Of a DNA stretch of 64,000 bases, positions 1 to 64,000 are shown one piece after another. The stretch spans positions 7,440,001 to 7,504,000 of the forward strand of contig NZ_JACHMP010000001.1 in assembly GCF_014204985.1 (NCBI RefSeq), in the 5' to 3' direction. The stretch is from Streptosporangium becharense (lineage in GTDB: Bacteria; Actinomycetota; Actinomycetes; Streptosporangiales; Streptosporangiaceae). Under the pieces are notes generated by a model. That model saw only the letters and a list, made by a program, of their open reading frames with translations. It did no database searches and had not been told where the DNA came from. Made by a program: the position numbers and the translations under genes. The first letter of the stretch is position 1; every line of letters starts with the position of its first letter.

Positions 1-79
1 GGCGATATCAGGACGAGAGTGGACGGTTGGCGTGCCCACATACGCTGACGGCATCCGATCGCCACCCGGAGGATCTCAC

Positions 80-820
80 GTGGGGTCTGCACTGCTGTCC
101 GAGAGCCTGCTGTCCGAGAGCCTGGCGTTCGCCCGGCTGCTGCGCACCCACCGTGACCGGGCGCGGCTGACCCAGGAGGACCTCGCCGAACGCGCTCGCC
201 TGAGCGTGCGCACGGTCCGTGACCTGGAGCGGGGCCGTACCCGTTACCCGCACCGCACCTCCGTCCGCCGCCTGGCCGCCGCCCTCGGGCTGACCGGCGA
301 CGACCGCGCGGCCTTCGAGGCGGCGCCGCCCCGCCCGCTCGGCGTCCCCGCCGTGGCCCCGCCTCCGGAGTGGGACCTGCCCCCGGTGAGCGGCACCGTC
401 TCCCTGCGCAGGCTTCCGCTGTTGCGCGAGGTCGAGGACGCGGTCGCCTCGGCCGCGACCGGGGGGAACCCCGCGCTGGTGGAGATCACCGGCCCGGCGG
501 GGACCGGCAAGACGACCCTGGCCGCCCAGTGCGCGTACGTGCTGCGGGAACGGCTGGCGCTGGACACCGTCTTCCTCGACCTCCACCGGGACCGGCGCGA
601 CCCGGGTGAGCTGCGCGCCGCCGTGCGCTCGGCCCGCGCACGCCGTACCGCGCCGGCCGGTCCCGGCGGGCGGTGCCTGCTGCTGGCCGACGGCGCCACC
701 GATGCGGAGCGGGTGCTGCCGTTGCTGGCCATCGGCTTCACCGCCGTCCTCGTCACCGCCAGGGAACCGGTCGCCGGGCTCGCCCCGTCCCGGCGGGTCG
801 CGCTCACCCGCCTGGCCTGA
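80..820 (+). CDS. XRE-family regulator with P-loop ATPase domain, C-terminally truncated
   Basis: This 246-residue protein has an N-terminal helix-turn-helix of the XRE type (roughly residues 20-75; LTQEDLAERA and LSVRTVRDLERGR are typical). A nucleotide-binding domain follows, with Walker A GPAGTGKTT at residues 138-146. Relatives with this layout are regulators of 700 residues or more, with an NB-ARC-like ATPase and TPR repeats. Here the frame stops just after the ATPase core begins, right before a strong terminator, so I read it as a truncated or minimal gene. I chose GTG at 80 because GGAGGA lies at 68-73; an upstream ATG at 32 is open but has no such site. A 15-bp tandem duplication (92-121) encodes a repeated LLSES near the N-terminus. 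The regulated target is unknown. Confidence 0.6.
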   Translation: MGSALLSESLLSESLAFARLLRTHRDRARLTQEDLAERARLSVRTVRDLERGRTRYPHRTSVRRLAAALGLTGDDRAAFEAAPPRPLGVPAVAPPPEWDLPPVSGTVSLRRLPLLREVEDAVASAATGGNPALVEITGPAGTGKTTLAAQCAYVLRERLALDTVFLDLHRDRRDPGELRAAVRSARARRTAPAGPGGRCLLLADGATDAERVLPLLAIGFTAVLVTAREPVAGLAPSRRVALTRLA

Positions 821-859
821 CCGCCCGCCGGACGCCCGACGCCCGGGTGGGGCCGGGGC

Positions 860-900
860 GACGGCGGCGGGCCGCGCCGCACGCGCGGCCCGCCGCCGTC
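860..900. terminator. Perfect 18-bp hairpin between convergent genes
   Basis: Bases 860-877 and 883-900 are perfectly complementary around a 5-nt loop. The hairpin lies between the stop of the XRE-type gene (820, plus) and the stop of the aldehyde dehydrogenase gene (919, minus), so it probably terminates both. There is no T-tract, which is usual in GC-rich actinomycetes. Confidence 0.8.
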
Positions 901-918
901 CCCGTCGCCCCGTCGTCG

Positions 919-2391
919 TCAGAGGGGCAACCCGGGGTCGTCGACGCCCACGATGCGGGCGCCGCAGAAGAACCGGAGCAGTTCGGCGTTGCCGTGCGCG
1001 CCGACGCCGGACGCACCCCAGAACCCCTGCGTCGAGGTCTCGGTGAGGTCCAGCAGGCTGGAGCCGTTGATCTTTATCTCGCCGCACTCCAGTCGCTCGC
1101 CCACGTCCATCGCCGCCTCCTCGTCGGCGCCGAAGACGTAGCCCGCCAACCCGGTGGAACGGCTGTTGGCCAGCTCGACGGCCTGCTCGTCGTCCCGCAC
1201 CGGGTGCAGCGTCAGCACCGGCCCGAAGATCTCCTCCGTCGCGTCGGCGGGATCGGCGCCGCGCACCACGGACGGGGCGAGGAACCAGCCGGGCAGGTCC
1301 GGCATCGGCGTACTGCTGAGGATCTCGCCTCCGGCGGTGGCGAGCCGGTCGAGCCGCCCGCGCAACTGGGCGAGGTGCCCCTCGTCGGCCTGCGGGCCGA
1401 ACCCGGTCTCCGGGTCGAGGCTGTGCCCGGCGCGCAGGAGCGCGAGCCGGTCGAGGATCGCGTCGAGCAGGGCGTCGTGCAGGGACGCCGGGACGAAGAC
1501 GCTGCCCGGGCTCTCGCACCACTGGCCGTTGAGCTTGGTGAACCCCGCGACCAGCGCGTCGGCGGTGGTGTCGAGGTCGGCGTCGGCGCGGACGACCACC
1601 GGGTTGTTCGACCCCAGCTCCAGTTGGAGCGCCTTGAGATCCCCCGCGCAGGCGCGGACGATCGAAGCGCCGGTGCTCCGCCCGCCGGTGAAGCACAGCG
1701 CACGCACACGCGGGTCGGCGGCCAGCGCCGTACCGGGCCCGGCGCCGCCGTGCAGCAGCTGGAACAGCCCGGCGGGGGCGCCCACGGCGGCCAGGGCCTC
1801 GGCGACGGCGTCAGTGATCAGGTTGACGCTCGACGGCGCGACCGGGGACGGCTTGCAGATCACCGGGGCGCCGGCGGCCAGGGCGTACGCCGTCTTCTTG
1901 ACCGCGATGAACGACGGGGCGTTGAACGGGACGATGACGGCCGCGGGCCCCCAGGGGAGGTGGAGTAGCCGCACCGGCCGCACCGCTCCGGGGAGTTCCT
2001 CGCGGAGGCGGGCCGCGGTCAGCTGTTCCGCCGCCCCGCGCACCACGTCGGGGAGGCCGCCGCCGAACAGCCCGGTGACCGAGATCGGCACGCCGCTGTC
2101 GACGGCGTCGGCACGGGCGATCTCCCCGGACCGGGCGGCGAGCCCGTCGGCGATCGCGTGCAGGAGCGCCACCCGGTCGGCGACCGGGGCGGTGGCCCAG
2201 TGGCGCCCGCGGTGCAGCGCGTCCGCCGTGGCGAGCGCGCGCTCGACCCGCTCCGGCGTGGACTCCATGGCGGGGGCCAGCGGGCGCCCGGTGTTGGGGT
2301 CGGTGAGCCGGCCTCCGGTGTCCACCGAGGCCGGCGACCGCTCCCCGGCGACCAGGTCGCGCTGCTCGGGCAGGACGGGTACCTCGTTCAT
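919..2391 (-). CDS. NAD(P)+-dependent aldehyde dehydrogenase
   Basis: The 490-residue protein belongs to the aldehyde dehydrogenase superfamily. It oxidises an aldehyde to a carboxylate using NAD(P)+. Visible signatures are the cofactor-loop FTGGRSTG, the general-base glutamate Glu258 in LELGSNNPV and the nucleophile Cys292 in NGQWCESPG. Length is normal for the family. The ATG overlaps the permease stop by 4 nt (ATGA), so the two genes are translationally coupled. It shares an orientation with a gamma-glutamyl ligase, a short-chain dehydrogenase and a PuuD-like hydrolase. I infer that its substrate is a gamma-glutamyl aminoaldehyde, the role of PuuC in putrescine catabolism. A lactaldehyde- or benzaldehyde-type substrate cannot be excluded from sequence alone. 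Confidence 0.85.
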   Translation of the reverse strand: MNEVPVLPEQRDLVAGERSPASVDTGGRLTDPNTGRPLAPAMESTPERVERALATADALHRGRHWATAPVADRVALLHAIADGLAARSGEIARADAVDSGVPISVTGLFGGGLPDVVRGAAEQLTAARLREELPGAVRPVRLLHLPWGPAAVIVPFNAPSFIAVKKTAYALAAGAPVICKPSPVAPSSVNLITDAVAEALAAVGAPAGLFQLLHGGAGPGTALAADPRVRALCFTGGRSTGASIVRACAGDLKALQLELGSNNPVVVRADADLDTTADALVAGFTKLNGQWCESPGSVFVPASLHDALLDAILDRLALLRAGHSLDPETGFGPQADEGHLAQLRGRLDRLATAGGEILSSTPMPDLPGWFLAPSVVRGADPADATEEIFGPVLTLHPVRDDEQAVELANSRSTGLAGYVFGADEEAAMDVGERLECGEIKINGSSLLDLTETSTQGFWGASGVGAHGNAELLRFFCGARIVGVDDPGLPL

Positions 2392-3911
2392 CCGGTCACC
2401 TCCCCGCCGGCGACGGGGCCGGTGACGCGGGCCGCGGCCGGAGACCGGGCGGGCTCCTCGTCGCCGGTGTCCTCGGCGTCCTCGAAGGTCAGCCGGGCGG
2501 CGTCCATCAGCTCGGCCCGCCGGGTGCGCCACAGCAGCGCCGAGACGATCACACCGATCACCAGCCAGGACGCGACGATGCCGAGCGCCAGGTTCAGCGG
2601 CCACTCCGGCAGCGGCCACACGCTGTAGTACAGGCCCGCCAGGAGGATCGCGGTGGCGGCCACCGGGACCACCCCGTGCCGCAGCGGGTTGAACTCCGCC
2701 CGGTGCCGCCTCCAGTACAGGCCGATGACCGCGATGTTGCCCAGGGAGTAGACCACGATGACCCCGAGGGTGATGAACAGCCCGATGAAGGTGAAGCCCC
2801 CGATGGGGCCGAGCCAGGTGCCCAGTCCGAGGCAGACGGCCACGTTGAGCAGCGTGGTGAGGACGAGCGCGGTGGACGGCGTCCGGTGGGCCGGGTGGAT
2901 CCTGGCCAGGGCACGCGGCAGGATTCCGCTCCTGCCCAGCGCGTACATGACCCGGGCGCCCGCGTTCTGACCCGCCAGGGCGGCGCCGAGCGCCGAGTTC
3001 AGCAGGGCGAAGGCCAGCAGCAGCCAGGCCCACCCGGCCACGCCGTCCGCCAGGGTGAAGAAGGGGTTGTCGGCGCTCGCGATGCCGCCGATCTTCTCGA
3101 CCCCCCAGCCGACGACCATCGCGTAGGCCACGAGCGCCCAGATCAGGCCGACGACGATCGTGGACCACAGCACCGTGCGCGGGATCGCCCGGCGCGGGTC
3201 GGCGGTCTCCTCCGCCAGCGGCGCGGCGGACTCGAACCCGGTGAACAGCAGCACGGCGAAGACGAACGCGAGGAACACCGGTTGCAGCCCCGCGGAGGTG
3301 TCCGGGAACTCCAGCGGGGCGAGGCTCAGCGACCGCCCGCCGGAGCGGATCAGCACGGCGACGGCGAACACCACCATGATCACGCTTTCGACCACGCCCA
3401 GCACCAGGGTGAGCCGGGCCGATATCTTGACGCCGCGGTAGGTGGCGGTGAAGACGACCGCGAGCAGGACCAGCGCGATCAGCCACCAGGGGATGTGGAC
3501 CCCGAGGTTGGCCTCGATGACCGGCGTCAGGATGCCCGAGGTGACCAGGAGCACCAGCGTCGGCAGCAGCGGATCGTACAGGAAGTAGGCCCAGGCCGTG
3601 ACGAAGCCGGCCCGTTCCCCCAGCCCGTGGCTGACGTAGGTGTAGTAGCCGCCGGAGGAGGGGAGCTTGCGTGCCAGCGACGCCACGCACAGGCCGGTGA
3701 GCAGCACCGCCACCATGGCGAGGAGCACGATGAGCGGGGTGCTGGCGCCGACGAACCCGGCGAGCACCGGGCCGATGATGATGATGCCGACCGCCGGGCC
3801 GAGATGGCTGATGGCCTGGAAGACCACCTCCTGCTGGCCCAGGGCGCCGCTGCGCAGCGCGGGAGAGGAACTCTGCGGAGGTGGAGCGTGGGACGTCATG
3901 TCGTCGGACAT
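2388..3911 (-). CDS. APC-superfamily amine/amino acid permease
   Basis: This 507-residue integral membrane protein has about twelve hydrophobic helices, as in the amino acid-polyamine-organocation family. The first helix carries the unwound-helix motif region SHLGPAVGIIIIGP, and GGYYTYVSHGLGE follows helix 2, both typical of the family. It would import a cationic or zwitterionic amine across the cytoplasmic membrane. ATG 3911 is chosen over the upstream in-frame start because AAAGG lies about 10 nt before it. A second ATG four codons on is also possible. Its stop overlaps the start of the aldehyde dehydrogenase. The neighbouring gamma-glutamyl ligase, dehydrogenases and hydrolase suggest that it imports the amine they degrade. 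The C-terminus is a charged cytoplasmic tail. Confidence 0.85.
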   Translation of the reverse strand: MSDDMTSHAPPPQSSSPALRSGALGQQEVVFQAISHLGPAVGIIIIGPVLAGFVGASTPLIVLLAMVAVLLTGLCVASLARKLPSSGGYYTYVSHGLGERAGFVTAWAYFLYDPLLPTLVLLVTSGILTPVIEANLGVHIPWWLIALVLLAVVFTATYRGVKISARLTLVLGVVESVIMVVFAVAVLIRSGGRSLSLAPLEFPDTSAGLQPVFLAFVFAVLLFTGFESAAPLAEETADPRRAIPRTVLWSTIVVGLIWALVAYAMVVGWGVEKIGGIASADNPFFTLADGVAGWAWLLLAFALLNSALGAALAGQNAGARVMYALGRSGILPRALARIHPAHRTPSTALVLTTLLNVAVCLGLGTWLGPIGGFTFIGLFITLGVIVVYSLGNIAVIGLYWRRHRAEFNPLRHGVVPVAATAILLAGLYYSVWPLPEWPLNLALGIVASWLVIGVIVSALLWRTRRAELMDAARLTFEDAEDTGDEEPARSPAAARVTGPVAGGEVTG

Positions 3912-4356
3912 GATTGACCGCCTTTGCGACGATTGAGAGCGGATGTGAGTCGCAGGGTGGGGTGGCCGGCACATCGCGTCGGCCGGGTGCCGCGGGGACG
4001 GTCGCGCGCCCGTCCGGCGGCCGGATGAGTTCGATGGTCGGCGGCCGGGGAACCGGCGGCCGGACGAGTACGGTCGGCCGGTCGTCGAGTGATCGCCGGC
4101 CGGTCGTCCGGGGCCGGAGCCGGAGTCCGGCGGGTGGCGTGGGACGCCTTCGGTGAGAAGCGGTGCGAAACGGTACCGGGGCCGGGGCTGTGGCCGGGGC
4201 GGGCCGGGACCGGGCGAGCGGCGGGGCCGGAGCCGGGGTGTGGGTCCGGGCCGGTGTCCGGGGCCGGGATCGGGGCCGGTCCGGGATGATGTCCGGGGCG
4301 CCGGGATCGGGGCCGGTTCGGGATGGGAACCGGGGCCGGGGTCGGGCCGGGCGGCG
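3912..4356. other. 445-bp intergenic tract of degenerate GC repeats
   Basis: I see no credible gene here. It separates the ligase gene (stop 4357) from the permease (start 3911), both on the minus strand. Much of it is degenerate iterations of GGGGCCGG and GGCCGG. A promoter or processing site for permease-aldehyde dehydrogenase probably lies near 3912-4000, but no hexamers stand out. Confidence 0.6.
4264..4325. repeat. Imperfect 25-bp direct repeat, 37-bp period
   Basis: Copies at 4264-4288 and 4301-4325 differ at one base. They sit inside a longer GGGGCCGG-rich low-complexity tract. This looks like slippage-prone sequence rather than a regulator array. Confidence 0.7.
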
Positions 4357-5739
4357 TCAGATGCCTTCGAAGTAGCGGATGCGCTCCCAGTCGGTCACCG
4401 ACTGCATGAACTGCCGCCACTCGTACCGGGCGACGGCATGGTAGTGCCGTACGACGTCGGCGCCGAAGGCGGCGGCGGCGAAGTCGCTGCGCAGGAACCG
4501 CTCGGCGGCCTCGGACAGGGTGCTCGGGAACTCCTCGTGGACCTCCCCGTACGCGTCGCCCGTGGACGGCTTGCCGGGGTCGGCGCCGTCGGCGATGCCG
4601 GCGCGCATGGAGCCGAGCATCCCGGCCAGGGCCAGGTACGGGTTGACGTCGGCCCCGGGCAGGCGGAACTCCAGCCGGGTGGCGGACGGCTCGCCGGTGA
4701 GCACCCGGCAGGTGGTCGTCCGGTTGTCGAAACCCCAGGTCAGACCATTGCCCGCGAAGTCCTGGCTGCCGATCCGCCGCGCCGAGTTGATCGTCGGTGC
4801 GTACCACAGCATGAGGTCGGCCGTGTGCTGGAGCACTCCCGCGACCGCGTTGCCGAGCACGGCGCTCATGCCGCGCTCACCGGCGGGGTCGAAGAACGGG
4901 GTCCCCCCGTCGCGGTCGCGCAGCGAGGCGTGGATGTGGCAGGAGGAGCCGAGGTCGTCGGTGACGGGCCTGGGCATGAAGGTGGCCGTCATGCCGTTCG
5001 CCGCGGCGAGGTCCTTGACGGCCTGCTTGAACAGGACGTGCCGGTCGGCCGACGCGAGCGCCGAGGTGTACTCCAGGTTGATCTCCCACTGGCCGAGCCC
5101 GTACTCGACCTGGGAGACCTCGACCGGGACGCCGCTCGCCTCCAGCGCGTGGCGCACCTTGCGGAAGAACGGCTCCATCTGGTTGCCCTCGCCGATGTTG
5201 TAGTCGGCGTGCGTCAGCGTGGTGGGGTCGAGGTCCTGGTAGCGGCGTTTGCGCAGCTCGGCGGGGGTGCCGAGGTAGAGGTAGAACTCCAGCTCGGTCG
5301 CCGCGTACGGCTCGTGACCCGCGTCGCCGAGGGAGTCGACCTGGCGGCGCAGGATCGTCCGCGGCGCCACGGCCAGCGGTTCGCCGGTGTGCTCGTCGAC
5401 GCTGTCGGCCAGGCAGATGGCCGTGGAGTCGAGCCACGCGGCCGGGCGGAGTGTGGTCAGGTCCGGCACCAGCCGGAAGTCCTGCCAGCCGGTGTGCGCG
5501 CCGGCGAACTCGACCTCCAGGCCCAGACCCTGGTCGATGTCCCACGAGTACACGCACGTGCAGATGTGCAGACCCTCGGTCAGCAGCGCCCGGAACCTCC
5601 GCGGCGACATCCGCTTGCCGAACAGCCGTCCCTGCATGTCCACGCCCGAGACGATGACCGTGTCGAAGCCCGCCCTCTCCAGGTCCGCCGGGTCCAGCGG
5701 CTCGAAGGCGGTCAGGTGCCCGCTCACCGGGTCAGCCAT
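4357..5739 (-). CDS. Glutamine-synthetase-like gamma-glutamyl-amine ligase
   Basis: The 460-residue protein is of the glutamine synthetase type I fold. It would join the gamma-carboxyl of glutamate to an amine using ATP. The metal-site strand ATELEFYL, the HIHASL motif and the glutamate-binding RLPGADVNPYLAL are present. It departs from true GlnA: the stretch before HIHASL reads DDLGSSC instead of the usual NGSGM. That fits PuuA/GlnA3/GlnA4-type enzymes that ligate polyamines or ethanolamine rather than ammonia. Its start overlaps the dehydrogenase stop (5724) by 16 nt. No strong ribosome-binding site is visible, which suggests coupling. Neighbouring hydrolase, dehydrogenases and permease complete a gamma-glutamylation pathway. 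It is not the housekeeping glutamine synthetase, because the context is catabolic. Confidence 0.85.
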   Translation of the reverse strand: MADPVSGHLTAFEPLDPADLERAGFDTVIVSGVDMQGRLFGKRMSPRRFRALLTEGLHICTCVYSWDIDQGLGLEVEFAGAHTGWQDFRLVPDLTTLRPAAWLDSTAICLADSVDEHTGEPLAVAPRTILRRQVDSLGDAGHEPYAATELEFYLYLGTPAELRKRRYQDLDPTTLTHADYNIGEGNQMEPFFRKVRHALEASGVPVEVSQVEYGLGQWEINLEYTSALASADRHVLFKQAVKDLAAANGMTATFMPRPVTDDLGSSCHIHASLRDRDGGTPFFDPAGERGMSAVLGNAVAGVLQHTADLMLWYAPTINSARRIGSQDFAGNGLTWGFDNRTTTCRVLTGEPSATRLEFRLPGADVNPYLALAGMLGSMRAGIADGADPGKPSTGDAYGEVHEEFPSTLSEAAERFLRSDFAAAAFGADVVRHYHAVARYEWRQFMQSVTDWERIRYFEGI

Positions 5740-6494
5740 CCGCCGTCGACGGGCAGCTGCACGCCGGTGATGAAGGAGGCGTCGCCGGACAACAGGAACG
5801 AGGCCGCGGCGGCGATGTCCTCCGGCTGGGCGAGGCGCTTGACGAGCAGCCGCTGGCCCAGGAACTCCATGACCTCCGGGGCGTCGAGGTCGGCGCCCGG
5901 GATGAAGTTGGTGGCCACCGGCCCCGGCGCCACGCAGTTGACCCGGATGTCGTACCGCGACAGTTCGACGGCCAGGGCCTTGGTGAGCATCTTCACCCCT
6001 CCCTTGGAGGCGTTGTAGTGAACCTGGCAGAAGCCCTGCGAGGAGACCACGACCTCGGCCTCGACCGTCGAGAGGTTGACGACGGCCGCGCCCGGGGAGT
6101 CCTTCAGGTAGGGCAGGGCCAGCTGGGTGACGATGTAGACGCCCTTGAGGTTGACGTCCAGGACCAGGTCCCACTCCTCGTCGGTGAGCTCCTCCAGCGA
6201 CGACATGGTCACCAGGCCGGCGTTGTTCACCAGGTAGTCGAGGCCGCCGAAGGTCTCCACGGTCGCCTCCAGGGCGGCGGAGATCTCGGCGCGGTCGCGG
6301 ACGTCGGCGCTGAGCGCGAGTGCCCGGCCGCCCTCGGCGGTGATCAGCGACACCGTCTCGTCGGCGAGGTCGTGCTTGAGGTCCACGCACGCCACCTGGG
6401 CGCCCTCGGCGGCCAGACGCCGCGCGATACCGCGTCCGATCCCGGATCCGGCGCCGGTGACGAGGGCGGTACGCCCGCTGTGTCGATCTGTCAT
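5724..6494 (-). CDS. Short-chain dehydrogenase/reductase
   Basis: This 256-residue Rossmann-fold oxidoreductase has the cofactor motif TGAGSGIG, the structural NNAG and the active-site Tyr160-x-x-x-Lys164 (YNASK). The catalytic-serine region is unusual. It reads NLSTVEAEVVVSS, with Thr at the usual second serine position and about four extra residues before the tyrosine. The start has AGGGAGAG seven bases upstream and overlaps the hydrolase stop (ATATGA). Sitting between a gamma-glutamyl ligase and a gamma-glutamyl hydrolase, it occupies the slot of the flavin oxidase PuuB. I infer that it oxidises the alcohol of a gamma-glutamyl amino alcohol to the aldehyde. A sugar- or acyl-dehydrogenase role remains possible. 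Confidence 0.8.
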   Translation of the reverse strand: MTDRHSGRTALVTGAGSGIGRGIARRLAAEGAQVACVDLKHDLADETVSLITAEGGRALALSADVRDRAEISAALEATVETFGGLDYLVNNAGLVTMSSLEELTDEEWDLVLDVNLKGVYIVTQLALPYLKDSPGAAVVNLSTVEAEVVVSSQGFCQVHYNASKGGVKMLTKALAVELSRYDIRVNCVAPGPVATNFIPGADLDAPEVMEFLGQRLLVKRLAQPEDIAAAASFLLSGDASFITGVQLPVDGGWLTR

Positions 6495-7216
6495 ATGGTC
6501 TCTCCCTGGTAGTTCTTCGCCTCGTCGACGAGCCAGCCGAACAACGGGTCCGGCTCGGCGAACATCTCTGGGTGCCACTGGACGCCGAGGACGGGGAACC
6601 CGTCCATCTCGACCGCCTCGATGACGCCGTCGGGGGCGTACGCGACCGCGCGCAGCCCGGAGCCGACGCGGTCCACCGCCTGGTGGTGGTAGCTGTTGAC
6701 CGCGAGGTCGGTGCCGAGGACGCCCGCCGCGCGGCTGCCCTCGGTGACGCGCACCGGATGCGACCGGTGGCCGCGGGGGTAACCGAGGTAGGAGTGCCCC
6801 TCACCGCTGTCGGGCGGCAGGTGGGGGACGAGCGTGCCGCCGAGGGCGACGTTGAGGAGCTGGGATCCCCGGCAGATGCCGAGCAGCGGCAGACGCCGCT
6901 CCAGCGCGGCCCGCACGAGCGTGATCTCGTACTCGTCCCGCAGGGGGTCGATCAGGGTCTGGAACGGGCTCGGCGTGCCGCCGTACCTGCGCGGGTCGAC
7001 GTCCTCGCCGCCGGCCAGCACCACCCCGTCGAGCCGGTCGGCGACCAGCTCCGGGTGGGTCTCGAAGGGCAGCAGGACGGGGACGCCCCCGGCGGCGGCC
7101 ACCGAGGCGGAGTAGTCGGCGAAGTAGGTGTAGGCGACGATGCCGTGCAGTGCGGGCGGTATGTCGGGTACGCCGATCAGGCGCCGGCCGGTGATGCCGA
7201 TCAGTGGCGCGCTCAC
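6491..7216 (-). CDS. Class I glutamine amidotransferase-like gamma-glutamyl hydrolase (PuuD type)
   Basis: The 241-residue protein is of the peptidase C26/PuuD family, which hydrolyses gamma-glutamyl amides such as gamma-glutamyl-GABA to release glutamate. The catalytic triad is visible: Cys115 in LLGICRGSQLLN, and His215 and Glu217 in GVQWHPEMF. The VNSYHHQAV segment also matches the family. The GTG start at 7216 overlaps the stop of the GntR gene as GTGA, and the gene ends in an overlap with the dehydrogenase start. All three are therefore likely on one transcript. In the inferred pathway it performs the last step, freeing glutamate and an amino acid (glycine if the substrate is ethanolamine). 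Confidence 0.88.
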   Translation of the reverse strand: MSAPLIGITGRRLIGVPDIPPALHGIVAYTYFADYSASVAAAGGVPVLLPFETHPELVADRLDGVVLAGGEDVDPRRYGGTPSPFQTLIDPLRDEYEITLVRAALERRLPLLGICRGSQLLNVALGGTLVPHLPPDSGEGHSYLGYPRGHRSHPVRVTEGSRAAGVLGTDLAVNSYHHQAVDRVGSGLRAVAYAPDGVIEAVEMDGFPVLGVQWHPEMFAEPDPLFGWLVDEAKNYQGETI

Positions 7217-7938
7217 GGCTGCTCCCCGAAGAGCAGGTCCCTGATCTCCAGGCGCGTGTGCTCGATGTGGGCCTCCATCGCGGCCGCCGCGGCCTGCGGA
7301 TCGCGGTCGGCGATGGCCTCGTAGATCATTCGGTGGGCCCGGCAGCAGGTCTCGATCTGCTCGACGTAGACCAGCTGGTCGGGATGGGCGAAGAGCTCCC
7401 CGCGGGTGTAGTGGACGGCGGCCTCCAGTCGCCTGCTGCCCGAGGCGCGGGCGACCGCGCCGTGGAACTGCGAGTCGGCCAGCCGGAACTCCGACCGCTC
7501 CGTGGCCCGGTTCATCCGTTCGATCGCCAGCCGCTGGTCGGCGAGGTCGGACTCGCCGCGCCTGACGGCGGCCAGCGCCGCGGCCCGGGTCTCTATGGCG
7601 ATGCGGTAGTCGAGGATGTCCTCGAACTCCGAGCTCTCCTGCCGCATCTGGCCCATCCACTGACGGTACGGGCCGTCGAGGCTGGTGACGAAGGTCCCGC
7701 CGCGCGCTCCCCGCCGCACCTCGACGTAGCCGTGCCCCTGGAGGAGCTTGATCGCCTCCCGCAGGCTGACCCGTGCCACGCCGAGCGTCTCGGCCAGTTC
7801 CCGCTCCGACGGCAGGCGGTCTCCCGGCGATATCTCGCCTCGATGTATCAATCGGCGCAGGCGCTCGGCCACGTCTTCGGTGACCGTTCGCGCCCCTAAT
7901 TGGTCCATTGGCCTAGTATTAGAACCATTAAATGGCAC
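7213..7938 (-). CDS. GntR-family (FadR subfamily) transcriptional regulator
   Basis: The 241-residue protein has an N-terminal winged helix (LPSERELAETLGVARVSLREA) and an all-helical FCD ligand-binding domain (about residues 90-230). This is the FadR branch of GntR regulators. The conserved metal-ligand histidines appear as QFHGAVA and AMEAHIEHT. It heads the minus-strand catabolic operon and probably represses it until the amine or a gamma-glutamyl intermediate binds. GTG 7938 is preferred because GGAAGGG lies about 5 nt upstream. ATG 7908 is an alternative with a poor site. Direct overlap with the hydrolase start makes co-transcription likely. Confidence 0.88.
   Translation of the reverse strand: MPFNGSNTRPMDQLGARTVTEDVAERLRRLIHRGEISPGDRLPSERELAETLGVARVSLREAIKLLQGHGYVEVRRGARGGTFVTSLDGPYRQWMGQMRQESSEFEDILDYRIAIETRAAALAAVRRGESDLADQRLAIERMNRATERSEFRLADSQFHGAVARASGSRRLEAAVHYTRGELFAHPDQLVYVEQIETCCRAHRMIYEAIADRDPQAAAAAMEAHIEHTRLEIRDLLFGEQP
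7896..7938 (-). promoter_or_regulatory. AT-rich candidate operator at the GntR gene start
   Basis: The imperfect dyad CTAGTATTAG (7913-7922) lies in an AT-rich patch unlike its surroundings and is flanked by two AATGG-type half-sites. It overlaps the two possible start codons of the regulator, a plausible place for autoregulation. There is no experimental or close consensus match. Confidence 0.3.
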
Positions 7939-8040
7939 GTCAACCCTTCCACCTCTCTGACCTTTGCTTTTTACCCACGGTCAATCGGACGGTGGCGCAG
8001 GGTCACGGTGGACGGGTGTCCGAGGAGCCGACGCGGGAGA

Positions 8041-8067
8041 TCCCGGCGGGCCGGACGCCCGCCGGGA
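8041..8067. terminator. Perfect 11-bp hairpin after the SARP-type regulator
   Basis: Bases 8041-8051 pair perfectly with 8057-8067 around a 5-nt loop. It lies 15 bases past the stop of the minus-strand regulator gene (8082). It also isolates the GntR operon from readthrough. Confidence 0.75.
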
Positions 8068-8081
8068 GGGCCGTGACGGCC

Positions 8082-11000
8082 CTACGAGGCTCTCAGGCCG
8101 TCGTCGTCGCAGATGTACTCCGGCGGCGTGAACATCTTTCCGGTGCCCCCGATCCCCTGATGGTTCGCCAGCCGTCTCAACGAGTTCATGTGCCAGGAGG
8201 CGGCACCGCTGTCGCCCACGACGCAGGCGAGCAGGGACAGGAACCAGTCGACGGGGCCCACGCAGGCCACCGCGGAGCCCCCGGAGATCCGCCCGGCGTA
8301 GGGCAGCAGCTTCTCGTAGGTCGCCCGGCAGGCCGGCACGTCGCCGACGGCGGCCTGCGCCGCCCCCTGCAGGCAGGTCATGGTCAGCCACGACCAGTCC
8401 GCCGGCGGGTCCGGCCAGCCCTTCTCCGCCAGGGCCCGGGCCTCGTCCTTGCGGCCCTGGGCGTGCAGTTCCAGGATGCGGGCGTCGTGGTCCATCGTGG
8501 GGTGGATACCGGCGATCAGGTCGATCAGCGGCCCGGCGTCGGCCATCGTGTCCCGCTGGTAGCTCATCATGAGGCGCCCGGTCACGACGACCCCGCCCGC
8601 GTACCACATGCCGATCCGCTCGGCCTGCCGTCCGGCCTCCTCGTACAGCGTCTCGGCGTCGTCGAACCGGCCGCTCAGGACGAGCCGGTTGGCCCGCCAC
8701 ATGGTGTGCTGGAAACGCGGCCAGGGCAGCTGCAGCCGCTCCAGCATGACGTCGCAGCGCGCGGCGGCCCGGTCGGCGCCGGCCACGTCGAACACCTCCA
8801 GCCGGTGGTGGGTGAACAGCATCTGGGCGAGCAGCTCGAAACCCGGGGCCCGGGTGCGCACCGCGAGGTCGTGCATCTCGTCGGCGATCTCCAGCAGCTC
8901 GAGGATGTGCAGCGGCTGGGGCAGGGCCAGGCCGCGGGCGTTGAGCACCCGCATCAGCAGACGCGGATCCCCCAGCCGGCGGGCCATCGCGACGGCCTCG
9001 GCGGACAGGGAACGGCAGCTCGGGTCGTCGCTCCCGTTGTACAGCTCCTGGGCCAGGCCGCCCAGGAGCAGTGCCCGCTCGGGGCTGTCGGTCGCGGGGA
9101 GCGCTCCCAGCGCGGCCTCGAACTGCTCCACCAGCCCCAGCTCCACCGTTTCGTACGGATCGCGCAACACCCAGACCGACGGGGAGTCGAGTGCGGTGAG
9201 AGCACGGGCGGTCAGTTCCGGGCATCCCTCGACCCGGTCGACGACGCGCACGGCCTCCGCGCGGACCCGGCGGGCACCGAGCGCGTCCCCGGCCGCCAGC
9301 ATGGCGCGGATCTGCTGCAACAGCAGTTCCACATGCTCGGCCGGGTCGCCGGCGCAGGCACCGTGCGCGGCGACGGCCCGGCCCCACCACGCGGCGGCCT
9401 CCTCGTAGGCCAGCCGCAGGCCCGCCTGCCGGGCCGCCGCGCGGGCCCAGCGCACCGCCTCCCGGTACGCCGCGGGACCGGCCTCCACCGCGTGGTGGGC
9501 GAGAACGGTCACGTCGGTGCCCGGCTGGGAGGACAGGGCGGTCATGACCCGCCGGTGGAGCAGGGCCCTGCGCAGCGGCGGAAGATCGCGGAGCAGGGTC
9601 TCCTTGAGCAGGTCGTGGGCGAACACCATGCATTCCCCACTGACAGTGACCAGCCCGGTCTGGGCGGCCCGGTCCAGGACGCGGTAGACCTCCTCCGGTT
9701 CCGTCCCGGACGTCCGGCACACCTCGGTGACCACACCGGGGTCGAAGTCCCTGCCGATCACCGCGGCGGTCGCGAGCACCTCGACGGCCCGCGACCCCAG
9801 CGCCGCCAGCCGCCGGCGGATCAGATCGGCCGCCGCGTCGGGAACCGTCTCAAGGCTCTGCCCCTGGCTCAGCAGCCGGACGCTCTCCCGTACGAGGAAG
9901 GGATTGCCGCCGGTCCGCTCGGTCAGCCGCGCGGCGGTGGAGTCGTCCACCTCGGCACCCAGTTCCGCCGCGACCGCCCGCACCTCCGCGGCCTCCAAGC
10001 CGGTCAGGCGGATGCGAAGCAGGTCGTAGCCGGTGAGCTGGCGCACCACGTCGTCCACCGTGAGGCCGAAGGCGGCGCCGGGAACCGGGCCGTCGTGCGC
10101 CGCGCCGGAGAAAGCCGTCTCGCGGAACGCGATGACCAGGGTCAGCGGAGCGGGCTCGTTCGTCCCCCCGATCAGCGCGACGAGGTTTCTGAGCAGCTCC
10201 AACGAGGCGAGATCGGCCCAGTGCAGGTCGTCCAGGACGACCACCAGGGGCCGGGTCCGCGCGGTCGCGGTGAGCCACTGCGCGATGCTCAGGTTCCGCT
10301 GGATCAGCGCGGCCTCGGTGGGACAGTCGAACCGCTCGTCGTTCAGCACCCCGCACAGCGCCTGCGGATCCGGCGGCGGAGAGATCTCGGCCAGCGCGCG
10401 CAGCACCTGCAACCACGGCCACAGCGGCGGAACCCCCTCGGCGTCGTGGCAGCGGCCCCACAGCACCAGGTAACCCAGGTCGGCACAGTCGTCCCGGAAC
10501 GCCTCCAGCAACCGGGTCTTGCCGATGCCCGGTTCACCGCTCACCGCGGCGACGGCCACGCCGTTCGCGCCTCCGCGGATCGGCAGTGCCTTCAGCTCCG
10601 CGAGCTCCCGCTCCCGGCCGATCATGACCCGCCGGCGCGGGGACGACGGCCCCGGCGGCGACACCGGGGCGCCGGCGGGAACCGCGGCCTCGAGCGACTC
10701 GGCCTGCGACAGGATGTCGCGCTCCAGCGCACGCAGCTCCGGGCCGGGATCCAGGCCGAGCTGGGAGACGAGCGTGTCACTGGCACGGCGCAGCACGGCC
10801 AGGGCGTCGGCCTGCCGCCCGGTGCGGTACAGGGCCAGGGCCAGCAGGCACCACAGGCTTTCCCGCAGCGGGTGCGCGACCACCTCGCTCCTCAGCTCGG
10901 CCACCACGATCTGCGGGCGGCCGAAGGCGAGCAGGGCCTGAGCACGTCGCTCGACGGCGGTCAGGCGCAGTTCGCACAGGCGGCTGATCTCGACGGTCGC

Positions 11001-11438
11001 CCACGGCTCGTCGGCGAACTCGCCGTAGGGCAGGCCCCGCCACAGCCCCAGCGCCTCCTCCAGACAGGCGAGCACCTCGCCGGGCGGAAGCGACTCCGAG
11101 GCGGTGACCAGGTCGGTGAACCGGTTCGCGTCCACGTTCGGGGCGGTCAGCAGGTATCCCGGAGCCCGGGTGATGAGCGTCCGCGGAGGGGTCCGGGAGG
11201 CGCGGCCGGGCTCGATGACCCGGCGCAGATTCGACACGTACGAGTGGAGCGTGGCCAACGCCCGCGGTGGGGGAGCGCCGCCGTAGAGATCGTCGATCAG
11301 GGTGTCCACCGGGACGACCGCTCCGCGGGCGATCAGTAATCGGGCCAGCACGGCGCGCTGGCGTGGACCGATGAGGTCGACGGCGACTCCGTTGTGGCGG
11401 GCCTCCACCGGCCCCAGAACCAGGAACTCCACTCTCAT
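8082..11438 (-). CDS. Large SARP/AfsR-like regulator with BTAD, AAA ATPase and TPR-like repeats
   Basis: This 1118-residue protein begins with an OmpR-type winged helix (about 1-95; VEFLVLGPVEAR is the usual opening) and a bacterial transcriptional activation domain (about 100-245). An AAA-type ATPase follows, with Walker A SGEPGIGKT near residue 303 and Walker B VVLDDLHWAD near 400. The rest is helical repeat sequence. This is the architecture of large SARP activators that control antibiotic or secondary metabolite genes. No LuxR helix-turn-helix is seen at the C-terminus. ATG 11438 has AGGTGAT just upstream. It stands alone, with divergent neighbours and its own terminator, and no obvious biosynthetic cluster is adjacent. 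It might act on the carotenoid or PPTase-dependent genes, but nothing in the sequence proves a target. Confidence 0.85.
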   Translation of the reverse strand: MRVEFLVLGPVEARHNGVAVDLIGPRQRAVLARLLIARGAVVPVDTLIDDLYGGAPPPRALATLHSYVSNLRRVIEPGRASRTPPRTLITRAPGYLLTAPNVDANRFTDLVTASESLPPGEVLACLEEALGLWRGLPYGEFADEPWATVEISRLCELRLTAVERRAQALLAFGRPQIVVAELRSEVVAHPLRESLWCLLALALYRTGRQADALAVLRRASDTLVSQLGLDPGPELRALERDILSQAESLEAAVPAGAPVSPPGPSSPRRRVMIGRERELAELKALPIRGGANGVAVAAVSGEPGIGKTRLLEAFRDDCADLGYLVLWGRCHDAEGVPPLWPWLQVLRALAEISPPPDPQALCGVLNDERFDCPTEAALIQRNLSIAQWLTATARTRPLVVVLDDLHWADLASLELLRNLVALIGGTNEPAPLTLVIAFRETAFSGAAHDGPVPGAAFGLTVDDVVRQLTGYDLLRIRLTGLEAAEVRAVAAELGAEVDDSTAARLTERTGGNPFLVRESVRLLSQGQSLETVPDAAADLIRRRLAALGSRAVEVLATAAVIGRDFDPGVVTEVCRTSGTEPEEVYRVLDRAAQTGLVTVSGECMVFAHDLLKETLLRDLPPLRRALLHRRVMTALSSQPGTDVTVLAHHAVEAGPAAYREAVRWARAAARQAGLRLAYEEAAAWWGRAVAAHGACAGDPAEHVELLLQQIRAMLAAGDALGARRVRAEAVRVVDRVEGCPELTARALTALDSPSVWVLRDPYETVELGLVEQFEAALGALPATDSPERALLLGGLAQELYNGSDDPSCRSLSAEAVAMARRLGDPRLLMRVLNARGLALPQPLHILELLEIADEMHDLAVRTRAPGFELLAQMLFTHHRLEVFDVAGADRAAARCDVMLERLQLPWPRFQHTMWRANRLVLSGRFDDAETLYEEAGRQAERIGMWYAGGVVVTGRLMMSYQRDTMADAGPLIDLIAGIHPTMDHDARILELHAQGRKDEARALAEKGWPDPPADWSWLTMTCLQGAAQAAVGDVPACRATYEKLLPYAGRISGGSAVACVGPVDWFLSLLACVVGDSGAASWHMNSLRRLANHQGIGGTGKMFTPPEYICDDDGLRAS

Positions 11439-11764
11439 ATCACCTAGGAGTCGGCGCAGCGGACGAGCTCACTGCGGCAGGGATTGCCATGTATGCGAGA
11501 AGCGATACTTGTACGCGGATCTTCTCCGCCGGTCCCGTGCCCGGCCGGTGGAGCCGGCCTGCACGGTTCCCCCGGCGGATCCGCGGGGGACCGGCCGACC
11601 GGCCACGTGGAACCGGGCGCGGAGCACACCGCACCGTCGTCCGGGCCATCCCATCGAGTCCCCCTCAAATATCGTGATCAAGCTAGTGAAACTATGCCAT
11701 TCCTTCAATAATTGACAGCGCCCGGGATGGTTGTCAGGGCCCAAAGGAAGGGCACAGTGGCTCG
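11439..11764. other. Divergent intergenic region with an AT-rich core
   Basis: The region separates the minus-strand SARP-type regulator from a small plus-strand gene. Bases 11668-11720 are markedly AT-rich for this genome. They contain TGACA (11713-11717) and TGTCA (11732-11736) as inverted half-sites. The promoters of both genes probably lie here. No gene is recognised. Confidence 0.45.
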
Positions 11765-12043
11765 ATGGGAAGTGAGGAACTGGACAGGTTCGCCGTCCTG
11801 GTCCGTGACCGGCTGCGGTTGCGCGAGGGCGGGGAGTCGCCCAGCCGCAGGCTCGCCGGGGCGCTCAGCGACCTCGCCGAGGTCGGAGCCCTGGCCCGCC
11901 GGTACGGCGTCGCCCCCGGCTCGCTGTTCTCCGCCGACGGCCGTCACCGCGACCGGCTGCGCCTCAGCTTCGCCCTCCCGCCCGCGCTGCTCGACCAGGC
12001 CGTCACCGGCCTGGCCGGGGCCTGGCGCGACCGGGGCCGCTAG
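11765..12043 (+). pseudogene. Small gene resembling a collapsed MocR-type aminotransferase regulator
   Basis: The frame encodes 92 residues. The second half (ALARRYGVAPGSLFSADG, then LRLSFA and a final helix) resembles the C-terminal end of PLP-dependent aminotransferases fused to GntR domains (MocR family). There V/A-PGxxF, LRLSFA and a closing helix are typical. The first half (VRDRLRLREGG, SPSRRLAGALSDL) faintly recalls the matching winged-helix N-terminus. If so, nearly the whole catalytic domain, including the PLP lysine, has been lost. It may instead be a small expressed protein of unknown role. No strong ribosome-binding site is visible. Confidence 0.45.
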
Positions 12044-12086
12044 ACCCGCTGCGGACCCCGGCCAACCGCGGCCTCCCGCCACGCCG

Positions 12087-12755
12087 TCATCCCGCACCGG
12101 GCGACGGGTCCGCCGCGATGCCGGGAAGGGCGATGGCGGTCACCACCAGCCCTTCCGCCACCAGCCAGCGGCCGGTGAAACCGGTCAGCTCCCGGCCGTC
12201 CACCACGGGGCCGGGGACGAGGAACCGGGCGGTGAACGTGCCGGACGGCGACAGGTCGAGGTGGGCCTCCTCGAAGCCGAGCCAGCGCCCGGTCAACGGG
12301 AACCACGCCTTGTAGACGCTCTCCTTGGCGCTGAACAGCAGCCGGTCCCAGTGGATGCCGGGGCCGAGACGCTCCATCGCGTCCTGTTCCTCCGCCAGCG
12401 CGACCGTGCCGAGGACACCGTCGGGGAGCGCGTCGTGCGGCTCGGCGTCGATGCCCACGCTCAGCGCCTCCCGGGAGACCGCCGCCGCCCGGTACCCCGC
12501 GCAGTGGGTGATCGCCCCCACCACGCCGTCGGGCCACCCCGGCGCGCCGCGCGCACCGGGAACGATCGGCACGGGGGCCAGCCCGATGCGGCGCAGCGCC
12601 TGGCGAGCGCAGTGCCGGGCGGTGGTGAACTCGCGCCGCCGCTTGTCCACCGCGCGGGCGATGACCGCCTCCTCCTCGGGGAACAGCGTCACCCCCGGCG
12701 GGTCGTCGAACGCCTCCGCGCTCACCACCCACGATGGCAGGATCTTCTCGATCAT
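12087..12755 (-). CDS. pptT: 4'-phosphopantetheinyl transferase (Sfp/PptT type)
   Basis: The 222-residue enzyme would transfer 4'-phosphopantetheine from coenzyme A to a serine of acyl or peptidyl carrier proteins, activating polyketide, non-ribosomal peptide and fatty acid synthases. Motifs of the Sfp/EntD group are clear: VGAITHCAGYRAAAV, the magnesium site SVGIDAEP, and FSAKESVYKAWFP. An ATGA overlap couples it to the upstream phosphoesterase gene. That pair mirrors pptT/pptH of mycobacteria. No synthase genes lie in the window, so it is likely a global transferase. Confidence 0.9.
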   Translation of the reverse strand: MIEKILPSWVVSAEAFDDPPGVTLFPEEEAVIARAVDKRRREFTTARHCARQALRRIGLAPVPIVPGARGAPGWPDGVVGAITHCAGYRAAAVSREALSVGIDAEPHDALPDGVLGTVALAEEQDAMERLGPGIHWDRLLFSAKESVYKAWFPLTGRWLGFEEAHLDLSPSGTFTARFLVPGPVVDGRELTGFTGRWLVAEGLVVTAIALPGIAADPSPGAG

Positions 12756-13591
12756 GCGACGGGCACCGGCCCGGGCAGGATCTCACGCAGCCGGCCGGGC
12801 GCGGTGGGGCGTGGACGCCACTCGCGCGGGTAGCCCAGAGAGACCTCCTCGAAGCGGACGCCGTCGTGCCAGGTGGTCCGCGGGATGTGCAGGTGGCCGT
12901 AGACGACCGTGTGCGCGTCGAAGCGCAGATGCCAGTCGGCGGTCCGCTCGGTGCCGCACCAGATCGCGAACTCGGGGTGCCGCAGGATCAGCGTGGGGTC
13001 GCGGACCAGCGGATAGTGGTTGACGAGCACGGTGGGCACCCCGGCCGGCCGCTCCACCAGGCGCCGCTCCGTCTCGGCGACCCTCGCGGCGCACCAGGCG
13101 TCCCGGGAGGGGTAGGGATCGGGGTGGAGCAGCATCTCGTCGGTGCAGACCACCCCCTTCTCGTACGCCAGGGCGAGCGCCTCCTCCTTCGTGGCCATGC
13201 CGGGCACCCGGAAGGTGTAGTCGTACAGCACGAACAGCGGCGCCACGGTCACGGGGCCGCCCGGCCCCTCCCACGTCGGGTACGGGTCCTCCGGGGTCGT
13301 CACCCCGATGTTCCGGCAGGTCTCGACCAGGTGCCGGTACCTTTCCTCGCCGCGCAACTGGACCGGGTCGCTCGGGTGCGTCCACAGCTCGTGGTTCCCG
13401 GGGGCCCACACCACCGCCGCGAACCGCTCGCGGAGGGTGCCGAGCACCCACTCGACGTCGGAGACCTTCTCCGAGACGTCCCCGGCGACCAGCAGCCAGT
13501 CGGAGGCCGAGACAGGACGCATGTCCTCGACGATGCGCCGGTTCTCCTGGTAGCCGACATGCAGGTCGCTGATGGCCAGCAACGACGTCAT
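12752..13591 (-). CDS. pptH: Calcineurin-like metallophosphoesterase, PptH-like phosphopantetheinyl hydrolase
   Basis: This 279-residue protein has all five blocks of the calcineurin-type phosphoesterase fold: SDLHVG, GDVSE, GNHELW, NHYPL and YGHLHI. Together they bind two metals. In Mycobacterium tuberculosis the gene overlapping pptT encodes PptH, which removes phosphopantetheine from carrier proteins. The same order and overlap occur here (stop 12752, next start 12755). I therefore infer the same antagonistic function. The evidence is family plus synteny, and a broader phosphoesterase role is possible. The gene begins the two-gene minus-strand operon. Confidence 0.8.
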   Translation of the reverse strand: MTSLLAISDLHVGYQENRRIVEDMRPVSASDWLLVAGDVSEKVSDVEWVLGTLRERFAAVVWAPGNHELWTHPSDPVQLRGEERYRHLVETCRNIGVTTPEDPYPTWEGPGGPVTVAPLFVLYDYTFRVPGMATKEEALALAYEKGVVCTDEMLLHPDPYPSRDAWCAARVAETERRLVERPAGVPTVLVNHYPLVRDPTLILRHPEFAIWCGTERTADWHLRFDAHTVVYGHLHIPRTTWHDGVRFEEVSLGYPREWRPRPTAPGRLREILPGPVPVA

Positions 13592-14381
13592 GAGCGACCC
13601 GCCCTCGGCCGGCGCGTCGCCCTGGTCCCCGCCGCGCCGCCGCCCGCCGGTGCCGCGAGCGCTCCGCGCGGTCCGTCGTCCTCAGACACCGCCGCCTCCG
13701 TCCCGCCCGGGCTTCCCGGGCACGGTCACGAGTCCGTTGTGATCGAGCGAAAGCACTTTCTCATGACCGTTCCCGGAAGGCATCCGCAGCCCCGGCGAAC
13801 CGCCCCCCGGGGCAGGTCACGGCCCGGAGGGAGGCCGTACGCGCCGCCGACCGCGCCGAAACGGGCCCCGGGCGGGCCCGTCCGCCAAGGGCCGGCCCAG
13901 GAGCTGTGGAGGGGACCGGCGATCACCGTCGTCCGAGGCGATCACTCCGTCCACGGCGAGCCCCGGTGATCGCGGGACGCCGGTGACCCGGACCACCAAG
14001 CCGGGATAAGCCCCTTCAAGGGGATCAGGCGCTTCACAAGGACGACGGGTCATCCTGGCGGGGGATCAAGCCGATCCATTATCAGGTTCTGAACAGCACC
14101 AGAAGGGCCGGTATCACGTCCATGTCGTGTATTCGCGCCGGTGCTTTACGTGAGCGAAAACGTTCCGCCACGCGACGGCGGGTCCGACCCGCCGCCGGGC
14201 CCCGCATCCCTTGAGAAGGCGCGGACACCCGTCCTGAGACCCGGGGAAGGACCCCGCGAGGGTGCGTTCCCGCCCTCCTCGCGCGGACCGGCCGGTCACA
14301 ACGCCCCTCACCCTCACTCCGCGAGCGCCGACTCCTCCGCGTTTCCGCGCCGCGTCCGGTTCCGACTTCGGAGAGTCTTCC
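13592..14381. other. 790-bp upstream region of the giant exoprotein gene
   Basis: No convincing gene is seen on either strand. The stretch holds a CCCCTT-C-AAGGGG palindrome at 14011-14023 and an AT-containing patch at 14070-14160 that could carry the promoter of the secreted protein. The in-frame open stretch from 14262 to 14381 reads as arginine/proline-rich sequence unlike a signal peptide. I treat it as leader, not protein. Confidence 0.5.
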
Positions 14382-17300
14382 TTGACCTGGTCACTCAGCC
14401 GTGCCCTCGCGGGACGGATAGCGTTCACCGCACTCGTCGCGGTGCTCAGCCCCCTCGCCCTGCCCTCGCCCGCGACCGCCGCCCCGACTCCGACACCGTC
14501 CCCGAAGAGCACGAAGGTGTCCACCGCCTCCGGGGCCACGTTCATCGATCTCGGCCCCCTCAACAACAACGGCGGTTTCATCGGGGGAATCAACAACAAG
14601 GGCGAGGTCGTAGGGGCCGTCTCGGAGCACACCAACGGGGGCGGCAAAGCCGTCATGTACCGCGACGGGTCCGTCGTCGACATCCACGCGACCCTCGGCC
14701 CCGACATCCGCTACAGCAGGGCCTGGGACATCAACGACGACGGCGCAGTGGTCGGCACCGACGAAGACAGCCGCTCCTTCCTCTTCAAGGACGGCACGTC
14801 GACCCGCATCGAACCGAAGCAGGCCAGGGCCATCAACAACAAGGGCCAGGTCCTAGGCGGCGGCTGGATCCGCGATCCCGACGGCTCGATCCTGACTCTC
14901 CAGGGGTTCGAGGGCCAGAGCCTGGAGGCCGTCTCGCTGAACAACCTCGGGTCGGTCGTCGGCGGCGCCGAGATGAGCCGCGACAAGAAGGACAAGCAAT
15001 ACCGCGCCTTCCGCACCAGACCCGGCGAACCCATCGACGTCAAGCGGGACCGCCTGGAGTACATGGACTCCACCATAGCCTTCGACATCAACGACCACGG
15101 GGAGGTCGCCGGCTACGGGACGGACGCGGACGGCGGCTACATGCCCCTCATCTGGGACAAGGACGGCCGCCCCCAGGCGATGAACACGCCTCGCGGCGGC
15201 ATGGTGGACGCGATCAACAACGCCGGCACTGGCGTGGGAAGGCTGTATCACCAGGACGGCTGGCTCCACGCCGGCCTGTTCGAGAACGGTACCGGGGTCT
15301 ACCTGAGCACCCTGGTCCCGGAGGTGGGCTGGTTCCTGAAGAGGGCCACCGACATCAACGACCTCGGCCAGATCACCGGTGTCGGCACCCCCCCGGGGGA
15401 GGTCCTCGACCACGCCTTCCTGATCGACCTGGGGGACGCCGACCCCGTCATCTCCTCGATGACCTTCACGACACAGATCTACCCGTCCGAGGAGTGGGTC
15501 GAGGTACCGGAGGCGGAGACGATCGACGGCAACCGGGTCCGCATCTCCGTCTCGATGTTCAATCCTGGTAACCGCCCCGTGTCCACGCGGCTCCGACTGG
15601 TCGAGGAGGTGTCCGGGAAGACCCTGCCCGGCGGGGAGATCGAGGAGATTCTTCCCCCACGGGAGTCCGTCACGGAGGAGGTGATCTGGGACACGGCGGG
15701 CTTCGCCTGGCATCAGGGTGAGGTGCGATCGATACGCAAGGTGACCGCGACGCTCGTCGCCGGCGGCGTCGTCCACAGCAGCCGCACCGAATCCTACGAG
15801 GTCCGGCCCAAACCCGTGGCCCTGGTGCACGGATACAAGAGTGACGCGCAAGCGGCATGGGGCGAGTATCCGAAACTCATGCGGAGGGTGAACTCGCTAC
15901 TGGAGGGGTACGCGGTCGGCGACGGGAGAATCCCCGGCGAACTCAACACCGGCACCGAGTCGAACCCCCTCAAGCGCACCATGACCATCAGGGAGAACGC
16001 CGAGCAGGAAGCGGTCTACATCGAAGCCCTACGCAGGGGGACGGGAGCCTTCCACGTCGACGTCGTCGCCCACTCCATGGGCGGGCTGATCACCCGGCAG
16101 TACATCCAGACCGAGATGCCCGACTCGCCGGACGGCAGGCCGGTGGTGAACCGGATGCTCCAGCTGGGCACCCCCAACCGGGGATCCCCCTGCGCGGACA
16201 TGGTCATAGACCTGGCGTCACTGATGAACATCCCCGTCCCCTTCTGGCCGGCCACGCAGCAGCTGACCGTGCCGTACGTGAGTGAGGTCTTCAACTCGAA
16301 GGTCACCGACCTCAAGGGCGTCACGGCCTCCAACCTCGTCGGCGTCGGCCACGGCGTGCCCTGCTACACCCCCGGCGGGTCCGCTCCCGAGGACGGCGAC
16401 GGGGTCGTCCCGGAGTCCAGCGCTCAGTTCACCTACACCGACATCCCCTACACCCGGACCGCCCACACCGAGATGACCGCATCGCGGGAGGACTTCCACG
16501 GCTACGTCTACCCGAGGCTCGCCTCGACGCTGGTCGACACCGGCAACCCGGGCGGCGTGGAGCCGCTGCGCAAGGACGCCGCCGCACCCGCCGGTGAGAA
16601 GGCCGACGCCGGCCCCGGGACGGCCTCGACGTTCGCCACCCCCTCGGCCACGGTGGAGGCGGGCAAGACGGCGACCGTGCCGCTGGACGTCCCGCAGGGC
16701 ACGGCGTTCGGCGTCACCGGCGCGCTGCCGTCGACCGTCGGCCTGCTGCTGCGCGACCCGGCCGGGCAACCGGCCGCCTCCTACACCGCGGGCAGCGCGA
16801 GCGCCAAGCAGCCCTTCCAGGGGCTGAGCGTTCCCACCCCGACCGCGGGAGCGTGGAAGCTGGAGATCACCAACACCGGCACCGCGCCGGTCACCGCGGC
16901 CCTGGCCGCCTGGATCACCGGCAACCCGGTGACCGTGACGGCGAAGGCCCGCCAGGCGTCGGAGGACGGCACGGCGCAGGTGACGGCCACCGTCGCCGAC
17001 GACGGCGAACCGGTCACCGGCGCGACGGTGCAGGCGATCCTGATCGCCGAGGACGCCACCCGCCACGAGCTGACCCTCAAGGACGACGGGAACAGCGACG
17101 ACGGCGCCGCCGACGACGGCACGTACGGCGCCACGACCGGCCCGCTCGCCGACGGCGTGTACAGCGTCACCGTCAAGGCCGACACCACCAAGGGCACACG
17201 CACCGCACGCGACGCCGTCAGCATCCGGAAGGCCGACACCCGCGAGTTCGAACTGGAACTGTCGGCCCAGCCCGGCGGCTCGGTGACCGCGTCCCCGGCG

Positions 17301-20300
17301 CAGGAGAAGTACCGGGCCGGCACCGAGGTGACGCTCACCGCCACCGCCGAAGCGGGTCGCATCCCGCTGGGGTGGACCGTCGACGGGAAGGAGCGGCCCG
17401 GCGGGACGCTGACGCTGACCATGGACCGGGCCCACACGGTGGTGGCCCGTTTCGGCTCCTACACGGTGACCGAGATCGGCGCGCTGCCCGGCGGCGACGC
17501 CTCGCACACCGAGGCGGTCGCGCTCAACGACCGCGGCCAGGTCGCCGCCACGACGAAGGACAAGGACCAGCGGAGCCGGGCCGTGCGCTGGCAGGCCGGT
17601 GCACTCACCGACCTGGGCGGACTGACCTGCACCGACGTTCCCGGTTTCCCGTGCGGGGCGGGCGCCACGGGCATCAACGAGGCCGGTGACGTCTCCGGCT
17701 GGGCCCACGCGACGGTGGGCGGCAACAACCAGCAGCACGCCGTGGTCTTCCGCGGCAATTCCATCACGGACCTGCAACCGGCGTCCGGCACGCTGACCAA
17801 CAGCAGGGCCCGGGACCTGAACGACAACGGCCAGGTGTTCGGCTGGATGGACGGGCAGCAGGGCGTCAGCCCCTACGTGATGTGGAACCAGGGGACCGCC
17901 AAGCGGCTTCCCACCACACCGCAGTACATGGGGTACGGCTCCCCGAGCGACCGCGTCAACGGCAAGGGCACCGTCGCCGGCTCCTACGTGACGAAATGGG
18001 ACGGCCTCGGCATTCCCACGAGCTGGGAGCCGGCCGTCTATCAGAACGGTGTGACCACACCGCTGGAACTCCCGGAGTGCGAGTCCAAGAGCGGCGGCGC
18101 GCACGACGTCAACGCCACCGGCCTGGTGGTCGGCGCGGGAACGTGCAACACAGGCGAGAAGGTCACCACGCACGCCTACGCCTGGAAGGACGGCCGGCGC
18201 ACGGACCTCGGTGAGGGGGTGGCCCACGCCGTCAACGACCACGGCCTGGTGGCCGGCTTCACCGGCACGTCGGCCGCCGATGTGCCGATTCTGTGGCTGG
18301 ACGGCCGGCGCTACAAGCTGGAGGACCTGCTCCCCCGGCCGAAGTGCGACACGAAGACCGTGCCCTGCATGACGTTGACCTCACTGCTCGACGTCAACTC
18401 CTCCGGCCAGATCCTGGCGCGGGGTTTCATCCACGACCACTCCGTGGACAACGGGAACAAACGGGAGCGGTCCTTCCTGCTGACGCCGTCCACCGTGCGG
18501 GCCGACCTGGAGGTCAAGCACACGGTCTCACCGGCCGAACCCGCACCGGGCACGACCGTCACCTGGACGAGCACCGTCACCAACAAGGGGCCCGACCCCG
18601 CGACCGCCGTCCGGCTCGACATGGTCGTCCCCCAGGAGGCGGGCAAGACGGCGTGTGAGACCTCGCGAGGGCTGTGCACCGCCTTCGCGGGCGGGTTCCG
18701 CAACACGGTCAAGGTCCTGGAACCGGGCTGGAGCGCCACCGTCAAGGTGACCGCCACCATCCCGTCCGGCACCGCCGACGAGACGGAGCTCACCGCGCGG
18801 GCCGGCGTCTCCAGCCTCGCGGTCACCGACCCCGAGCACGCCGACGACTCGGCCTCCGCCACCGCGAAGGTCCGGCACGCGCTGAACCGCACCGGCATCA
18901 ACTGGGCCGACCCCATCCGCGTCGGGACGACCAGCTACCCGGTCGAGGTGACCCTGACCAACCGCGGGACCGGGGAGATGTCCCTCATCGACATCAAGAC
19001 CGAGGGCCCGTTCACGCAGACCGAGGTCTGCCCCGAGAAGCTCGGCCCGGGTGACGTGTGCAAGGTGGCGGTGGCGTTCGCCCCGACCCAGGTCGGGCCG
19101 GCGAGCGGGAAGCTGACCTTCACCACCGACGGCGCCGAGTCCCCGTATGTGGTGACCCTCGCCGGGCAGGGAGCCGAGGCGAACGCCGCACCGGTGATCG
19201 AGGTCCCGGCCGCCCCGGTGCAGGGCACGGCGGGTGAGCCGTTCACCGTGACGGTGACGTTCGCCGACGCCGACACCGCCGACACCCACACCGCGAAGGT
19301 GGAGTGGGGCGACGGCTCCCCGGTCCCCGCCGAGGTGAAGCAGGAGGCCGGCGGCGGAACCGTCACGGCGACCAGGACCTTCGACAAGCCGGTGGAAGGC
19401 ACCGTCCTGGTGGAGGTGCGCGACAGCAAGGGTGACATCGCCGCAGAGCCCGTGCGCTATGTCATCACCGACAAGACGTCCAACACCGCGCCGGTGGTGA
19501 CCGCGGGACCGGACGCCGAACTGACCGTGAACGAGACGTTCCGGCGCACCGTGTCCTTCACCGATCCCGGCTCCACGTCCTGGACGGCGACCGTCGACTA
19601 CGGCGACGGCTCCGGTCCGGCACCGGTGACCCCCGACGGCACGCAGATCGCCCTGGAGCACCGGTGGACCGCCGCCGGCACGTACCCGGTCACCGTGACC
19701 GTGCGCGACGACGGCGGCCTGCAGACCTCGGCGGTCTTCTCCGTCACCGTCCTCGCCGCGGAGACGCCGAACCAGGCTCCGCAGGTGAAGGTGTCCGGGG
19801 CCGGCGACATCGCCGAGGGTGCCGCCTGGACCGGTGAGGCGGCCTTCACCGACCCCGACTCCACCTCCTGGACGGCGACCGTCGACTACGGCGACGGCTC
19901 GGGGCCGAAGACCGTGCCCGTGAACGGGAAGGAACTGCAACTGAAGCATGTGGCCGCCGACAACGGGCAGCGCACCGTCACCGTGACGGTCACCGACGAC
20001 AAGGGCGCCACCGGCACGTCCGAGCTGAGACTGAACGTCACCAACGCGGCCCCCGAGGTGTCGCTCACCGCACCGGTGGCCGACACGGTCGTCGCCGTGG
20101 GCGTCCCGCTCACCCTGGAGGCGTCCTTCACCGACCCGGGAACCGCCGACACGCACACGGCCGTCTGGACCGTCGGCGGGCAGCGGGTGACCGGGGCGGT
20201 GACCGGTCGCGGCGGAAAGGGCACGACCGCCCTGCCGCACGTGTTCACCAAGGCGGGCCGTTACCCGATCTCGGTGACCGTCACCGACGACGACGGCGCC

Positions 20301-20783
20301 GCCACCACGGCCGACACCGCCGGCGAGGGCAAGGAGAAGGTCCACGTGCTGGTCTACGACCCGGCCGGTTCACTGGTCGGCGCCGGGGCGACGGCCTCTC
20401 CTGCGGACTCGTGCCGGTTGACCGCCGCCTGCGGCAGGGCGGGCGCGGCGGCCTTCCTCGTCACCGCCTCCTACCCGCGCAAGGCCACCACGCCCACGGG
20501 CGGGCTGAGCTACCAGGCTCCGGGATTCCGGCTGCGCGACACCTCCTACACGGTGCTCGCCGCGGCGGACGGCACGGCGATCCTGCGCGGCAAGGGCCGG
20601 GTCAACGGCACCGTGGACGTCACGTTCGAGGTCACCGCCGTCGACTCGGGCAAACCGTTCGACCGCACCGACCAGCTCCGGCTGAGGGTGTGGCGCAAGG
20701 ACGGTGAGCTGGTCTACGACAACCAGCGCACCGGCCCGCCGCCGGCCGTGACCGGCATCGTCCGCGTCAGCGGCCGCAACTGA
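14382..20783 (+). CDS. Giant secreted multidomain protein: HAF repeats, lipase-like domain, DUF11, Hydin-like and PKD domains
   Basis: TTG 14382 is preferred: GGAGAG lies at 14370-14375 and the protein then opens directly with a signal peptide ending ATAA near residue 33. The 2133-residue product has a first block of HAF-type repeats (about 45-355; repeats built on INNKGEVVG and DINDDG) and a linker. An alpha/beta hydrolase follows (about 475-713) with nucleophile Ser565 in AHSMGG, a likely aspartate in DGDGVVP near 672 and a likely His695. Next come mixed beta domains, a glycine-rich bacterial repeat (about 958-1026) and a second HAF block (1027-1366). After these are a DUF11 domain (1373-1496), a choice-of-anchor/Hydin-like domain (1503-1598), about four PKD-type domains (1603-1996; YGDGSGP) and a C-terminal beta domain. 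It probably binds and hydrolyses an extracellular lipid or ester polymer. No LPXTG or terminal membrane anchor is seen. Confidence 0.85.
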   Translation: MTWSLSRALAGRIAFTALVAVLSPLALPSPATAAPTPTPSPKSTKVSTASGATFIDLGPLNNNGGFIGGINNKGEVVGAVSEHTNGGGKAVMYRDGSVVDIHATLGPDIRYSRAWDINDDGAVVGTDEDSRSFLFKDGTSTRIEPKQARAINNKGQVLGGGWIRDPDGSILTLQGFEGQSLEAVSLNNLGSVVGGAEMSRDKKDKQYRAFRTRPGEPIDVKRDRLEYMDSTIAFDINDHGEVAGYGTDADGGYMPLIWDKDGRPQAMNTPRGGMVDAINNAGTGVGRLYHQDGWLHAGLFENGTGVYLSTLVPEVGWFLKRATDINDLGQITGVGTPPGEVLDHAFLIDLGDADPVISSMTFTTQIYPSEEWVEVPEAETIDGNRVRISVSMFNPGNRPVSTRLRLVEEVSGKTLPGGEIEEILPPRESVTEEVIWDTAGFAWHQGEVRSIRKVTATLVAGGVVHSSRTESYEVRPKPVALVHGYKSDAQAAWGEYPKLMRRVNSLLEGYAVGDGRIPGELNTGTESNPLKRTMTIRENAEQEAVYIEALRRGTGAFHVDVVAHSMGGLITRQYIQTEMPDSPDGRPVVNRMLQLGTPNRGSPCADMVIDLASLMNIPVPFWPATQQLTVPYVSEVFNSKVTDLKGVTASNLVGVGHGVPCYTPGGSAPEDGDGVVPESSAQFTYTDIPYTRTAHTEMTASREDFHGYVYPRLASTLVDTGNPGGVEPLRKDAAAPAGEKADAGPGTASTFATPSATVEAGKTATVPLDVPQGTAFGVTGALPSTVGLLLRDPAGQPAASYTAGSASAKQPFQGLSVPTPTAGAWKLEITNTGTAPVTAALAAWITGNPVTVTAKARQASEDGTAQVTATVADDGEPVTGATVQAILIAEDATRHELTLKDDGNSDDGAADDGTYGATTGPLADGVYSVTVKADTTKGTRTARDAVSIRKADTREFELELSAQPGGSVTASPAQEKYRAGTEVTLTATAEAGRIPLGWTVDGKERPGGTLTLTMDRAHTVVARFGSYTVTEIGALPGGDASHTEAVALNDRGQVAATTKDKDQRSRAVRWQAGALTDLGGLTCTDVPGFPCGAGATGINEAGDVSGWAHATVGGNNQQHAVVFRGNSITDLQPASGTLTNSRARDLNDNGQVFGWMDGQQGVSPYVMWNQGTAKRLPTTPQYMGYGSPSDRVNGKGTVAGSYVTKWDGLGIPTSWEPAVYQNGVTTPLELPECESKSGGAHDVNATGLVVGAGTCNTGEKVTTHAYAWKDGRRTDLGEGVAHAVNDHGLVAGFTGTSAADVPILWLDGRRYKLEDLLPRPKCDTKTVPCMTLTSLLDVNSSGQILARGFIHDHSVDNGNKRERSFLLTPSTVRADLEVKHTVSPAEPAPGTTVTWTSTVTNKGPDPATAVRLDMVVPQEAGKTACETSRGLCTAFAGGFRNTVKVLEPGWSATVKVTATIPSGTADETELTARAGVSSLAVTDPEHADDSASATAKVRHALNRTGINWADPIRVGTTSYPVEVTLTNRGTGEMSLIDIKTEGPFTQTEVCPEKLGPGDVCKVAVAFAPTQVGPASGKLTFTTDGAESPYVVTLAGQGAEANAAPVIEVPAAPVQGTAGEPFTVTVTFADADTADTHTAKVEWGDGSPVPAEVKQEAGGGTVTATRTFDKPVEGTVLVEVRDSKGDIAAEPVRYVITDKTSNTAPVVTAGPDAELTVNETFRRTVSFTDPGSTSWTATVDYGDGSGPAPVTPDGTQIALEHRWTAAGTYPVTVTVRDDGGLQTSAVFSVTVLAAETPNQAPQVKVSGAGDIAEGAAWTGEAAFTDPDSTSWTATVDYGDGSGPKTVPVNGKELQLKHVAADNGQRTVTVTVTDDKGATGTSELRLNVTNAAPEVSLTAPVADTVVAVGVPLTLEASFTDPGTADTHTAVWTVGGQRVTGAVTGRGGKGTTALPHVFTKAGRYPISVTVTDDDGAATTADTAGEGKEKVHVLVYDPAGSLVGAGATASPADSCRLTAACGRAGAAAFLVTASYPRKATTPTGGLSYQAPGFRLRDTSYTVLAAADGTAILRGKGRVNGTVDVTFEVTAVDSGKPFDRTDQLRLRVWRKDGELVYDNQRTGPPPAVTGIVRVSGRN

Positions 20784-20788
20784 GAACA

Positions 20789-20824
20789 CCGCGGGCTCCC
20801 GTCCATCCGGGCGGGAGCCCGCGG
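20789..20824 (+). terminator. 13-bp perfect hairpin after the giant exoprotein gene
   Basis: Bases 20789-20801 pair with 20812-20824 around a 10-nt loop. The stem begins six bases after the stop codon. Confidence 0.85.
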
Positions 20825-21192
20825 TCACCCGCCCGGTCCGCTCCGCGGGCCGGGCTCGCCGTCGTGCGTCCCGTCCGGGCAGGCCGGCTTCCCCGCGTGC
20901 CGGGCAGGCCGGCTTCCCCGCGTGCCGGGGGACGGGATGGTGGAACCCTTCGGGGCGGCGGACGACGGGGTGACGGCACCCCTCGGGGACAGACGCATCG
21001 CAGGGACCTGACAGCCGGACCGTTCTCATGGTTTTACGGCTTTTTGCGCGATGGGTTGATTTATTCGCAGGTCGTTCCGGGGATGCACCGCCAGAAGCGC
21101 GCCTTCCGCAGGGCCGACCGATCTCGTCTTCACCCGGGCGCATCCGAACACGGCCTCGCTTGCGAAGTTCTCACCATCGACGCAGAGGAGTG
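20825..21192. other. Upstream region of the carotenoid operon
   Basis: No gene is seen. Bases 21020-21080 are clearly more AT-rich than the surroundings and are the best place for the crtE promoter, but I cannot define -35 and -10 boxes with confidence. A 25-bp tandem duplication lies at 20876-20925. Confidence 0.5.
20876..20925. repeat. Two perfect 25-bp tandem copies
   Basis: The units 20876-20900 and 20901-20925 are identical, beginning CGGGCAGGCCGG. They lie about 270 bp upstream of crtE. Confidence 0.9.
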
Positions 21193-22248
21193 ATGCCCGT
21201 GGTCGCCGTCACCCGGGAAACCGATCGGCTCCGTGAGCTGATGGACCACCGTCTCGACCGGCTTCTCGAAGGGGAGACGGACAAGCTCGCCTTCCTCGGT
21301 GCTGACCTCGACGTGCTGCGCGAGGTCCTGCTGGGGTTCGTCCGGGAGGGCGGCAAGCGGCTGCGGCCCGCGTTCGTCTACTGGGGGCACCGCGCGGCGG
21401 GCGGCTCACCGGACGACGAGGCCGTCTACGCCGCCGGTTGCGCCGTGGAGCTCATGCACGCGGGTGCGCTGATGCTCGACGACGTCATGGACGAGGCCGG
21501 CACCCGGCGCGGCCGGCGGACGGCGCACCTGACGATGGCCGCGTACCACGACGCGCGCGGATGGCGGGGGAGCGCCACCCGGTTCGGCGAGTCCACCGCG
21601 GTCCTGTTCGGCATGCTCGCCTACACCTGGGCCGACGCCGCGCTGCTGCACTGCGGGCCCCGGCTGCCTGCCGCGCTGGAGGTGTTCAACCAGCTGCGCA
21701 CCGAGGTCATCGGCGGGCAGTACCTCGACCTGGCGCACGCCGCCAGGCGTGGCGGCGACGCGGCGGAGGCTGGCCGCATCTCCACCTACAAGTCCGGCAA
21801 GTACACCGTCGAGCGTCCCCTGCACCTCGGGCACGCCGTCGCGGACGGGCCTGCCCGGCTGCGCGCCGTGCTCAGCGCCTACGCCCTCCCGCTGGGCGAG
21901 GCGTTCCAGCTCCGCGACGACGTGCTCGGCGTGTACGGCGACCCCGCCGCCACCGGCAAACCCGTCGGCGCCGACCTGCGGCAGGGCAAGCAGACCTGGT
22001 TGACCGCGGTCGCGCGGGAGCGGGCCGGCGCGTACGGTGCCGCGCTCATGGACAACGTGCGCGACGAGGACGACGTCGAGGCCGCCCGCGCGCTGATCAC
22101 CGCCACCGGGGCCCGGGAGGCCGCCGAGGAACGCATCGGCGACCTCGTCGCCCGCGCGGTGGCCGCCCTGGAGGGGGCCGGCATCCCCGGCGACGCGGCC
22201 GAGGGACTGGCGGAGCTGGCCGACCTGGCGACGAGGAGGGGCACGTGA
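21193..22248 (+). CDS. crtE: Geranylgeranyl diphosphate synthase (polyprenyl synthetase)
   Basis: The 351-residue enzyme condenses isopentenyl diphosphate with allylic diphosphates, supplying geranylgeranyl diphosphate for phytoene. The first aspartate-rich motif is LDDVMDE and the second is RDDVLGVYGD. GGKRLRP and TYKSGKYT are the other binding signatures. AGAGGAG lies directly before ATG 21193; GTG 21199 is an alternative with better spacing. Its stop overlaps the crtI start (GTGA), so it leads a tightly coupled crtE-crtI-crtB operon. Chain length cannot be proved from sequence, but the phytoene genes that follow support C20. Confidence 0.9.
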   Translation: MPVVAVTRETDRLRELMDHRLDRLLEGETDKLAFLGADLDVLREVLLGFVREGGKRLRPAFVYWGHRAAGGSPDDEAVYAAGCAVELMHAGALMLDDVMDEAGTRRGRRTAHLTMAAYHDARGWRGSATRFGESTAVLFGMLAYTWADAALLHCGPRLPAALEVFNQLRTEVIGGQYLDLAHAARRGGDAAEAGRISTYKSGKYTVERPLHLGHAVADGPARLRAVLSAYALPLGEAFQLRDDVLGVYGDPAATGKPVGADLRQGKQTWLTAVARERAGAYGAALMDNVRDEDDVEAARALITATGAREAAEERIGDLVARAVAALEGAGIPGDAAEGLAELADLATRRGT

Positions 22249-23702
22249 GCCGGGTCGTGGTGATCGGGGCCGGCCTCGGCGGGCTGGCCGCGGCGGTCAG
22301 ACTGGCCGCCGCGGGGCGGGACGTCACGGTCGTCGAGGCCGGCCGGGTGCCCGGCGGCTGCTGCGGGACCGCGTCCCTCGGCGAGTACCGCTTCGACACC
22401 GGCCCGTCGGTGCTGACCATGCCGGACGTCCTCGCCGGCGTCTTCGCCGCCGCCGGCGAGGACATGGAGACCTGGCTCCCGCTGCGGCGGCTGGACCCGT
22501 ACTACCGGTTGCGCTTCGACGATGGCTCCCACCTCGACATGGTCGCCGGGGAGGACGCCATGATCGAGCAGGTGCGCGCGCTGTGCGGCGCCGCGGAGGC
22601 CGACCGGTACCGGCGTTTCCGCGCACGCCTCGGCGAACTGTTCGAGGCCGAGTGGTCGTCCTTCATCGACCGCGACATGACCCGGCTGCGGAGCCTCGTC
22701 CAGCCGCGCGTTCTGGCCAGGCTGGCGGCCATGGGCGGCTTCCGGAGCCTGGACCGCCTCGTCGGAAGCCACCTCACCGACCACAGGCTGGTCAAGGCGC
22801 ACACCTTCCAGGCCCTGTACGTCGGCCTGGCACCGCGCCAGGCCCTCGGCATCTACGCCGTCATCGCCCACATGGACACGGTCGGCGGCGTCTTCTTCCC
22901 CCGGCACGGCGGCATGCACGCCATCCCGCAGGCCCTGGCCGCGGTGGCGGAGAAGGCCGGGGCCCAGTTCCGCTACGGTACGCGCGCCGTCAAGGTCGAG
23001 ACCGGGGCGTCGGGGGTGTCCGGGGTCCGGCTCGACACCGGCGAGCACCTGCCGGCCCGCCACGTCGTGGTCGCCTGCGACCTGCCCGGCGCCCACGCGG
23101 GGCTGCTTCCGGAAGCGGCCGGCGACTGGCGGCTGCGCCGTCCCCGGCACTCGCCCTCCTGTCTCGTCATGCACTTCGGCCTCGACCGGCGGCTCACCGG
23201 CCAGGCCCACCACACCCTGCACTTCGGCCGCGACTGGGACGCCGCCTTCGCCGCCCTCACCGCCGGCCGGCCGCAGCCCGACCCTCACCTGCTGGTCACC
23301 TACCCCGACTCCGACACCGGTGCCGCACCCGCCGGTCACGCCACCCTCACCGTGCTGGAACCGGCTCCCAACCTCCACCGCGGAGACTGGGACGGGCTCA
23401 CCGCGCGGCTGGAGGACCGGCTGTTCGGCAGGCTCGCCGACCTCGGCTACGGCGACCTGTCCGGTGCGCCGAGGCTCACCTTCGACCCGCCCGCCTGGCA
23501 GCGGCTCGGCCACTCGGCCGGCACCCCGTTCGCCCTCGACCACCGGTTCACCCAGACGGCGTGGTTCCGGCCCGCGGGCGCCGCCCGGCGGGTGCCCGGC
23601 CTGCACTTCGCCGGCATGTTCACCGCGCCCGGGGTCGGCGTGCCCCCGGTGCTCGTCTCCGGCCGGCTGGCCGCGGAACGCGTCCTGGAGGAATCCCGAT
23701 GA
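22245..23702 (+). CDS. crtI: Phytoene desaturase (CrtI family)
   Basis: The 485-residue flavoprotein starts with the dinucleotide-binding motif VIGAGLGGLAAAVRLA. It ends with the CrtI-type flavin motif (GLHFAGMFTAPGVGVPPVLVSG region). It converts phytoene to lycopene or a related desaturation product, using FAD. GTG 22245 has AGGAGG at 22234-22239 and overlaps the crtE stop. Its own stop overlaps the crtB start (ATGA). Length is normal for bacterial CrtI. A second CrtI-like gene on the opposite strand (28242-29828) probably acts later in the pathway. Confidence 0.92.
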   Translation: MSRVVVIGAGLGGLAAAVRLAAAGRDVTVVEAGRVPGGCCGTASLGEYRFDTGPSVLTMPDVLAGVFAAAGEDMETWLPLRRLDPYYRLRFDDGSHLDMVAGEDAMIEQVRALCGAAEADRYRRFRARLGELFEAEWSSFIDRDMTRLRSLVQPRVLARLAAMGGFRSLDRLVGSHLTDHRLVKAHTFQALYVGLAPRQALGIYAVIAHMDTVGGVFFPRHGGMHAIPQALAAVAEKAGAQFRYGTRAVKVETGASGVSGVRLDTGEHLPARHVVVACDLPGAHAGLLPEAAGDWRLRRPRHSPSCLVMHFGLDRRLTGQAHHTLHFGRDWDAAFAALTAGRPQPDPHLLVTYPDSDTGAAPAGHATLTVLEPAPNLHRGDWDGLTARLEDRLFGRLADLGYGDLSGAPRLTFDPPAWQRLGHSAGTPFALDHRFTQTAWFRPAGAARRVPGLHFAGMFTAPGVGVPPVLVSGRLAAERVLEESR

Positions 23703-24598
23703 CCCTGACCGCGAGTTACGAGCGCTGCCGCAGGCTCAACGCCCGCCACGGCCGCTCCTACTATCTCGCGACCCTGCTGCTGCCGGCCTGGAAACGCCCC
23801 CACGTGCACGCCCTGTACGGATTCGCCCGCTACGCCGACGAGATCGTCGACTCCTTCACCATGACCGGCGACCGGGCACGGGCGCTGGACGCCCTGTCGG
23901 CCCGGCTGGCCGCGGCGCTGGCCGGCGACGCCGTCGACGACCCGGTGCTGCCGGCGTTCGCGCAGACCGTGCGCTCGTTCGGCATCGACCACGGCGACAT
24001 CCGGGCGTTCCTCCGGTCGATGCGCGCCGACCTGACCGTCACCCGCTACGCCACCTACGACGACCTGCTCGGCTACATGGAGGGTTCGGCGGCGGTGATC
24101 GGCACCATGATGCTGCCCGTGCTGGAACCGCTGCCCGGCATGGAGGAGCGGGCCCGCGAACCCGCGCGCCAGCTCGGGCTGGCCTTCCAGCTGACGAACT
24201 TCCTGCGCGACGTCGCCGAGGACCTGGCCCGCGGCCGGATCTACCTGCCCCTGGAGGACCTGGACAAGTTCGGCGTGGACGCGGCCGACCTGGGACGCCG
24301 TGCCCCCACCCCGGCGCTGCGGGACCTGCTGGCCTTCGAGGCCGGACGGGCCCGCGACCACTACGGGCAGGCCCTGGAGGGCGTCGCCATGCTGGCCCCC
24401 TCCTCCCGGCCGTGCATCCGGGCCGCCTACGAGCTGTACGGGGGCATTCTCGACCGGATCGAGGCCGTCGGGTACGACGTGCTCCGACATCGGGCCGTCG
24501 TGCCCCGGCGGCGCAGGGCGGCCATCTTCGCCCGGCACCTGCTCGCGGCGTCCGCCGCCGACCGGGCGGAGCGCCGCGTGACCGCCGATGTCCCGTGA
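23699..24598 (+). CDS. crtB: Phytoene synthase
   Basis: The 299-residue protein is a squalene/phytoene synthase that joins two geranylgeranyl diphosphates to 15-cis-phytoene. The first aspartate-rich region is YADEIVDS, and the second is QLTNFLRDVAEDLARGRIYLP, where the family expects DxxxD. SYYLATLLLP near the N-terminus is also typical. GGAGGA at 23687-23692 precedes ATG 23699 by six bases. It is coupled to crtI by ATGA overlap and is followed after 55 bases by plsX on the same strand. Confidence 0.92.
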   Translation: MTLTASYERCRRLNARHGRSYYLATLLLPAWKRPHVHALYGFARYADEIVDSFTMTGDRARALDALSARLAAALAGDAVDDPVLPAFAQTVRSFGIDHGDIRAFLRSMRADLTVTRYATYDDLLGYMEGSAAVIGTMMLPVLEPLPGMEERAREPARQLGLAFQLTNFLRDVAEDLARGRIYLPLEDLDKFGVDAADLGRRAPTPALRDLLAFEAGRARDHYGQALEGVAMLAPSSRPCIRAAYELYGGILDRIEAVGYDVLRHRAVVPRRRRAAIFARHLLAASAADRAERRVTADVP

Positions 24599-24653
24599 TC
24601 CCGGCCCGGACGCCCGCCTCCCGCCCGCCGAACGTTTTCCTCAGGAGGACATG

Positions 24654-25625
24654 ATGCCCGAGCCGGTGGCCGTCGACGCGATGGGCGGAGACCACGGGCC
24701 GGCCGAGACGGTCGCCGGAGCGGTGCTCGCCCGGCGTGCCCGCGGCGTCCCCGTGGTCCTCGTGGGCCGGGCCGGCGCGATCCGCGCCGAGCTCGCCCGG
24801 CACGACGCGGTCGGCGAGATCGACGTGGTGCACGCCGAGCAGATCGTCCCGATGACCGAGCGGGGGGCCGGGGCCGTGTCCGCCGACCAGACCAGCGTGG
24901 CCGTCGGCTGCGACCTCGTACGGCAGGGGGCGGCGTCGGCGTTCGTGTCGGCCGGCTCGACCGGCGCGGTCGTCTCGCGCGCGATCCGCGGCCTCGGCCG
25001 CGCGGAGGGCGTGCTGCGTCCGGCCCTGGCCGTCGCGCTGCCCTCGGTCACCGGAGGGGCGACCGTGCTCGTCGACGCCGGGGCCACCGCCGACCCGACC
25101 CCCGAGATGGTCGCCCAGTTCGCGCTGCTCGGCGCGTCCTACGCCCAGCTCGTGCTGGGGGTGGCCGACCCGTCGGTCGGCCTGCTGTCGATCGGCTCGG
25201 AGCCGGGCAAGGGAAACCGGCTCACCCGCAGGACCGAGGGGCTGCTCCCCGGGCTGCCGTTCCGGTTCCACGGCAACGTCGAGGGCCACGACGTCCTCGC
25301 CGGCACCGTCGATGTGATCGTCACCGACGGGTTCACCGGGAACGTGGTGCTGAAGAACGTCGAGGGCACGGTGCGCGCGGCACTGGCGATGGTGGCGCGC
25401 GCGGGGGTGGCCGGCCCCGAGGCGCTGCGGGAGGTGGCGGCCCGCTACGACCCGGAGACGCACGGCGGGGCAGCCCTGCTCGGCCTGGACGGCACCGTCG
25501 TCGTCGCGCACGGTTCCTCCCGCGCCAGGACTGTCGCCCGCGCCTGCGAGGTGGCGCGCGACCTCGCTGAGGGCGGGGTGGTGACCAGGGTCCGCGACCA
25601 TCTCGCAGTGGAACCGGTCCGGTGA
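24654..25625 (+). CDS. plsX: Phosphate acyltransferase PlsX paralogue
   Basis: The 323-residue protein matches PlsX, which converts acyl-ACP and phosphate into acyl-phosphate at the membrane surface. Conserved blocks are DAMGGDHGP, SAGSTGA, GATADPTPEMVAQFA, FHGNVEGHDV, TDGFTGNVVLK and LLGLDGTVVVAHGSS. AGGAGG at 24643-24648 favours ATG 24654 over the adjacent ATG 24651. It is not in the usual plsX-fabHD-acpP or rpmF context. It lies at the end of a crtE-crtI-crtB operon with a plsY-like gene 880 bases on. I infer a dedicated copy that supplies acyl-phosphate for carotenoid acylation. A housekeeping role cannot be excluded without the rest of the genome. Confidence 0.88.
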   Translation: MPEPVAVDAMGGDHGPAETVAGAVLARRARGVPVVLVGRAGAIRAELARHDAVGEIDVVHAEQIVPMTERGAGAVSADQTSVAVGCDLVRQGAASAFVSAGSTGAVVSRAIRGLGRAEGVLRPALAVALPSVTGGATVLVDAGATADPTPEMVAQFALLGASYAQLVLGVADPSVGLLSIGSEPGKGNRLTRRTEGLLPGLPFRFHGNVEGHDVLAGTVDVIVTDGFTGNVVLKNVEGTVRAALAMVARAGVAGPEALREVAARYDPETHGGAALLGLDGTVVVAHGSSRARTVARACEVARDLAEGGVVTRVRDHLAVEPVR

Positions 25626-25757
25626 CCGGGCCACCGGCCGCGGCGTCCCCGGACGGCGTCCGCCGCCCGCGCGGGAACCGCGCCGCCCGGGGGACGGGCC
25701 GGGCCCCGGAGCCCGGCGCTGCGGATGGCGCGGGTGACCAGGCGGGCCCGGGCGGCA

Positions 25758-25811
25758 TGGGTGGCCACGATGGCCTGGGTGGCCACGGTGGCCTGGGTGG
25801 CCTGGGTGGCA
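25758..25811. repeat. 18-bp/9-bp minisatellite downstream of plsX
   Basis: Two 18-bp units (25758-25775 and 25776-25793, one mismatch) are followed by two 9-bp half-units built on TGGGTGGCC. They fill the gap between the convergent plsX and CrtA-like genes. Confidence 0.85.
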
Positions 25812-25825
25812 CGGCACTGGGACGG

Positions 25826-26530
25826 TCAGGCGAGCGGGTCGGCGCCGTCCCAGGTGCCCTCGCTCGCGTACGGCGTGAACCGGGCGAACAACTCCTCGGA
25901 GTACCAGCCCTCCGCGCGCGTCCTGCCGATCACCCGCCGGTGCTCCCCGTCGCGGTAGGCGAAGTCCCGCACCGAGGCGGCGTCCCGCCACAGCGAGAAC
26001 GTGGCCTGCCGGGCCAGCGGCCACTCGCCGACCCCCACCGAGGCCAGGCAGCCGTCCTGCTCCCGCAGCAGCCGGTCCACCGCGGGCACCGACCGGTAGA
26101 ACGCCACCAGGCGGGAGGGCCGGATCGACGCCCGGGTCAGCACGGCCACCGGCCCGCCGGTGCCGGCCCCGGCCCCGGGCGGCGGGCCGAAGGGCTCCAC
26201 CCCGTCCCAGCGGCCCCGCGAGGCCAGCGGAGCCAGCCGCACCTGCCACGACTCCAGCGCCTCGCGCCGCCACCGGGCCGCCACCGGCGACTCCGCCACG
26301 AAACGGTCCAGCTCCCGCTCCTCCCGCCAGACCGCCAGCAGCGCCCAGCGCCGCAGGTCGGCGCCCAGGCTCATCGACGTCCCACGGCCGGAGCCGAGCA
26401 GCCGCCAGAACAGCAATCCGGGGGTGCGCCGCAGCACCGGCCGGTCGAACGCCATGTGACGCATGGCCCCCAGATCCCCGTACCTGGTGAGGTGAAAGGA
26501 AGCGATGGTTCCCCTGCTCGTCGCGGTCAT
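25826..26530 (-). CDS. CrtA-like (spheroidene monooxygenase-type) carotenoid ketolase
   Basis: The 234-residue protein resembles the spheroidene monooxygenase family, a heme-dependent type that adds a 2-keto group at the end of acyclic carotenoids. Recognisable stretches are ASFHLTRYG at the N-terminus, [31 protein letters not shown] and [13 protein letters not shown]. The family N-terminus ASFHL requires a start upstream of the plsY start. ATG 26530 gives this and makes the two divergent genes overlap by 26 nt. It sits inside a carotenoid locus that lacks any cyclase, which agrees with an acyclic substrate. Some actinobacterial relatives are annotated only as DUF-type monooxygenases. Confidence 0.75.
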
Positions 26531-27179
26531 CGGCGGCTACCTTCTCGGGTCCGTGCCGGTCGCCGTGCTCGTCGCCCGCACGCACGGCGTCGACCCCCGC
26601 GAGGTCGGCGACCGCAACCCGGGGTTCTGGAACGTCAAGGAACGGCTCGGCCGGCGGGCCGCCGCGCCGGTCTTCGCCGGTGACACCCTCAAGGGGACGC
26701 TCGCCGCGCTGCTCGCCCTGGTGGCCGGCGGGCACACCGTCGGGTTCGGCGGGGTGAGCGGCGCGGGCGCCGTACCCGTGTACGCGGCGACGGCCGCCGC
26801 GATGATCGGGCACGCCTGGCCGGTGTTCGCGGGGTTCCGCGGCGGCCGGTCGGTGCTGACGTTCGTGGGCGGCTTCGCCGTCATCTGTCCCGCTGCCTTC
26901 CTGCTGGGCGTCGTCCTGCTGGCCGTGGCCGGCCTGGTGACGCGGTCGTTCGCGACCGGCGCGCGGGCCGGGGTGTTCGCCCTGCCCGTCTTCCAGTCGA
27001 TCTTCGCGCCGGTCGAGTACGTCGCCGGGACCGGTCTGCTGATGTGCCTCATCGGGCTCCGCTTCGGCCAGGCCGCCCGGTCGGCCCGTTCCGGCCGTGC
27101 CGCGAGTCCCGGGAGTCCCGTGAGTCCTGAGAGTCCCGCGCCTCCCGCGCCGCCGGGGCGGACGCGGCCCCGGTCGTGA
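26505..27179 (+). CDS. plsY: PlsY-like membrane acyltransferase with divergent active-site motifs
   Basis: The 224-residue membrane protein has the PlsY fold with about five hydrophobic helices. Canonical PlsY moves an acyl group from acyl-phosphate to glycerol 3-phosphate. The opening [15 protein letters not shown] is normal. The glycerol-phosphate loop, usually GSGNxGATN, reads GDRNPGFWN. The usual GGKGVAT reads GGRSVLT, and the C-terminal RHxEN block is missing. This may mark a different acceptor. AAAGGA precedes ATG 26505. The 3' end encodes a Pro/Ser-rich tail ([17 protein letters not shown]) and runs 131 bases into the convergent glycosyltransferase gene. Together with the nearby plsX it may form an acyl-transfer pair for carotenoids. 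Confidence 0.82.
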
Positions 27180-28245
27180 CCCCCGGGTAGGTGCGTCCCC
27201 GCCAGCTGCGCACCGGACGCAGCGTCGCCTCCGTCAGCCGCAGGGCGGTCAGCGGATCCAGCAGCGGGGAGAGCAGCACACCCGGCCCCGGCCGGGTGTA
27301 GCTGCCGCGCAGCGCGCTCGCCAGCAGCAGCCGCGCGGCCAGCAGGCCCAGGTCCAGCCGGGTGGGCCGGCCGGTCACCAGCCGCAGCACCGGCAGCGCC
27401 GTGGTCAGCCAGATCACCCCGAGGTCGGCGAGCTGCCGCGCGGGATCGGTGACGTCGCGCAGCGGCAGCGAACGCCCCCACTCCCGCCACACCTCGGCCG
27501 CCGAGGAATGCATGTCGATCTCCAGCAGGCCGCCGGCGTCGAGGAAGGCGACGGACCACCCCTCGGCGGCCAGGGTGCGGGCCAGCGCCACGTCGTCCGT
27601 CATGTGCCCGCGGATCCGCGCGAACCCGTCCGCCTCCAGCATCGCCGTGCGGCGGAAGGCCACGCACTGGCCGCTGGTCACCACCCGGTCCGGTGCCGGG
27701 GGAGTGGCCGGCCCGATCGGGCCGAACCGGTACACCAGCGTCGCCAGGAACGAGGCGTGCAACGCCTGCTCGGCGGGCCCGTCGCAGACGAACCTGGGCC
27801 CGGCGCTGACCAGGTCGTAGTGGTCCAGGGCCGCGGTGACGGCGCCGAGCAGGCCGGGAAGCGGGCGGGTGTCGGCGTCGAGCGTCACCACGACGTCGCC
27901 GTTCGACGCCTCGACCCCCTGCCGCAACGCCCACTGCTTGCCCACCCAGCCCGCGGGCAGCGGCGCCCCGGTCAGCACCTTCGCGCCGAGCCCGGCGGCC
28001 AGCGCGGCCGTGCCGTCGCGCGACTCGTCGTCGACGACGATCACCTCCAGGACGGCCGGGTCGGTCAGCACCGCCCGCAGGCAGGGGCCCAACCGGCTCT
28101 CCTCGTCCCGGGCCGGGATCACCACCGAGATCCGCGCGGGCACACCGGCGACCGGGGTCAGCGCGGGCAGCCGGTCGCGTCCCCGCGCCAGCCGCACCCC
28201 GGCGACGAGCGCCGCGGCGGCCTGCACCGCGGTCAACGCCTTCAC
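27049..28245 (-). CDS. Family 2 glycosyltransferase for carotenoid modification
   Basis: The 398-residue enzyme has a GT-A nucleotide-sugar fold (VVIPARDEE, VVDDESRDGT, the metal motif TLDADT and the base region HMTDDVALARTLAAEGW) with flanking membrane segments. It resembles the CrtQ/CruC-like enzymes that attach a sugar to a hydroxylated or carboxylated carotenoid. GTG 28245 is preceded by a run of seven G and overlaps the desaturase stop (GTGA). The C-terminal 30 residues are repeats of DSRDS and run antisense to the PlsY tail, giving a 131-bp convergent overlap. The donor sugar is not predictable. Confidence 0.85.
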   Translation of the reverse strand: MKALTAVQAAAALVAGVRLARGRDRLPALTPVAGVPARISVVIPARDEESRLGPCLRAVLTDPAVLEVIVVDDESRDGTAALAAGLGAKVLTGAPLPAGWVGKQWALRQGVEASNGDVVVTLDADTRPLPGLLGAVTAALDHYDLVSAGPRFVCDGPAEQALHASFLATLVYRFGPIGPATPPAPDRVVTSGQCVAFRRTAMLEADGFARIRGHMTDDVALARTLAAEGWSVAFLDAGGLLEIDMHSSAAEVWREWGRSLPLRDVTDPARQLADLGVIWLTTALPVLRLVTGRPTRLDLGLLAARLLLASALRGSYTRPGPGVLLSPLLDPLTALRLTEATLRPVRSWRGRTYPGVTTGAASAPAAREARDSQDSRDSRDSRHGRNGPTGRPGRSGAR

Positions 28246-29828
28246 CGGTCCCCCCCGGTGACCCGCGGCATCCCCGGTGCTCCCGACGTCCCAGGTGTCC
28301 CCAGCCTCTCTGATGTTCCCGGCGTCTCCGTACCGCCCCTCCCGGCGGGCGGCGTCACGTCCGGCGCGGGCCGTCCGGCGCCGGTCCGGCCCGCGCGACC
28401 GGTGGGGAAGTCCTCCCGCACGAGCGAGGCGACGATCCGCCCGCCCATCGCGACCAGCGGCAACCCGCCGCCGGGGTGCGCCGAGCCGCCCACCAGGTAC
28501 AGGCCGCGCCGGGGCCCGCGGTTGCCGGGACGGCGGAAGGGGGCGAGCGGGCCGGAGTAGGCGCCGCCGTAGATCGAGCCGCCCCACGCGCCGTACCGGT
28601 CGCGCAGGTCCGCCGGGGTGAACAGGTCGACGAACCGCAGCCGCCCCGACAGGTCGTGGCCCCGCGAGGCCAGCCGTTCGAGCACCAGGTCCCGGTACGC
28701 CTCCGGCGGCATCGGCCACCGGGCGGGGTCCCGCGCCGGGACGTTCACCAGCATGACCTGGTTCTCCATGCCCGGCGGGGCCTGCGACGGGTCGTCCACC
28801 GCCGAGCAGCCGATGTAGACGGTCGGGTCCTCCGGCGGCCTGCGCCGCTCGAAGATGTCGGCGAACTCCCGCCCGTAGTCGGCGGAGAAGACGATCGAAT
28901 GGTGCGCCGGCCGCGCGGAGCGGCCCTCGACCCCGGCGAGCAGCAGCAGCACCGAGGACGACGTGCCCAGCCGGGCGATGCGGCGCAACCGCCGCCGGTC
29001 GGGCAGCAGGGTGCCGTACAACGCCGCCGCGTCGGTGTTGGCGATCACGACGTCGGCGCGCTCGCGTTCCCCGGAGGCCAGCCGCACCCCGCGGACCCGT
29101 TCGCCGTCGGCCAGCACCTCCGCCACGTCGGCGTTCAGACGCACCTCCACCCCGGCCTTCTCCAGCGCCAGGGCGAGGGCGTCGGCGATGCGGGGCAGCC
29201 CGCCGGGCACGTACCAGCCGCCTTCGCCGTGCTCGATCGCGGGGACGCACCCCAGCGCGGCCGGCGCCCGGTACGGGCTCGAACCCGCGTAGGTGGCGTA
29301 GCGGCCGACGTACTGGCGCAGGCGCGGGTCGGTGAAGAACCGGCGGGCCAGCCCGTCGAGGGTGCGGCCCGGCGCCACCGCCAGCAGGTCCGACAGGCGG
29401 GTGTCCGCGCGCGGGGCGGTCAGCGGCCCGGAGAAGAACGTGCGGCGCGACGCCTCGAAGCAGGTGCGGGCCCAGTCGTGGAAGGCCAGCCAGTTGCGGC
29501 CCTCCCCGGGGGAGAGCCGGTCGACCTCCGCGGCCGTCGCCGCGGGATCGCGGTACGCGGTCAGCTCCGAGCCGTCGGCGAAGCGGTAACGGCACAGCTC
29601 GGCGAGCTCCACCAGGTCCAGGTCGAGCCCCAGCTCGGTGAACAGGCGCGGCAGGGTCAGCAGGGACGGGCCCAGGGAGAAGGTGAAACCGTCCCTGTGG
29701 TGCTCGGCGAGCTTGCCCCCCAGGCGGGGGAGCCGCTCGTACAGCCGGACCCGGTATCCCCGCTCGGCGAGCAGCAGCGCGGAGACCATGCCTCCGACGC
29801 CACCGCCGACCACGATCACTTCCGCCAT
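28242..29828 (-). CDS. CrtI-like carotenoid desaturase/oxidase (CrtD-type candidate)
   Basis: The 528-residue FAD-dependent protein begins VIVVGGGVGGMVSALLLAERG and carries LGGKLAEHHRDGFTFSLGPSLL. It ends with YLVGGSAHPGGGLPLVAMGG, the CrtI-family flavin site. It differs clearly from the crtI at 22245 and shares its operon with cruF. That pattern fits a 3,4-desaturase (CrtD) acting on 1-hydroxy carotenoids. A diapolycopene-oxidase-like role is an alternative. The C-terminal tail (from about residue 480) is low-complexity, with Gly-Thr-Pro repeats. ATG 29828 lies 13 bases inside the end of cruF, and its stop overlaps the glycosyltransferase start. Confidence 0.85.
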   Translation of the reverse strand: MAEVIVVGGGVGGMVSALLLAERGYRVRLYERLPRLGGKLAEHHRDGFTFSLGPSLLTLPRLFTELGLDLDLVELAELCRYRFADGSELTAYRDPAATAAEVDRLSPGEGRNWLAFHDWARTCFEASRRTFFSGPLTAPRADTRLSDLLAVAPGRTLDGLARRFFTDPRLRQYVGRYATYAGSSPYRAPAALGCVPAIEHGEGGWYVPGGLPRIADALALALEKAGVEVRLNADVAEVLADGERVRGVRLASGERERADVVIANTDAAALYGTLLPDRRRLRRIARLGTSSSVLLLLAGVEGRSARPAHHSIVFSADYGREFADIFERRRPPEDPTVYIGCSAVDDPSQAPPGMENQVMLVNVPARDPARWPMPPEAYRDLVLERLASRGHDLSGRLRFVDLFTPADLRDRYGAWGGSIYGGAYSGPLAPFRRPGNRGPRRGLYLVGGSAHPGGGLPLVAMGGRIVASLVREDFPTGRAGRTGAGRPAPDVTPPAGRGGTETPGTSERLGTPGTSGAPGMPRVTGGDR

Positions 29829-30637
29829 CCACGCCTCCAGGCGAGCAGTACGAACAGGCCCATGCAGAGTCCCCCGGCGGTGGCGACCAGCGGGTCCGGC
29901 GGGTCGAACACCGCCGCGAAGCCGACGGTCTCCATGACCGCCATCACCGTGTAGATCACGACCAGCCCGGTGCCGCGCGCCGCCGGGTCGGCCACGATCC
30001 GCTCGATGAGCACCATGACCAGCGCGGAGACGACGATCCAGCCGACGAAGTTGCTGACCGGGACACCCCGGTAGGGGCCGGGGTCGTGCCAGACCCACAG
30101 CCCCAGGCGGAGCATCTGTGGGTCGAGGAACAGGTCCCACGCGGTCAGCGCCAGCGCACCCAGCACGACCCGGGCCGGCCGGTTGCGCGGCGCCGCCGCG
30201 GCCGCCGCGGCGTGCGCCGCCAGGCCCATGCCACCCCAGGCGAGGGCGACGATCACCGGCACCCCGCTGAGCTGCGGCTGGAGCACGCCGGTGTAGTGGT
30301 AGTCGCCGAACGGCAGGCCCGTCCTGATCCCGATCCACTCGGCGGCGTATCCGGCGGCGACCGCGGCGGCCAGCGCCGCCGCGGCCCGTGCCGGTCCGTG
30401 GACCGACGCGGCGAAGGACAGAGCACTGCCGGCGAGCAGCACGACGACCACGCCGGTCAACACGATCGGCCGTGGTTGCAGCCCGGAGGCGACCTGCGCG
30501 ACGACCATGGCCGCCAGCAGCGCCACGCCGAGCGCGCGCGCCGCCCGGGGGAACGGCTCCGCCGCCCCGGCCCTCCCCGGTCCGCCGGCCGGCGGACGCT
30601 CCCGCGTCGCGCCGTGCCCCCGGCGTCCGCTGTTCAT
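29816..30637 (-). CDS. cruF: Carotenoid 1',2'-hydratase CruF
   Basis: The 273-residue membrane protein has about seven hydrophobic helices and the CruF signatures PFGDYHYTGVLQPQLSGVP and AWDLFLDPQM. CruF adds water to the terminal double bond of psi end groups of acyclic or monocyclic carotenoids, giving tertiary 1-hydroxy groups. It is the first gene of the minus-strand operon cruF-desaturase-glycosyltransferase. ATG 30637 is used; GTG 30655 is also open and neither has a strong ribosome-binding site. The product would supply the hydroxyl to which the glycosyltransferase attaches sugar. Confidence 0.85.
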   Translation of the reverse strand: MNSGRRGHGATRERPPAGGPGRAGAAEPFPRAARALGVALLAAMVVAQVASGLQPRPIVLTGVVVVLLAGSALSFAASVHGPARAAAALAAAVAAGYAAEWIGIRTGLPFGDYHYTGVLQPQLSGVPVIVALAWGGMGLAAHAAAAAAAPRNRPARVVLGALALTAWDLFLDPQMLRLGLWVWHDPGPYRGVPVSNFVGWIVVSALVMVLIERIVADPAARGTGLVVIYTVMAVMETVGFAAVFDPPDPLVATAGGLCMGLFVLLAWRRGWRK

Positions 30638-30930
30638 CTGGTTGCTGTGCCCCACGGAAGGTCATTCGAGTGGCCGGGCACGGTCAGATTCACTTTGTCG
30701 TCGTGATTCGCCGTAGCAGCGGTTTTTCCCGCGTCCGCCCGTCTGTCCGTTCGCCGGGTCGCCCGTCCGCCGTCTGTCCGACCGCCGCCTGTCCGCCCGT
30801 CCGCCGGGTCGCTCAGCCGGTCGCCCGGTGGGCGGCAACCGCTCTGCAAGCGTGGTGCATGCGGGGCGTCCTACAAACCTCTCACCACCCCGGCCCCCGG
30901 CTGCCGCACCGGCCGAAAGGACGATCCCGT
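30638..30930. repeat. Divergent intergenic region with degenerate GTCCGCC repeats
   Basis: The region separates cruF (minus) from a plus-strand membrane protein gene. Bases 30738-30835 are degenerate iterations of CCGTCTGTCCG and GTCCGCCGGGTCG. Bases 30685-30720 are relatively AT-rich and may hold the cruF promoter. No gene is recognised. Confidence 0.5.
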
Positions 30931-31551
30931 ATGAGCGCCGCACGCTCCATGCCCTTCCACGCCCCTCCCGGCTTCGGAGGAGGGCCGGTGCCGTCGCCCG
31001 GGTCCCCGTTCCTATGGATCTTCGCCGGGGCTCCGCTGGTGGTGGCGCTCGCTGCGGTGGTGCTGATCGCCGTCTCGAATCCGGCGCAGCAGCCGGAGCA
31101 GGTCGTCTTCCCCGGCGTCCGCAGCCTTCACGTGAACACCGACCACGGCGACGTGGAGATCGCCGGCGCCGACGTCGCGGAGGTCCGCGTGACGCGGCGG
31201 CACCACGGGGACGCCCCCCGCGCGGAGTCGTCGGGCGGTGGCTCCCTCATCGTCGGCCTGCTGTGCCTGGAGGGGGCCGTCTGCACGCTGCTCCGCGACA
31301 CCCCCCGCGACCACACCGACTACGCCTTCGTCGTCCCGGCCGGCATCGACGTCGCCGTGCACAGCCGCAACGGGGACGTCGTCCTGCGCGGGCTCACCGG
31401 ACGGGTCGACGTCAGCCCCGGCAACGGCACGATCGTCCGCGAGGACGGGAGCGGCACCGGCACGGCCGGCCCCGACCCCGGTCCCGGTCCTGGTCCTGGT
31501 CCCGGTCCCGGGGACGGGAGCGGGACGAAAGGCACGCCCGCCGGACGATGA
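30931..31551 (+). CDS. Single-pass membrane protein with DUF4097-like beta domain
   Basis: The 206-residue protein has one transmembrane helix (about residues 30-52, FLWIFAGAPLVVALAAVVLI). The outside segment repeats short beta strands such as LHVNTDHGDVEIAG and VAVHSRNGDVVLRGLTG, typical of DUF4097-type beta-helical domains. It ends in a Gly-Pro repeat tail encoded by a GGTCCC microsatellite. AAAGGA at 30916-30921 supports ATG 30931. The function is unknown. It may be a surface or envelope-stress protein. It precedes a TauE-type transporter but a shared operon is uncertain. Confidence 0.65.
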   Translation: MSAARSMPFHAPPGFGGGPVPSPGSPFLWIFAGAPLVVALAAVVLIAVSNPAQQPEQVVFPGVRSLHVNTDHGDVEIAGADVAEVRVTRRHHGDAPRAESSGGGSLIVGLLCLEGAVCTLLRDTPRDHTDYAFVVPAGIDVAVHSRNGDVVLRGLTGRVDVSPGNGTIVREDGSGTGTAGPDPGPGPGPGPGPGDGSGTKGTPAGR

Positions 31552-31600
31552 CCGGGTCGCCGCCCGCGGACGGGGCGGTGGCGGGTGGTCGCGGACGGGT

Positions 31601-32464
31601 GTGATTTGCTGGGCTGCCGTGGCCGTCGCTGAGGTGCTGGGACTGTTCGGAACCGGGGTGCTCGCGGGCGTGGTCGGCACGGTGGTGAGCCTGGCGTCGA
31701 TCGTCTCCTACCCGGTGCTCCTGGCATTCGGCCTGTCGCCGCTGAGCGCGAACGTCACGAACACGGTGGCGCTGACGTTCAACGGTCTGGGTGCCGCGGC
31801 CGGGTCGCGTCCGGAGCTCGTGGGGCAGGGCGGCCGGGTCCTGCGGCTGGGTGCGGTGACCCTGCTGGGCGGGGCGGTGGGGGCGGCGCTGCTGCTGGCG
31901 ACCCCGTCCGACACCTTCGAGGCGATCGCGCCGTGGCTGATCGCGGCCGCCTCGCTGCTGCTGATCCGCCCGCCGGGGACGGGGAGAGGAACCGGCGGCG
32001 GAGGCGGCCGGCCGGTGGCCGGGGACGGTGACGGAGACAGGACCGGGACCGGTGGCGGGGACGGGAGCGGGAGCGGCCGGGCGGCGCGTGGGGGCGGCGG
32101 CGAGGGGGGCCGGGCGGCGCGCGCCGCCATGTTCGCCGTCGCGATCTACATCGGCTACTTCGGCGCCGCGGGCGGCATCCTCATGTTCGCGGTGCTCTCG
32201 GCCGTGCTCGACCAGGAGCCCGTCAAGGTCAACGCGGTCAAGAACGTGATCTCCTCCTGCTCCAACGGGGTGGCCGCGCTCGGTTTCGCCCTGTTCGGGC
32301 CGGTGCAGTGGTCGGCGGTGGCGCCGCTGGCGGCGGGATTCCTGCTGGGCGGCTGGATCGGGCCGGCGATCGCCCGCCGGCTGCCCGGCCCCGCGCTCCG
32401 CCTGGGCACGGCGGCCTGCGGGCTGCTCGTCGCGGCGAAACTCGGTCTGGACACCTACACGTGA
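31601..32464 (+). CDS. TauE/SafE-family membrane transporter
   Basis: The 287-residue protein has the two-times-four helix layout of sulfite/sulfonate exporters of the TauE/SafE family. Its first half opens LGLFGTGVLAGVVGTVVSLAS and its second half AIYIGYFGAAGGILMFAVLS, the two inverted-repeat signatures. A long Gly/Asp-rich low-complexity loop (about residues 127-170) joins the halves and is longer than usual. GTG 31601 is chosen as the last start before the first helix, without a clear ribosome-binding site. The substrate is not predictable. The molybdo-oxidoreductase that follows could be linked through oxyanion chemistry, but this is only context. Confidence 0.8.
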   Translation: MICWAAVAVAEVLGLFGTGVLAGVVGTVVSLASIVSYPVLLAFGLSPLSANVTNTVALTFNGLGAAAGSRPELVGQGGRVLRLGAVTLLGGAVGAALLLATPSDTFEAIAPWLIAAASLLLIRPPGTGRGTGGGGGRPVAGDGDGDRTGTGGGDGSGSGRAARGGGGEGGRAARAAMFAVAIYIGYFGAAGGILMFAVLSAVLDQEPVKVNAVKNVISSCSNGVAALGFALFGPVQWSAVAPLAAGFLLGGWIGPAIARRLPGPALRLGTAACGLLVAAKLGLDTYT

Positions 32465-32579
32465 CGCCGGAGTATCTTCACCGGAGCCGGTGCCCGTCAC
32501 CGGGTAACGTGCGAGATCTCCAGGTGCGCGTGAGGCGTCCGGCGGAGTACGACGGTCTCGATCGAGAGGGAGGTGCCCG

Positions 32580-34868
32580 GTGGGCAGGAAGGCTCCGCGC
32601 GAGGATGTCACCGAGGACGGCCTGGAGGTGGGCCCGCCCAAGGAGTGGGCGGCGGGTGTTCCAGGGGTGGTCCGGTCGCTGCTGGCGTCCCATGCCCAGA
32701 TGGGCGTCGGCCGCACGTTCCTGACGTTGGCCCGCGTCAACCAGAAGGACGGCTTCGACTGCCCGGGGTGCGCGTGGCCCGAGGGGGAGCACCGCAGCCC
32801 GGCCGAGTTCTGCGAGAACGGCGCGAAGGCGGTGGCCGAGGAGGCCACCACCCGCAGGGTCACCCGTGACTTCTTCGCCCGGCACACCGTGGACGACCTC
32901 GCGGCGCGCACCGACTACTGGCTGGGCCAGCAGGGACGGCTCACCGAGCCGATGCACAAGCCCGCCGGGGCCGACCACTACGTGCCGGTGAGCTGGGAGG
33001 AGGCGTTCGCCGTCATCGCCCGGGAACTGCGCGCGCTCGCCGGCCCCGACGAGGCGCTGTTCTACACCTCCGGCCGGACCTCCAACGAGGCCGCGTTCCT
33101 CTACCAGCTCCTCGTACGCCGTTTCGGCACGAACAACCTCCCCGACTGCTCCAACATGTGCCACGAGTCCAGCGGTTCCGCGCTGAACGAGACGCTGGGC
33201 ATCGGCAAGGGCACGGTGTCGCTGGAGGACCTGCACCGGGCCGACCTCGTCTTCGTGGTCGGCCAGAACCCCGGCACCAACCATCCGCGCATGCTGTCGG
33301 CGCTGGAGCGGGCCAAGCGCAACGGGGCACGGATCATCGCGGTCAACCCGCTGCCCGAGGCCGGGCTGTTGCGCTTCAAGAACCCGCAGCGGCCGTCCGG
33401 GCTGGCCGGACGCGGCACGGCGCTGGCCGACCGCTTCCTGCAGATCCGGCTCAACGGTGACCTGGCGCTGTTCAAGGCCCTGTCGCGGCTGCTGCTGGAG
33501 GCCGAGGACGCGGCCCCGGGCACGGTGCTCGACCGCGCGTTCGTCGAGAGCTCCACCTGCGGCTTCGACGCCTGGGAGAAGGACGTGCGGGCCCTCGACT
33601 GGGCCGACGTCGCCGAGGCCACCGGGCTGGACCGGCGGGCCGTCGAGGACACGGCGCGCGATGTGCTCGGCGCCGGGTCGGTGATCGTGTGCTGGGCGAT
33701 GGGGCTCACCCAGCACCGCAACTCCGTGGCCACCATCCGGGAGGTGGTCAACTTCCTGCTGCTGCGCGGGAACGTGGGCCGCCCGGGGGCCGGGGTGTGC
33801 CCGGTGCGGGGGCATTCCAACGTCCAGGGCGACCGCACGATGGGCATCTACGAGAGGCCACCGGCGCGCTTCCTCGACGCGCTCCGCGACGAGTTCGGTT
33901 TCGAGCCGCCCCGCCACCACGGCATGGACACCGTGGAGGCGATCAGGGCCCTGCGGTCCGGGGAGGCGAAGGTGTTCGTCGCGATGGGCGGCAACTTCGT
34001 GGCCGCGACACCGGACACCGCGGTGACGGAGGCGGCGATGCGCCGGGCACGGCTGACCGTGCAGGTGTCGACCAAGCTGAACCGCTCCCACGCCGTGTGC
34101 GGGCGGGAGGCGCTCATCCTCCCGACGCTGGGACGCACCGAACGCGACGGTGACCGGTTCGTCACGGTCGAGGACTCCATGGGCATGGTCCACGCCTCCC
34201 GGGGCCGGCTCCGGCCCGCCTCGGACGGGCTGCTGCCGGAGGTGGCGATCGTCTGCAGGTTGGCGCGGGAGCTCTTCGGCGCGGACCCGCACGTGCCCTG
34301 GGAGACGTTCGAGACCGACTACGACGCCGTCCGCGACCGCATCGCGCGGGTGGTGCCGGGGTTCGACGACTTCAACGCCCGCGTCCGTGTCCCGGGGGGC
34401 TTCGCGCTGCCCAACCCGCCCCGCGACGAGCGGCGCTTCCCGACCGCGACGGGCCGGGCCAACTTCACCGTCAACGCCCTGGAGGTGCTGCGCGTCCCCG
34501 AGGGGCGGCTCCTGCTGCAGACGGTCCGCAGCCACGACCAGTACAACACCACGATCTACGGCATGGACGACCACTACCGGGGGGTGCGCGCCGGGCGCCG
34601 CGTCGTCTTCGTCCACCCCGACGACCTGACCGAGCGGGGCCTGGCGGACGGTGACACGGTGGACCTCGTCAGTGAGTGGCCCGACGGCGAACGCCGGGCC
34701 GAGGCGTTCCGCGCCGTCGCCTACCCCACCGCGCGCGGGTGCTGCGCGGCCTACTTCCCCGAGACCAACGTGCTCGTGCCGCTCGACTCGGTCGCGGAGA
34801 CCTCCAACACGCCCACCTCCAAGAGCGTCGTGATCCGCCTGCACCGGCACGTTCCGGACGGCGGCTGA
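32580..34868 (+). CDS. FdhF/YdeP-family molybdopterin oxidoreductase
   Basis: The 762-residue protein is a bis-molybdopterin guanine dinucleotide enzyme of the FdhF/YdeP group. Cys194 in SNMCHESSG aligns with the metal-ligating cysteine or selenocysteine of formate dehydrogenases. Only one cysteine pair (Cys61 and Cys64 in DCPGCAW) remains in the N-terminal iron-sulfur region, as in YdeP-type enzymes. Later signatures include GQNPGTNHPRML, VCPVRGHSNVQGDRTMG and a C-terminal molybdopterin domain with NTPTSKS. GGGAGG at 32568-32573 precedes GTG 32580 by six bases. E. coli YdeP is linked to acid resistance, but the substrate is unknown. No FdhD or partner subunit is nearby. Confidence 0.88.
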   Translation: MGRKAPREDVTEDGLEVGPPKEWAAGVPGVVRSLLASHAQMGVGRTFLTLARVNQKDGFDCPGCAWPEGEHRSPAEFCENGAKAVAEEATTRRVTRDFFARHTVDDLAARTDYWLGQQGRLTEPMHKPAGADHYVPVSWEEAFAVIARELRALAGPDEALFYTSGRTSNEAAFLYQLLVRRFGTNNLPDCSNMCHESSGSALNETLGIGKGTVSLEDLHRADLVFVVGQNPGTNHPRMLSALERAKRNGARIIAVNPLPEAGLLRFKNPQRPSGLAGRGTALADRFLQIRLNGDLALFKALSRLLLEAEDAAPGTVLDRAFVESSTCGFDAWEKDVRALDWADVAEATGLDRRAVEDTARDVLGAGSVIVCWAMGLTQHRNSVATIREVVNFLLLRGNVGRPGAGVCPVRGHSNVQGDRTMGIYERPPARFLDALRDEFGFEPPRHHGMDTVEAIRALRSGEAKVFVAMGGNFVAATPDTAVTEAAMRRARLTVQVSTKLNRSHAVCGREALILPTLGRTERDGDRFVTVEDSMGMVHASRGRLRPASDGLLPEVAIVCRLARELFGADPHVPWETFETDYDAVRDRIARVVPGFDDFNARVRVPGGFALPNPPRDERRFPTATGRANFTVNALEVLRVPEGRLLLQTVRSHDQYNTTIYGMDDHYRGVRAGRRVVFVHPDDLTERGLADGDTVDLVSEWPDGERRAEAFRAVAYPTARGCCAAYFPETNVLVPLDSVAETSNTPTSKSVVIRLHRHVPDGG

Positions 34869-35013
34869 CACCGTTCCCGGTGGGAGCGCCCGTGCCCGGG
34901 GTCGCCTGCTCCACGGCGGCACCGACCGGTTTCAGGCCGGGCCTGGCGACCTGCGGCACCGCGTCGATGGCCGTCAGGGTGACGGTCACCGACGCGGTGT
35001 GCCGGGCTGTCCG

Positions 35014-38000
35014 CTACCCGGCGGGATCCACGGCGGCCCTGGTCGCCGTGGCCTTACCGTTCCCGGACCCGCGGACCAGGATGAAGCCGTCCACGTCGAG
35101 GTTCGCCGCGGTGGACACCAGGTGCAGCCGGGCGGTGCCGGAGGGGGCGTTCGCGAGGGCGGCGGAGCCGCCGGTGGGCGGGCCGAGCTCCTTCATCCGG
35201 ATGTTGCGGAACGACACCTCGTCGCCGTTGCCGTGGTTCTGGAGCCCGATGTGCCCGTTCTTCAGCGAGCGGGCGGGATCGGTGTTGGTGAAGTCGTTGA
35301 TCTTCACACCGTTGAGGAAGATCTGCACGCGTTCGCCCTCGACTCGCAGTTCGTAGGTGTTCCACTGTCCGGGCGGGTTGAGCGCCGCATCGCGAGCGGC
35401 GAGGTCGGCGGACTTGAAACCGTAGACCGAGCCTGTGGTCTTCTCCGGGGCGTCGGTGGCGTCGATCTGGATCTCGTAGCCGTTGTTCACCGCCGACCAC
35501 GGGTCGGTCGACGGCGGGAAGCCGAGGAAGACGCCGGAGTTGTCGTCGCCGGCCATCTTCCAGTCGAGCTTGAGCGAGTAGGAGGTGGTGTACTCCTTCG
35601 CCTTGTACCACAACAGGCCCATGCCGCCCTGGGAGGTCAGCGTGCCGTCGGCGTTGGCGAAGTCACCGGGCCCCGCCTGCTCCCAGCCGGTGGTCGAGCC
35701 GTCGTAGAGGGCCGTGTAACCGCTCTCGGGGCGGCAGTCGGCCTGCGCCTCGCCCATGGCGAAGTTGATGCCGCCGAGCAGGTGCTCGCGGAACTCCGGC
35801 TCGGCGAAGGAGGCCGGGGTGTGCCCGCCGCCGGTGTAGAAGGACCGCCCTCCGTCGTACGGCTTGCACCAGGCGATCGGGTGGTCGGCGCCCATCTTGC
35901 CGCCGGAGTAGGTCGACTCGTCCAGGGTCGCCAGCACGTGGGCGTGGGTCCTGGCGTTGGTCTTGTAGTCGTACCACTCGTCGGTCCGCTCCCAGGTGGC
36001 GCCCAGGTGGGCGGTCGCCGGGTGTGCCCGGTCCTCGACCTTGACCGTCGCCTTCTGCACCGCCGGATGGGAGGCGAACCAGGCGCCGACGAGGTTGCCG
36101 TACCACGGCCAGCCGTACTCGGTGTCGGCGGCCGCGTGGATGCCGACGTAGCCGCCGCCCGATTTGATGTAGCCCTCGAACGCGGTCTGCTGGGCGGCGT
36201 CGAGCACGTCGCCCGTGGTGTTGAGGAAGACGACCGCCTTGTAGCCGGCCAGGTTGGCCGGGGTGAAGGCACCCGGGTCCTCCGTGGCGGTCACGGTGAA
36301 ACCGAGGTCCTTGATGGCCTGGATGCCGGCGGGGATCGAGTCGTGCCGGAAGCCCGCCGTGCGGGAGAAGACCAGGACGTCGCCGCCGTCCGAGGAGCCG
36401 GTCGGCACTGTGAACCGCTGGCCCGCGCTTCCGTCGCAGGTCCTGATCACCAGCTGGGCTGCGCTCGAGGCGTCGAGGCACTTGCCGAGCGCCTTGATGC
36501 GCTGGCCCTCGATGAGCCAGGTCTGCGCATTTGTGCCGTTGCAGGAGTAGAGCTGCACCTTGGTGCCGTCGGCGCTGTTCCCACCGGCGATGTCGAGGCA
36601 CTTGCCGAGCGCCTTGATGGTCTGGCCCTCGATGAGCCAGGTCTGCGCGTTGGTGCCGTTGCAGGAGTAGAGCTGCACCTTGGTGCCGTCGGCGCTGTTG
36701 GCACCGGCGACGTCCACACACCTGCCGTCGGCGGCGTGGATCGGGCCGGTGGCCGGATCGGTGCCGCCCTCCTCGGCGAGGGTGAAGTCGTCGAGGTCGA
36801 ACAACGCGCCGGAGCCGCCGGTGAAGACCAGGTAGAGCATGGTGCTCGCAGCCGTCCCGCCGCTCAGCGGGGCTTGGATGTCCACGAAGGTCTCCCAGCC
36901 GCCCGTCACCGAAACGACGGCCTTGCCGAGCAGGGGGCCGGTGGGTGAGCCCGTCCGCACCTCGATGGCGCCGCCGACGCCGCCCGATGAAACCCGTGCC
37001 TTGATCGACCTGGTGTCGTCGAGCCGGTAGGGTTTGAAGGCTATCCAGTCGCCGTTGTGCACGTCGCCGACGGTCTTGCCGCCGTGCGCGGCCGCCTTGG
37101 AGATCTGCGAGATACCGGACATCGCGCTGTAGTGCTCGGCCTGGCGGTGTCGCGGCTGCAGGATGTGCTGGGTGTGGGTGGTCAGGCCGCCCTTGTCGGT
37201 GTACTCGGCGTCGAAGACGGCGAAGATGTTGGCCGCGTCGTCGTGCTCGCCGTCGGCCGGGATCGTCAGCTCGCCCGAGCAGCCGTTCTTGGAGGTGATC
37301 TGGTGGCCATGGCCGTCGTGACCGAGCACGTAGGTCATCTTGACCTTGGCGCAGTCGATGTCGGTGTCCTCGGGATCGGTCACCTTGATCGTGAAGGGTA
37401 CGGTGTCACCCCAGGTGAACAGTCTTCCGGGGTCAGGAGTCTCAATGGCCACGGTCGGGGCGGTGTTTCCGGCCGTGATGACCACGCTGGCCGTGCCGGA
37501 GTTGCCCTGGGGGTCGCGCACGGTGAGCGTGGCGGAGTACTCGCCCTCGGTGGTGTAGGTCTTGGTCGGGTTCGGGTCGGTGGAGGTGGTGCCGTCGCCG
37601 AAGTCCCAGGCGTAAGTGAGCGCGCCGCCCTCGGGGTCGGCGGAGCCGGCGCTGGAGAACTTCACGGTGAGCGGGGTCTTCCCCGAGGTCTTGTCGGCCT
37701 TGGCCACCGCGACCGGCGAGCGGTCCCTGTCCTTGATGTACTCGAAGCGGTAGAGCGCGGAGTTGGCGTCGCCGCCGAAGTATCCGGAGCCGTAGTCGAG
37801 GACGTAGAGCGCGCCGTCGGGCCCGAACGCCAGGTCCATCACCTGGGTGCCGGTCCATGGGAAATCGGCGATCTCGCCGCGGGTGCCGTCGGCCGCCACG
37901 TCGATCGCCTTGATCCACTTACGGCCGAACTCTCCGGCGAAGAAGTGTCCGTTGAGGTCCTGGGGGAACTTGACGGCCGAGTTCAGGCCGGCGTCGTAGC

Positions 38001-39228
38001 GGTAGACGGGGCCGCCCATCGGTGACTCGGAGCCGCCGCCGAACTCGGGCGGCGAACCGGCGTCCCCGCCGTACCTGATCCATGCCGCCTGCGCGGGCGG
38101 GAGCTTGTCCCGGCCGGTGTTGCGCGGCGAGTCGTTGGTCGGGCCGCCCGCCGCGCAGTCGTACTTCTGCCCCGCGGGGCCCGAGGGGAAGGTGTACTCG
38201 TTGTAGGTCTCGGCCAGGGTGTTCGTCCCGGTGCAGTACGGCCAGCCGTAGTTGCCCGGCTTGGTGACGCGGTTGAACTCGACCTGCCCGCTGGGCCCGC
38301 GGCCGGGGTCGGTGCTGCCCGCGTCGGGGCCGTAGTCGCCCACGTAGACCACGCCGGTGGCCTTGTCCACGGTCATCCTGAACGGGTTGCGAAAGCCCAT
38401 GGCGTAGATCTCGGGGCGGGTCTCGGGAGTGCCGGGCGGGAAGAGGTTCCCCTGGGGGATCGTGTAGGTCCCGTCCGCCGGGTTCACCTTGATCCTCAGG
38501 ATCTTGCCGCGCAGGTCGTCGGTGTTGCCCGAGCTGCGTTGGGCGTCGTAGGCCGGGTTGCGGCCGGGCCGCTCGTCGATCGGTGCGTAGCCCGCCGAGT
38601 CGAAGGGGTTGGTGTCGTCCCCGGTCGACAGGTACAGGTTGCCCTGGGCGTCGAAGTCCATGTCACCGCCGACGTGGCAGCACATGCCGCGGTCGGCGGA
38701 CACGTCGAGTACGGTCTTCTCCGACTTCATGTCGAGCGTCCAGTCGGGCTTGACGGTGAATCTGGCCAGGCGGTTGACGCCCTGCCAGGCCGACCAGTCC
38801 GTGCCGGTCGCGGGCGCGTCACCCGCCGGGGTGTTCAGGCGCGGCGCGTAGTAGAGGTAGACGGTCCGGTTGGTGGCGAAGCCCGGGTCCACGGCGACGC
38901 CCTGCAGGCCCTCCTCGTCGTGGGTGTAGACGGACAGCGTGCCGACCACGCTGGTCTCGCCCTGCGAGTCGGTGCGACGGAGCGTCCCGTCGCGCGAGGT
39001 GTGCAGCACCGACAGGTCGGGCAGCACCGCCATGGTCATGGGCTCGCCCATCTCGGCGACGCCTTTGGCCAGCTCGACGCGCTGGTAGTCGGCGGGGTCG
39101 ATCGCGTCGTGGGCCTGTGCGGGGGTGGCGGCCACGGCGAGCGCGACCGCGCTCGACATGGCCAGGAGTAAGGCGCTGCTCTGCGCCACCCATCGGGATG
39201 CGCGGGCGGTGAACCTGCTGGGGGGCAT
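35014..39228 (-). CDS. Secreted fusion: sugar dehydrogenase, PKD, CBM6-like, ricin lectin, ThuA, DUF1080
   Basis: This 1404-residue exoprotein has a signal peptide (to about residue 40, ending TPAQA). A glucose/sorbosone dehydrogenase beta-propeller occupies about 45-495. A PKD domain (505-590; WDFGDGTT), an immunoglobulin-like segment and a CBM6-like lectin domain (695-820) follow. Next are a ricin-B lectin (828-940), a ThuA domain (948-1158; VLVFSRTAGFRHDSI) and a DUF1080/3-keto-disaccharide hydrolase domain (1166-1346; LYDGSTTGW, GLQNHG). ThuA and DUF1080 families act on 3-keto-glycosides. Together with the dehydrogenase they could oxidise and cleave a sugar outside the cell on one carbohydrate-anchored chain. 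ATG 39228 has AAGGG about 10 nt upstream. A ROK regulator gene lies upstream on the same strand. Part of the lectin is recently duplicated. Confidence 0.88.
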   Translation of the reverse strand: MPPSRFTARASRWVAQSSALLLAMSSAVALAVAATPAQAHDAIDPADYQRVELAKGVAEMGEPMTMAVLPDLSVLHTSRDGTLRRTDSQGETSVVGTLSVYTHDEEGLQGVAVDPGFATNRTVYLYYAPRLNTPAGDAPATGTDWSAWQGVNRLARFTVKPDWTLDMKSEKTVLDVSADRGMCCHVGGDMDFDAQGNLYLSTGDDTNPFDSAGYAPIDERPGRNPAYDAQRSSGNTDDLRGKILRIKVNPADGTYTIPQGNLFPPGTPETRPEIYAMGFRNPFRMTVDKATGVVYVGDYGPDAGSTDPGRGPSGQVEFNRVTKPGNYGWPYCTGTNTLAETYNEYTFPSGPAGQKYDCAAGGPTNDSPRNTGRDKLPPAQAAWIRYGGDAGSPPEFGGGSESPMGGPVYRYDAGLNSAVKFPQDLNGHFFAGEFGRKWIKAIDVAADGTRGEIADFPWTGTQVMDLAFGPDGALYVLDYGSGYFGGDANSALYRFEYIKDRDRSPVAVAKADKTSGKTPLTVKFSSAGSADPEGGALTYAWDFGDGTTSTDPNPTKTYTTEGEYSATLTVRDPQGNSGTASVVITAGNTAPTVAIETPDPGRLFTWGDTVPFTIKVTDPEDTDIDCAKVKMTYVLGHDGHGHQITSKNGCSGELTIPADGEHDDAANIFAVFDAEYTDKGGLTTHTQHILQPRHRQAEHYSAMSGISQISKAAAHGGKTVGDVHNGDWIAFKPYRLDDTRSIKARVSSGGVGGAIEVRTGSPTGPLLGKAVVSVTGGWETFVDIQAPLSGGTAASTMLYLVFTGGSGALFDLDDFTLAEEGGTDPATGPIHAADGRCVDVAGANSADGTKVQLYSCNGTNAQTWLIEGQTIKALGKCLDIAGGNSADGTKVQLYSCNGTNAQTWLIEGQRIKALGKCLDASSAAQLVIRTCDGSAGQRFTVPTGSSDGGDVLVFSRTAGFRHDSIPAGIQAIKDLGFTVTATEDPGAFTPANLAGYKAVVFLNTTGDVLDAAQQTAFEGYIKSGGGYVGIHAAADTEYGWPWYGNLVGAWFASHPAVQKATVKVEDRAHPATAHLGATWERTDEWYDYKTNARTHAHVLATLDESTYSGGKMGADHPIAWCKPYDGGRSFYTGGGHTPASFAEPEFREHLLGGINFAMGEAQADCRPESGYTALYDGSTTGWEQAGPGDFANADGTLTSQGGMGLLWYKAKEYTTSYSLKLDWKMAGDDNSGVFLGFPPSTDPWSAVNNGYEIQIDATDAPEKTTGSVYGFKSADLAARDAALNPPGQWNTYELRVEGERVQIFLNGVKINDFTNTDPARSLKNGHIGLQNHGNGDEVSFRNIRMKELGPPTGGSAALANAPSGTARLHLVSTAANLDVDGFILVRGSGNGKATATRAAVDPAG
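36472..36711. repeat. Tandem 120-bp in-frame duplication in the ricin-lectin domain
   Basis: Copies 36472-36591 and 36592-36711 are almost identical, differing at only a handful of bases. Each encodes 40 residues of one ricin-B subdomain (VQLYSCNGTNAQTWLIEGQ). The near identity at synonymous sites indicates a recent duplication or gene conversion. Confidence 0.9.
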
Positions 39229-39569
39229 CGCGGAGGTTCCCTTCACTGGGGGGTGGTGGGCTGCCGGGCGTGGGGGACCTGGCGGGGGTGCGGCAGCCGT
39301 CCGGTGGACGGCCGGGTACGGGGCGGCCGGAGCGCGACTCCCGGCCACGGCCAGTGGAACAAGGTTGTCTCCGCAGCCTGGAGTGCCTGGTCCGGGTGGC
39401 ACTCACCCGGCTCGCGGTCTCGGCGCGACGGCGAGCCGGGTGACCGGACCTGACGGCTTCAGGTCGCGGTGAGAAGCGGTGGCGGCCGTGCGACGGACGG
39501 CCGCCACCCGGATCCCTGCGATCTCCTCGCCGGTCTCATGCCCGAGGGGCCGGGTCCGCCGTGACCGGA

Positions 39570-39790
39570 CCGCGTCCGGTCACGGCGCCATGGGGCCACC
39601 GGCTCTCGTCCACCGCGCCGTGCTCGGCGGTGTCGAGCATCCGCGGCCCGCCGGTGAACGGCGGCTCGGGATCGGCCCCGGTGGCGACGGCCTCCAGGAC
39701 CTCCCTCACTTCATGGACGGTGATCAGGGCCTCGCCGGACGTCCGGCGAGCGCCGTGGACCGCCTCGAGGATTTCCGGGCGGTCGGTGCC
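39570..39790 (-). pseudogene. Possible 3' remnant of a Gfo/Idh/MocA oxidoreductase
   Basis: The minus strand encodes ALITVHEVREVLEAVATGADPEPPF followed by TAEHGAVDESRW. This resembles the C-terminus of Gfo/Idh/MocA sugar oxidoreductases, where VHEVxxFLxAVAxGxxPxPSF and a closing VLDAVExSAxxxxRW are typical. The upstream sequence is a 9-bp repeat and no intact Rossmann domain exists. The call is tentative. Confidence 0.35.
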
Positions 39791-39797
39791 GACGAGG

Positions 39798-39851
39798 CCG
39801 GTGGGACCGGTGGGACCGGTGGGACCGGTGGGGCCGGTGGGGCCGGTGGGG
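39798..39851. repeat. Six 9-bp tandem units (CCGGTGGGA/G)
   Basis: Three CCGGTGGGA units are followed by three CCGGTGGGG units. They read as Gly-Pro-Thr or Val-Gly-Pro repeats, but no real gene needs them. The tract sits at the broken end of the possible oxidoreductase remnant. Confidence 0.9.
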
Positions 39852-39906
39852 CCGACGGCTGCGCGGAGCAGGAGGGCTCCATCGGCTTTCGCCCTAAATG
39901 CCTGCA

Positions 39907-39952
39907 TGTTTCGGGACGATAGACTCGATTTTTGATTATTGTCAACGAAACA
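39907..39952. promoter_or_regulatory. Inverted half-sites TGTTTCG / CGAAACA in an AT-rich patch
   Basis: TGTTTCG at 39907-39913 is mirrored by CGAAACA at 39946-39952, flanking an AT-rich 32-bp spacer that contrasts with the GC-rich surroundings. It may be the former divergent promoter and operator between the decayed genes on either side. Confidence 0.35.
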
Positions 39953-40056
39953 TTGGCGATTCGCAGACGTAACACGGGCGTGAATGGCCCCCTGACGCCT
40001 ACCAGGGGATCGATGTTGGCACAAGGCATGGTGAATGAGACAAATGGCCAGGTTGT

Positions 40057-40520
40057 AGATGCCGGGGCGTTGTCCGCGACCCTCGGGGACGGCCAGGCTC
40101 GGACCCGCGCCGAACCGACCCGGTTCGCGGGCCTGCCCCGGTTCACCGTGCCCCGGCGCCTCGGCGCGCCGATGAACCACGGTTGATCACCCCCGCCGAG
40201 AACGCGATCTCCTCCGGTGGCCGCTCCGCCGCCGCGTTCGCCTTCGACCGCAGCGCGCACGACGCGCCGTCGGCCGGTCTCGGTACGGCGGTCGTGCCAG
40301 GCACGCCTGGGATCCGCCCGTCGGCCGGGGTCCGAGCCGATCCTGACCTGGCCGGCCGGGGGCCGGGCCGGGCCGGCCTTGGCCTGGCCGGTCGCCGCGT
40401 TCCGGGAGGCGCTCGCCGGGACCGGCCGGTGGCCCGGCCGGGTCTGCGTCGCCGGGGCGCCATCGCCGAGGCGGGAGAGCACGTGCTCGCGCCGGACATC
40501 GTGGATCAGTCGGTGGCAGG
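40057..40520 (+). pseudogene. Decayed ROK-family regulator gene
   Basis: Pieces of a ROK regulator can be followed in two frames. ALSATLGDGQARTRAEPTRFAG matches ALLAILRDGQARTKADLAQLTG of the intact ROK gene at 40989-42110. Then come SSGGRSAAAFAFD and, near 40470, IAEAGEHVLAP, matching SGGRPATAFSFN and LAESGEHVLAG. The central kinase-like part is missing and an in-frame stop breaks the reading frame at about 40186. DNA similarity is visible too, for example in the GAGAGCACGTGCT stretch. It lies opposite in orientation to the intact copy. Confidence 0.65.
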
Positions 40521-40727
40521 ATGAGATTTTTATTTAAATTAATGGCAACATGTCCGATTTTAGGGGGATTGACCGCCCCGCATATCGGCATAACAATGTG
40601 GACATATCGGGCCCGGTGGCGGTGGCACGCCGATGGGGCCGAGCGGATTCTCCGCTATGACGCGTTCGGCGCACGCGTCCCCGGTGAAGGGACCCATGCG
40701 TGCCCGCTTCACGACGTCCATTCGATG

Positions 40728-40960
40728 CGAACGTGCCCACAGGTCTGTGCCTGCTGGGAGCGCGCGGCTCTGTGGCTACGACGGCCGTCACCGGCCTGCT
40801 CACCCTGCGCGCGGGCATCGTCCCTCCGGCCGGCTGCGTCAGCGCGCGGCCCCCCTTCGACGCGCTTGGCCTGCCCCACCGGGACCGGTTGCGCGTCGGT
40901 GGGCACGACAGCGTGCACACCCCCCTGGGCAAGAGGGGGGAGCTGATCGTCGTCGACCAC
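40728..40960 (+). pseudogene. N-terminal fragment of an inositol-3-phosphate synthase-like gene
   Basis: The plus strand reads GLCLLGARGSVATTAVTGLL, then GIVPPAGCVS, PPFDALGLP and LRVGGHDSVHTPLGKRGE. This follows the NAD-binding start of actinobacterial myo-inositol-phosphate synthase-like proteins, where VGxxLxGARGSVATT and GGHD are conserved. Sequence after about 40960 loses similarity and runs into the end of the ROK gene. About three quarters of the expected protein is missing. I read it as a deletion remnant. Confidence 0.6.
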
Positions 40961-40988
40961 CTCGAGCGTTCGCGGTCGGCCCACGCGA

Positions 40989-42110
40989 TCAGTCGACCGA
41001 GGCCAGCACGTGCTCCACCACCATCACGGCAGCGCCGGTCATGCCCGCCCGGTCGCCCAGCTCGCTGGCCTGGATGCGCAGGTGCTCGGTGGCCAGCGGC
41101 AGCGAGCGGCTGTAGACGACCTCGCGCACCCCGGCCAGCACGTGCTCTCCCGACTCGGCCAGCGCTCCGCCGATGACGACGGTCGCGGGGTTGAAGAAGT
41201 TGACCATCGAGGCGAGCACGGTGCCGATCTGGCGTCCGGCCTGCCGTACGAGCTGGATGGCGCGCATGTCGCCCGCGCGGACCAGGTCCACCACGTCACG
41301 ACTGGTCACGGCGCCTTCAAGCTGGGCGGCCAGGGCCGCGCCCCCGGCGATGGCCTCCAGGCAGCCGGTGTTGCCGCAGCGGCACAGCACGTCTTCGCCG
41401 CCGGCCACCTGGATGTGGCCGATGTCGCCGGCGGCGCCCCGAGCGCCCCGGTGCAGCCGCCGGTCGGAGATGATGCCGCAGCCGATACCTGTGCCGATCT
41501 TGACGAAGATCAGGTGATCCGTCTGCGGGTGGGCGGCCCAGTGCTCGCCCAGGGCCATGATGTTGACGTCGTTGTCGACCAGGACCGGTACGCCGAGCCG
41601 TTCGTTCAGCCACTCAGGCACGGCGAAGCCGTCCCAGCCGGGCATGATCGGCGGGCTGACCGGGCGTCCCGAGGCGTGCGCGACCGGGCCGGGCAGGCCG
41701 ACGCCGACGCCGCAGACGTCGCCGAGCGTGTAGCCCGCCTCGGCGAGCAGTTCGGTGAAGCTGGTGACGAGCCAGCCGAGCGTGGCCTCGGGGCCGCGGT
41801 CGATCCGCACGTCCGCCGTGCGCTCGGCCAGGATCGTGGTGGCCAGGTCGGTCACCGCCAGCCGGTCGTGCGTCGCACCCAGGTCGGCGGTGAGCACGAC
41901 CCGGGCGGCCTGGTTGAAGGAGAAGGCGGTGGCCGGCCGGCCGCCTGAGGTGATGGTCTCCTCGTGCGGCACGATCCAGCGGTCGCTCAGGAGGGCGTCG
42001 AGCCGCTGCGTGATCGTCGATCTGGCCAGCCCCGTGAGCTGGGCCAGGTCGGCCTTCGTCCGGGCCTGGCCGTCCCTGAGTATGGCGAGCAGTGCTCCCA
42101 TGCTTTCCAC
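40989..42110 (-). CDS. ROK-family transcriptional repressor
   Basis: The 373-residue protein has an N-terminal winged helix (TKADLAQLTGLARSTITQRLDALL) and a ROK sugar-kinase-like domain. The zinc-binding motif CRCGNTGCLEA and its upstream histidine (GDIGHIQVAGG) are intact, as are VDNDVN and KIGTGIGCG. Such proteins repress sugar genes until a sugar or glucosamine-type ligand binds. GTG 42110 has GAGGAG seven bases upstream; ATG 42101 is an alternative. It most likely controls the secreted sugar-oxidising protein on the same strand and perhaps the lost genes between them. An inverted repeat lies in its own promoter region. Confidence 0.88.
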   Translation of the reverse strand: MESMGALLAILRDGQARTKADLAQLTGLARSTITQRLDALLSDRWIVPHEETITSGGRPATAFSFNQAARVVLTADLGATHDRLAVTDLATTILAERTADVRIDRGPEATLGWLVTSFTELLAEAGYTLGDVCGVGVGLPGPVAHASGRPVSPPIMPGWDGFAVPEWLNERLGVPVLVDNDVNIMALGEHWAAHPQTDHLIFVKIGTGIGCGIISDRRLHRGARGAAGDIGHIQVAGGEDVLCRCGNTGCLEAIAGGAALAAQLEGAVTSRDVVDLVRAGDMRAIQLVRQAGRQIGTVLASMVNFFNPATVVIGGALAESGEHVLAGVREVVYSRSLPLATEHLRIQASELGDRAGMTGAAVMVVEHVLASVD

Positions 42111-42161
42111 CCGAGTTCTCCTCGTATATGGCTATTCACTTTTGTATCATGACTTTTGCTT

Positions 42162-42190
42162 GACCGCAGATATAAGTCGCTTTTGCGGTC
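42162..42190. promoter_or_regulatory. Inverted repeat GACCGCA / TGCGGTC, candidate ROK operator
   Basis: GACCGCA (42162-42168) and TGCGGTC (42184-42190) are perfect inverted half-sites about 22 bp centre to centre, two helical turns. They lie 52-80 bp upstream of the ROK start codon, suiting autoregulation by a dimer. Confidence 0.45.
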
Positions 42191-42477
42191 CAACTATAGT
42201 GGCGATTATGTCGATATTCGACGTAACTGTGAAGGTTGGGCCGCGCGCAGCATGGCCAGAGAACGCCTCGTGTCGCCACATTTCGGAGCTGATCCTTGAA
42301 CGGCGCCGGTGCGCGGATCCGTCCGGGGTGAAGGCCTGCGGAGGGGTGTCGATGGGAGTTGAAGGGATCGAGCCCGGCTCGCCATGCCCTGTGATGTGGT
42401 ACGGGGAGAGCCCGGCGGCTCCTGATCCCCTTCGGAGGAGGCTTTCTTCAAAGGAAGGGGCGGGCGGAACGCCTCCC

Positions 42478-42498
42478 CATCGTAGGAAATCTACGATG
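42478..42498. promoter_or_regulatory. Perfect 8-bp dyad CATCGTAG-N5-CTACGATG
   Basis: The arms 42478-42485 and 42491-42498 are perfect complements, 77 bases before the PhzF-like start. Size and spacing fit an operator for a small dimeric repressor. An RNA hairpin is also possible. Confidence 0.5.
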
Positions 42499-42574
42499 TA
42501 AAGGAGCTTGCCGCTGGTTTCCCAGCAAGAACAGCCTTTCCTCATACGGAACGCGGCCCGGCATACTCGGCGGC

Positions 42575-43405
42575 ATGCGCCGCTCCTTCCAGCAGGTCGA
42601 CGTCTTCGGCGAGACTCCCTACCTCGGCAACCCGGTCGCCGTCGTCCTCGACGGCGAGGGGCTGACCACCGGGGAGATGCTGCGGTTCGCGCACTGGACG
42701 AACCTGTCGGAGACCACCTTCGTGCTGCCGCCGAGCGTGCCGGGTGCGGACTACCGGGTGCGGATCTTCACGCCGACCGGCGAACTGCCCTTCGCCGGGC
42801 ACCCCACCCTGGGCACCTGCCACGCGTGGCTGTCGGCCGGCGGCGCACCGGCCCGCCCCGGCGTGGTCGTGCAGGAGTGCGGGGCGGGCCTGGTGCCGGT
42901 GCGTGACACGGCGGACGGCCGCGCCTTCGCCGCACCCCCGCTGCTGCGTTCCGGGCCCGTCGAGGAGTCGCTGGTCGAGCACCTCGCCCGGGTACTGGGC
43001 GTCGGCCGCGCCGCGATCGCGGACGCGCAGTGGGCCGACAACGGCCCCGGGTGGGTGGCCGTGCTGCTGTCGAGCGCCGAGGAGGTCCTCGCGCTGCGGC
43101 CGGGGCTCGTCGACCTCGACGTGGGCGTGGCCGGTCCCTACCCGCCGGGGTCGCCCTGTGCCTTCGAGGTGCGCGCGTTCTTCCCCAAGGACGGCGCCAC
43201 CGTCGAGGATCCGGTGACCGGCAGCCTGAACGCCTCGCTCGCGCAGTGGCTGCTGCGCACCGGCCGGGCCGAGACGCCGTACGTGGCGAGCCAGGGGACC
43301 GCGCTCGGCCGCGCCGGACGCGTCCACGTTTCCCGCGACCCCGGCGGGACCATCTGGGTGGGCGGCACCACCGTGACCCGCGTCACCGGGCAGGTGGAAC
43401 TCTGA
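42575..43405 (+). CDS. PhzF-family isomerase/epimerase
   Basis: The 276-residue protein belongs to the PhzF superfamily, a two-domain diaminopimelate-epimerase-like fold. The catalytic glutamate is Glu46 in NLSETTFVLP. FTPTGELPFAGHPTLGTCHAW and GATVEDPVTGSLNASLAQWL are signature blocks. PhzF of phenazine synthesis isomerises dihydro-hydroxyanthranilate, but most family members have no known substrate, and no phenazine genes are near. It stands alone on the plus strand. Confidence 0.88.
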   Translation: MRRSFQQVDVFGETPYLGNPVAVVLDGEGLTTGEMLRFAHWTNLSETTFVLPPSVPGADYRVRIFTPTGELPFAGHPTLGTCHAWLSAGGAPARPGVVVQECGAGLVPVRDTADGRAFAAPPLLRSGPVEESLVEHLARVLGVGRAAIADAQWADNGPGWVAVLLSSAEEVLALRPGLVDLDVGVAGPYPPGSPCAFEVRAFFPKDGATVEDPVTGSLNASLAQWLLRTGRAETPYVASQGTALGRAGRVHVSRDPGGTIWVGGTTVTRVTGQVEL

Positions 43406-43520
43406 AGGGTCCCGCACTCCGGAACATCGCAAAGCCGTTCCGGGCGGACGCCCTCACCCGGTGACCGCCCGGGGTGTGGCCGACTGGTGTGTGGTGACCG
43501 GCCGGCGTGTGCTGACCGGC

Positions 43521-44771
43521 TCAGCCCCGGACGACGGCGTCAGCGGCGCGCGCCGTGTCGGTATGCCCGGGGCCTGACACGAGGCGCCTGCCCAGCCGTT
43601 GCGCCGGGGCCTCCACGAGACGCCATGTCAGCGCGCTGAGTCCGAGCAGCAGCCCCACCACGCCCGCCAGCGCCAGAAGCCGCAGACCCGCCGGCACCGC
43701 CAGCGGCTCCGGCCAGAACCACTCGACGCTCTCCAGCAGCAGGGGATGAAGCAGGTAGATCGAGTAGCTGACCAGCCCCAGCCAGGTCAGCGCACGCGGC
43801 AGCCTCCGGTGGCGCAGTACCGCCATTCCGGCGGCGAAGGTGAGCCAGGCGGCGGCGACGGCCGTCTGCAGGCCGAGTTCGTCCCGCGCCAGCCAGAGAG
43901 CGCACAGCGGCACCAGGGCCACCCACGCCGCGTTCTTCCAGGAGGTCTCGCCCTGCTCGGCCCGGTACAGCGCCGTACCGGCGAACATGGTGGCCAGGAT
44001 CATCCACCCCTGCCAGGGGGCGGCGGGATATTGCTGGTTGACGGCCAGCAGCACGAGCACGGTGACCCCCACGACGATCGCACCCGCCCGGCGTGACGCC
44101 CCCGAGCCTCGCAGGACGGCGACCATGCCCGCCGCCACCAACGCGATCACCACCAGCGTCACGGTGAGCATCCGGCCCTGCCCGCCGACCGACAGCAGCG
44201 CGACCGGCAGGCAGGCGCCGCCCACCACGGCGACCGCGGCGGAGCCGAGCGCGCCCGTGGTGCTCCACCGGTTCACCCCGAGGGCGAACATCGCGGTGAG
44301 CAGCAGGTAGAAGGCCATCTCGTAGGAGAGCGTCCACAGCACGTTCACCAGGTTCGGCATATAGAGCAGGTTCTGCAGCATCGTCAGATGACCCAGGGTC
44401 AGGGACACCGGCCGGGAATTCCATCGGCCGTCCAGAGCGTCCCAGCCCGCCATCACCAACAGGGCCATTCCCGCGACGCACACGGCGTACATCGGGTACA
44501 GCCGGAAGAAACGAGAGACCCAGAAGGCCCGCAGGCTGCCCCGCCGTTCCAGGGACGCGGGCACGATATATCCGCTGACCAAGAAGAACACCATCACCCC
44601 GTACCAGCCGGGCTCGAAGACCGCCTTGACCGGGAAACGCGCCTCGGGTAACAGCGGCTTGAGCGCGTGTTCGAAGACCACCGCCAGGGCGGCGACGCCC
44701 CGTAAGGCGTCGAGCCAGTCCAGGCGCCGGGTTTGCTGCGGAATCATCTCGACAGTCGACATTCGGGTCAT
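43521..44771 (-). CDS. Acyltransferase 3 (OafA-like) membrane protein
   Basis: The 416-residue protein has about ten hydrophobic helices and the acyltransferase-3 features: LDWLDALRGVAALAVVFEHA with the catalytic histidine, FFLVSGYIVPASLERRGS, FWVSRFFRLYPMY and, late, SYSIYLLHPL. The family acylates sugars or lipids at the membrane. It is followed upstream on the same strand by a family-2 glycosyltransferase, so cell-surface glycan decoration is likely. No ribosome-binding site is clear. ATG 44762 is an alternative start. The substrate is unknown. Confidence 0.85.
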   Translation of the reverse strand: MTRMSTVEMIPQQTRRLDWLDALRGVAALAVVFEHALKPLLPEARFPVKAVFEPGWYGVMVFFLVSGYIVPASLERRGSLRAFWVSRFFRLYPMYAVCVAGMALLVMAGWDALDGRWNSRPVSLTLGHLTMLQNLLYMPNLVNVLWTLSYEMAFYLLLTAMFALGVNRWSTTGALGSAAVAVVGGACLPVALLSVGGQGRMLTVTLVVIALVAAGMVAVLRGSGASRRAGAIVVGVTVLVLLAVNQQYPAAPWQGWMILATMFAGTALYRAEQGETSWKNAAWVALVPLCALWLARDELGLQTAVAAAWLTFAAGMAVLRHRRLPRALTWLGLVSYSIYLLHPLLLESVEWFWPEPLAVPAGLRLLALAGVVGLLLGLSALTWRLVEAPAQRLGRRLVSGPGHTDTARAADAVVRG

Positions 44772-45036
44772 GTTATCGGCCGATTATGCGTCCCGCTGAC
44801 ATTCCCGGCGGCACTCGAATCGGCCCGCGGCATTGTTCTGTGCCCAGGTGCGCCGGAATCTATGCCGTTCACGGATGAAATGCGTGGGACAGATCAGTGG
44901 CGGGAATCGGCGATTCCCCGTAACGGGGAGTCATGCACCCGGTTGGAATTCGGTGCCTTCGCCACGGTGTTTCCTCATCGGCACCCGCGTACCCGGCCGT
45001 GTGCCGCGCGCAACCGTGCGCCGGACCGGGATCGTG

Positions 45037-45912
45037 TCAGGAAGGGGGTGTGCCGGTCACCGGGGCCGGGGCGTGCGCCGCGGCGTCCAGTGCCCGCCGG
45101 GCCGCCTCCACGGCCGGTGGCAGGAGGCGGCGACCGGTCAGGGCCCGGGGGAGGCGGGGTACGGCGGCCCGCAGCCCGGCCCGCCCGTCGCGTCCGTCGC
45201 GGGCGGCGGCCAGGACGGTGCGCGCCACCACCGGCCAGGGGCGGCGCATGACCGCGGTGAGCACCCGGTTCCGGGCGGCGAGCGCTCGCCGGGCACGAGG
45301 GGAGCGCGCGGGGGAGGGGTGATGGTGGGCCACGACGTCCTCGACGTAGGCGAGTCCCCACCCGGCGGCGGCCATGTCCAGGGCGAGCCGCTCCTCCTCC
45401 CCGAAGAAGAAGACCACGTCGTCGAAGCCCCCGGCGGCCAGGTACGCCTCCCGGCGCACCACGGCCCCGCAGGCCAGAAAGCCCAGCACGCTCGGGCCGG
45501 GCAGGTCGGGCTCGGTCCCCAGCGGGGAGGCGGCCATCCGGGAGCAGACCGGGTCCGGACGCTGCTGGGGACCCACCAGGACGCGTCCGGCCAGCAGGCC
45601 CAGGCGTGGGTGGGCGTCGAGCACGTCCGCGGCGCGCTCCAGTGCTCCGGGTGCCCACCAGGAGTCGTCGTCGGCGAAGGCGACGTAGGGGGTGGCGGCG
45701 AGCCGCACCCCCGTGTTGCGGGCCGGCGCGCCGAGGTTGCGTCCCAGTTCGACCACCTCGACGTGGGGGAACCGCCTGCGGACGGAGGCGGCGGTGTCGT
45801 CCGCGGAACCGTTGTCGAGGAGGATCACCGGACCCTCGTGGCGGGGCAGCGATCGGGCGAGGTCGTCCCGGCGGTCCCGGGTGGCCACCACCACCGTCAC
45901 GGGTGCCGTCAT
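45037..45912 (-). CDS. Family 2 glycosyltransferase
   Basis: The 291-residue protein opens with VTVVVATRDRRDDL and carries LLDNGSADDT, a metal motif FADDDSWW and a late GGFDDVVFFFGEEERLALDM block. This is a GT-A glycosyltransferase of family 2, rhamnosyltransferase-like. ATG 45912 fits the start of the conserved fold. The longer open frame upstream contains a partial copy of the same start region. It probably modifies a cell-surface polymer with the downstream acyltransferase. There are no transmembrane helices. Confidence 0.82.
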   Translation of the reverse strand: MTAPVTVVVATRDRRDDLARSLPRHEGPVILLDNGSADDTAASVRRRFPHVEVVELGRNLGAPARNTGVRLAATPYVAFADDDSWWAPGALERAADVLDAHPRLGLLAGRVLVGPQQRPDPVCSRMAASPLGTEPDLPGPSVLGFLACGAVVRREAYLAAGGFDDVVFFFGEEERLALDMAAAGWGLAYVEDVVAHHHPSPARSPRARRALAARNRVLTAVMRRPWPVVARTVLAAARDGRDGRAGLRAAVPRLPRALTGRRLLPPAVEAARRALDAAAHAPAPVTGTPPS

Positions 45913-45998
45913 GCCGTCGCCATTGGGTGCGCTCGCGCGCCGAGGGCATCGCCACGCTCCACCACTGTCACGCGTGCCGTCATACCGTCGCCATCCCG
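45889..45998. repeat. Partial duplication of the glycosyltransferase 5' end
   Basis: About 37 bases around the start codon (45889-45925) recur imperfectly at about 45962-45998. Both copies encode GDGMTA-VTVV on the minus strand. The upstream copy runs off into an unrelated frame. Confidence 0.65.
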
Positions 45999-46178
45999 CA
46001 GAGTCGCTTCCGTACTGGAATCGGCCGATCGCGTATCGTGACATACCCCCGCATTCAGGTGGAAAACTCCGGTGGTCCCCAGGTGCCGCACGCCGTCGGC
46101 GGCATCCGGCGGCCCGGTGTGAGCTGCGGATACCTGGGAACCGTGGTCGTTGGTGCGAGGGGATGCGAGGTGGGAGCC

Positions 46179-46631
46179 ATGGGTTCGGGGATACCGGTGA
46201 TCGCCAGCCTGTCGGAACTGGTGGAACTGCTGGGCACGCGGCAGGGGCTCTTCATCCGGTGGTCTCCGGAGCTGGACCGGGATGTGGTCGGCGGCTGCAG
46301 CCGCGACGCGCTCACCGGCGCGCCGCTGCCCGGTCTGTCGGCCAACCCGCTGGACGTCGAGAGCTGGTGGGGCGACCGTTCACCGCGGCTGTGGGCCGCG
46401 CGGCGGCTGTACGACTACTCCCACATCCGCGAGCACCGCGGCCCCGGAGTCAGGGCATGGGTGCTCGCGGGGGAGGAGGTGGGAAGGGGGCCCGACAACG
46501 AGCCTCTCATCGAGTGCCACGAGGTGCTGGGCGCCGTCGACGACGCCGTGATGAAGGAGGCGTACGACCTCGTCAGCGCACAGCGGTCCGAGGTGTGGGG
46601 GACACTCGACCGTCAGCGGAGGCCCGGCTGA
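46179..46631 (+). CDS. DUF6098-family protein
   Basis: The 150-residue protein resembles an actinobacterial family annotated DUF6098. Its core reads LFIRWSPELD, GLSANPLDVESWWGD, LWAARRLYDYSHIRE and GPGVRAWVLAGEEVGRGPDNEPL. No enzymatic residues are known and there is no signal peptide. ATG 46179 is preceded by GAGGTGGGAG. It stands alone with convergent and divergent neighbours. The function is unknown. Confidence 0.8.
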   Translation: MGSGIPVIASLSELVELLGTRQGLFIRWSPELDRDVVGGCSRDALTGAPLPGLSANPLDVESWWGDRSPRLWAARRLYDYSHIREHRGPGVRAWVLAGEEVGRGPDNEPLIECHEVLGAVDDAVMKEAYDLVSAQRSEVWGTLDRQRRPG

Positions 46632-46662
46632 GAACGGGTCCGCGGGTGACGCGACCGGGACG

Positions 46663-46723
46663 GCGGTCGTGCGGGGCGGTCATGTGGGGGGCGTGCGGCG
46701 GTCATGCGGAGCGGTCGTGCGGG
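46663..46723. repeat. Degenerate GCGGTCGTGCGGG repeats
   Basis: Four imperfect copies of a 13-bp unit lie between the convergent DUF6098 and phosphoesterase genes (46663, 46676, 46698 and 46711). Confidence 0.7.
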
Positions 46724-46763
46724 GCCGGGGGACCGGCCGGGCCGCGACCGTGGGCCGCGCGGG

Positions 46764-47246
46764 TCAGGTGACCGGGACGATGGCGGCTTCGGCGAGGCGG
46801 CCGTCCTCGATCCGCAGCACGCCGACGGTCCCGTGGGGCTGGCGGCGGCGGTCGGTGGGCGAGCCCGGGTTGAAGATGCGCAGACCGTTCTCGCTGTGGT
46901 CCAGCGGGATGTGCGAGTGCCCGAACACCACGAGGTCCGCGGTGGGGAACCGGCGCCGCAGCCGGGCGACGCGTCCCGCGGCCGGCCCGCTGTCGTGGAT
47001 CACCGCCACGCGCAGCCCGCCGAGGTCCAGTTCGAGGGTGTCGGGGGCGGTCACGTCGGGCCCGTCGTTGTTGCCCCTGACCGCGTGGACCGGGGCGTAG
47101 GCGGCCAGCTCGTCGAGCACCCCGGCCGTGCAGACGTCACCGGCGTGCAGGATCAGGTCCGCGTCCCGTAGGTGCTCGGCCACGGGCGGCGGGCACCCCT
47201 TCCACCGGCGAGGGGCGTGGGTGTCGGACAGCACCACCACCTTCAT
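46764..47246 (-). CDS. YfcE/MJ0936-type metallophosphoesterase
   Basis: The 160-residue protein is a small calcineurin-fold phosphodiesterase with SDTHAPRRW, HAGDV, GNNDGPD, the histidine in IHDSG and FGHSHIP. It would bind two metals and cleave phosphodiesters such as bis-p-nitrophenyl phosphate. The biological substrate is unknown. It is a single-gene unit on the minus strand. Length matches the family. Confidence 0.88.
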   Translation of the reverse strand: MKVVVLSDTHAPRRWKGCPPPVAEHLRDADLILHAGDVCTAGVLDELAAYAPVHAVRGNNDGPDVTAPDTLELDLGGLRVAVIHDSGPAAGRVARLRRRFPTADLVVFGHSHIPLDHSENGLRIFNPGSPTDRRRQPHGTVGVLRIEDGRLAEAAIVPVT

Positions 47247-47300
47247 CCTCCCATCGTGCCACCCTCGCCGGAGGATCCCGGATTCCGGGAGGTGCCGGGG

Positions 47301-47330
47301 GCTTCCGGAGGCTTCCGGAGGCTTCCGGAG
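47301..47330. repeat. Three perfect 10-bp tandem units GCTTCCGGAG
   Basis: The units start at 47301, 47311 and 47321. They lie just before the broken sugar-permease sequence, possibly at a deletion junction. Confidence 0.9.
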
Positions 47331-47364
47331 GCACTGTCATGACCCGTTCCCTACCCCCGGGACC

Positions 47365-47670
47365 ATGGCGGTGGCGGCCATGGCCGGGTACGCGTTCGCG
47401 CGCATCCGCTTCCCCGGGCAGAACGCGCTCTTCCTGGTCGTCCTGCTGGGGCTGCTCATCCCCAGCGAGGTCACGATCGTGCCCCTGTTCCAGATGTTCC
47501 ACGGGCTGGGGCTGACCGACACCCACTGGCCGCTGATCGTGGTGCCGGTCCTCGGCGCGCCGAGCGTGCTCGCCGCCGCCTCGATGACGGCGCTACCGGT
47601 GCTCGTGGTGTTCGTCCTGGCCCAGCGGCAGTTCATCGAGGGCCTGGCCCACACCGGCCTGAAGGGCTGA
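47365..47670 (+). pseudogene. Remnant of a MalG-type sugar ABC transporter permease
   Basis: The frame encodes AMAGYAFARIRFPG, then LIPSEVTIVPLFQMFHGLGLTDT, which is the second to third helix region of MalG-type permeases. It jumps directly to a typical C-terminal end (ALPVLVVFVLAQRQFIEGL, TGLKG). The first helices and about 100 residues in the middle, including the EAA loop that contacts the ATPase, are missing. It cannot function as a permease. Its 3' end overlaps the antisense membrane protein gene by 78 bases. Confidence 0.7.
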
Positions 47671-48747
47671 CCGGCCGGCCCCGGCCCGCCCCGGGTCTTC
47701 TCCGCCCCCCTGAGGGCCGGTGTCCCCGGCGCTCGGGGGGCGCCCGCCGCGGCCGGCGTCCCGGGAGGTGAGGAGCAGGACCGTCCCCGCGAGGTAGAGG
47801 AGCCCGGCCGCACCCGCCGGCCATGGGATCACACCCTCGCACCAGGCCGTGTACCGGCTTTCGGCGAAGTCGTCCAACGGCAGGAAACACACGTAGGCAG
47901 CCGCGGCCGTATGCGGTACGAGACCCACCGCCACGACGGTCCGCACCGCCGCCGTCGCACCCCAGAGCCGCACGAGAGCCGCCACGAGCAGGGGGAACAC
48001 GGCGAGGGTGGCGTAGACTTCCGCCAAATCCTGGAGGTCGTGCAGCGCGTACAGCAGCCGGAAGTCCTCCTCGTCGGCGAGCCTCAGCTCGACCGTTGCC
48101 TTCGCGACGAGGGCCAGGCTCACTCCCATGATCACCAGCTCGCACAGGGCCGCTCCCGCCATGAACGCGGCGGCGTGCCTCGCCCTCCGCCTCCCGCGGT
48201 CCCGTGCCGTCGCGTCTCCGTCCCGCGTGCTGGCGGCGCCGGTGACCGGGGCGACGTCTCCCCGTACCTCGTTCCGATCGTCCCGCCCCACCCGGCGGCC
48301 CGGCCCGGGGAAGAAGACCAGGGCCGCCCCCGCGAGGTAGAGGAGCCCGGCCGCGCACCCCAGTCCCAGAAGCACGTCCGGGTACCACTCCGTGCCCGAG
48401 TGGTACCCGGAGCCCGCCCCCAGCAGGAGGTAGAGAGGAAACGTCGCGTACGGCACGCAACCCGCCGTCACGGCGATCCGCATTCCCCCGGTCGCGCCCC
48501 ACCACCAGATCAGAGCCGCGATGACCAGCGGAACGAGACCCACCTGCGCGCAGCGGACCACGCACCCCTGGAGATACCCGTACCAGATCTCCAGGGGTGC
48601 GCCCGGCCCGTCGGCGTACTTCAGCTCCAACCCCACGATCGGCAGGAGGACGAGGCCGACCGCCACGCCCAACAGCCCGCACCCGGACGCGGCGAGCAGG
48701 CACACGACGGCCCGCCCCCCGCTCCGGGTCCTCCATTCCCTCAGCAT
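47593..48747 (-). CDS. Membrane protein made of two similar four-helix halves
   Basis: The 384-residue protein has about eight hydrophobic helices in two halves joined by a charged linker (about residues 150-195). Each half ends with a matching segment, GLLYLAGAALVFF and GLLYLAGTVLLLT, and each contains WGAT followed by a VP-rich helix, so an internal duplication is likely. AAAGGAG precedes ATG 48747 by about five bases. The last 45 residues are low-complexity and read antisense through the permease remnant, so the natural end may once have been different. The function is unknown. Confidence 0.6.
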   Translation of the reverse strand: MLREWRTRSGGRAVVCLLAASGCGLLGVAVGLVLLPIVGLELKYADGPGAPLEIWYGYLQGCVVRCAQVGLVPLVIAALIWWWGATGGMRIAVTAGCVPYATFPLYLLLGAGSGYHSGTEWYPDVLLGLGCAAGLLYLAGAALVFFPGPGRRVGRDDRNEVRGDVAPVTGAASTRDGDATARDRGRRRARHAAAFMAGAALCELVIMGVSLALVAKATVELRLADEEDFRLLYALHDLQDLAEVYATLAVFPLLVAALVRLWGATAAVRTVVAVGLVPHTAAAAYVCFLPLDDFAESRYTAWCEGVIPWPAGAAGLLYLAGTVLLLTSRDAGRGGRPPSAGDTGPQGGGEDPGRAGAGRSALQAGVGQALDELPLGQDEHHEHR

Positions 48748-48890
48748 GACGCTCCTTTCAGGAGGTGATCATGGTGAAGGCCGCTTGGAGAGTACTTGGA
48801 GGTCACTGGCCGGGCTCCGGCGTCGACGCCGGCGGACGTCGGACGGCGACGTCCCGGAGTCCGGTTTCACGCCGTACCGGGGTCTAGGGG

Positions 48891-48908
48891 ATAAAAATTC
48901 CTTTTTAT
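48891..48908. promoter_or_regulatory. ATAAAAA-TTCC-TTTTTAT dyad upstream of exoprotein
   Basis: A perfect 7-bp AT-only dyad lies at 48891-48897 and 48902-48908, immediately before the possible TTG start at 48914. An AT palindrome is rare in such a genome. It may be a promoter element or operator, which would favour the later start at 48959. Confidence 0.45.
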
Positions 48909-48913
48909 GACAC

Positions 48914-51900
48914 TTGGCTGTCCGGAAACCCGTAACCGGCGCGCGGTTGAGTTCGCTGGTGTCACCACGTCAGCATCTGCGTGTCACGGCCACGGCCGTG
49001 CTCTCCCTAACGCTCGCGCTCGGCTCCACCGGGGCCGCGCTCGCCGAACCGCCGCCCGGAACACCCGCGCCGCGTGCTTCCGCCTCCCCCGAGCCCGCGC
49101 CGGGTGCGCTCGTGGAGGACGCGCCGCGGGCGTCGTCCTCCACGGACCTCTCCACCCTGCTCGTCGCCCCCGCCGCACGGCACCTGGAGACGGCGAAGAA
49201 GACCCGGCCCGTCGCGCCGGGCGTCACACTCACCTCCTTCGACCGCTACGACAGCGCGGGCTGGCTGCGCGCCGACGCGATCTCCGCCGACCTCGGCGGA
49301 GGCGCGCGGGCCGGTTACCTCTACTCCGGTGAGGTGACCAAGGACGAGCCGCTCTCCGGGCCCGCCCGGCGGGCCAGGGCCGTAGCCGCGGTCAACGGCG
49401 ACTTCTTCGACATCAACAACTCCGGCGCGGCCCAGGGCGTCGGCGTCCACGACGGCCGGCTCGTGCAGAGCCCCGTCGCGGGTCACCACAACGCCGTCGC
49501 GGTCACCGCCGACGGGGTCGGACGCGTCGTCCAGATGCACTTCGAGGGCACCGCCACCCCCGCGGGCGGTGCCCCGATCACGCTGTCCCAGTTCAACCAG
49601 CTCGTCCAGGCGGGCGGGATCGGGCTGTTCACCCCCCTCTGGGGGTCCTACACCCGGGCCCGCGCGGTCGAAGGCGCCACCTCGGTCACCGAGGTCGAGC
49701 TGCGGGACGGCACCGTCACCGAGGTGCGGACCTCGGCCGGAAGCGGCCCCATCCCGGCGGGCACCACGATCCTGCTCGGTCGTGACGCCGGGGCCGCGGC
49801 GCTCGCCGGGCTCAAGGCGGGCGACCGCGTCGACGTGGCCTACCGGCCCAGGGCCTCCGACGGCTCCCAGGCCGCGACGGCCGTCGGCGGCAACGTGGTC
49901 CTCGTCAAGAACGGCGTCGCGCAGACCCCGGCCGACCCCGCCGCCCACCCGCGCACCGCGGTGGGCTTCTCCGCCGACGGCCGCAGGATGTTCCTGCTGA
50001 CCGTGGACGGGCGCCAGGCCGACAGCCGGGGCGTCACCCTCACCGAGCTGGGTGCGATGATGGCCGAGCTCGGCGCGCACGACGCGCTGAACCTCGACGG
50101 CGGCGGCTCGTCCACCATGCTCGCCCGCGAGCCGGGCTCCGCCGACGTGCAGGTGGAGAACAGCCCCTCTGACGGCGGTGAGCGGCACGTCCCCAACGGC
50201 CTCGCCCTCTACGCCCCCGAGGGGAGCGGCCGGTTGAAGGGCTTCTGGGTGGAGACGGCCGCCGACCCGGCGAAGGCCCCCGGCGTCGGCCCGGTCGCCG
50301 GTGGTCGCCCCGACCGGGTGTTCCCCGGCCTCACCCGCAGGCTCACCGCGGCCGGCTACGACGAGACCTACGGGCCCGCCGCCGGGACCCCGTCATGGCG
50401 GACGAGCCGGGCGGTGCACGGACGGATCGACCGGGACGGCACCTTCCGCGCGCTCGTACCCGGCCAGACCACCGTCACCGCCTCACGCGGCGGCGCCAGG
50501 GGCGAGATCGGCCTCACCGTCCTGCAGCCCCTGACCCGGATCGGCGCCACCGCCGATCGGGTGGGCCTCGCGGGCGAGGGAGCCACCGGCACCTTCGGCG
50601 TGGTCGGCTACGACCGCAACGGCAACTCCGCGCCGATCGAGCCGGCCGACACGCGCCTCGACTACGACCGGGACCTGCTCGACGTCGTCGCCACCGAGCA
50701 CGGCTTCTTCTCGGTGAAGGCCAAGAAGGCGACCGGATCCGGCCTGGTGACCGTACGGGCCGGGAAGACCGAGACCGCGGTGCCGGTGACCGTCGGGTTC
50801 GAGGACAGGCCGGTCGCCGGCTTCGAGGACGCGGCGTCGTGGACGTTCGCCGCGGCCCGCGCCACCGGCTCGCTGACCGCGGCCCCCGGCCGGACGGGCG
50901 GCGGGCTCCGGCTGTCCTACGACTTCACCCAGTCGACGGCGACGCGCGCGGCCTACGCGAACCCGCCCCAGCAGATCACCGTGCCCGGCCAGCCCCAGGC
51001 GTTCGGCCTGTGGATCCACGCGTCGGGCCGGGGCGAGTGGCCGAGCCTGGAGTTCTACGACGCCCAGGGACAGTCACAGATCCTGCGCGGCCCGCACCTC
51101 ACCTGGACCGGCTGGAAGTTCGTGGAGTTCACGGTGCCGCCGGGGGTGAACCACCCGCTGAAGCTGCGGCGCTTCTACGTCGCGGAGACCAGGGCCGACC
51201 AGAAGTACAACGGTGAGATCGTCATCGACGGGCTCGTCGCGAAGGTGTCGCCGTCGGTGACCGCACCCCCGGCGGCCAGGCTCGCCGACCCGGTGGTCCG
51301 CTCCGGGGCGGACGTCGCGAAGACGCCGTGGCGGTTCGCGGTCATGTCCGACGCCCAGTTCGTCGCGCGAGCCCCCGGCAGCGACATCGTCGCCGGCACC
51401 CGCCGCACCCTGCGGGAGATCAAGGCGGCCCGGCCGGACTTCCTGCTCATCAACGGCGACCTCGTCGACGAGGCGTCACCGGAGGACTTCGCGCTGGCGA
51501 AGAAGATCCTCGACGAGGAACTCGGCGGTGAGCTGCCCGTCCACTACGTGCCGGGCAACCACGAGGTCATGGGCGGCGCCATCGACAACTTCCGGGCGGC
51601 CTTCGGCGACACCTACCGCTCCTTCGACCACAGGGGGACCCGTTTCGTCACCCTCGACACCTCACGTCTGAACCTGCGGGGCGGCGGGTTCGACCAGGTG
51701 GCGCTGCTCCGGGAGCGGCTGGACGCCGCGGCGAAGGACCCGTCGATCGGTTCGGTCGTCGTGCTGTTCCACGTGCCGCCCCGCGACCCGACGCCCGGCA
51801 AGGGCAGCCAGCTCGGCGACCGGAAGGAGGCCGCCCTCGTCGAGGGATGGCTGGCCGACTTCCAACGCGACACCGGCAAGGGAGCCGCCTACATCGGTGC

Positions 51901-52459
51901 CCACGTCGGCACCTTCCACGCCTCGCGGGTCGACGCGGTGCCGTACTTCGTCAACGGCAACACGGGCAAGAACCCGGCCACCGCCGCCGACGACGGCGGG
52001 TTCACCGGCTGGTCGCTGTGGGGCGTCGACCCGGTGAGCGAGCGGGAGGCCGAGAAGGTGCGCCGCAACTGGTTCGCGGACGCGCCGGACTGGATCGGCG
52101 CGCAGGTCCGCCCGCACGTCGACGGGCTGACCCTCACCGCGCCCGCCACCGTGAAGATCGGCACGCCCGGCCGCGTGACGGCCTCCCTGACGCAGGGGAG
52201 CCGCACGGTGCCGGTCGCCCACCCGGTCTCCGCCGACTGGTCGGGATCACCCAACCTGCACATCGGTTCCCGCGCCGGGGCGAAGAGGCGTCACGTCGCC
52301 GTCCTGGACCCGGTCACCGGAACGCTCACCGCGCTGCGTCCCGGCCAGGTCGTCGTCTCGGTCACGGTGAACGGGGTCACCCGGCAGTCGACGGTGACGC
52401 TGTCGGCCGGGGAGTCCGGCGGGACGGGGGAGGAGCGTAGCGCCGACGGCGCCGCCTGA
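48914..52459 (+). CDS. Secreted phosphodiester glycosidase (NAGPA/DUF2233) fused to metallophosphoesterase
   Basis: The 1181-residue protein has a signal peptide (TAVLSLTLALGSTGAALA). A phosphodiester-glycosidase domain occupies about 75-430, with AAVNGDFFDINNSGAAQG and ALNLDGGGSSTML. Next are Ig-like and lectin-like beta segments (about 450-800) and then a calcineurin-like phosphoesterase (about 810-1060). In the latter GDLVDE, GNHEVMGG and LFHVPPRDP are present, but the first metal motif reads SDAQF, with glutamine in place of the usual histidine. A bacterial Ig-like domain closes the protein. NAGPA-type enzymes uncover sugars from phosphodiesters, so the chain may strip sugar and phosphate from teichoic-acid-like polymers. 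The start is uncertain: TTG 48914 or, just before the hydrophobic core, GTG 48959. Confidence 0.85.
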   Translation: MAVRKPVTGARLSSLVSPRQHLRVTATAVLSLTLALGSTGAALAEPPPGTPAPRASASPEPAPGALVEDAPRASSSTDLSTLLVAPAARHLETAKKTRPVAPGVTLTSFDRYDSAGWLRADAISADLGGGARAGYLYSGEVTKDEPLSGPARRARAVAAVNGDFFDINNSGAAQGVGVHDGRLVQSPVAGHHNAVAVTADGVGRVVQMHFEGTATPAGGAPITLSQFNQLVQAGGIGLFTPLWGSYTRARAVEGATSVTEVELRDGTVTEVRTSAGSGPIPAGTTILLGRDAGAAALAGLKAGDRVDVAYRPRASDGSQAATAVGGNVVLVKNGVAQTPADPAAHPRTAVGFSADGRRMFLLTVDGRQADSRGVTLTELGAMMAELGAHDALNLDGGGSSTMLAREPGSADVQVENSPSDGGERHVPNGLALYAPEGSGRLKGFWVETAADPAKAPGVGPVAGGRPDRVFPGLTRRLTAAGYDETYGPAAGTPSWRTSRAVHGRIDRDGTFRALVPGQTTVTASRGGARGEIGLTVLQPLTRIGATADRVGLAGEGATGTFGVVGYDRNGNSAPIEPADTRLDYDRDLLDVVATEHGFFSVKAKKATGSGLVTVRAGKTETAVPVTVGFEDRPVAGFEDAASWTFAAARATGSLTAAPGRTGGGLRLSYDFTQSTATRAAYANPPQQITVPGQPQAFGLWIHASGRGEWPSLEFYDAQGQSQILRGPHLTWTGWKFVEFTVPPGVNHPLKLRRFYVAETRADQKYNGEIVIDGLVAKVSPSVTAPPAARLADPVVRSGADVAKTPWRFAVMSDAQFVARAPGSDIVAGTRRTLREIKAARPDFLLINGDLVDEASPEDFALAKKILDEELGGELPVHYVPGNHEVMGGAIDNFRAAFGDTYRSFDHRGTRFVTLDTSRLNLRGGGFDQVALLRERLDAAAKDPSIGSVVVLFHVPPRDPTPGKGSQLGDRKEAALVEGWLADFQRDTGKGAAYIGAHVGTFHASRVDAVPYFVNGNTGKNPATAADDGGFTGWSLWGVDPVSEREAEKVRRNWFADAPDWIGAQVRPHVDGLTLTAPATVKIGTPGRVTASLTQGSRTVPVAHPVSADWSGSPNLHIGSRAGAKRRHVAVLDPVTGTLTALRPGQVVVSVTVNGVTRQSTVTLSAGESGGTGEERSADGAA

Positions 52460-52526
52460 CCTTCCTACGGTGTCCCGCGGACACCCGCTCCCGCGGTGTC
52501 CCGCGGACACCCGCCGGTCCTCACCC

Positions 52527-52567
52527 GGCCCCGGACCACGCCCCCATCTCGGGCGGGGTCCGGGGCC
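52527..52567. terminator. Strong hairpin between convergent genes
   Basis: Bases 52527-52537 pair with 52557-52567. After one mismatch, 52539-52543 pairs with 52551-52555 around a 7-nt loop. Just before it, two copies of a 21-bp sequence (52468-52488 and 52494-52514) each contain a GGTGTCC-CGC-GGACACC dyad. Confidence 0.8.
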
Positions 52568-52599
52568 GCCTCGCCTCACCCCGCTTCGCCTCGCCTCGC

Positions 52600-53412
52600 T
52601 CAGCGGAAGTCGGCGGCATGATCGGCCGCCCACTGCCGGAAGGTGCGGGCGGGGGCGCCGGTCAGCTCCTCCACCGTGCGGGTGACCGGCTCCGGTTCGG
52701 CGACGATGCTCGCCCAGTGATCGAGCGCCGAGTCGACGAACGCGGCGTTCCCCCAGGCGGCGAGCAGGTGTTCACGCGCGACCTCCCGGGGCGATTCCTC
52801 GTAGCGCACAGGTCTGCCGATCGCTTCCCCGATGAGGTGGACCTGCTCGGCCTGGGTCACCACCTCGGGCCCGGTGAGGTCGTAGACCTTTCCGGCGTGC
52901 CCGTCGCCGGTCAACACGAGGGCGGCGACCTCCGCGATGTCCCGCTCGTGGATCAACGGCCTGCCCGCCTGCGCGTACGGCCAGCGCACGACGCCCTCGC
53001 GGATCTGGTCCGCCCACATCAGCGTGTTGACCGCGAACCCGCCCGGCCGCAGGAACGTCCACTCCAGCCCGGACTCTTCGACCAGCCGTTCGATCTCACC
53101 GTGGAACATGCTCGCCGCGGACATCGCCGACAGGTAGACGATGCGGCGCGCGTGCTCGGCGACCAGTTCCACGATCGGCGCGGCGCGCTCGGCCGCGAAC
53201 CCGGGCCAGAGGAGGAACACCGATTCGACCCCGGCCAGGGCCGCCTCCACCGTCTCCGGCCGCTCCAGGTCCCCGCGGACCACCTCGACTCCTTCCGGTA
53301 GCCGGGCCGCGCCGGGGTCGCGAACCATCGCGCGCACCGGGACACCGGCCGTGTGCAGCAGGGGAACGATATGGCGGCCGACGTTCCCGGTCGCTCCGAT
53401 GATCAGAATCAT
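52600..53412 (-). CDS. NmrA-like NAD(P)-binding reductase
   Basis: The 270-residue protein starts MILIIGATGNVGRHIVPLL, a Rossmann motif of atypical short-chain dehydrogenases of the NmrA/azoreductase (NAD(P)H-binding) type. It also has FLRPGGFAVN and HERDIAEVAALVL. The classical Tyr-Lys pair is absent, as in NmrA-like sensors and quinone reductases such as QorB. AGGAGG precedes ATG 53412 by about five bases. A MerR-type promoter lies directly upstream, suggesting induction by a small toxic compound or oxidant. The substrate is unknown. Confidence 0.82.
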   Translation of the reverse strand: MILIIGATGNVGRHIVPLLHTAGVPVRAMVRDPGAARLPEGVEVVRGDLERPETVEAALAGVESVFLLWPGFAAERAAPIVELVAEHARRIVYLSAMSAASMFHGEIERLVEESGLEWTFLRPGGFAVNTLMWADQIREGVVRWPYAQAGRPLIHERDIAEVAALVLTGDGHAGKVYDLTGPEVVTQAEQVHLIGEAIGRPVRYEESPREVAREHLLAAWGNAAFVDSALDHWASIVAEPEPVTRTVEELTGAPARTFRQWAADHAADFR

Positions 53413-53434
53413 GATCTCCTCCTCGGTCGCCCCC

Positions 53435-53465
53435 ATCCTGAAACCTGAACCAAGGTTGATGTCAA
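53435..53465 (-). promoter_or_regulatory. MerR-type promoter with 19-bp spacer
   Basis: On the minus strand TTGACA (53465-53460) is followed after 19 bases by CAGGAT (53440-53435). The spacer holds the dyad AACCT-N6-AGGTT (53457-53442). Overlong spacers with a central dyad are the hallmark of promoters controlled by MerR/SoxR activators. It drives the NmrA-like gene. No merR gene is in the window. Confidence 0.6.
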
Positions 53466-53744
53466 TGATGTGTCGGCCCGGATGTGCGACCCGGATCGCG
53501 CGTCGAGGCCGTGGATCCCACGCCCGCGCCGAGGCCGTGTGGCCGGTCCATGCCCGGGCGGGCCCGGACGATCCGCGCGCTCGCCGAGAGGCCGTACTGG
53601 ACGATCCGCATTTAAAACGTGACAATCAGCAGGCGGTTCCCGGCCGTCCGGCGGAGCCGGGGGAAGGGGGAGCCGGATGCCGCCCGGTGCCGGTGCCGGC
53701 GACGATGCCGGGGGATGCGCGGGAAACGCCGTGCTCATGTGCCA

Positions 53745-53774
53745 TTGACACCTCCCTGGGGCTGGTCCTACTGT
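53745..53774 (+). promoter_or_regulatory. Candidate vegetative promoter for rhamnose mutarotase
   Basis: TTGACA (53745-53750) and TACTGT (53769-53774) are separated by 18 bp. About 94 bp downstream lies the rhaM start. A short dyad ATCG-N6-CGAT (53791-53804) in an AT-rich patch just past the expected transcript start is a candidate operator. Confidence 0.5.
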
Positions 53775-53867
53775 CCAGCTCAGTTTTTAAATCGTTTTTG
53801 CGATCTGGCGTGCGATCCGCGTCCCCGTCCGGGGGAGCCGGGCGGCACGGGAGAGAAGGCGGTCGTC

Positions 53868-54185
53868 ATGCAGCGTGTCTGCTTCCTGCTGAAGGTCCGG
53901 CTCGAGCGCCTGGACGAGTACCGCCGGCGCCACCGCGAGGTGTGGCCGGAGATGCAGGAGGCCCTGAGCGCCACCGGCTGGCACAACTACTCGCTGTTCC
54001 TGCGCGAGGACGGGCTGCTGGTCGGCTACCTGGAGACCGACGACTTCGAGGCGGCCCGGACCGCCATGGCCGAGACCGACGTCAACGCGCGCTGGCAGGC
54101 GGAGATGGCGCCGTTCTTCGAGAGCCTCGACGGCCGCCCCGACGAGGGCATGGTGGCGCTGGAGGAGGTCTTCCACCTCGACTGA
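53868..54185 (+). CDS. rhaM: L-rhamnose mutarotase
   Basis: The 105-residue protein matches the RhaM/RhaU family, a small ferredoxin-like fold enzyme that interconverts alpha and beta anomers of L-rhamnose. Key motifs are YRRRHREVWPEM, GWHNYSLFLR and VNARWQAEM. GAGAAGGCGG lies upstream of ATG 53868. No other rhamnose genes (isomerase, kinase, aldolase) are in the window, so it is an orphan here. It may belong to a regulon driven by the candidate operator upstream. Confidence 0.9.
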   Translation: MQRVCFLLKVRLERLDEYRRRHREVWPEMQEALSATGWHNYSLFLREDGLLVGYLETDDFEAARTAMAETDVNARWQAEMAPFFESLDGRPDEGMVALEEVFHLD

Positions 54186-54194
54186 GCGGTCCCC

Positions 54195-54232
54195 GGTGGA
54201 CGGGCCGCCTCGGCCGGGCCGCCCCGTCCACC
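54195..54232. terminator. 10-bp stem hairpin between convergent genes
   Basis: Bases 54195-54204 pair with 54223-54232 around an 18-nt GC-rich loop, ten bases after the rhaM stop. Confidence 0.65.
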
Positions 54233-54315
54233 CTGATCAGGCGGGGCCGGGGATCCCGTCGCCGCTCCGGCCCCGGCCGGCCGGGTGGCGCACGCCGCCG
54301 CGTCCGCGACGGCCC

Positions 54316-54771
54316 TCACCGCCGTCCCGACAGGTGGCGGTGCATCGCCTGGCGGAGCCTGAGGGCCGCGCCGGGCCCGATCCTCATGTCCAGCGCCGCC
54401 TGTTCGGCGGCGCGACCGGCCCGGTCGGCGAGGGCGGGTTCCAGGACGGGGACCTCGGTCGAGGGGTCAGCGATCCCGTTCTCCGGACGGTGCCAGAGCC
54501 GCCCGGAGCGCCTCCGGGCGTGGCCGCCCGCCGTCTCGGCGAGGAGGCCGGCCACCACGTCGCTGAGCACCGTGATCACGATGGGCGTCACGAGCGCGGC
54601 GGTGCCGGCGACCCCGGCGCCCGGCGGGTCGTCACAGGCCGGGCGGAGGATCCGGCCGGGGTCCCGGCGCACCGCGGCGGCGATGACCGGGTAGAAGGCG
54701 GCCTCCTCGGGCGCCACCTCGCCGGCCACGGACCTGGCGACGTCGTCGAAACGGCGCGTCAAGGCAGGCAT
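54316..54771 (-). CDS. Hypothetical protein coupled to zinc peptidase gene
   Basis: The 151-residue protein is not recognised. It has one hydrophobic stretch (about residues 55-78, GTAALVTPIVITVLSDVVAGLLA) flanked by arginine-rich segments and a helical, alanine-rich C-terminus. The start ATG 54771 overlaps the stop of the secreted zinc peptidase (54759) by 13 nt, so the two are probably translated together. A membrane-linked helper or regulator of the peptidase is possible, but this is only context. Confidence 0.55.
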   Translation of the reverse strand: MPALTRRFDDVARSVAGEVAPEEAAFYPVIAAAVRRDPGRILRPACDDPPGAGVAGTAALVTPIVITVLSDVVAGLLAETAGGHARRRSGRLWHRPENGIADPSTEVPVLEPALADRAGRAAEQAALDMRIGPGAALRLRQAMHRHLSGRR

Positions 54772-55511
54772 CCTTCCACGCCCTGGCGCGCACCGGTCTC
54801 GAAGGCGTCCAGGCGCTCGGCGGCACTGCCGTGGTCGCTCACGTCCGTCCAGGGGGTGTCGTCGGCGTACTGTCGCAGGGCCGTCGCGATCTCGTCGGTG
54901 TCGCCGGGTTCGAAGTGGAGTGTCCCGTCCTCGGCGGCGCCGAAGAGGGCGGCGCCGGCGAAGCAGTCTGCCTGGAGCTCGAGCTGGGGGATCAGCAGGC
55001 TTTCGGGGATGCGCGCCTGGACGGCGTGGCCCCATTCGTGGGCGACGACCAGGTAGGCCCAGGCGTCGCCTTGCCGGTATCCCATGCGCATGAGATCGGC
55101 GTCCCAGGTGATGTAGTCGTAGGGCGGCCAGCAGTACAGCGCGTTGTCGTCGGGAAGGCGGTACCCGAAACACGTGGGCGCGTTTCCGGTCGCGCCGTCG
55201 TAGGCCCCGAAAACCCCGGGAGAGGTGTAACTCCCCGGAAAGAACTCCGGCCAGTGCGCGGCCCAGAAACCGTTGACGACGTACCGGGCGGAGCGGATGT
55301 CCTCGTCGAGGTCGTCCGGCTCGCCGGCGGTGGCGTCCGCCGATGCGCCGCCGTCCACGGGGGCGGTCGCGGGCGCCTCGTCCGCGGAGGTGGTCCAGGG
55401 GATGTCGTCGGCGGTGGAGGCGGCCGCGGTGCCGTGCGCGCCGGCGGTCAGGGTGGTGGCGAGCAACGCGGTGAGGGCCAGACGAACCGTTCTCCACCGT
55501 GAGAAGACCAC
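54759..55511 (-). CDS. Secreted neutral zinc metallopeptidase (YpfJ-like)
   Basis: The 250-residue protein has a signal peptide (LALTALLATTLTAGAHGTAAA). The zinc site HEWGH covers His158 to His162, and LELQADCFAG provides the third ligand, Glu178. These match the YpfJ-type neutral zinc metallopeptidase family. A Cys pair lies in APTCFGY and ALYCWPP. GGGGAGGAA precedes GTG 55511 by about five bases. It would act outside the membrane; the substrate is unknown. It is followed by an overlapping small gene. Confidence 0.85.
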   Translation of the reverse strand: MVFSRWRTVRLALTALLATTLTAGAHGTAAASTADDIPWTTSADEAPATAPVDGGASADATAGEPDDLDEDIRSARYVVNGFWAAHWPEFFPGSYTSPGVFGAYDGATGNAPTCFGYRLPDDNALYCWPPYDYITWDADLMRMGYRQGDAWAYLVVAHEWGHAVQARIPESLLIPQLELQADCFAGAALFGAAEDGTLHFEPGDTDEIATALRQYADDTPWTDVSDHGSAAERLDAFETGARQGVEGCLP

Positions 55512-56239
55512 GGCTTCCTCCCCTGTAACTGGTGTCTACATACCGGTCAAAAGTTCATATATGGCCGTTAGTCGTGTAGAGCACCATCACCATATGGGGA
55601 AAAGGCCTACGGGGAAACTGGAATGCGGAACAACGGTAAGTGGTCCGCCAGTCGGAGTCGAAGTCGACGGCGTTTGTCGATTACGGCCGGTGGGGTGACG
55701 ATAAAGGGTCCTGCTGTAATGCGGTTTCCGCCGACGTGGGTCTCCGGTTTCTGATTTCCGGCTTCCGCGGCCGCGCCGCCGCCGGTCCGTCCGCCCGGCC
55801 GGTTCCGGGGGCGTGAGGTCCGGGGGCCGGTCGCCGCCGCGCCGGATTCGATCACCGCCGGGGGCTTTGCCGGGACGCGTTCCCACCGCTAAGGTTGGCG
55901 CTGTGACTGCCGGGTCGGCCATGGGCCACACACGAGTAGGGCACCCGGCCACGGCGTGAGCCCCGGGCGGGCGAGAGGCCCGCCCCCTCTGCTTTCCGCA
56001 TGTTCCGCGCTTTCCGCGCGACGTCTTCACGCGCCTGGCGATGCGGCCCGCCGCCGGTTCCGTAAACCGTTCGCGAACCGTTCGAGAACCGGTCCGGCCG
56101 AGCCGTCGGCGTGCCTTCCGTTGTTTTCCGCACCACGGCCCACGTCATCCCGTGATGATTCCGTCCCGCCCGCCGGGCGGTTCTTCGTCATGCCCGCGAA
56201 CGGTCTGCGGGCTCACCGATCCGTAGAAGAAAGCAGAGA
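55512..56239. other. 728-bp divergent intergenic region
   Basis: I see no gene. Bases 55535-55620 are AT-rich and probably hold the peptidase promoter. Bases 56065-56097 hold three 11-bp units built on AACCGTTCG. The rest is GC-rich with poor coding character on both strands. Confidence 0.55.
56065..56097. repeat. Three 11-bp direct repeats AACCGTTCGNG
   Basis: Units lie at 56065-56075, 56076-56086 and 56087-56097, the last with changes. The 11-bp period equals one helical turn, so a regulator could bind side by side on one DNA face, as SARP-type proteins do. Confidence 0.6.
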
Positions 56240-57076
56240 ATGCCGAACGATTTCAACCAGCAGGTCATCGAGGAGTTCCGCGCCAACGGGGGAAGGGTCG
56301 GAGGTCCTTTCGAAGGGGGGCGGTTGCTCCTGCTGACCACCACCGGGGCACGGTCCGGCGTCCCACACACGACCCCGGTCGGTTACCTTCCCGACGGCGG
56401 CGACCGGGTCCTCGTCATCGCCTCGGCCGGCGGCGCGCCGAGACATCCCGACTGGTTCCACAACCTGGTGGCCGACCCCCGGGTCACGGTCGAGGACGGC
56501 GTCTTCACCTACGAGGCGCGTGCCGTCGTCCTGGAGGGGGCCGAACGCGACCGCGCCTTCGCCCGCGCGGCCGAGGCCGACCCCGGGTGGGCTGTCTACC
56601 AGGCCGGGACGACACGCGTCATCCCCGTGGTCGCCCTCGAACAGGTCGCGGGCGGGCCGCCGAACGCGGCCTCGTGGGGCGAGGCCCTCAGGCTGATCCA
56701 CGACGCGTTCCGGCGGGAGCTCGCGTTGATCCGCAAGGAGGTCGCCGAATCGGGCCCCCGGCTGGGCGCCCAGCTCCGGGTGAACTGCCTGACCCTCTGC
56801 CGGGGGCTGCACCACCACCACACCAACGAGGACGCCGGGATGTTCCCCCACCTCGCCGAGCACCACCCCGAACTGGCCCCGGCCCTGGACCGGTTGCGCC
56901 TGGAGCACGAGAGGATCGCGGCACTCCTCGGCGACCTGCAGAAGGTCATCTCCGCCGACGACGCGGACCCCGCCCTGACGCTCTCCGAGGTCGAGCGGCT
57001 CACCGACGAGCTCGAAAGCCATCTGACCTACGAGGAGGAGCAGCTGATCCCGATTCTCGACGCGCCGGCCTCCTGA
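56240..57076 (+). CDS. Deazaflavin-type nitroreductase fused to hemerythrin domain
   Basis: The 278-residue protein joins two folds. Residues 1-140 match the F420-binding split-barrel nitroreductase/Ddn family (LLLLTTTGARSGVPHTTPVGY and HPDWFHNLVADPRV are typical). Residues 150-275 match a hemerythrin HHE domain, with diiron ligands in LIHDAFRRE, LHHHHTNEDAG, LEHERI and ESHLTYEEEQL. It could couple F420 redox chemistry with oxygen, nitric oxide or iron sensing. It starts at ATG 56240 with a weak AGAGA site. The fusion is present in one uninterrupted frame. The physiological role is unknown. Confidence 0.85.
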   Translation: MPNDFNQQVIEEFRANGGRVGGPFEGGRLLLLTTTGARSGVPHTTPVGYLPDGGDRVLVIASAGGAPRHPDWFHNLVADPRVTVEDGVFTYEARAVVLEGAERDRAFARAAEADPGWAVYQAGTTRVIPVVALEQVAGGPPNAASWGEALRLIHDAFRRELALIRKEVAESGPRLGAQLRVNCLTLCRGLHHHHTNEDAGMFPHLAEHHPELAPALDRLRLEHERIAALLGDLQKVISADDADPALTLSEVERLTDELESHLTYEEEQLIPILDAPAS

Positions 57077-57165
57077 AAACGGTCCCGCCGGGAGCGGAGG
57101 TCCGGCGCCTCCGTTCCCGGCTGGGAGGTCTTGGCGGGAGCCGGCACGAGGCTCACAATCGGTTC

Positions 57166-59460
57166 ATGAATGATCACCATCCGTACATCGGTGCCCGTGT
57201 CCTCCGCCGTGAGGACGCGCGGCTGTTGACCGGGCGGGCGTGCTTCGTCGCCGACGTGCGCCTGCCGGGCATGGCGTACGCGGCGGTCGTCCGCAGCCCG
57301 GTGGCGCACGGGCGGGTGACGCGCTGCGGACTCGAAGCCGCGCGGACGGCCCGTGACGTGCTGGACGTCATCGGACCGGGTGACGCGACCAGCGTCCGGC
57401 TGCCCTGCGTCTCTCCCGCACCGGGCCAGCGGGAGAGCTCGTACCCGGTGCTGGAGGAGACGGTCCGCTACGCCGGTCAGCCGCTCGCCGCCGTCGTGGC
57501 GCGCACCGCGGAGGCAGCCCACGACGCCGCGGCCCTGGTCAGGCCGGACATCGACGAGCTGCCCGCCGTCGTCGGGGTGGAGCGGGCGCTGCGTCCCGGC
57601 GCCCCGCTGCTGTATCCCGGCTGGGGGACCAACCTGGTCACCGACTTCGAGGTCGGCGACTCCGGCGCCGACTGCGACGCGGCGATCGCGGGCGCCGACC
57701 ACGTGGTGGAGATGACCTTCCGGCTCGGCAGGGTCACGCCCGGTCCCGTCGAGCCGCGCGGGATCGTGGCCTCCTGGCGGGACGGCGAGCTGACCGTCTG
57801 GGCCTCGACCCAGTCGCCCCACCAGGTCCGCGACCACGCCGCCGACGCCCTCGGGATCGCCCATCACCGGGTGCGCGTCATCGGGTGCGACGTCGGGGGC
57901 GCGTTCGGCGCCAAGGAGCACCTGTACCCCGACGAGGTGCTCGCCTGCCTGGCGGCGGTCCGGCTGGGGCGCCCGGTCCGCTGGATCGAGACGCGCGTGG
58001 ACCATCTCGCCGCGACCCTGCCCGCGCGCGACGCCGTGCACCGGGGCCGCCTGGCGCTCGACGCGGACGGCCGCTTCGTCGCGCTGCACTGCGACATCCT
58101 CGGCGATCTGGGCGCCCACCCGTCGAACGTCGGGATCTCGCCGATCGCGGTGTCGGCGACCATGGCGCCCGGGCCGTACCGCTTCGAGAAGGCGGGTGCG
58201 CGGGTGCGCGCCGCGGTCACCACGACCACCCCGACCGGTTCCTACCGGGGGTTCGGCCAGCCCGAGATCACCTGGACCCGCGAGCGGCTGGTCGACGAGG
58301 CGGCCAGGCTCATCGCGCTGGACCCGGTGGAGCTGCGGCTGCGCAACATGATCGGCCCGGGTGAGCTGCCCTGCGTCACCCGGACCGGGCAGGCGTACGA
58401 CTCGGGTGACTACCCCCGGGCCCTGCGCGCGGTGCACGACCTGGTACGCGTCCGGTCGCGGGACGACGGGCGCAGGCGCGGCGTCGGGTTCTCCTGCCAC
58501 GTGGAGATCACCGGTATGGGTCCGTCGGCGGCGATGAAGGCGGCCGGCATCCGGGCCGGGGGCTTCGAGGCCGCGGTCGTGCGCATGGAACCCGACGCCT
58601 CGGTGGTCGTCTCCGCCGGGGTGGTCGGCATGGGACAGGGCATCGGGACGGCGCTCGCCCAGCTCGCCGCGGACCGGCTGGGCGTGCCCCTGGAACGGGT
58701 CGAGGTGGTCCTCGGTGACACCGCGACCACGCCGTACTCCTCGGTCGGCTCCATCGCCAGCCGCTCCCTCGCGGTGGGCGGCGGTGCCCTGACCCGGGCG
58801 GCGGCCCGCCTGCGGGAGAGGATCGTCGCCATCGCCGCCCACCAGCTGGAGGTGGCCCCTCAGGACCTGGAGCTCAGCGGGGACGCGGTGCGGGTCAAGG
58901 GTGACCCGGGGGCCTTCCGGACCCTGCGCGAGATCGCCGTCTCCGCCTGGCGAGGCTGGGACCTGCCCGAGGACGTGCCGCCCGGCCTGGAGGAACGGGC
59001 CTCCTACGACCCCTCCGGTTACACCTACGCCTACGGAGCGCACGCCGCCGCCGTGGCCGTCGACCCGGAGACCGGGGCGGTGGAGGTCGAGGGTTACTGG
59101 CTGGTCAACGACTCGGGGGTGCTGGTCAACCCGGTCATCGTCGAGGGGCAGCTGAAGGGCGGGGTCGTCCAGGGTGTCGGCATGGCGCTGACGGAGGAAC
59201 TCCTCTACTCCCCGGACGGGCGGCCGCTCGCCGAATATCTCCCGCCGACGGCGCGGGAGGCCCCCGACGTCGAGGTCGTCCTGCTCCGGACGCCCTCGCC
59301 GCTGACGCCCGGCGGGATGAAAGGCGTCGGCGAGGCGGGCACCATCGGCCCGCCCGCGGCCATCGGCAACGCGGTCGCCGCGGCCCTGCCGGAGATCGCC
59401 GGCCGCGTCGTGGCGACTCCGCTGACCCCGCAGGCCGTCTGGTCCGCCCTGAACGGCTGA
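57166..59460 (+). CDS. Xanthine dehydrogenase/aldehyde oxidase-type molybdopterin large subunit
   Basis: The 764-residue protein matches the large subunit of molybdenum hydroxylases. Molybdopterin and active-site motifs include GGAFGAKEHL, GSYRGFGQPE, GMGQGIGTALAQ and a C-terminal GVGEAGTIGPPAAIGNAV with the essential glutamate. The active-site loop reads SYRGFG, not the SYRCSF form of true CO dehydrogenases, so an aldehyde, purine or aromatic heterocycle substrate is more likely. No FAD or iron-sulfur subunits (CoxM/CoxS type) are adjacent, which is unusual. ATG 57166 has no clear ribosome-binding site. Confidence 0.88.
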   Translation: MNDHHPYIGARVLRREDARLLTGRACFVADVRLPGMAYAAVVRSPVAHGRVTRCGLEAARTARDVLDVIGPGDATSVRLPCVSPAPGQRESSYPVLEETVRYAGQPLAAVVARTAEAAHDAAALVRPDIDELPAVVGVERALRPGAPLLYPGWGTNLVTDFEVGDSGADCDAAIAGADHVVEMTFRLGRVTPGPVEPRGIVASWRDGELTVWASTQSPHQVRDHAADALGIAHHRVRVIGCDVGGAFGAKEHLYPDEVLACLAAVRLGRPVRWIETRVDHLAATLPARDAVHRGRLALDADGRFVALHCDILGDLGAHPSNVGISPIAVSATMAPGPYRFEKAGARVRAAVTTTTPTGSYRGFGQPEITWTRERLVDEAARLIALDPVELRLRNMIGPGELPCVTRTGQAYDSGDYPRALRAVHDLVRVRSRDDGRRRGVGFSCHVEITGMGPSAAMKAAGIRAGGFEAAVVRMEPDASVVVSAGVVGMGQGIGTALAQLAADRLGVPLERVEVVLGDTATTPYSSVGSIASRSLAVGGGALTRAAARLRERIVAIAAHQLEVAPQDLELSGDAVRVKGDPGAFRTLREIAVSAWRGWDLPEDVPPGLEERASYDPSGYTYAYGAHAAAVAVDPETGAVEVEGYWLVNDSGVLVNPVIVEGQLKGGVVQGVGMALTEELLYSPDGRPLAEYLPPTAREAPDVEVVLLRTPSPLTPGGMKGVGEAGTIGPPAAIGNAVAAALPEIAGRVVATPLTPQAVWSALNG

Positions 59461-59600
59461 CCGCCCGCCCGGTGATGCCGCGCCGCCCCCCAAGGTCCCG
59501 CCCACCGGAGTCTGCCGCCCGCGGACGCCACCGGTCGCCGGGCGGGAGCCGGGTGGGAACCGGACGAGAGCCGGGCGGAGCCTGACCCGGCGACCCTCCA

Positions 59601-61694
59601 TCAGGCGTCCTCCCAGAGACGGTCCTCCGGGGTGTGACACAGCGGTTCGCCCACCCGGGCGGCGACGGACCGGGCCTCGGCCAGCAGCGGGTGCCCCTCA
59701 CCCAGCGGCGGGCGGCCGTGGGCCAGGGGCCTCCGGTCCAGCAGCGGGTCCACGAGCCGCGACACCTCGTCGATCCGGCCCGCGGCCACGCGCAGCAGCG
59801 CCAGGTCCAGCCGGCCCGCCAGGATCAGCGGATGCGACGGGTCCAGGGGGCCCTCACCCAGCGCGAGGAGCGCCGCACCCGCGGCCTCAGAGTCGTCCTC
59901 CCGGCCGAGGACGCGCATGACGCGGGCGGTCAGCAGCAGCCGTTCCGCCCGGCCGGGGAAGTCGTCGTCCGCGTCGCGTTCGTCTGCGGCGAGGGCGGCG
60001 AGCACGCCCGCGGCGTCCGACGCCTCGCCCAGGGCCAGCAGGGCGGCGGCGCGGGCCCGTAGCGTCCTGCGGTCGTCGGGCAGCCGCCGCAGGTCGTCGA
60101 GGGCCTGCCCGGCCTCTCCGGCCGCGGTGAGAGCGGCGCACCGCACCAGCGTCGCCTCGGCGTGCAGCCCGGGGGAGACCTGTCGCGCGAACCAGCCGGT
60201 ACCGGACGTCGCCGTCTGGAGCAGTCGTACGGCCTGACCGGGGAAGCCAGCGGCCAGTTCGATCTCCGCCAGGCGGACGGTGTCGTACTGGGGCCAGTAG
60301 CTCTCGGGGGGCAGGTGCTGAGCGCGCAGCCGCATCGCCTCGGTCAGATGGTGGCGGGCCTGCGCGGGATGGCCGGCGGCGAGCAGTGCCTCGGCGAGCG
60401 TCACCCTCGCGGACGCGGTGTTGACGTTGTCCGCGCCGAGACGCCGCTCGCGGTCGGCCAGTGCCGCCTCGGCCAGCGTCACCCCGGTGACGGTCCGGCC
60501 CGCCCGGGTGGCGGCTCTGGCCGTCGCCTGCCGGGTGAGCGTGAGCCTGCGCCACTCGGGGCCGACGCCGGTGGCGGGCACGCCCGCGGCTCGCCGCGCG
60601 CCGAGCTCCTCGAGCCTGCGCAGGCCCGCGGCGGGTCGGCCGGCCTCGACCAGTGTCTCGGCCAGGTTGTGCTCGGCCCGGCTGACGCGCGCCTCCGACT
60701 CGTCGGACGGGGGCAGTTCGCGCGCCGCCGCCAGCGACCGCTCGAAGGCGGCCCGGGCCGCGGCCGGATCGCCCAGCCGCAGCAGGGCGAGGCCCTGCCT
60801 GCCGGCCGCGTCGCACAGGGCCCGCCGACCGGCGGGATCGGCGGCGTGCAGGGCGACGAGCTCGCCACCGACCTCCGCCGCCCGCCCGAGCAGCGGGCTG
60901 CCGTCCAGCAGGACCTGCAGGACCCCCTCCAAGGCGCAGGCCCGCGCCGCGGTTCCCACCCGTCCGGCCTGCTCGGCGGCCTGCTCGGCGACGTGCAGGC
61001 GCTCGGCCCACTCCCCGGCCAGCGGGATCAGGTCGCGGGCGAACCAGTGCGCGGCCAGCGCGGCGGCCTGGTGGTCGGCGGGACCGTCGGGGTCGTCCGC
61101 GATCGACCGGAAGGCCAGCTCCGACAGGCGTGCCGCGCTCGCCGCCGCCCACCCCGCGGGCGGCGGCCCGGCCGTGAGGGCGGCGAGCTCCAGGCGGGGC
61201 ACCAGGTAGGGGGCGTACGCGGTGATCCGGCCCTCCCACCCCGCGGACGCCGTGGCGCCGTACGCCTCGGCGGTCTCCCACACCGGCTGGCTCTGCCCCG
61301 CCGACGGGCGTTTCTCCGATGTGGAGATGTCGCCGATGCCCAGGCGCACCTGGCTCAGCATGAAGCGTTCCACCCGGTGGAAGCGGGCCACCCGGCTCAG
61401 CGCCGCGGTGACCAGGCGCCGCGCCTCCGTCAGGGAACGCGGCGGCTGTGGCGCGGGGTCGTCCGCGGTGAACTCGTCGAAGGCGTGTTTGACGGCCAGC
61501 GCGACCAGCACCCGGCGGCTGCGGACCTCGTTGTAGAGCCAGACGGCGCTGCGGCCCCGGTCGCCCTCGCCGCCGCGCGGCAGCCGGATCCGCTCCGCGA
61601 CGTCCTCCGCCCGCACCTGGTGGTAGTCGCCGCTGCGGAAGGCGTCGGCCGACGCGGCTGCGATGGCGGCGAGCCTGCGCTCCTGTGCCGACAC
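59601..61694 (-). CDS. TetR-like DNA-binding domain fused to TPR repeats
   Basis: The 697-residue protein starts with a TetR-type helix-turn-helix (about residues 5-65; the WLYNEVRSRRVLVALAVKHAFDEF segment resembles the third to fourth helices). It continues with TPR-like alpha-helical repeats to the end (many EALLAAGHPAQARHHL-type units). There is no ATPase motif. The architecture is of large regulators that sense protein partners or ligands through the repeats. AAGGGGG precedes GTG 61694 by about six bases. It may regulate the divergent or neighbouring genes, but no target is evident. Confidence 0.7.
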   Translation of the reverse strand: MSAQERRLAAIAAASADAFRSGDYHQVRAEDVAERIRLPRGGEGDRGRSAVWLYNEVRSRRVLVALAVKHAFDEFTADDPAPQPPRSLTEARRLVTAALSRVARFHRVERFMLSQVRLGIGDISTSEKRPSAGQSQPVWETAEAYGATASAGWEGRITAYAPYLVPRLELAALTAGPPPAGWAAASAARLSELAFRSIADDPDGPADHQAAALAAHWFARDLIPLAGEWAERLHVAEQAAEQAGRVGTAARACALEGVLQVLLDGSPLLGRAAEVGGELVALHAADPAGRRALCDAAGRQGLALLRLGDPAAARAAFERSLAAARELPPSDESEARVSRAEHNLAETLVEAGRPAAGLRRLEELGARRAAGVPATGVGPEWRRLTLTRQATARAATRAGRTVTGVTLAEAALADRERRLGADNVNTASARVTLAEALLAAGHPAQARHHLTEAMRLRAQHLPPESYWPQYDTVRLAEIELAAGFPGQAVRLLQTATSGTGWFARQVSPGLHAEATLVRCAALTAAGEAGQALDDLRRLPDDRRTLRARAAALLALGEASDAAGVLAALAADERDADDDFPGRAERLLLTARVMRVLGREDDSEAAGAALLALGEGPLDPSHPLILAGRLDLALLRVAAGRIDEVSRLVDPLLDRRPLAHGRPPLGEGHPLLAEARSVAARVGEPLCHTPEDRLWEDA

Positions 61695-61785
61695 CTTTTG
61701 CCCCCTTCTTCTACTGCATATGGCTATATTTCGCTATGGGTTGTTGATCTTAAAACAGGTGATCCGGGCATCGGCGGCGCGGGTG

Positions 61786-62862
61786 TCAGGCGGCCGGAGG
61801 CTTCCCGGAGGCCGCACGCCGGTCGCGGAGCCGGGCGAACCGACGCGTCACGGCGGTCACCGCCGCGGCGACGCCCCCGGCCGCCGGCTCCCGCTCCTCC
61901 GCGGCGGTCGGGCCGGGGTCCGGAGCGGCCGGGGCCGCCTGCCCGGCCCGCACCGCCTCCAGTTGCGCGGCGAAGGCCAGGCCGAGGAAGAGCGCCATCG
62001 AGCTGAGGAACGACCACAGCAGCAGGGCCATCACGGCGGTGAGCGGACCGTACGTGGCGCCGAAGGTGCCGCTGCTCTCCGTGTAGAGGGCCAGCAGCAG
62101 CGTGAAGAACGTCCACAGGCCGAGGGAGACCAGTGCCCCGAAGGCGAGCCAGGTGTGCCCCGGCTGCCTGCGGCGGGGAGCCGCGCGGAACAGCACGGAG
62201 GTCGACATCAGCGCCATCAGGAAGCCCAGCGGCCAGCGCACCAGCGTGAAGGCCCGCATCGCCGCGGCGTCCCAGTCGTAGACCTGGGCCAGGGACCGGC
62301 CGATGGCGCCGCCGCCGACCATCACCACGAAGCCGACCGTCATGAAGGCCCCCGAGGTCAGCGCCATGAACAGGGCCCTGCCGTACTTGCGGTGGAACGG
62401 GCGGTCCCGCTCGACGCCGTAGATGCGGTTGGCCCCCCGCTCGACCTGGGCCATGGCACTGGTCAGCGAGACCAGGGCGGTGACCAGACCGAACCAGAGC
62501 GCCAGGGTGCCCCCGGCGCGGCCGGCCTGGCGGTGGCTGTCGGCCAGCACGTCCTCGACCGCCGCGGCCCCCGCCCCCGGCGCCAGCTGGCTCAGGGCCA
62601 GCTCCAGCACCCGGCCCAGCGCCTCCTGGTCGACCACCGAGCTCAGGCCCACCAGGGCGATGGCCCCGGGAATGATCGACAGGCAGATCTGGAAGGCCAG
62701 CGCCCGTGAGTTGGTCATGCCGTCGCCGTACCGGAACCTGGTGAAAGAGTCGCGGACGAGATGCCAGCGGCCGTACTTGCGCAGGGCGACCCACGCGTGG
62801 TCGGCGGAGAGCTCTTCACCGTTCATGCTCCGCGTCTGCGGAACCTTCGTCGCTGTGCCCAT
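61786..62862 (-). CDS. YihY/BrkB-family membrane protein
   Basis: The 358-residue protein has about six hydrophobic helices and the YihY/BrkB features ALAFQICLSIIPGAIALVGL and GATYGPLTAVMALLLWSFLSSMALFLG. It was formerly called ribonuclease BN but is a membrane protein of unknown activity. Its C-terminus is an alanine/proline-rich tail. ATG 62862 is used; ATG 62826 also fits. It stands upstream of the TetR-TPR gene on the same strand with about 90 bases between. Confidence 0.87.
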   Translation of the reverse strand: MGTATKVPQTRSMNGEELSADHAWVALRKYGRWHLVRDSFTRFRYGDGMTNSRALAFQICLSIIPGAIALVGLSSVVDQEALGRVLELALSQLAPGAGAAAVEDVLADSHRQAGRAGGTLALWFGLVTALVSLTSAMAQVERGANRIYGVERDRPFHRKYGRALFMALTSGAFMTVGFVVMVGGGAIGRSLAQVYDWDAAAMRAFTLVRWPLGFLMALMSTSVLFRAAPRRRQPGHTWLAFGALVSLGLWTFFTLLLALYTESSGTFGATYGPLTAVMALLLWSFLSSMALFLGLAFAAQLEAVRAGQAAPAAPDPGPTAAEEREPAAGGVAAAVTAVTRRFARLRDRRAASGKPPAA

Positions 62863-63081
62863 GTCGCCCCACGGCTACCCGGAAAGCGACGTTCCGAACA
62901 GGTGCGGACGGAAACCGTGACCGAGGACACCGCCCGCCGGCCTCCCGCCGGAAAGCGGAGGACGACACGGGGAGAGGGGGCCCGGCATGACACCGCATGA
63001 CACCGCATGACCCGGTAAGGCACGGTGCGGGGCGGCGGAGAAGGAGCGATGAGCCGGCGATTCGCGGGTAGGGGCAGGCGC

Positions 63082-63633
63082 ATGGCTGAATTCCTGGCAG
63101 ACATCAAGGAGATCCGCGAGCGTGCGCGGGAGGAAATCGACAAGGGGCCGATCACGGCCGCCTACGGGGCCGACCTGCCCCGGGTGATCCAGGTGTGCAA
63201 CGAGGCGCTCGCGACCGAGCTCGTCTGCGTGCTCCGCTACAAGCGGCACTACTACACCGCCACCGGGATCCACGCCGGGACGGTCGCCGCGGAGTTCCTG
63301 GAGCACGCGGCCGAGGAACAGGAGCACGCCGACCGGATCGCGCAGCGCATCGTGCAACTCGGCGGGGAGCCGGATTTCAACCCCAGCACGCTGGCCGCCC
63401 GCTCGCACGCCGAGTACGACGACAGCCTGGACCTGATCGAGATGGTCAAGGAGGACCTGGTCGCCGAGCGCATCGCGATCGCCTCCTACACCGAGATCGT
63501 CAAATGGCTCGGCGACGGGGACGTGACCACCAGGCGTATCTTCGAGGACCTGCTCGCCCAGGAGGAGGAGCACGCCGACGACCTGAAGAGCCTGCTGGAG
63601 AGGCTCCCCGGCGCACTGGGCACCGGCCGCTGA
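63082..63633 (+). CDS. Bacterioferritin-like ferritin-fold protein
   Basis: The 183-residue protein is a four-helix ferritin-like protein with diiron ligands in ALATELVCVLRYKRHYYTATG, EFLEHAAEEQEHADRIAQRI, and LVAERIAIASY plus LLAQEEEHADDL. It matches a bacterioferritin-like family common in actinobacteria, storing iron or handling peroxide. Homologues usually begin MAEFL or MSEFL, so ATG 63082 is used, though ATG 63049 has AAGGAG just upstream. It is a single-gene unit with a terminator. Confidence 0.88.
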   Translation: MAEFLADIKEIRERAREEIDKGPITAAYGADLPRVIQVCNEALATELVCVLRYKRHYYTATGIHAGTVAAEFLEHAAEEQEHADRIAQRIVQLGGEPDFNPSTLAARSHAEYDDSLDLIEMVKEDLVAERIAIASYTEIVKWLGDGDVTTRRIFEDLLAQEEEHADDLKSLLERLPGALGTGR

Positions 63634-63717
63634 AGCACGTCACGCCACCGCGCGTCACCTCACCGCACGTCACGTCACCGCGCGTCGTGGTGGCGCCGTG
63701 TGGCCCGCGCAGGTCCG

Positions 63718-63756
63718 CCGCAGGTACGGGTGCGTGCCGCGCGTCCGTACCTGCGG
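63718..63756. terminator. 12-bp perfect hairpin between convergent genes
   Basis: Bases 63718-63729 pair with 63745-63756 around a 15-nt loop. It lies between the bacterioferritin-like gene and the CBM2 exoenzyme gene and probably serves both. Confidence 0.8.
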
Positions 63757-63767
63757 CGTGGGACCGG

Positions 63768-64000
63768 TCAACCGGCCGTGCACGACACCCCCGACACCGG
63801 CGCCTCCTCCCCGGCGGCGATGAAACCGAGCGTCGCGCTCGCGCCGGGGGCCAGGGAACCGTTCCAGGGGGCGTTGCGCGCGGTCACGGCCGCACCGGCC
63901 TGCGACACGGTGGCGCCCCACGCCTGGGTGACCCGTCCGCCGGAGAGGTCCCAGCCCGCCGTCCAGCCGGTGATCGGGGCGGAGCCGGTGTTGCGCACCG
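63768..64000 (-). CDS. C-terminal CBM2 cellulose-binding domain of a secreted enzyme (partial)
   Basis: The gene runs off the window, so only its last 77 or so residues are seen. They match the second half of a carbohydrate-binding module of family 2: NTGSAPITGWTAGWDLSGG, QAWGATVSQ, VTARNAPWNGSLAPGASATLGFIAAG and a final cysteine. The family binds crystalline cellulose or chitin, with exposed tryptophans. The catalytic domain lies beyond 64000 and is unknown. Confidence 0.85.
   Translation of the reverse strand, partial: VRNTGSAPITGWTAGWDLSGGRVTQAWGATVSQAGAAVTARNAPWNGSLAPGASATLGFIAAGEEAPVSGVSCTAG

Follow-up and report, generated by a model that had tools for sequence, protein, structure and literature searches.

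The carotenoid cluster of Streptosporangium becharense encodes an altered PlsY that, judged from its sequence and its genomic setting, is probably an acyl-phosphate-dependent O-acyltransferase esterifying a carotenoid glycoside. To our knowledge, PlsY is known for one acceptor only, glycerol 3-phosphate (G3P), and the present results suggest that the automatic label 'glycerol-3-phosphate acyltransferase' is wrong for the cluster plsY genes. The acyclic-carotenoid cluster comprises nine genes within the 64,000-nucleotide stretch of DNA analysed here (the window), and both plsX and plsY lie inside it alongside crtA, cruG, crtD and cruF (Table 1). An earlier reading of the bare DNA (the sequence-only reading) had placed the two genes in a carotenoid cluster, and both were found where it located them, with profile matches to both families.

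Table 1. Genes of the carotenoid cluster and altered plsY motifs, in window coordinates
Feature	Position	Strand	Evidence
polyprenyl (geranylgeranyl) diphosphate synthase	21193..22248	+	PF00348 158 bits; start codon by eye
crtI phytoene desaturase	22245..23702	+	TIGR02734 418 bits
crtB phytoene synthase	23699..24598	+	PF00494 255 bits
plsX, cluster copy	24651..25625	+	TIGR00182 267 bits, above cut-off; separate clade 100/100
crtA, spheroidene-monooxygenase-like	25826..26530	-	NF045923 192 bits, below cut-off 300
plsY-like gene, 224 aa	26505..27179	+	PF02660 112 bits; below TIGR00023 cut-off
plsY motif 1 region, residues 35-46	26607..26642	+	S35->D, T41->W, R45->E; N37 kept
plsY motif 2 region GGRSVLT, residues 113-119	26841..26861	+	K104->R, G105->S, A107->L; GG kept
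plsY motif 3 position RFGQA, residues 186-190	27060..27074	+	replaces RHxxN: H177->F, N180->A
cruG-like carotenoid O-glycosyltransferase (GT2)	27049..28245	-	NF045692 CruG 240 bits, below cut-off 600; start codon picked by eye
crtD-like 1-hydroxycarotenoid 3,4-desaturase	28242..29828	-	NF045637 286 bits, below cut-off 580
cruF-like carotenoid 1,2-hydratase	29816..30655	-	PF04240 145 bits; TIGR03460 106 bits, below cut-off 154.7

The crtA gene lies on the minus strand between plsX and plsY and overlaps the 5' end of plsY by 26 bp; we infer that its product is a carotenoid C-2 oxygenase, hydroxylase or ketolase. The CrtD-like protein also scored 284.5 bits against TIGR02734 (crtI_fam), above the cut-off. 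No convincing lycopene cyclase was found in the genome (best PF05834 match 29.8 bits, no PF18916 match), so the cluster product is probably acyclic and a monocyclic, myxol-like product is disfavoured. Among the nine cluster genes, no acyltransferase family was matched besides PF02504, PF02660 and their NCBIfam PlsX and PlsY counterparts. CrtO (PF18927), the known-type acyltransferase, gave no match in the genome, and the control genomes likewise gave none. A scan for promoters and terminators returned no signal above chance.

The association of PlsY with the carotenoid genes is conserved across the order sample. PF02660 proteins occurred in 99 of 297 genomes and lay in the carotenoid cluster in 96 of these 99, the 96 cluster PlsYs being 95 fetched loci plus the window. 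Conversely, 96 of the 102 genomes with the cluster's CrtA also had the cluster PlsY. In all 95 fetched loci, plsY was encoded on the strand opposite crtA, and the 5' ends of the two genes overlapped in the majority of the loci measured. CruG was likewise present in 95/95 fetched PlsY clusters, and the sole cluster lacking CruG also lacked PlsY and PlsX. Viewed at the level of gene maps for another acyltransferase in place of PlsY, the six PlsY-less clusters were compact. CruG occurred without PlsY in 5 of the 102 CrtA-bearing genomes, and acylation is therefore not obligatory. Family names, and nothing more, speak for housekeeping plsX and plsY genes that sit beside carotenoid genes by chance; such a coincidence is contradicted by the linkage in 96/99 PlsY-bearing genomes and by the separate clades of both proteins, and is barely credible.

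The sequence-only reading had described PlsX as well conserved, which was borne out: the protein is full-length, its frame (24588-25625) scored 275 bits to Pfam FA_synthesis, and its 267 bits to TIGR00182 passed the plsX equivalog cut-off of 243.4. From this sequence evidence we infer that the cluster PlsX is an acyl-ACP:phosphate acyltransferase supplying acyl-phosphate. The cluster copies formed their own clade against other PlsX copies (support 100/100), with 101 positions at which both groups share the same fixed residue (90% or more) and 20 fixed differences between them, and dN/dS was below 1 in 9/9 pairs (0.19-0.71, a rough estimate at low divergence). Cluster PlsX accompanied PlsY in 86 of the 95 fetched PlsY clusters, was absent from 9, one of them on a 3.1-kb contig, and occurred in 0/6 PlsY-less clusters (Fisher p 2.7e-6 for 85/8/0/6 loci of at least 7 kb, a statistic that ignores phylogeny). 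The cluster PlsX is not obligatory: eight long loci hold PlsY without it, and all eight genomes encode one PlsX elsewhere. In another genome of the same genus (G190), an intact cluster-type PlsX was found with neither PlsY nor CrtA, which was interpreted as what remains of a cluster since deleted.

Both genes had been called paralogues, with housekeeping copies perhaps elsewhere in the genome. This stands for plsX, as two PF02504 proteins are encoded, the second outside the cluster, and fails for plsY, as the genome encodes no PF02660 protein other than the cluster PlsY. Sole copies of both genes had been named as evidence against the proposal; plsY is a sole copy and plsX is not. The sole plsY is no refutation because 198/297 order genomes have no PF02660 match and seven PF01553 acyltransferase matches occur in this genome. 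The 198 genomes, which were scored for presence or absence only, except the six CrtA-bearing ones, G087 and G190, thus indicate a lineage independent of PlsY for phospholipids.

The plsY product is a clear yet divergent member of its family. It scored 112 bits to G3P_acyltransf PF02660 (cut-off 24.1). Against TIGR00023, the PlsY equivalog model of NCBIfam (cut-off 137.2), the scoring covered clade members only: the window protein reached 79.5 bits and a remote member (L159) 87.7 bits, both under the cut-off. On the question of a seven-helix fold, there was a profile match to 5xj5 (chain residues 4-170) together with hydropathy peaks, and Aquifex PlsY was the only PDB sequence matched. The cluster PlsYs formed a separate clade (support 100/99). 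In a 394-genome class sample, the clade profile scored 324-358 bits in 13 matched family members and at most 45 bits in 25 other matching genomes. A pseudogene or decaying copy is ruled out by the residue conservation described below and by dN/dS below 1 in 9/9 pairs (0.12-0.68, rough at low divergence).

The motif changes reported from the single sequence, GGRSVLT among them, were confirmed, with RFGQA at the RHxxN position; motif 3 was located from MAFFT alignments, in agreement with an ungapped extension of the profile alignment, which ends just before it. D36, W42, R115, L118 and F187 were present in 96/96 cluster PlsYs, A190 in 95/96 and E46 in 79/96 (Arg at the last position in 3/96). 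At these positions (D36, W42, R115, L118, F187, A190, E46) canonical PlsYs carried S, T, K, A, H, N and R in 18/18, a set chosen by filtering on motifs (GG[KRA] and others), which left out the non-cluster proteins L108 (G144) and L109 (G280). The altered motifs mark the clade as a whole and are no quirk of one sequence. In Aquifex PlsY, four residues (Ser35, Arg45, Lys104 and Asn180) hold the G3P phosphate in a clamp, with His177 bound to the 2-OH; remaining activities were 4.8% for S35A, 1.1% for R45A, 4.6% for N180A and 0.3% for H177F (PMC5700162). In Aquifex numbering, Ser35, Thr41, Lys104 and His177 are replaced by Asp, Trp, Arg and Phe in 96/96 cluster PlsYs, Asn180 is replaced in 95/96 and Arg45 in 93/96; the published G3P clamp has thus been replaced.

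The acyl-phosphate side of the site is largely, though not entirely, preserved. In Aquifex PlsY, acyl-phosphate is bound by His92, by Thr41 and by the backbone of residues 104-107, and Asn37 has been proposed as the oxyanion helper; the Thr41 hydroxyl binds the acyl-phosphate carbonyl, and T41A keeps 4.75% activity (PMC5700162). His92, Gly102-Gly103 and Asn37 (H103, G113, G114 and N38 in cluster numbering) are retained in 96/96 cluster PlsYs; with Thr41 replaced by Trp in all of them, the donor site is conserved only in part. With several active-site side chains gone, Thr41 among them, PlsY might have ceased to be an enzyme and serve the carotenoid pathway as a membrane scaffold or binding protein. 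The universal retention of Asn37, His92 and Gly102-Gly103 argues against such a role, as does the PlsX copy tied to PlsY, for which a scaffold would have no need, and it is considered quite improbable.

Among GTDB species genomes, a scan with a motif pattern found PlsY with CrtA and/or CruG in 77 of the 80 matches listed. Motif 1 residues that the pattern itself specifies are preselected in the 74 pattern-found PlsYs; the 96 Pfam-found ones are free of this. At least 27 such loci among the matches listed lie outside Streptosporangiaceae, in genomes or metagenome-assembled genomes labelled Acidimicrobiia, Ilumatobacter, Thermoleophilia and others. Among these listed matches, 20/27 outside genomes had two or more PF02660 matches, and 16/27 also held a canonical PlsY with GSxNPG, GGKGVA and H..N. 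A third PlsY-like paralogue was present in some genomes outside Streptosporangiaceae, which hints that more acceptors exist.

These distributions bear on whether PlsY still acylates G3P or a close polar phosphate, making special lipids for pigment-bearing membranes. Its PF02660 membership, its standing as the genome's sole PlsY and the presence of PlsX fit such an activity. Against it stand the clamp replacements, since alanine at clamp positions costs more than 90% of activity (K104R is mild alone, keeping 25%, and Ser35 to Asp falls outside the mutant set in the part of PMC5700162 used here), the canonical PlsY coexisting in 16/27 outside genomes among the matches listed, and the lack of PlsY in two thirds of order genomes; G3P acylation is accordingly rated very unlikely. 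Acyl-phosphate-dependent acylation of a carotenoid rather than of G3P, as first proposed, is backed by the cluster position, the clamp change, the canonical-PlsY coexistence elsewhere and the absence of cluster PlsX from PlsY-less clusters.

The sequence-only reading had left the acceptor open between carotenoid sugar and carotenoid hydroxyl. With the same donor chemistry, a C-2 or C-1 hydroxyl might be acylated to give a carotenoid ester without involvement of the sugar, and CrtA, the expected maker of the C-2 oxygen, adjoins PlsY on the other strand with mostly overlapping 5' ends. This is unlikely in view of CruG in every fetched PlsY cluster and the lack of PlsY in the sole CruG-less one, and the Asp/Trp/Glu/Arg set would resemble a sugar site. 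Because PlsY is tied to CruG, the sugar is favoured over the hydroxyl, a preference drawn from gene order and the single CruG-less cluster.

A pathway to a glycoside ester can be proposed, in which enzyme activities, acceptor, order of steps and product are predicted from the genes present, their conserved linkage, the fixed changes of residues, the separate clades and the nested presence. GGPPS, CrtB and CrtI would form an acyclic C40 carotenoid, which CruF would hydrate at C-1,2, CrtD desaturate at C-3,4, CrtA oxidise at C-2 and CruG glycosylate. The cluster PlsX would convert acyl-ACP to acyl-phosphate. The altered PlsY is a membrane protein that would retain acyl-phosphate binding and the substrate-assisted chemistry of PlsY, and its phosphate clamp may have turned into a site of sugar type with Asp, Trp, Arg and usually Glu, so that a hydroxyl of the carotenoid-bound sugar would take the place of the G3P 1-OH. 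The pathway would thus end in a fatty-acid ester of a carotenoid glycoside. On balance, the PlsY superfamily seems to have a new branch, Streptosporangiaceae and Acidimicrobiia-type, that acylates a membrane pigment glycoside from acyl-phosphate; it would have an acceptor other than G3P and, in most Streptosporangiaceae clusters, a dedicated PlsX.

If this is true, specialised metabolism uses acyl-phosphate as a donor as well, and the altered PlsY is a candidate for acylating actinobacterial carotenoid glycosides. The cluster PlsYs would also offer a natural residue-swap set with which to study how the acceptor is chosen by an enzyme proposed as an antibacterial target (PMC5700162). In titles and abstract openings among the literature matches listed, with subscription papers mostly outside, no link of PlsX or PlsY to carotenoid biosynthesis appeared, and no match joined PlsY with carotenoid glucoside acyltransferase or with phytoene synthase.

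Among known systems, Aquifex PlsY (PF02660; PDB 5XJ5-5XJ9) belongs to the same family, and its Asn37, His92 and motif 2 GG are kept in the cluster PlsY, whereas its Ser35, Arg45, Lys104, His177, Asn180 and Thr41 are replaced. CruD and similar acyltransferases of carotenoid glycosides (Salinibacter, Thermomicrobium), as described in the part of PMC2615216 used here, share the proposed acylation of the carotenoid-glycoside sugar; compared by description, the present candidate differs in being a PlsY-family protein, and its own donor would be acyl-phosphate. The end-group enzyme set is the same as in the myxol-type pathway (CruF, CrtD and CrtA-OH, in the excerpt of PMC11855829), with CruG counted as a member under its NCBIfam name, whereas the present cluster is probably acyclic in its product and adds PlsX and PlsY.

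The best-supported reading of the altered PlsY, from cluster linkage, residue changes and clade separation, is the acyl-phosphate-dependent carotenoid acylation that the sequence-only reading had proposed, with the best-supported predicted acceptor narrowed from a sugar or hydroxyl to the sugar. The carotenoid cluster comprises nine genes in a 7.8-Mb actinobacterial host genome (window at C1:7440001-7504000, C1 being a contig of that genome). The earlier placement of plsX and plsY agrees with the window sequence, and the PlsY motifs read the same on re-reading. The overlap of the crtA and plsY 5' ends spans 26 bp in the window, and the same length was projected in 63 of 91 measurable loci. The antisense crtA is flanked by crtI-crtB-plsX and plsY, all on one strand, an arrangement that we take to resemble a noncontiguous operon.

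Layout of the carotenoid cluster and of two large open reading frames in the window
Feature	Position	Strand	Remark
ORF of 2173 residues	14262-20783	plus	Directly ahead of the carotenoid cluster; repeat-rich and PKD-like stretches, lipase-like region (by eye)
GGPPS, CrtI, CrtB, PlsX		plus	First block of the cluster
crtA	25826-26530	minus	Between PlsX and PlsY; 5' end overlaps plsY 5' end
plsY	26505-27179	plus	Between CrtA and CruG; 5' end overlaps crtA 5' end
CruG, CrtD, CruF		minus	Last block, after PlsY
ORF of 1462 residues	35014-39402	minus	Sugar dehydrogenase, PKD, ricin-type and ThuA-type domains apparently fused in one frame (by eye)

PlsY (PF02660) was found in 99 of 297 genomes of the order and lies inside the carotenoid cluster in 96 of these 99, while 96 of the 102 CrtA-bearing order genomes carry PlsY, the window included in both counts. 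Among 104 fetched loci (98 PlsY regions, the window's own excluded, and six CrtA-bearing genomes without PlsY), 86 hold PlsX, PlsY, CruG and CrtA together, nine lack PlsX but hold PlsY, CruG and CrtA (L078 among them, from a contig of 3.1 kb), five hold CruG and CrtA without PlsY or PlsX, one holds CrtA without the other three, and three (L052, L108, L109) have no such cluster. At all 95 loci that hold both genes, PlsY and CrtA are encoded in opposite orientations. The six PlsY-less clusters all lack PlsX, and the co-occurrence of PlsX with PlsY gave a Fisher p of 2.7e-6 for loci of at least 7 kb, with shared ancestry uncorrected. Each of the eight genomes with a long PlsX-less PlsY locus contains one PlsX elsewhere.

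The cluster of genome G094 (L273) contains CruF, CrtD, CrtA, GGPPS, CrtI and CrtB; CruG, PlsY and PlsX were not found in it, and its pigment is perhaps unglycosylated. An exception outside intact clusters is G190 (L356), of the same genus, with an intact cluster-type PlsX (81% identical); besides PlsX, the cluster queries matched only a 32-residue CrtD remnant, and its carotenoid cluster has apparently been deleted.

According to PMC5700162, Aquifex PlsY clamps the phosphate of glycerol 3-phosphate with Ser35, Arg45, Lys104 and Asn180, holds the 2-OH with Ser142 and His177, and binds the acyl-phosphate through His92, Thr41 and the backbone of residues 104-107, with Asn37 as a proposed oxyanion helper in a reaction proposed to be substrate-assisted. 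Among the 96 cluster PlsYs found by Pfam, Ser35 is replaced by Asp, Thr41 by Trp, Lys104 by Arg, Ala107 by Leu and His177 by Phe throughout, and Asn180 by Ala in 95, with a gap in one; the Arg45 position holds Glu (79), Gln (7), Gly (4), Asp (3) or Arg (3), and Asn37, His92, Gly102 and Gly103 are kept in all 96. All 18 canonical PlsYs compared, 17 of them drawn from the class sample and one from the order sample, have Ser, Thr, Arg, Lys, Ala, His and Asn at these seven positions (35, 41, 45, 104, 107, 177 and 180); two more loci failed the motif filter. MAFFT aligned RFGQA to RHxxN, consistent with an ungapped extension of the profile alignment. Judged by these residues, Asp, Trp and usually Glu in place of the phosphate clamp would accommodate a neutral sugar more readily than an anion. 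Counting against the proposal, the Thr41-to-Trp exchange is a donor-side change and argues against a fully kept acyl-phosphate site. Since this PF02660 member fails both the clamp test and the PlsY equivalog test, it should not be named a glycerol-3-phosphate acyltransferase.

That the cluster genes might be the sole plsX and plsY of the genome, a point raised earlier against the acylation reading, holds for PlsY, the only PF02660 match, but not for PlsX, since PF02504 matches both the cluster copy (275 bits) and a second copy at C1:4347135 (313 bits), which adjoins an arginyl-tRNA-synthetase-like frame named by eye. The single PlsY is no threat to carotenoid acylation, because the order does not need PlsY for phospholipids: PF02660 is absent from 198 of the 297 order genomes, and the window's genome has seven matches to the acyltransferase family PF01553 over the Pfam cut-off. 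The excerpt of PMC10593935 describes mycobacteria as lacking a PlsX/PlsY system. All 25 family members in the relatives sample (L002, L328-L351) carry a PlsX, even though PF02660 matches nothing in some of them, G087 for instance.

In a tree of 51 sampled carotenoid, 34 canonical and four other PlsYs, the carotenoid sequences fall on one side of a branch with support of 100/99, under a program warning of long branches meeting. A branch with support of 100/100 divides the cluster PlsXs from the other PlsXs; the two groups share the fixed residue at 101 positions and have different fixed residues at 20. A carotenoid-PlsY clade profile, run on a 394-genome class sample with the best eight candidates per genome scored, gave 324-358 bits in 13 family genomes and at most 45 bits in 25 other matching genomes.

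Scanning GTDB species genomes for DNA of GDxNPG[FY]WN yielded at least 118 stretches and at least 80 loci; among the matches listed, PlsY accompanies CrtA and/or CruG in 77 of 80 loci, and L169, L186 and L205 gave no match at all. The matches listed include Streptosporangium, Nonomuraea, Actinomadura, Microbispora and relatives, together with 27 loci labelled Acidimicrobiia, Ilumatobacter, Thermoleophilia and other MAGs, whose PlsYs are 37-56% identical to the window's and in which the PlsX query found no match within loci of up to 8 kb. At least two PF02660 matches occur in 20 of these 27 genomes, a canonical copy (GSxNPGxxN, GGKGVA, C-terminal H..N) was confirmed in 16, and PlsX was matched in 23 (one a fragment), many of the genomes being MAGs that may be incomplete. 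All 26 remote carotenoid PlsYs carry Asp, Trp, Arg and Leu, the Asp and Trp count being circular because the search pattern selected those residues; position 177 is Phe in 20 of them and position 180 is Ala in 25. A third PlsY-like type (G[ST]xNPGA[NA]N and GGKGVATS; L314, L315, L316 and L327) forms a separate tree branch (four rows, 100/97) and was found in some genomes also with the carotenoid PlsY.

CruG is a 2'-O-glycosyltransferase by its profile-family name; CrtA, CruG, CrtD and CruF all score below equivalog cut-offs, so we infer their exact reactions. No convincing lycopene cyclase match was found in the window's genome. As excerpted from PMC11855829, CruF, CrtD and CrtA-OH of the myxol pathway work on the psi end, the steps being 1,2-hydration, 3,4-desaturation and 2-hydroxylation. 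The simplest predicted product of the cluster would be an acylated glycoside of an acyclic oscillol-like carotenoid. The excerpt of PMC2615216 draws an analogy with the salinixanthin of Salinibacter to propose that Thermomicrobium has acylated carotenoid glycosides, with an acyltransferase domain or CruD as the proposed agent of acyl transfer.
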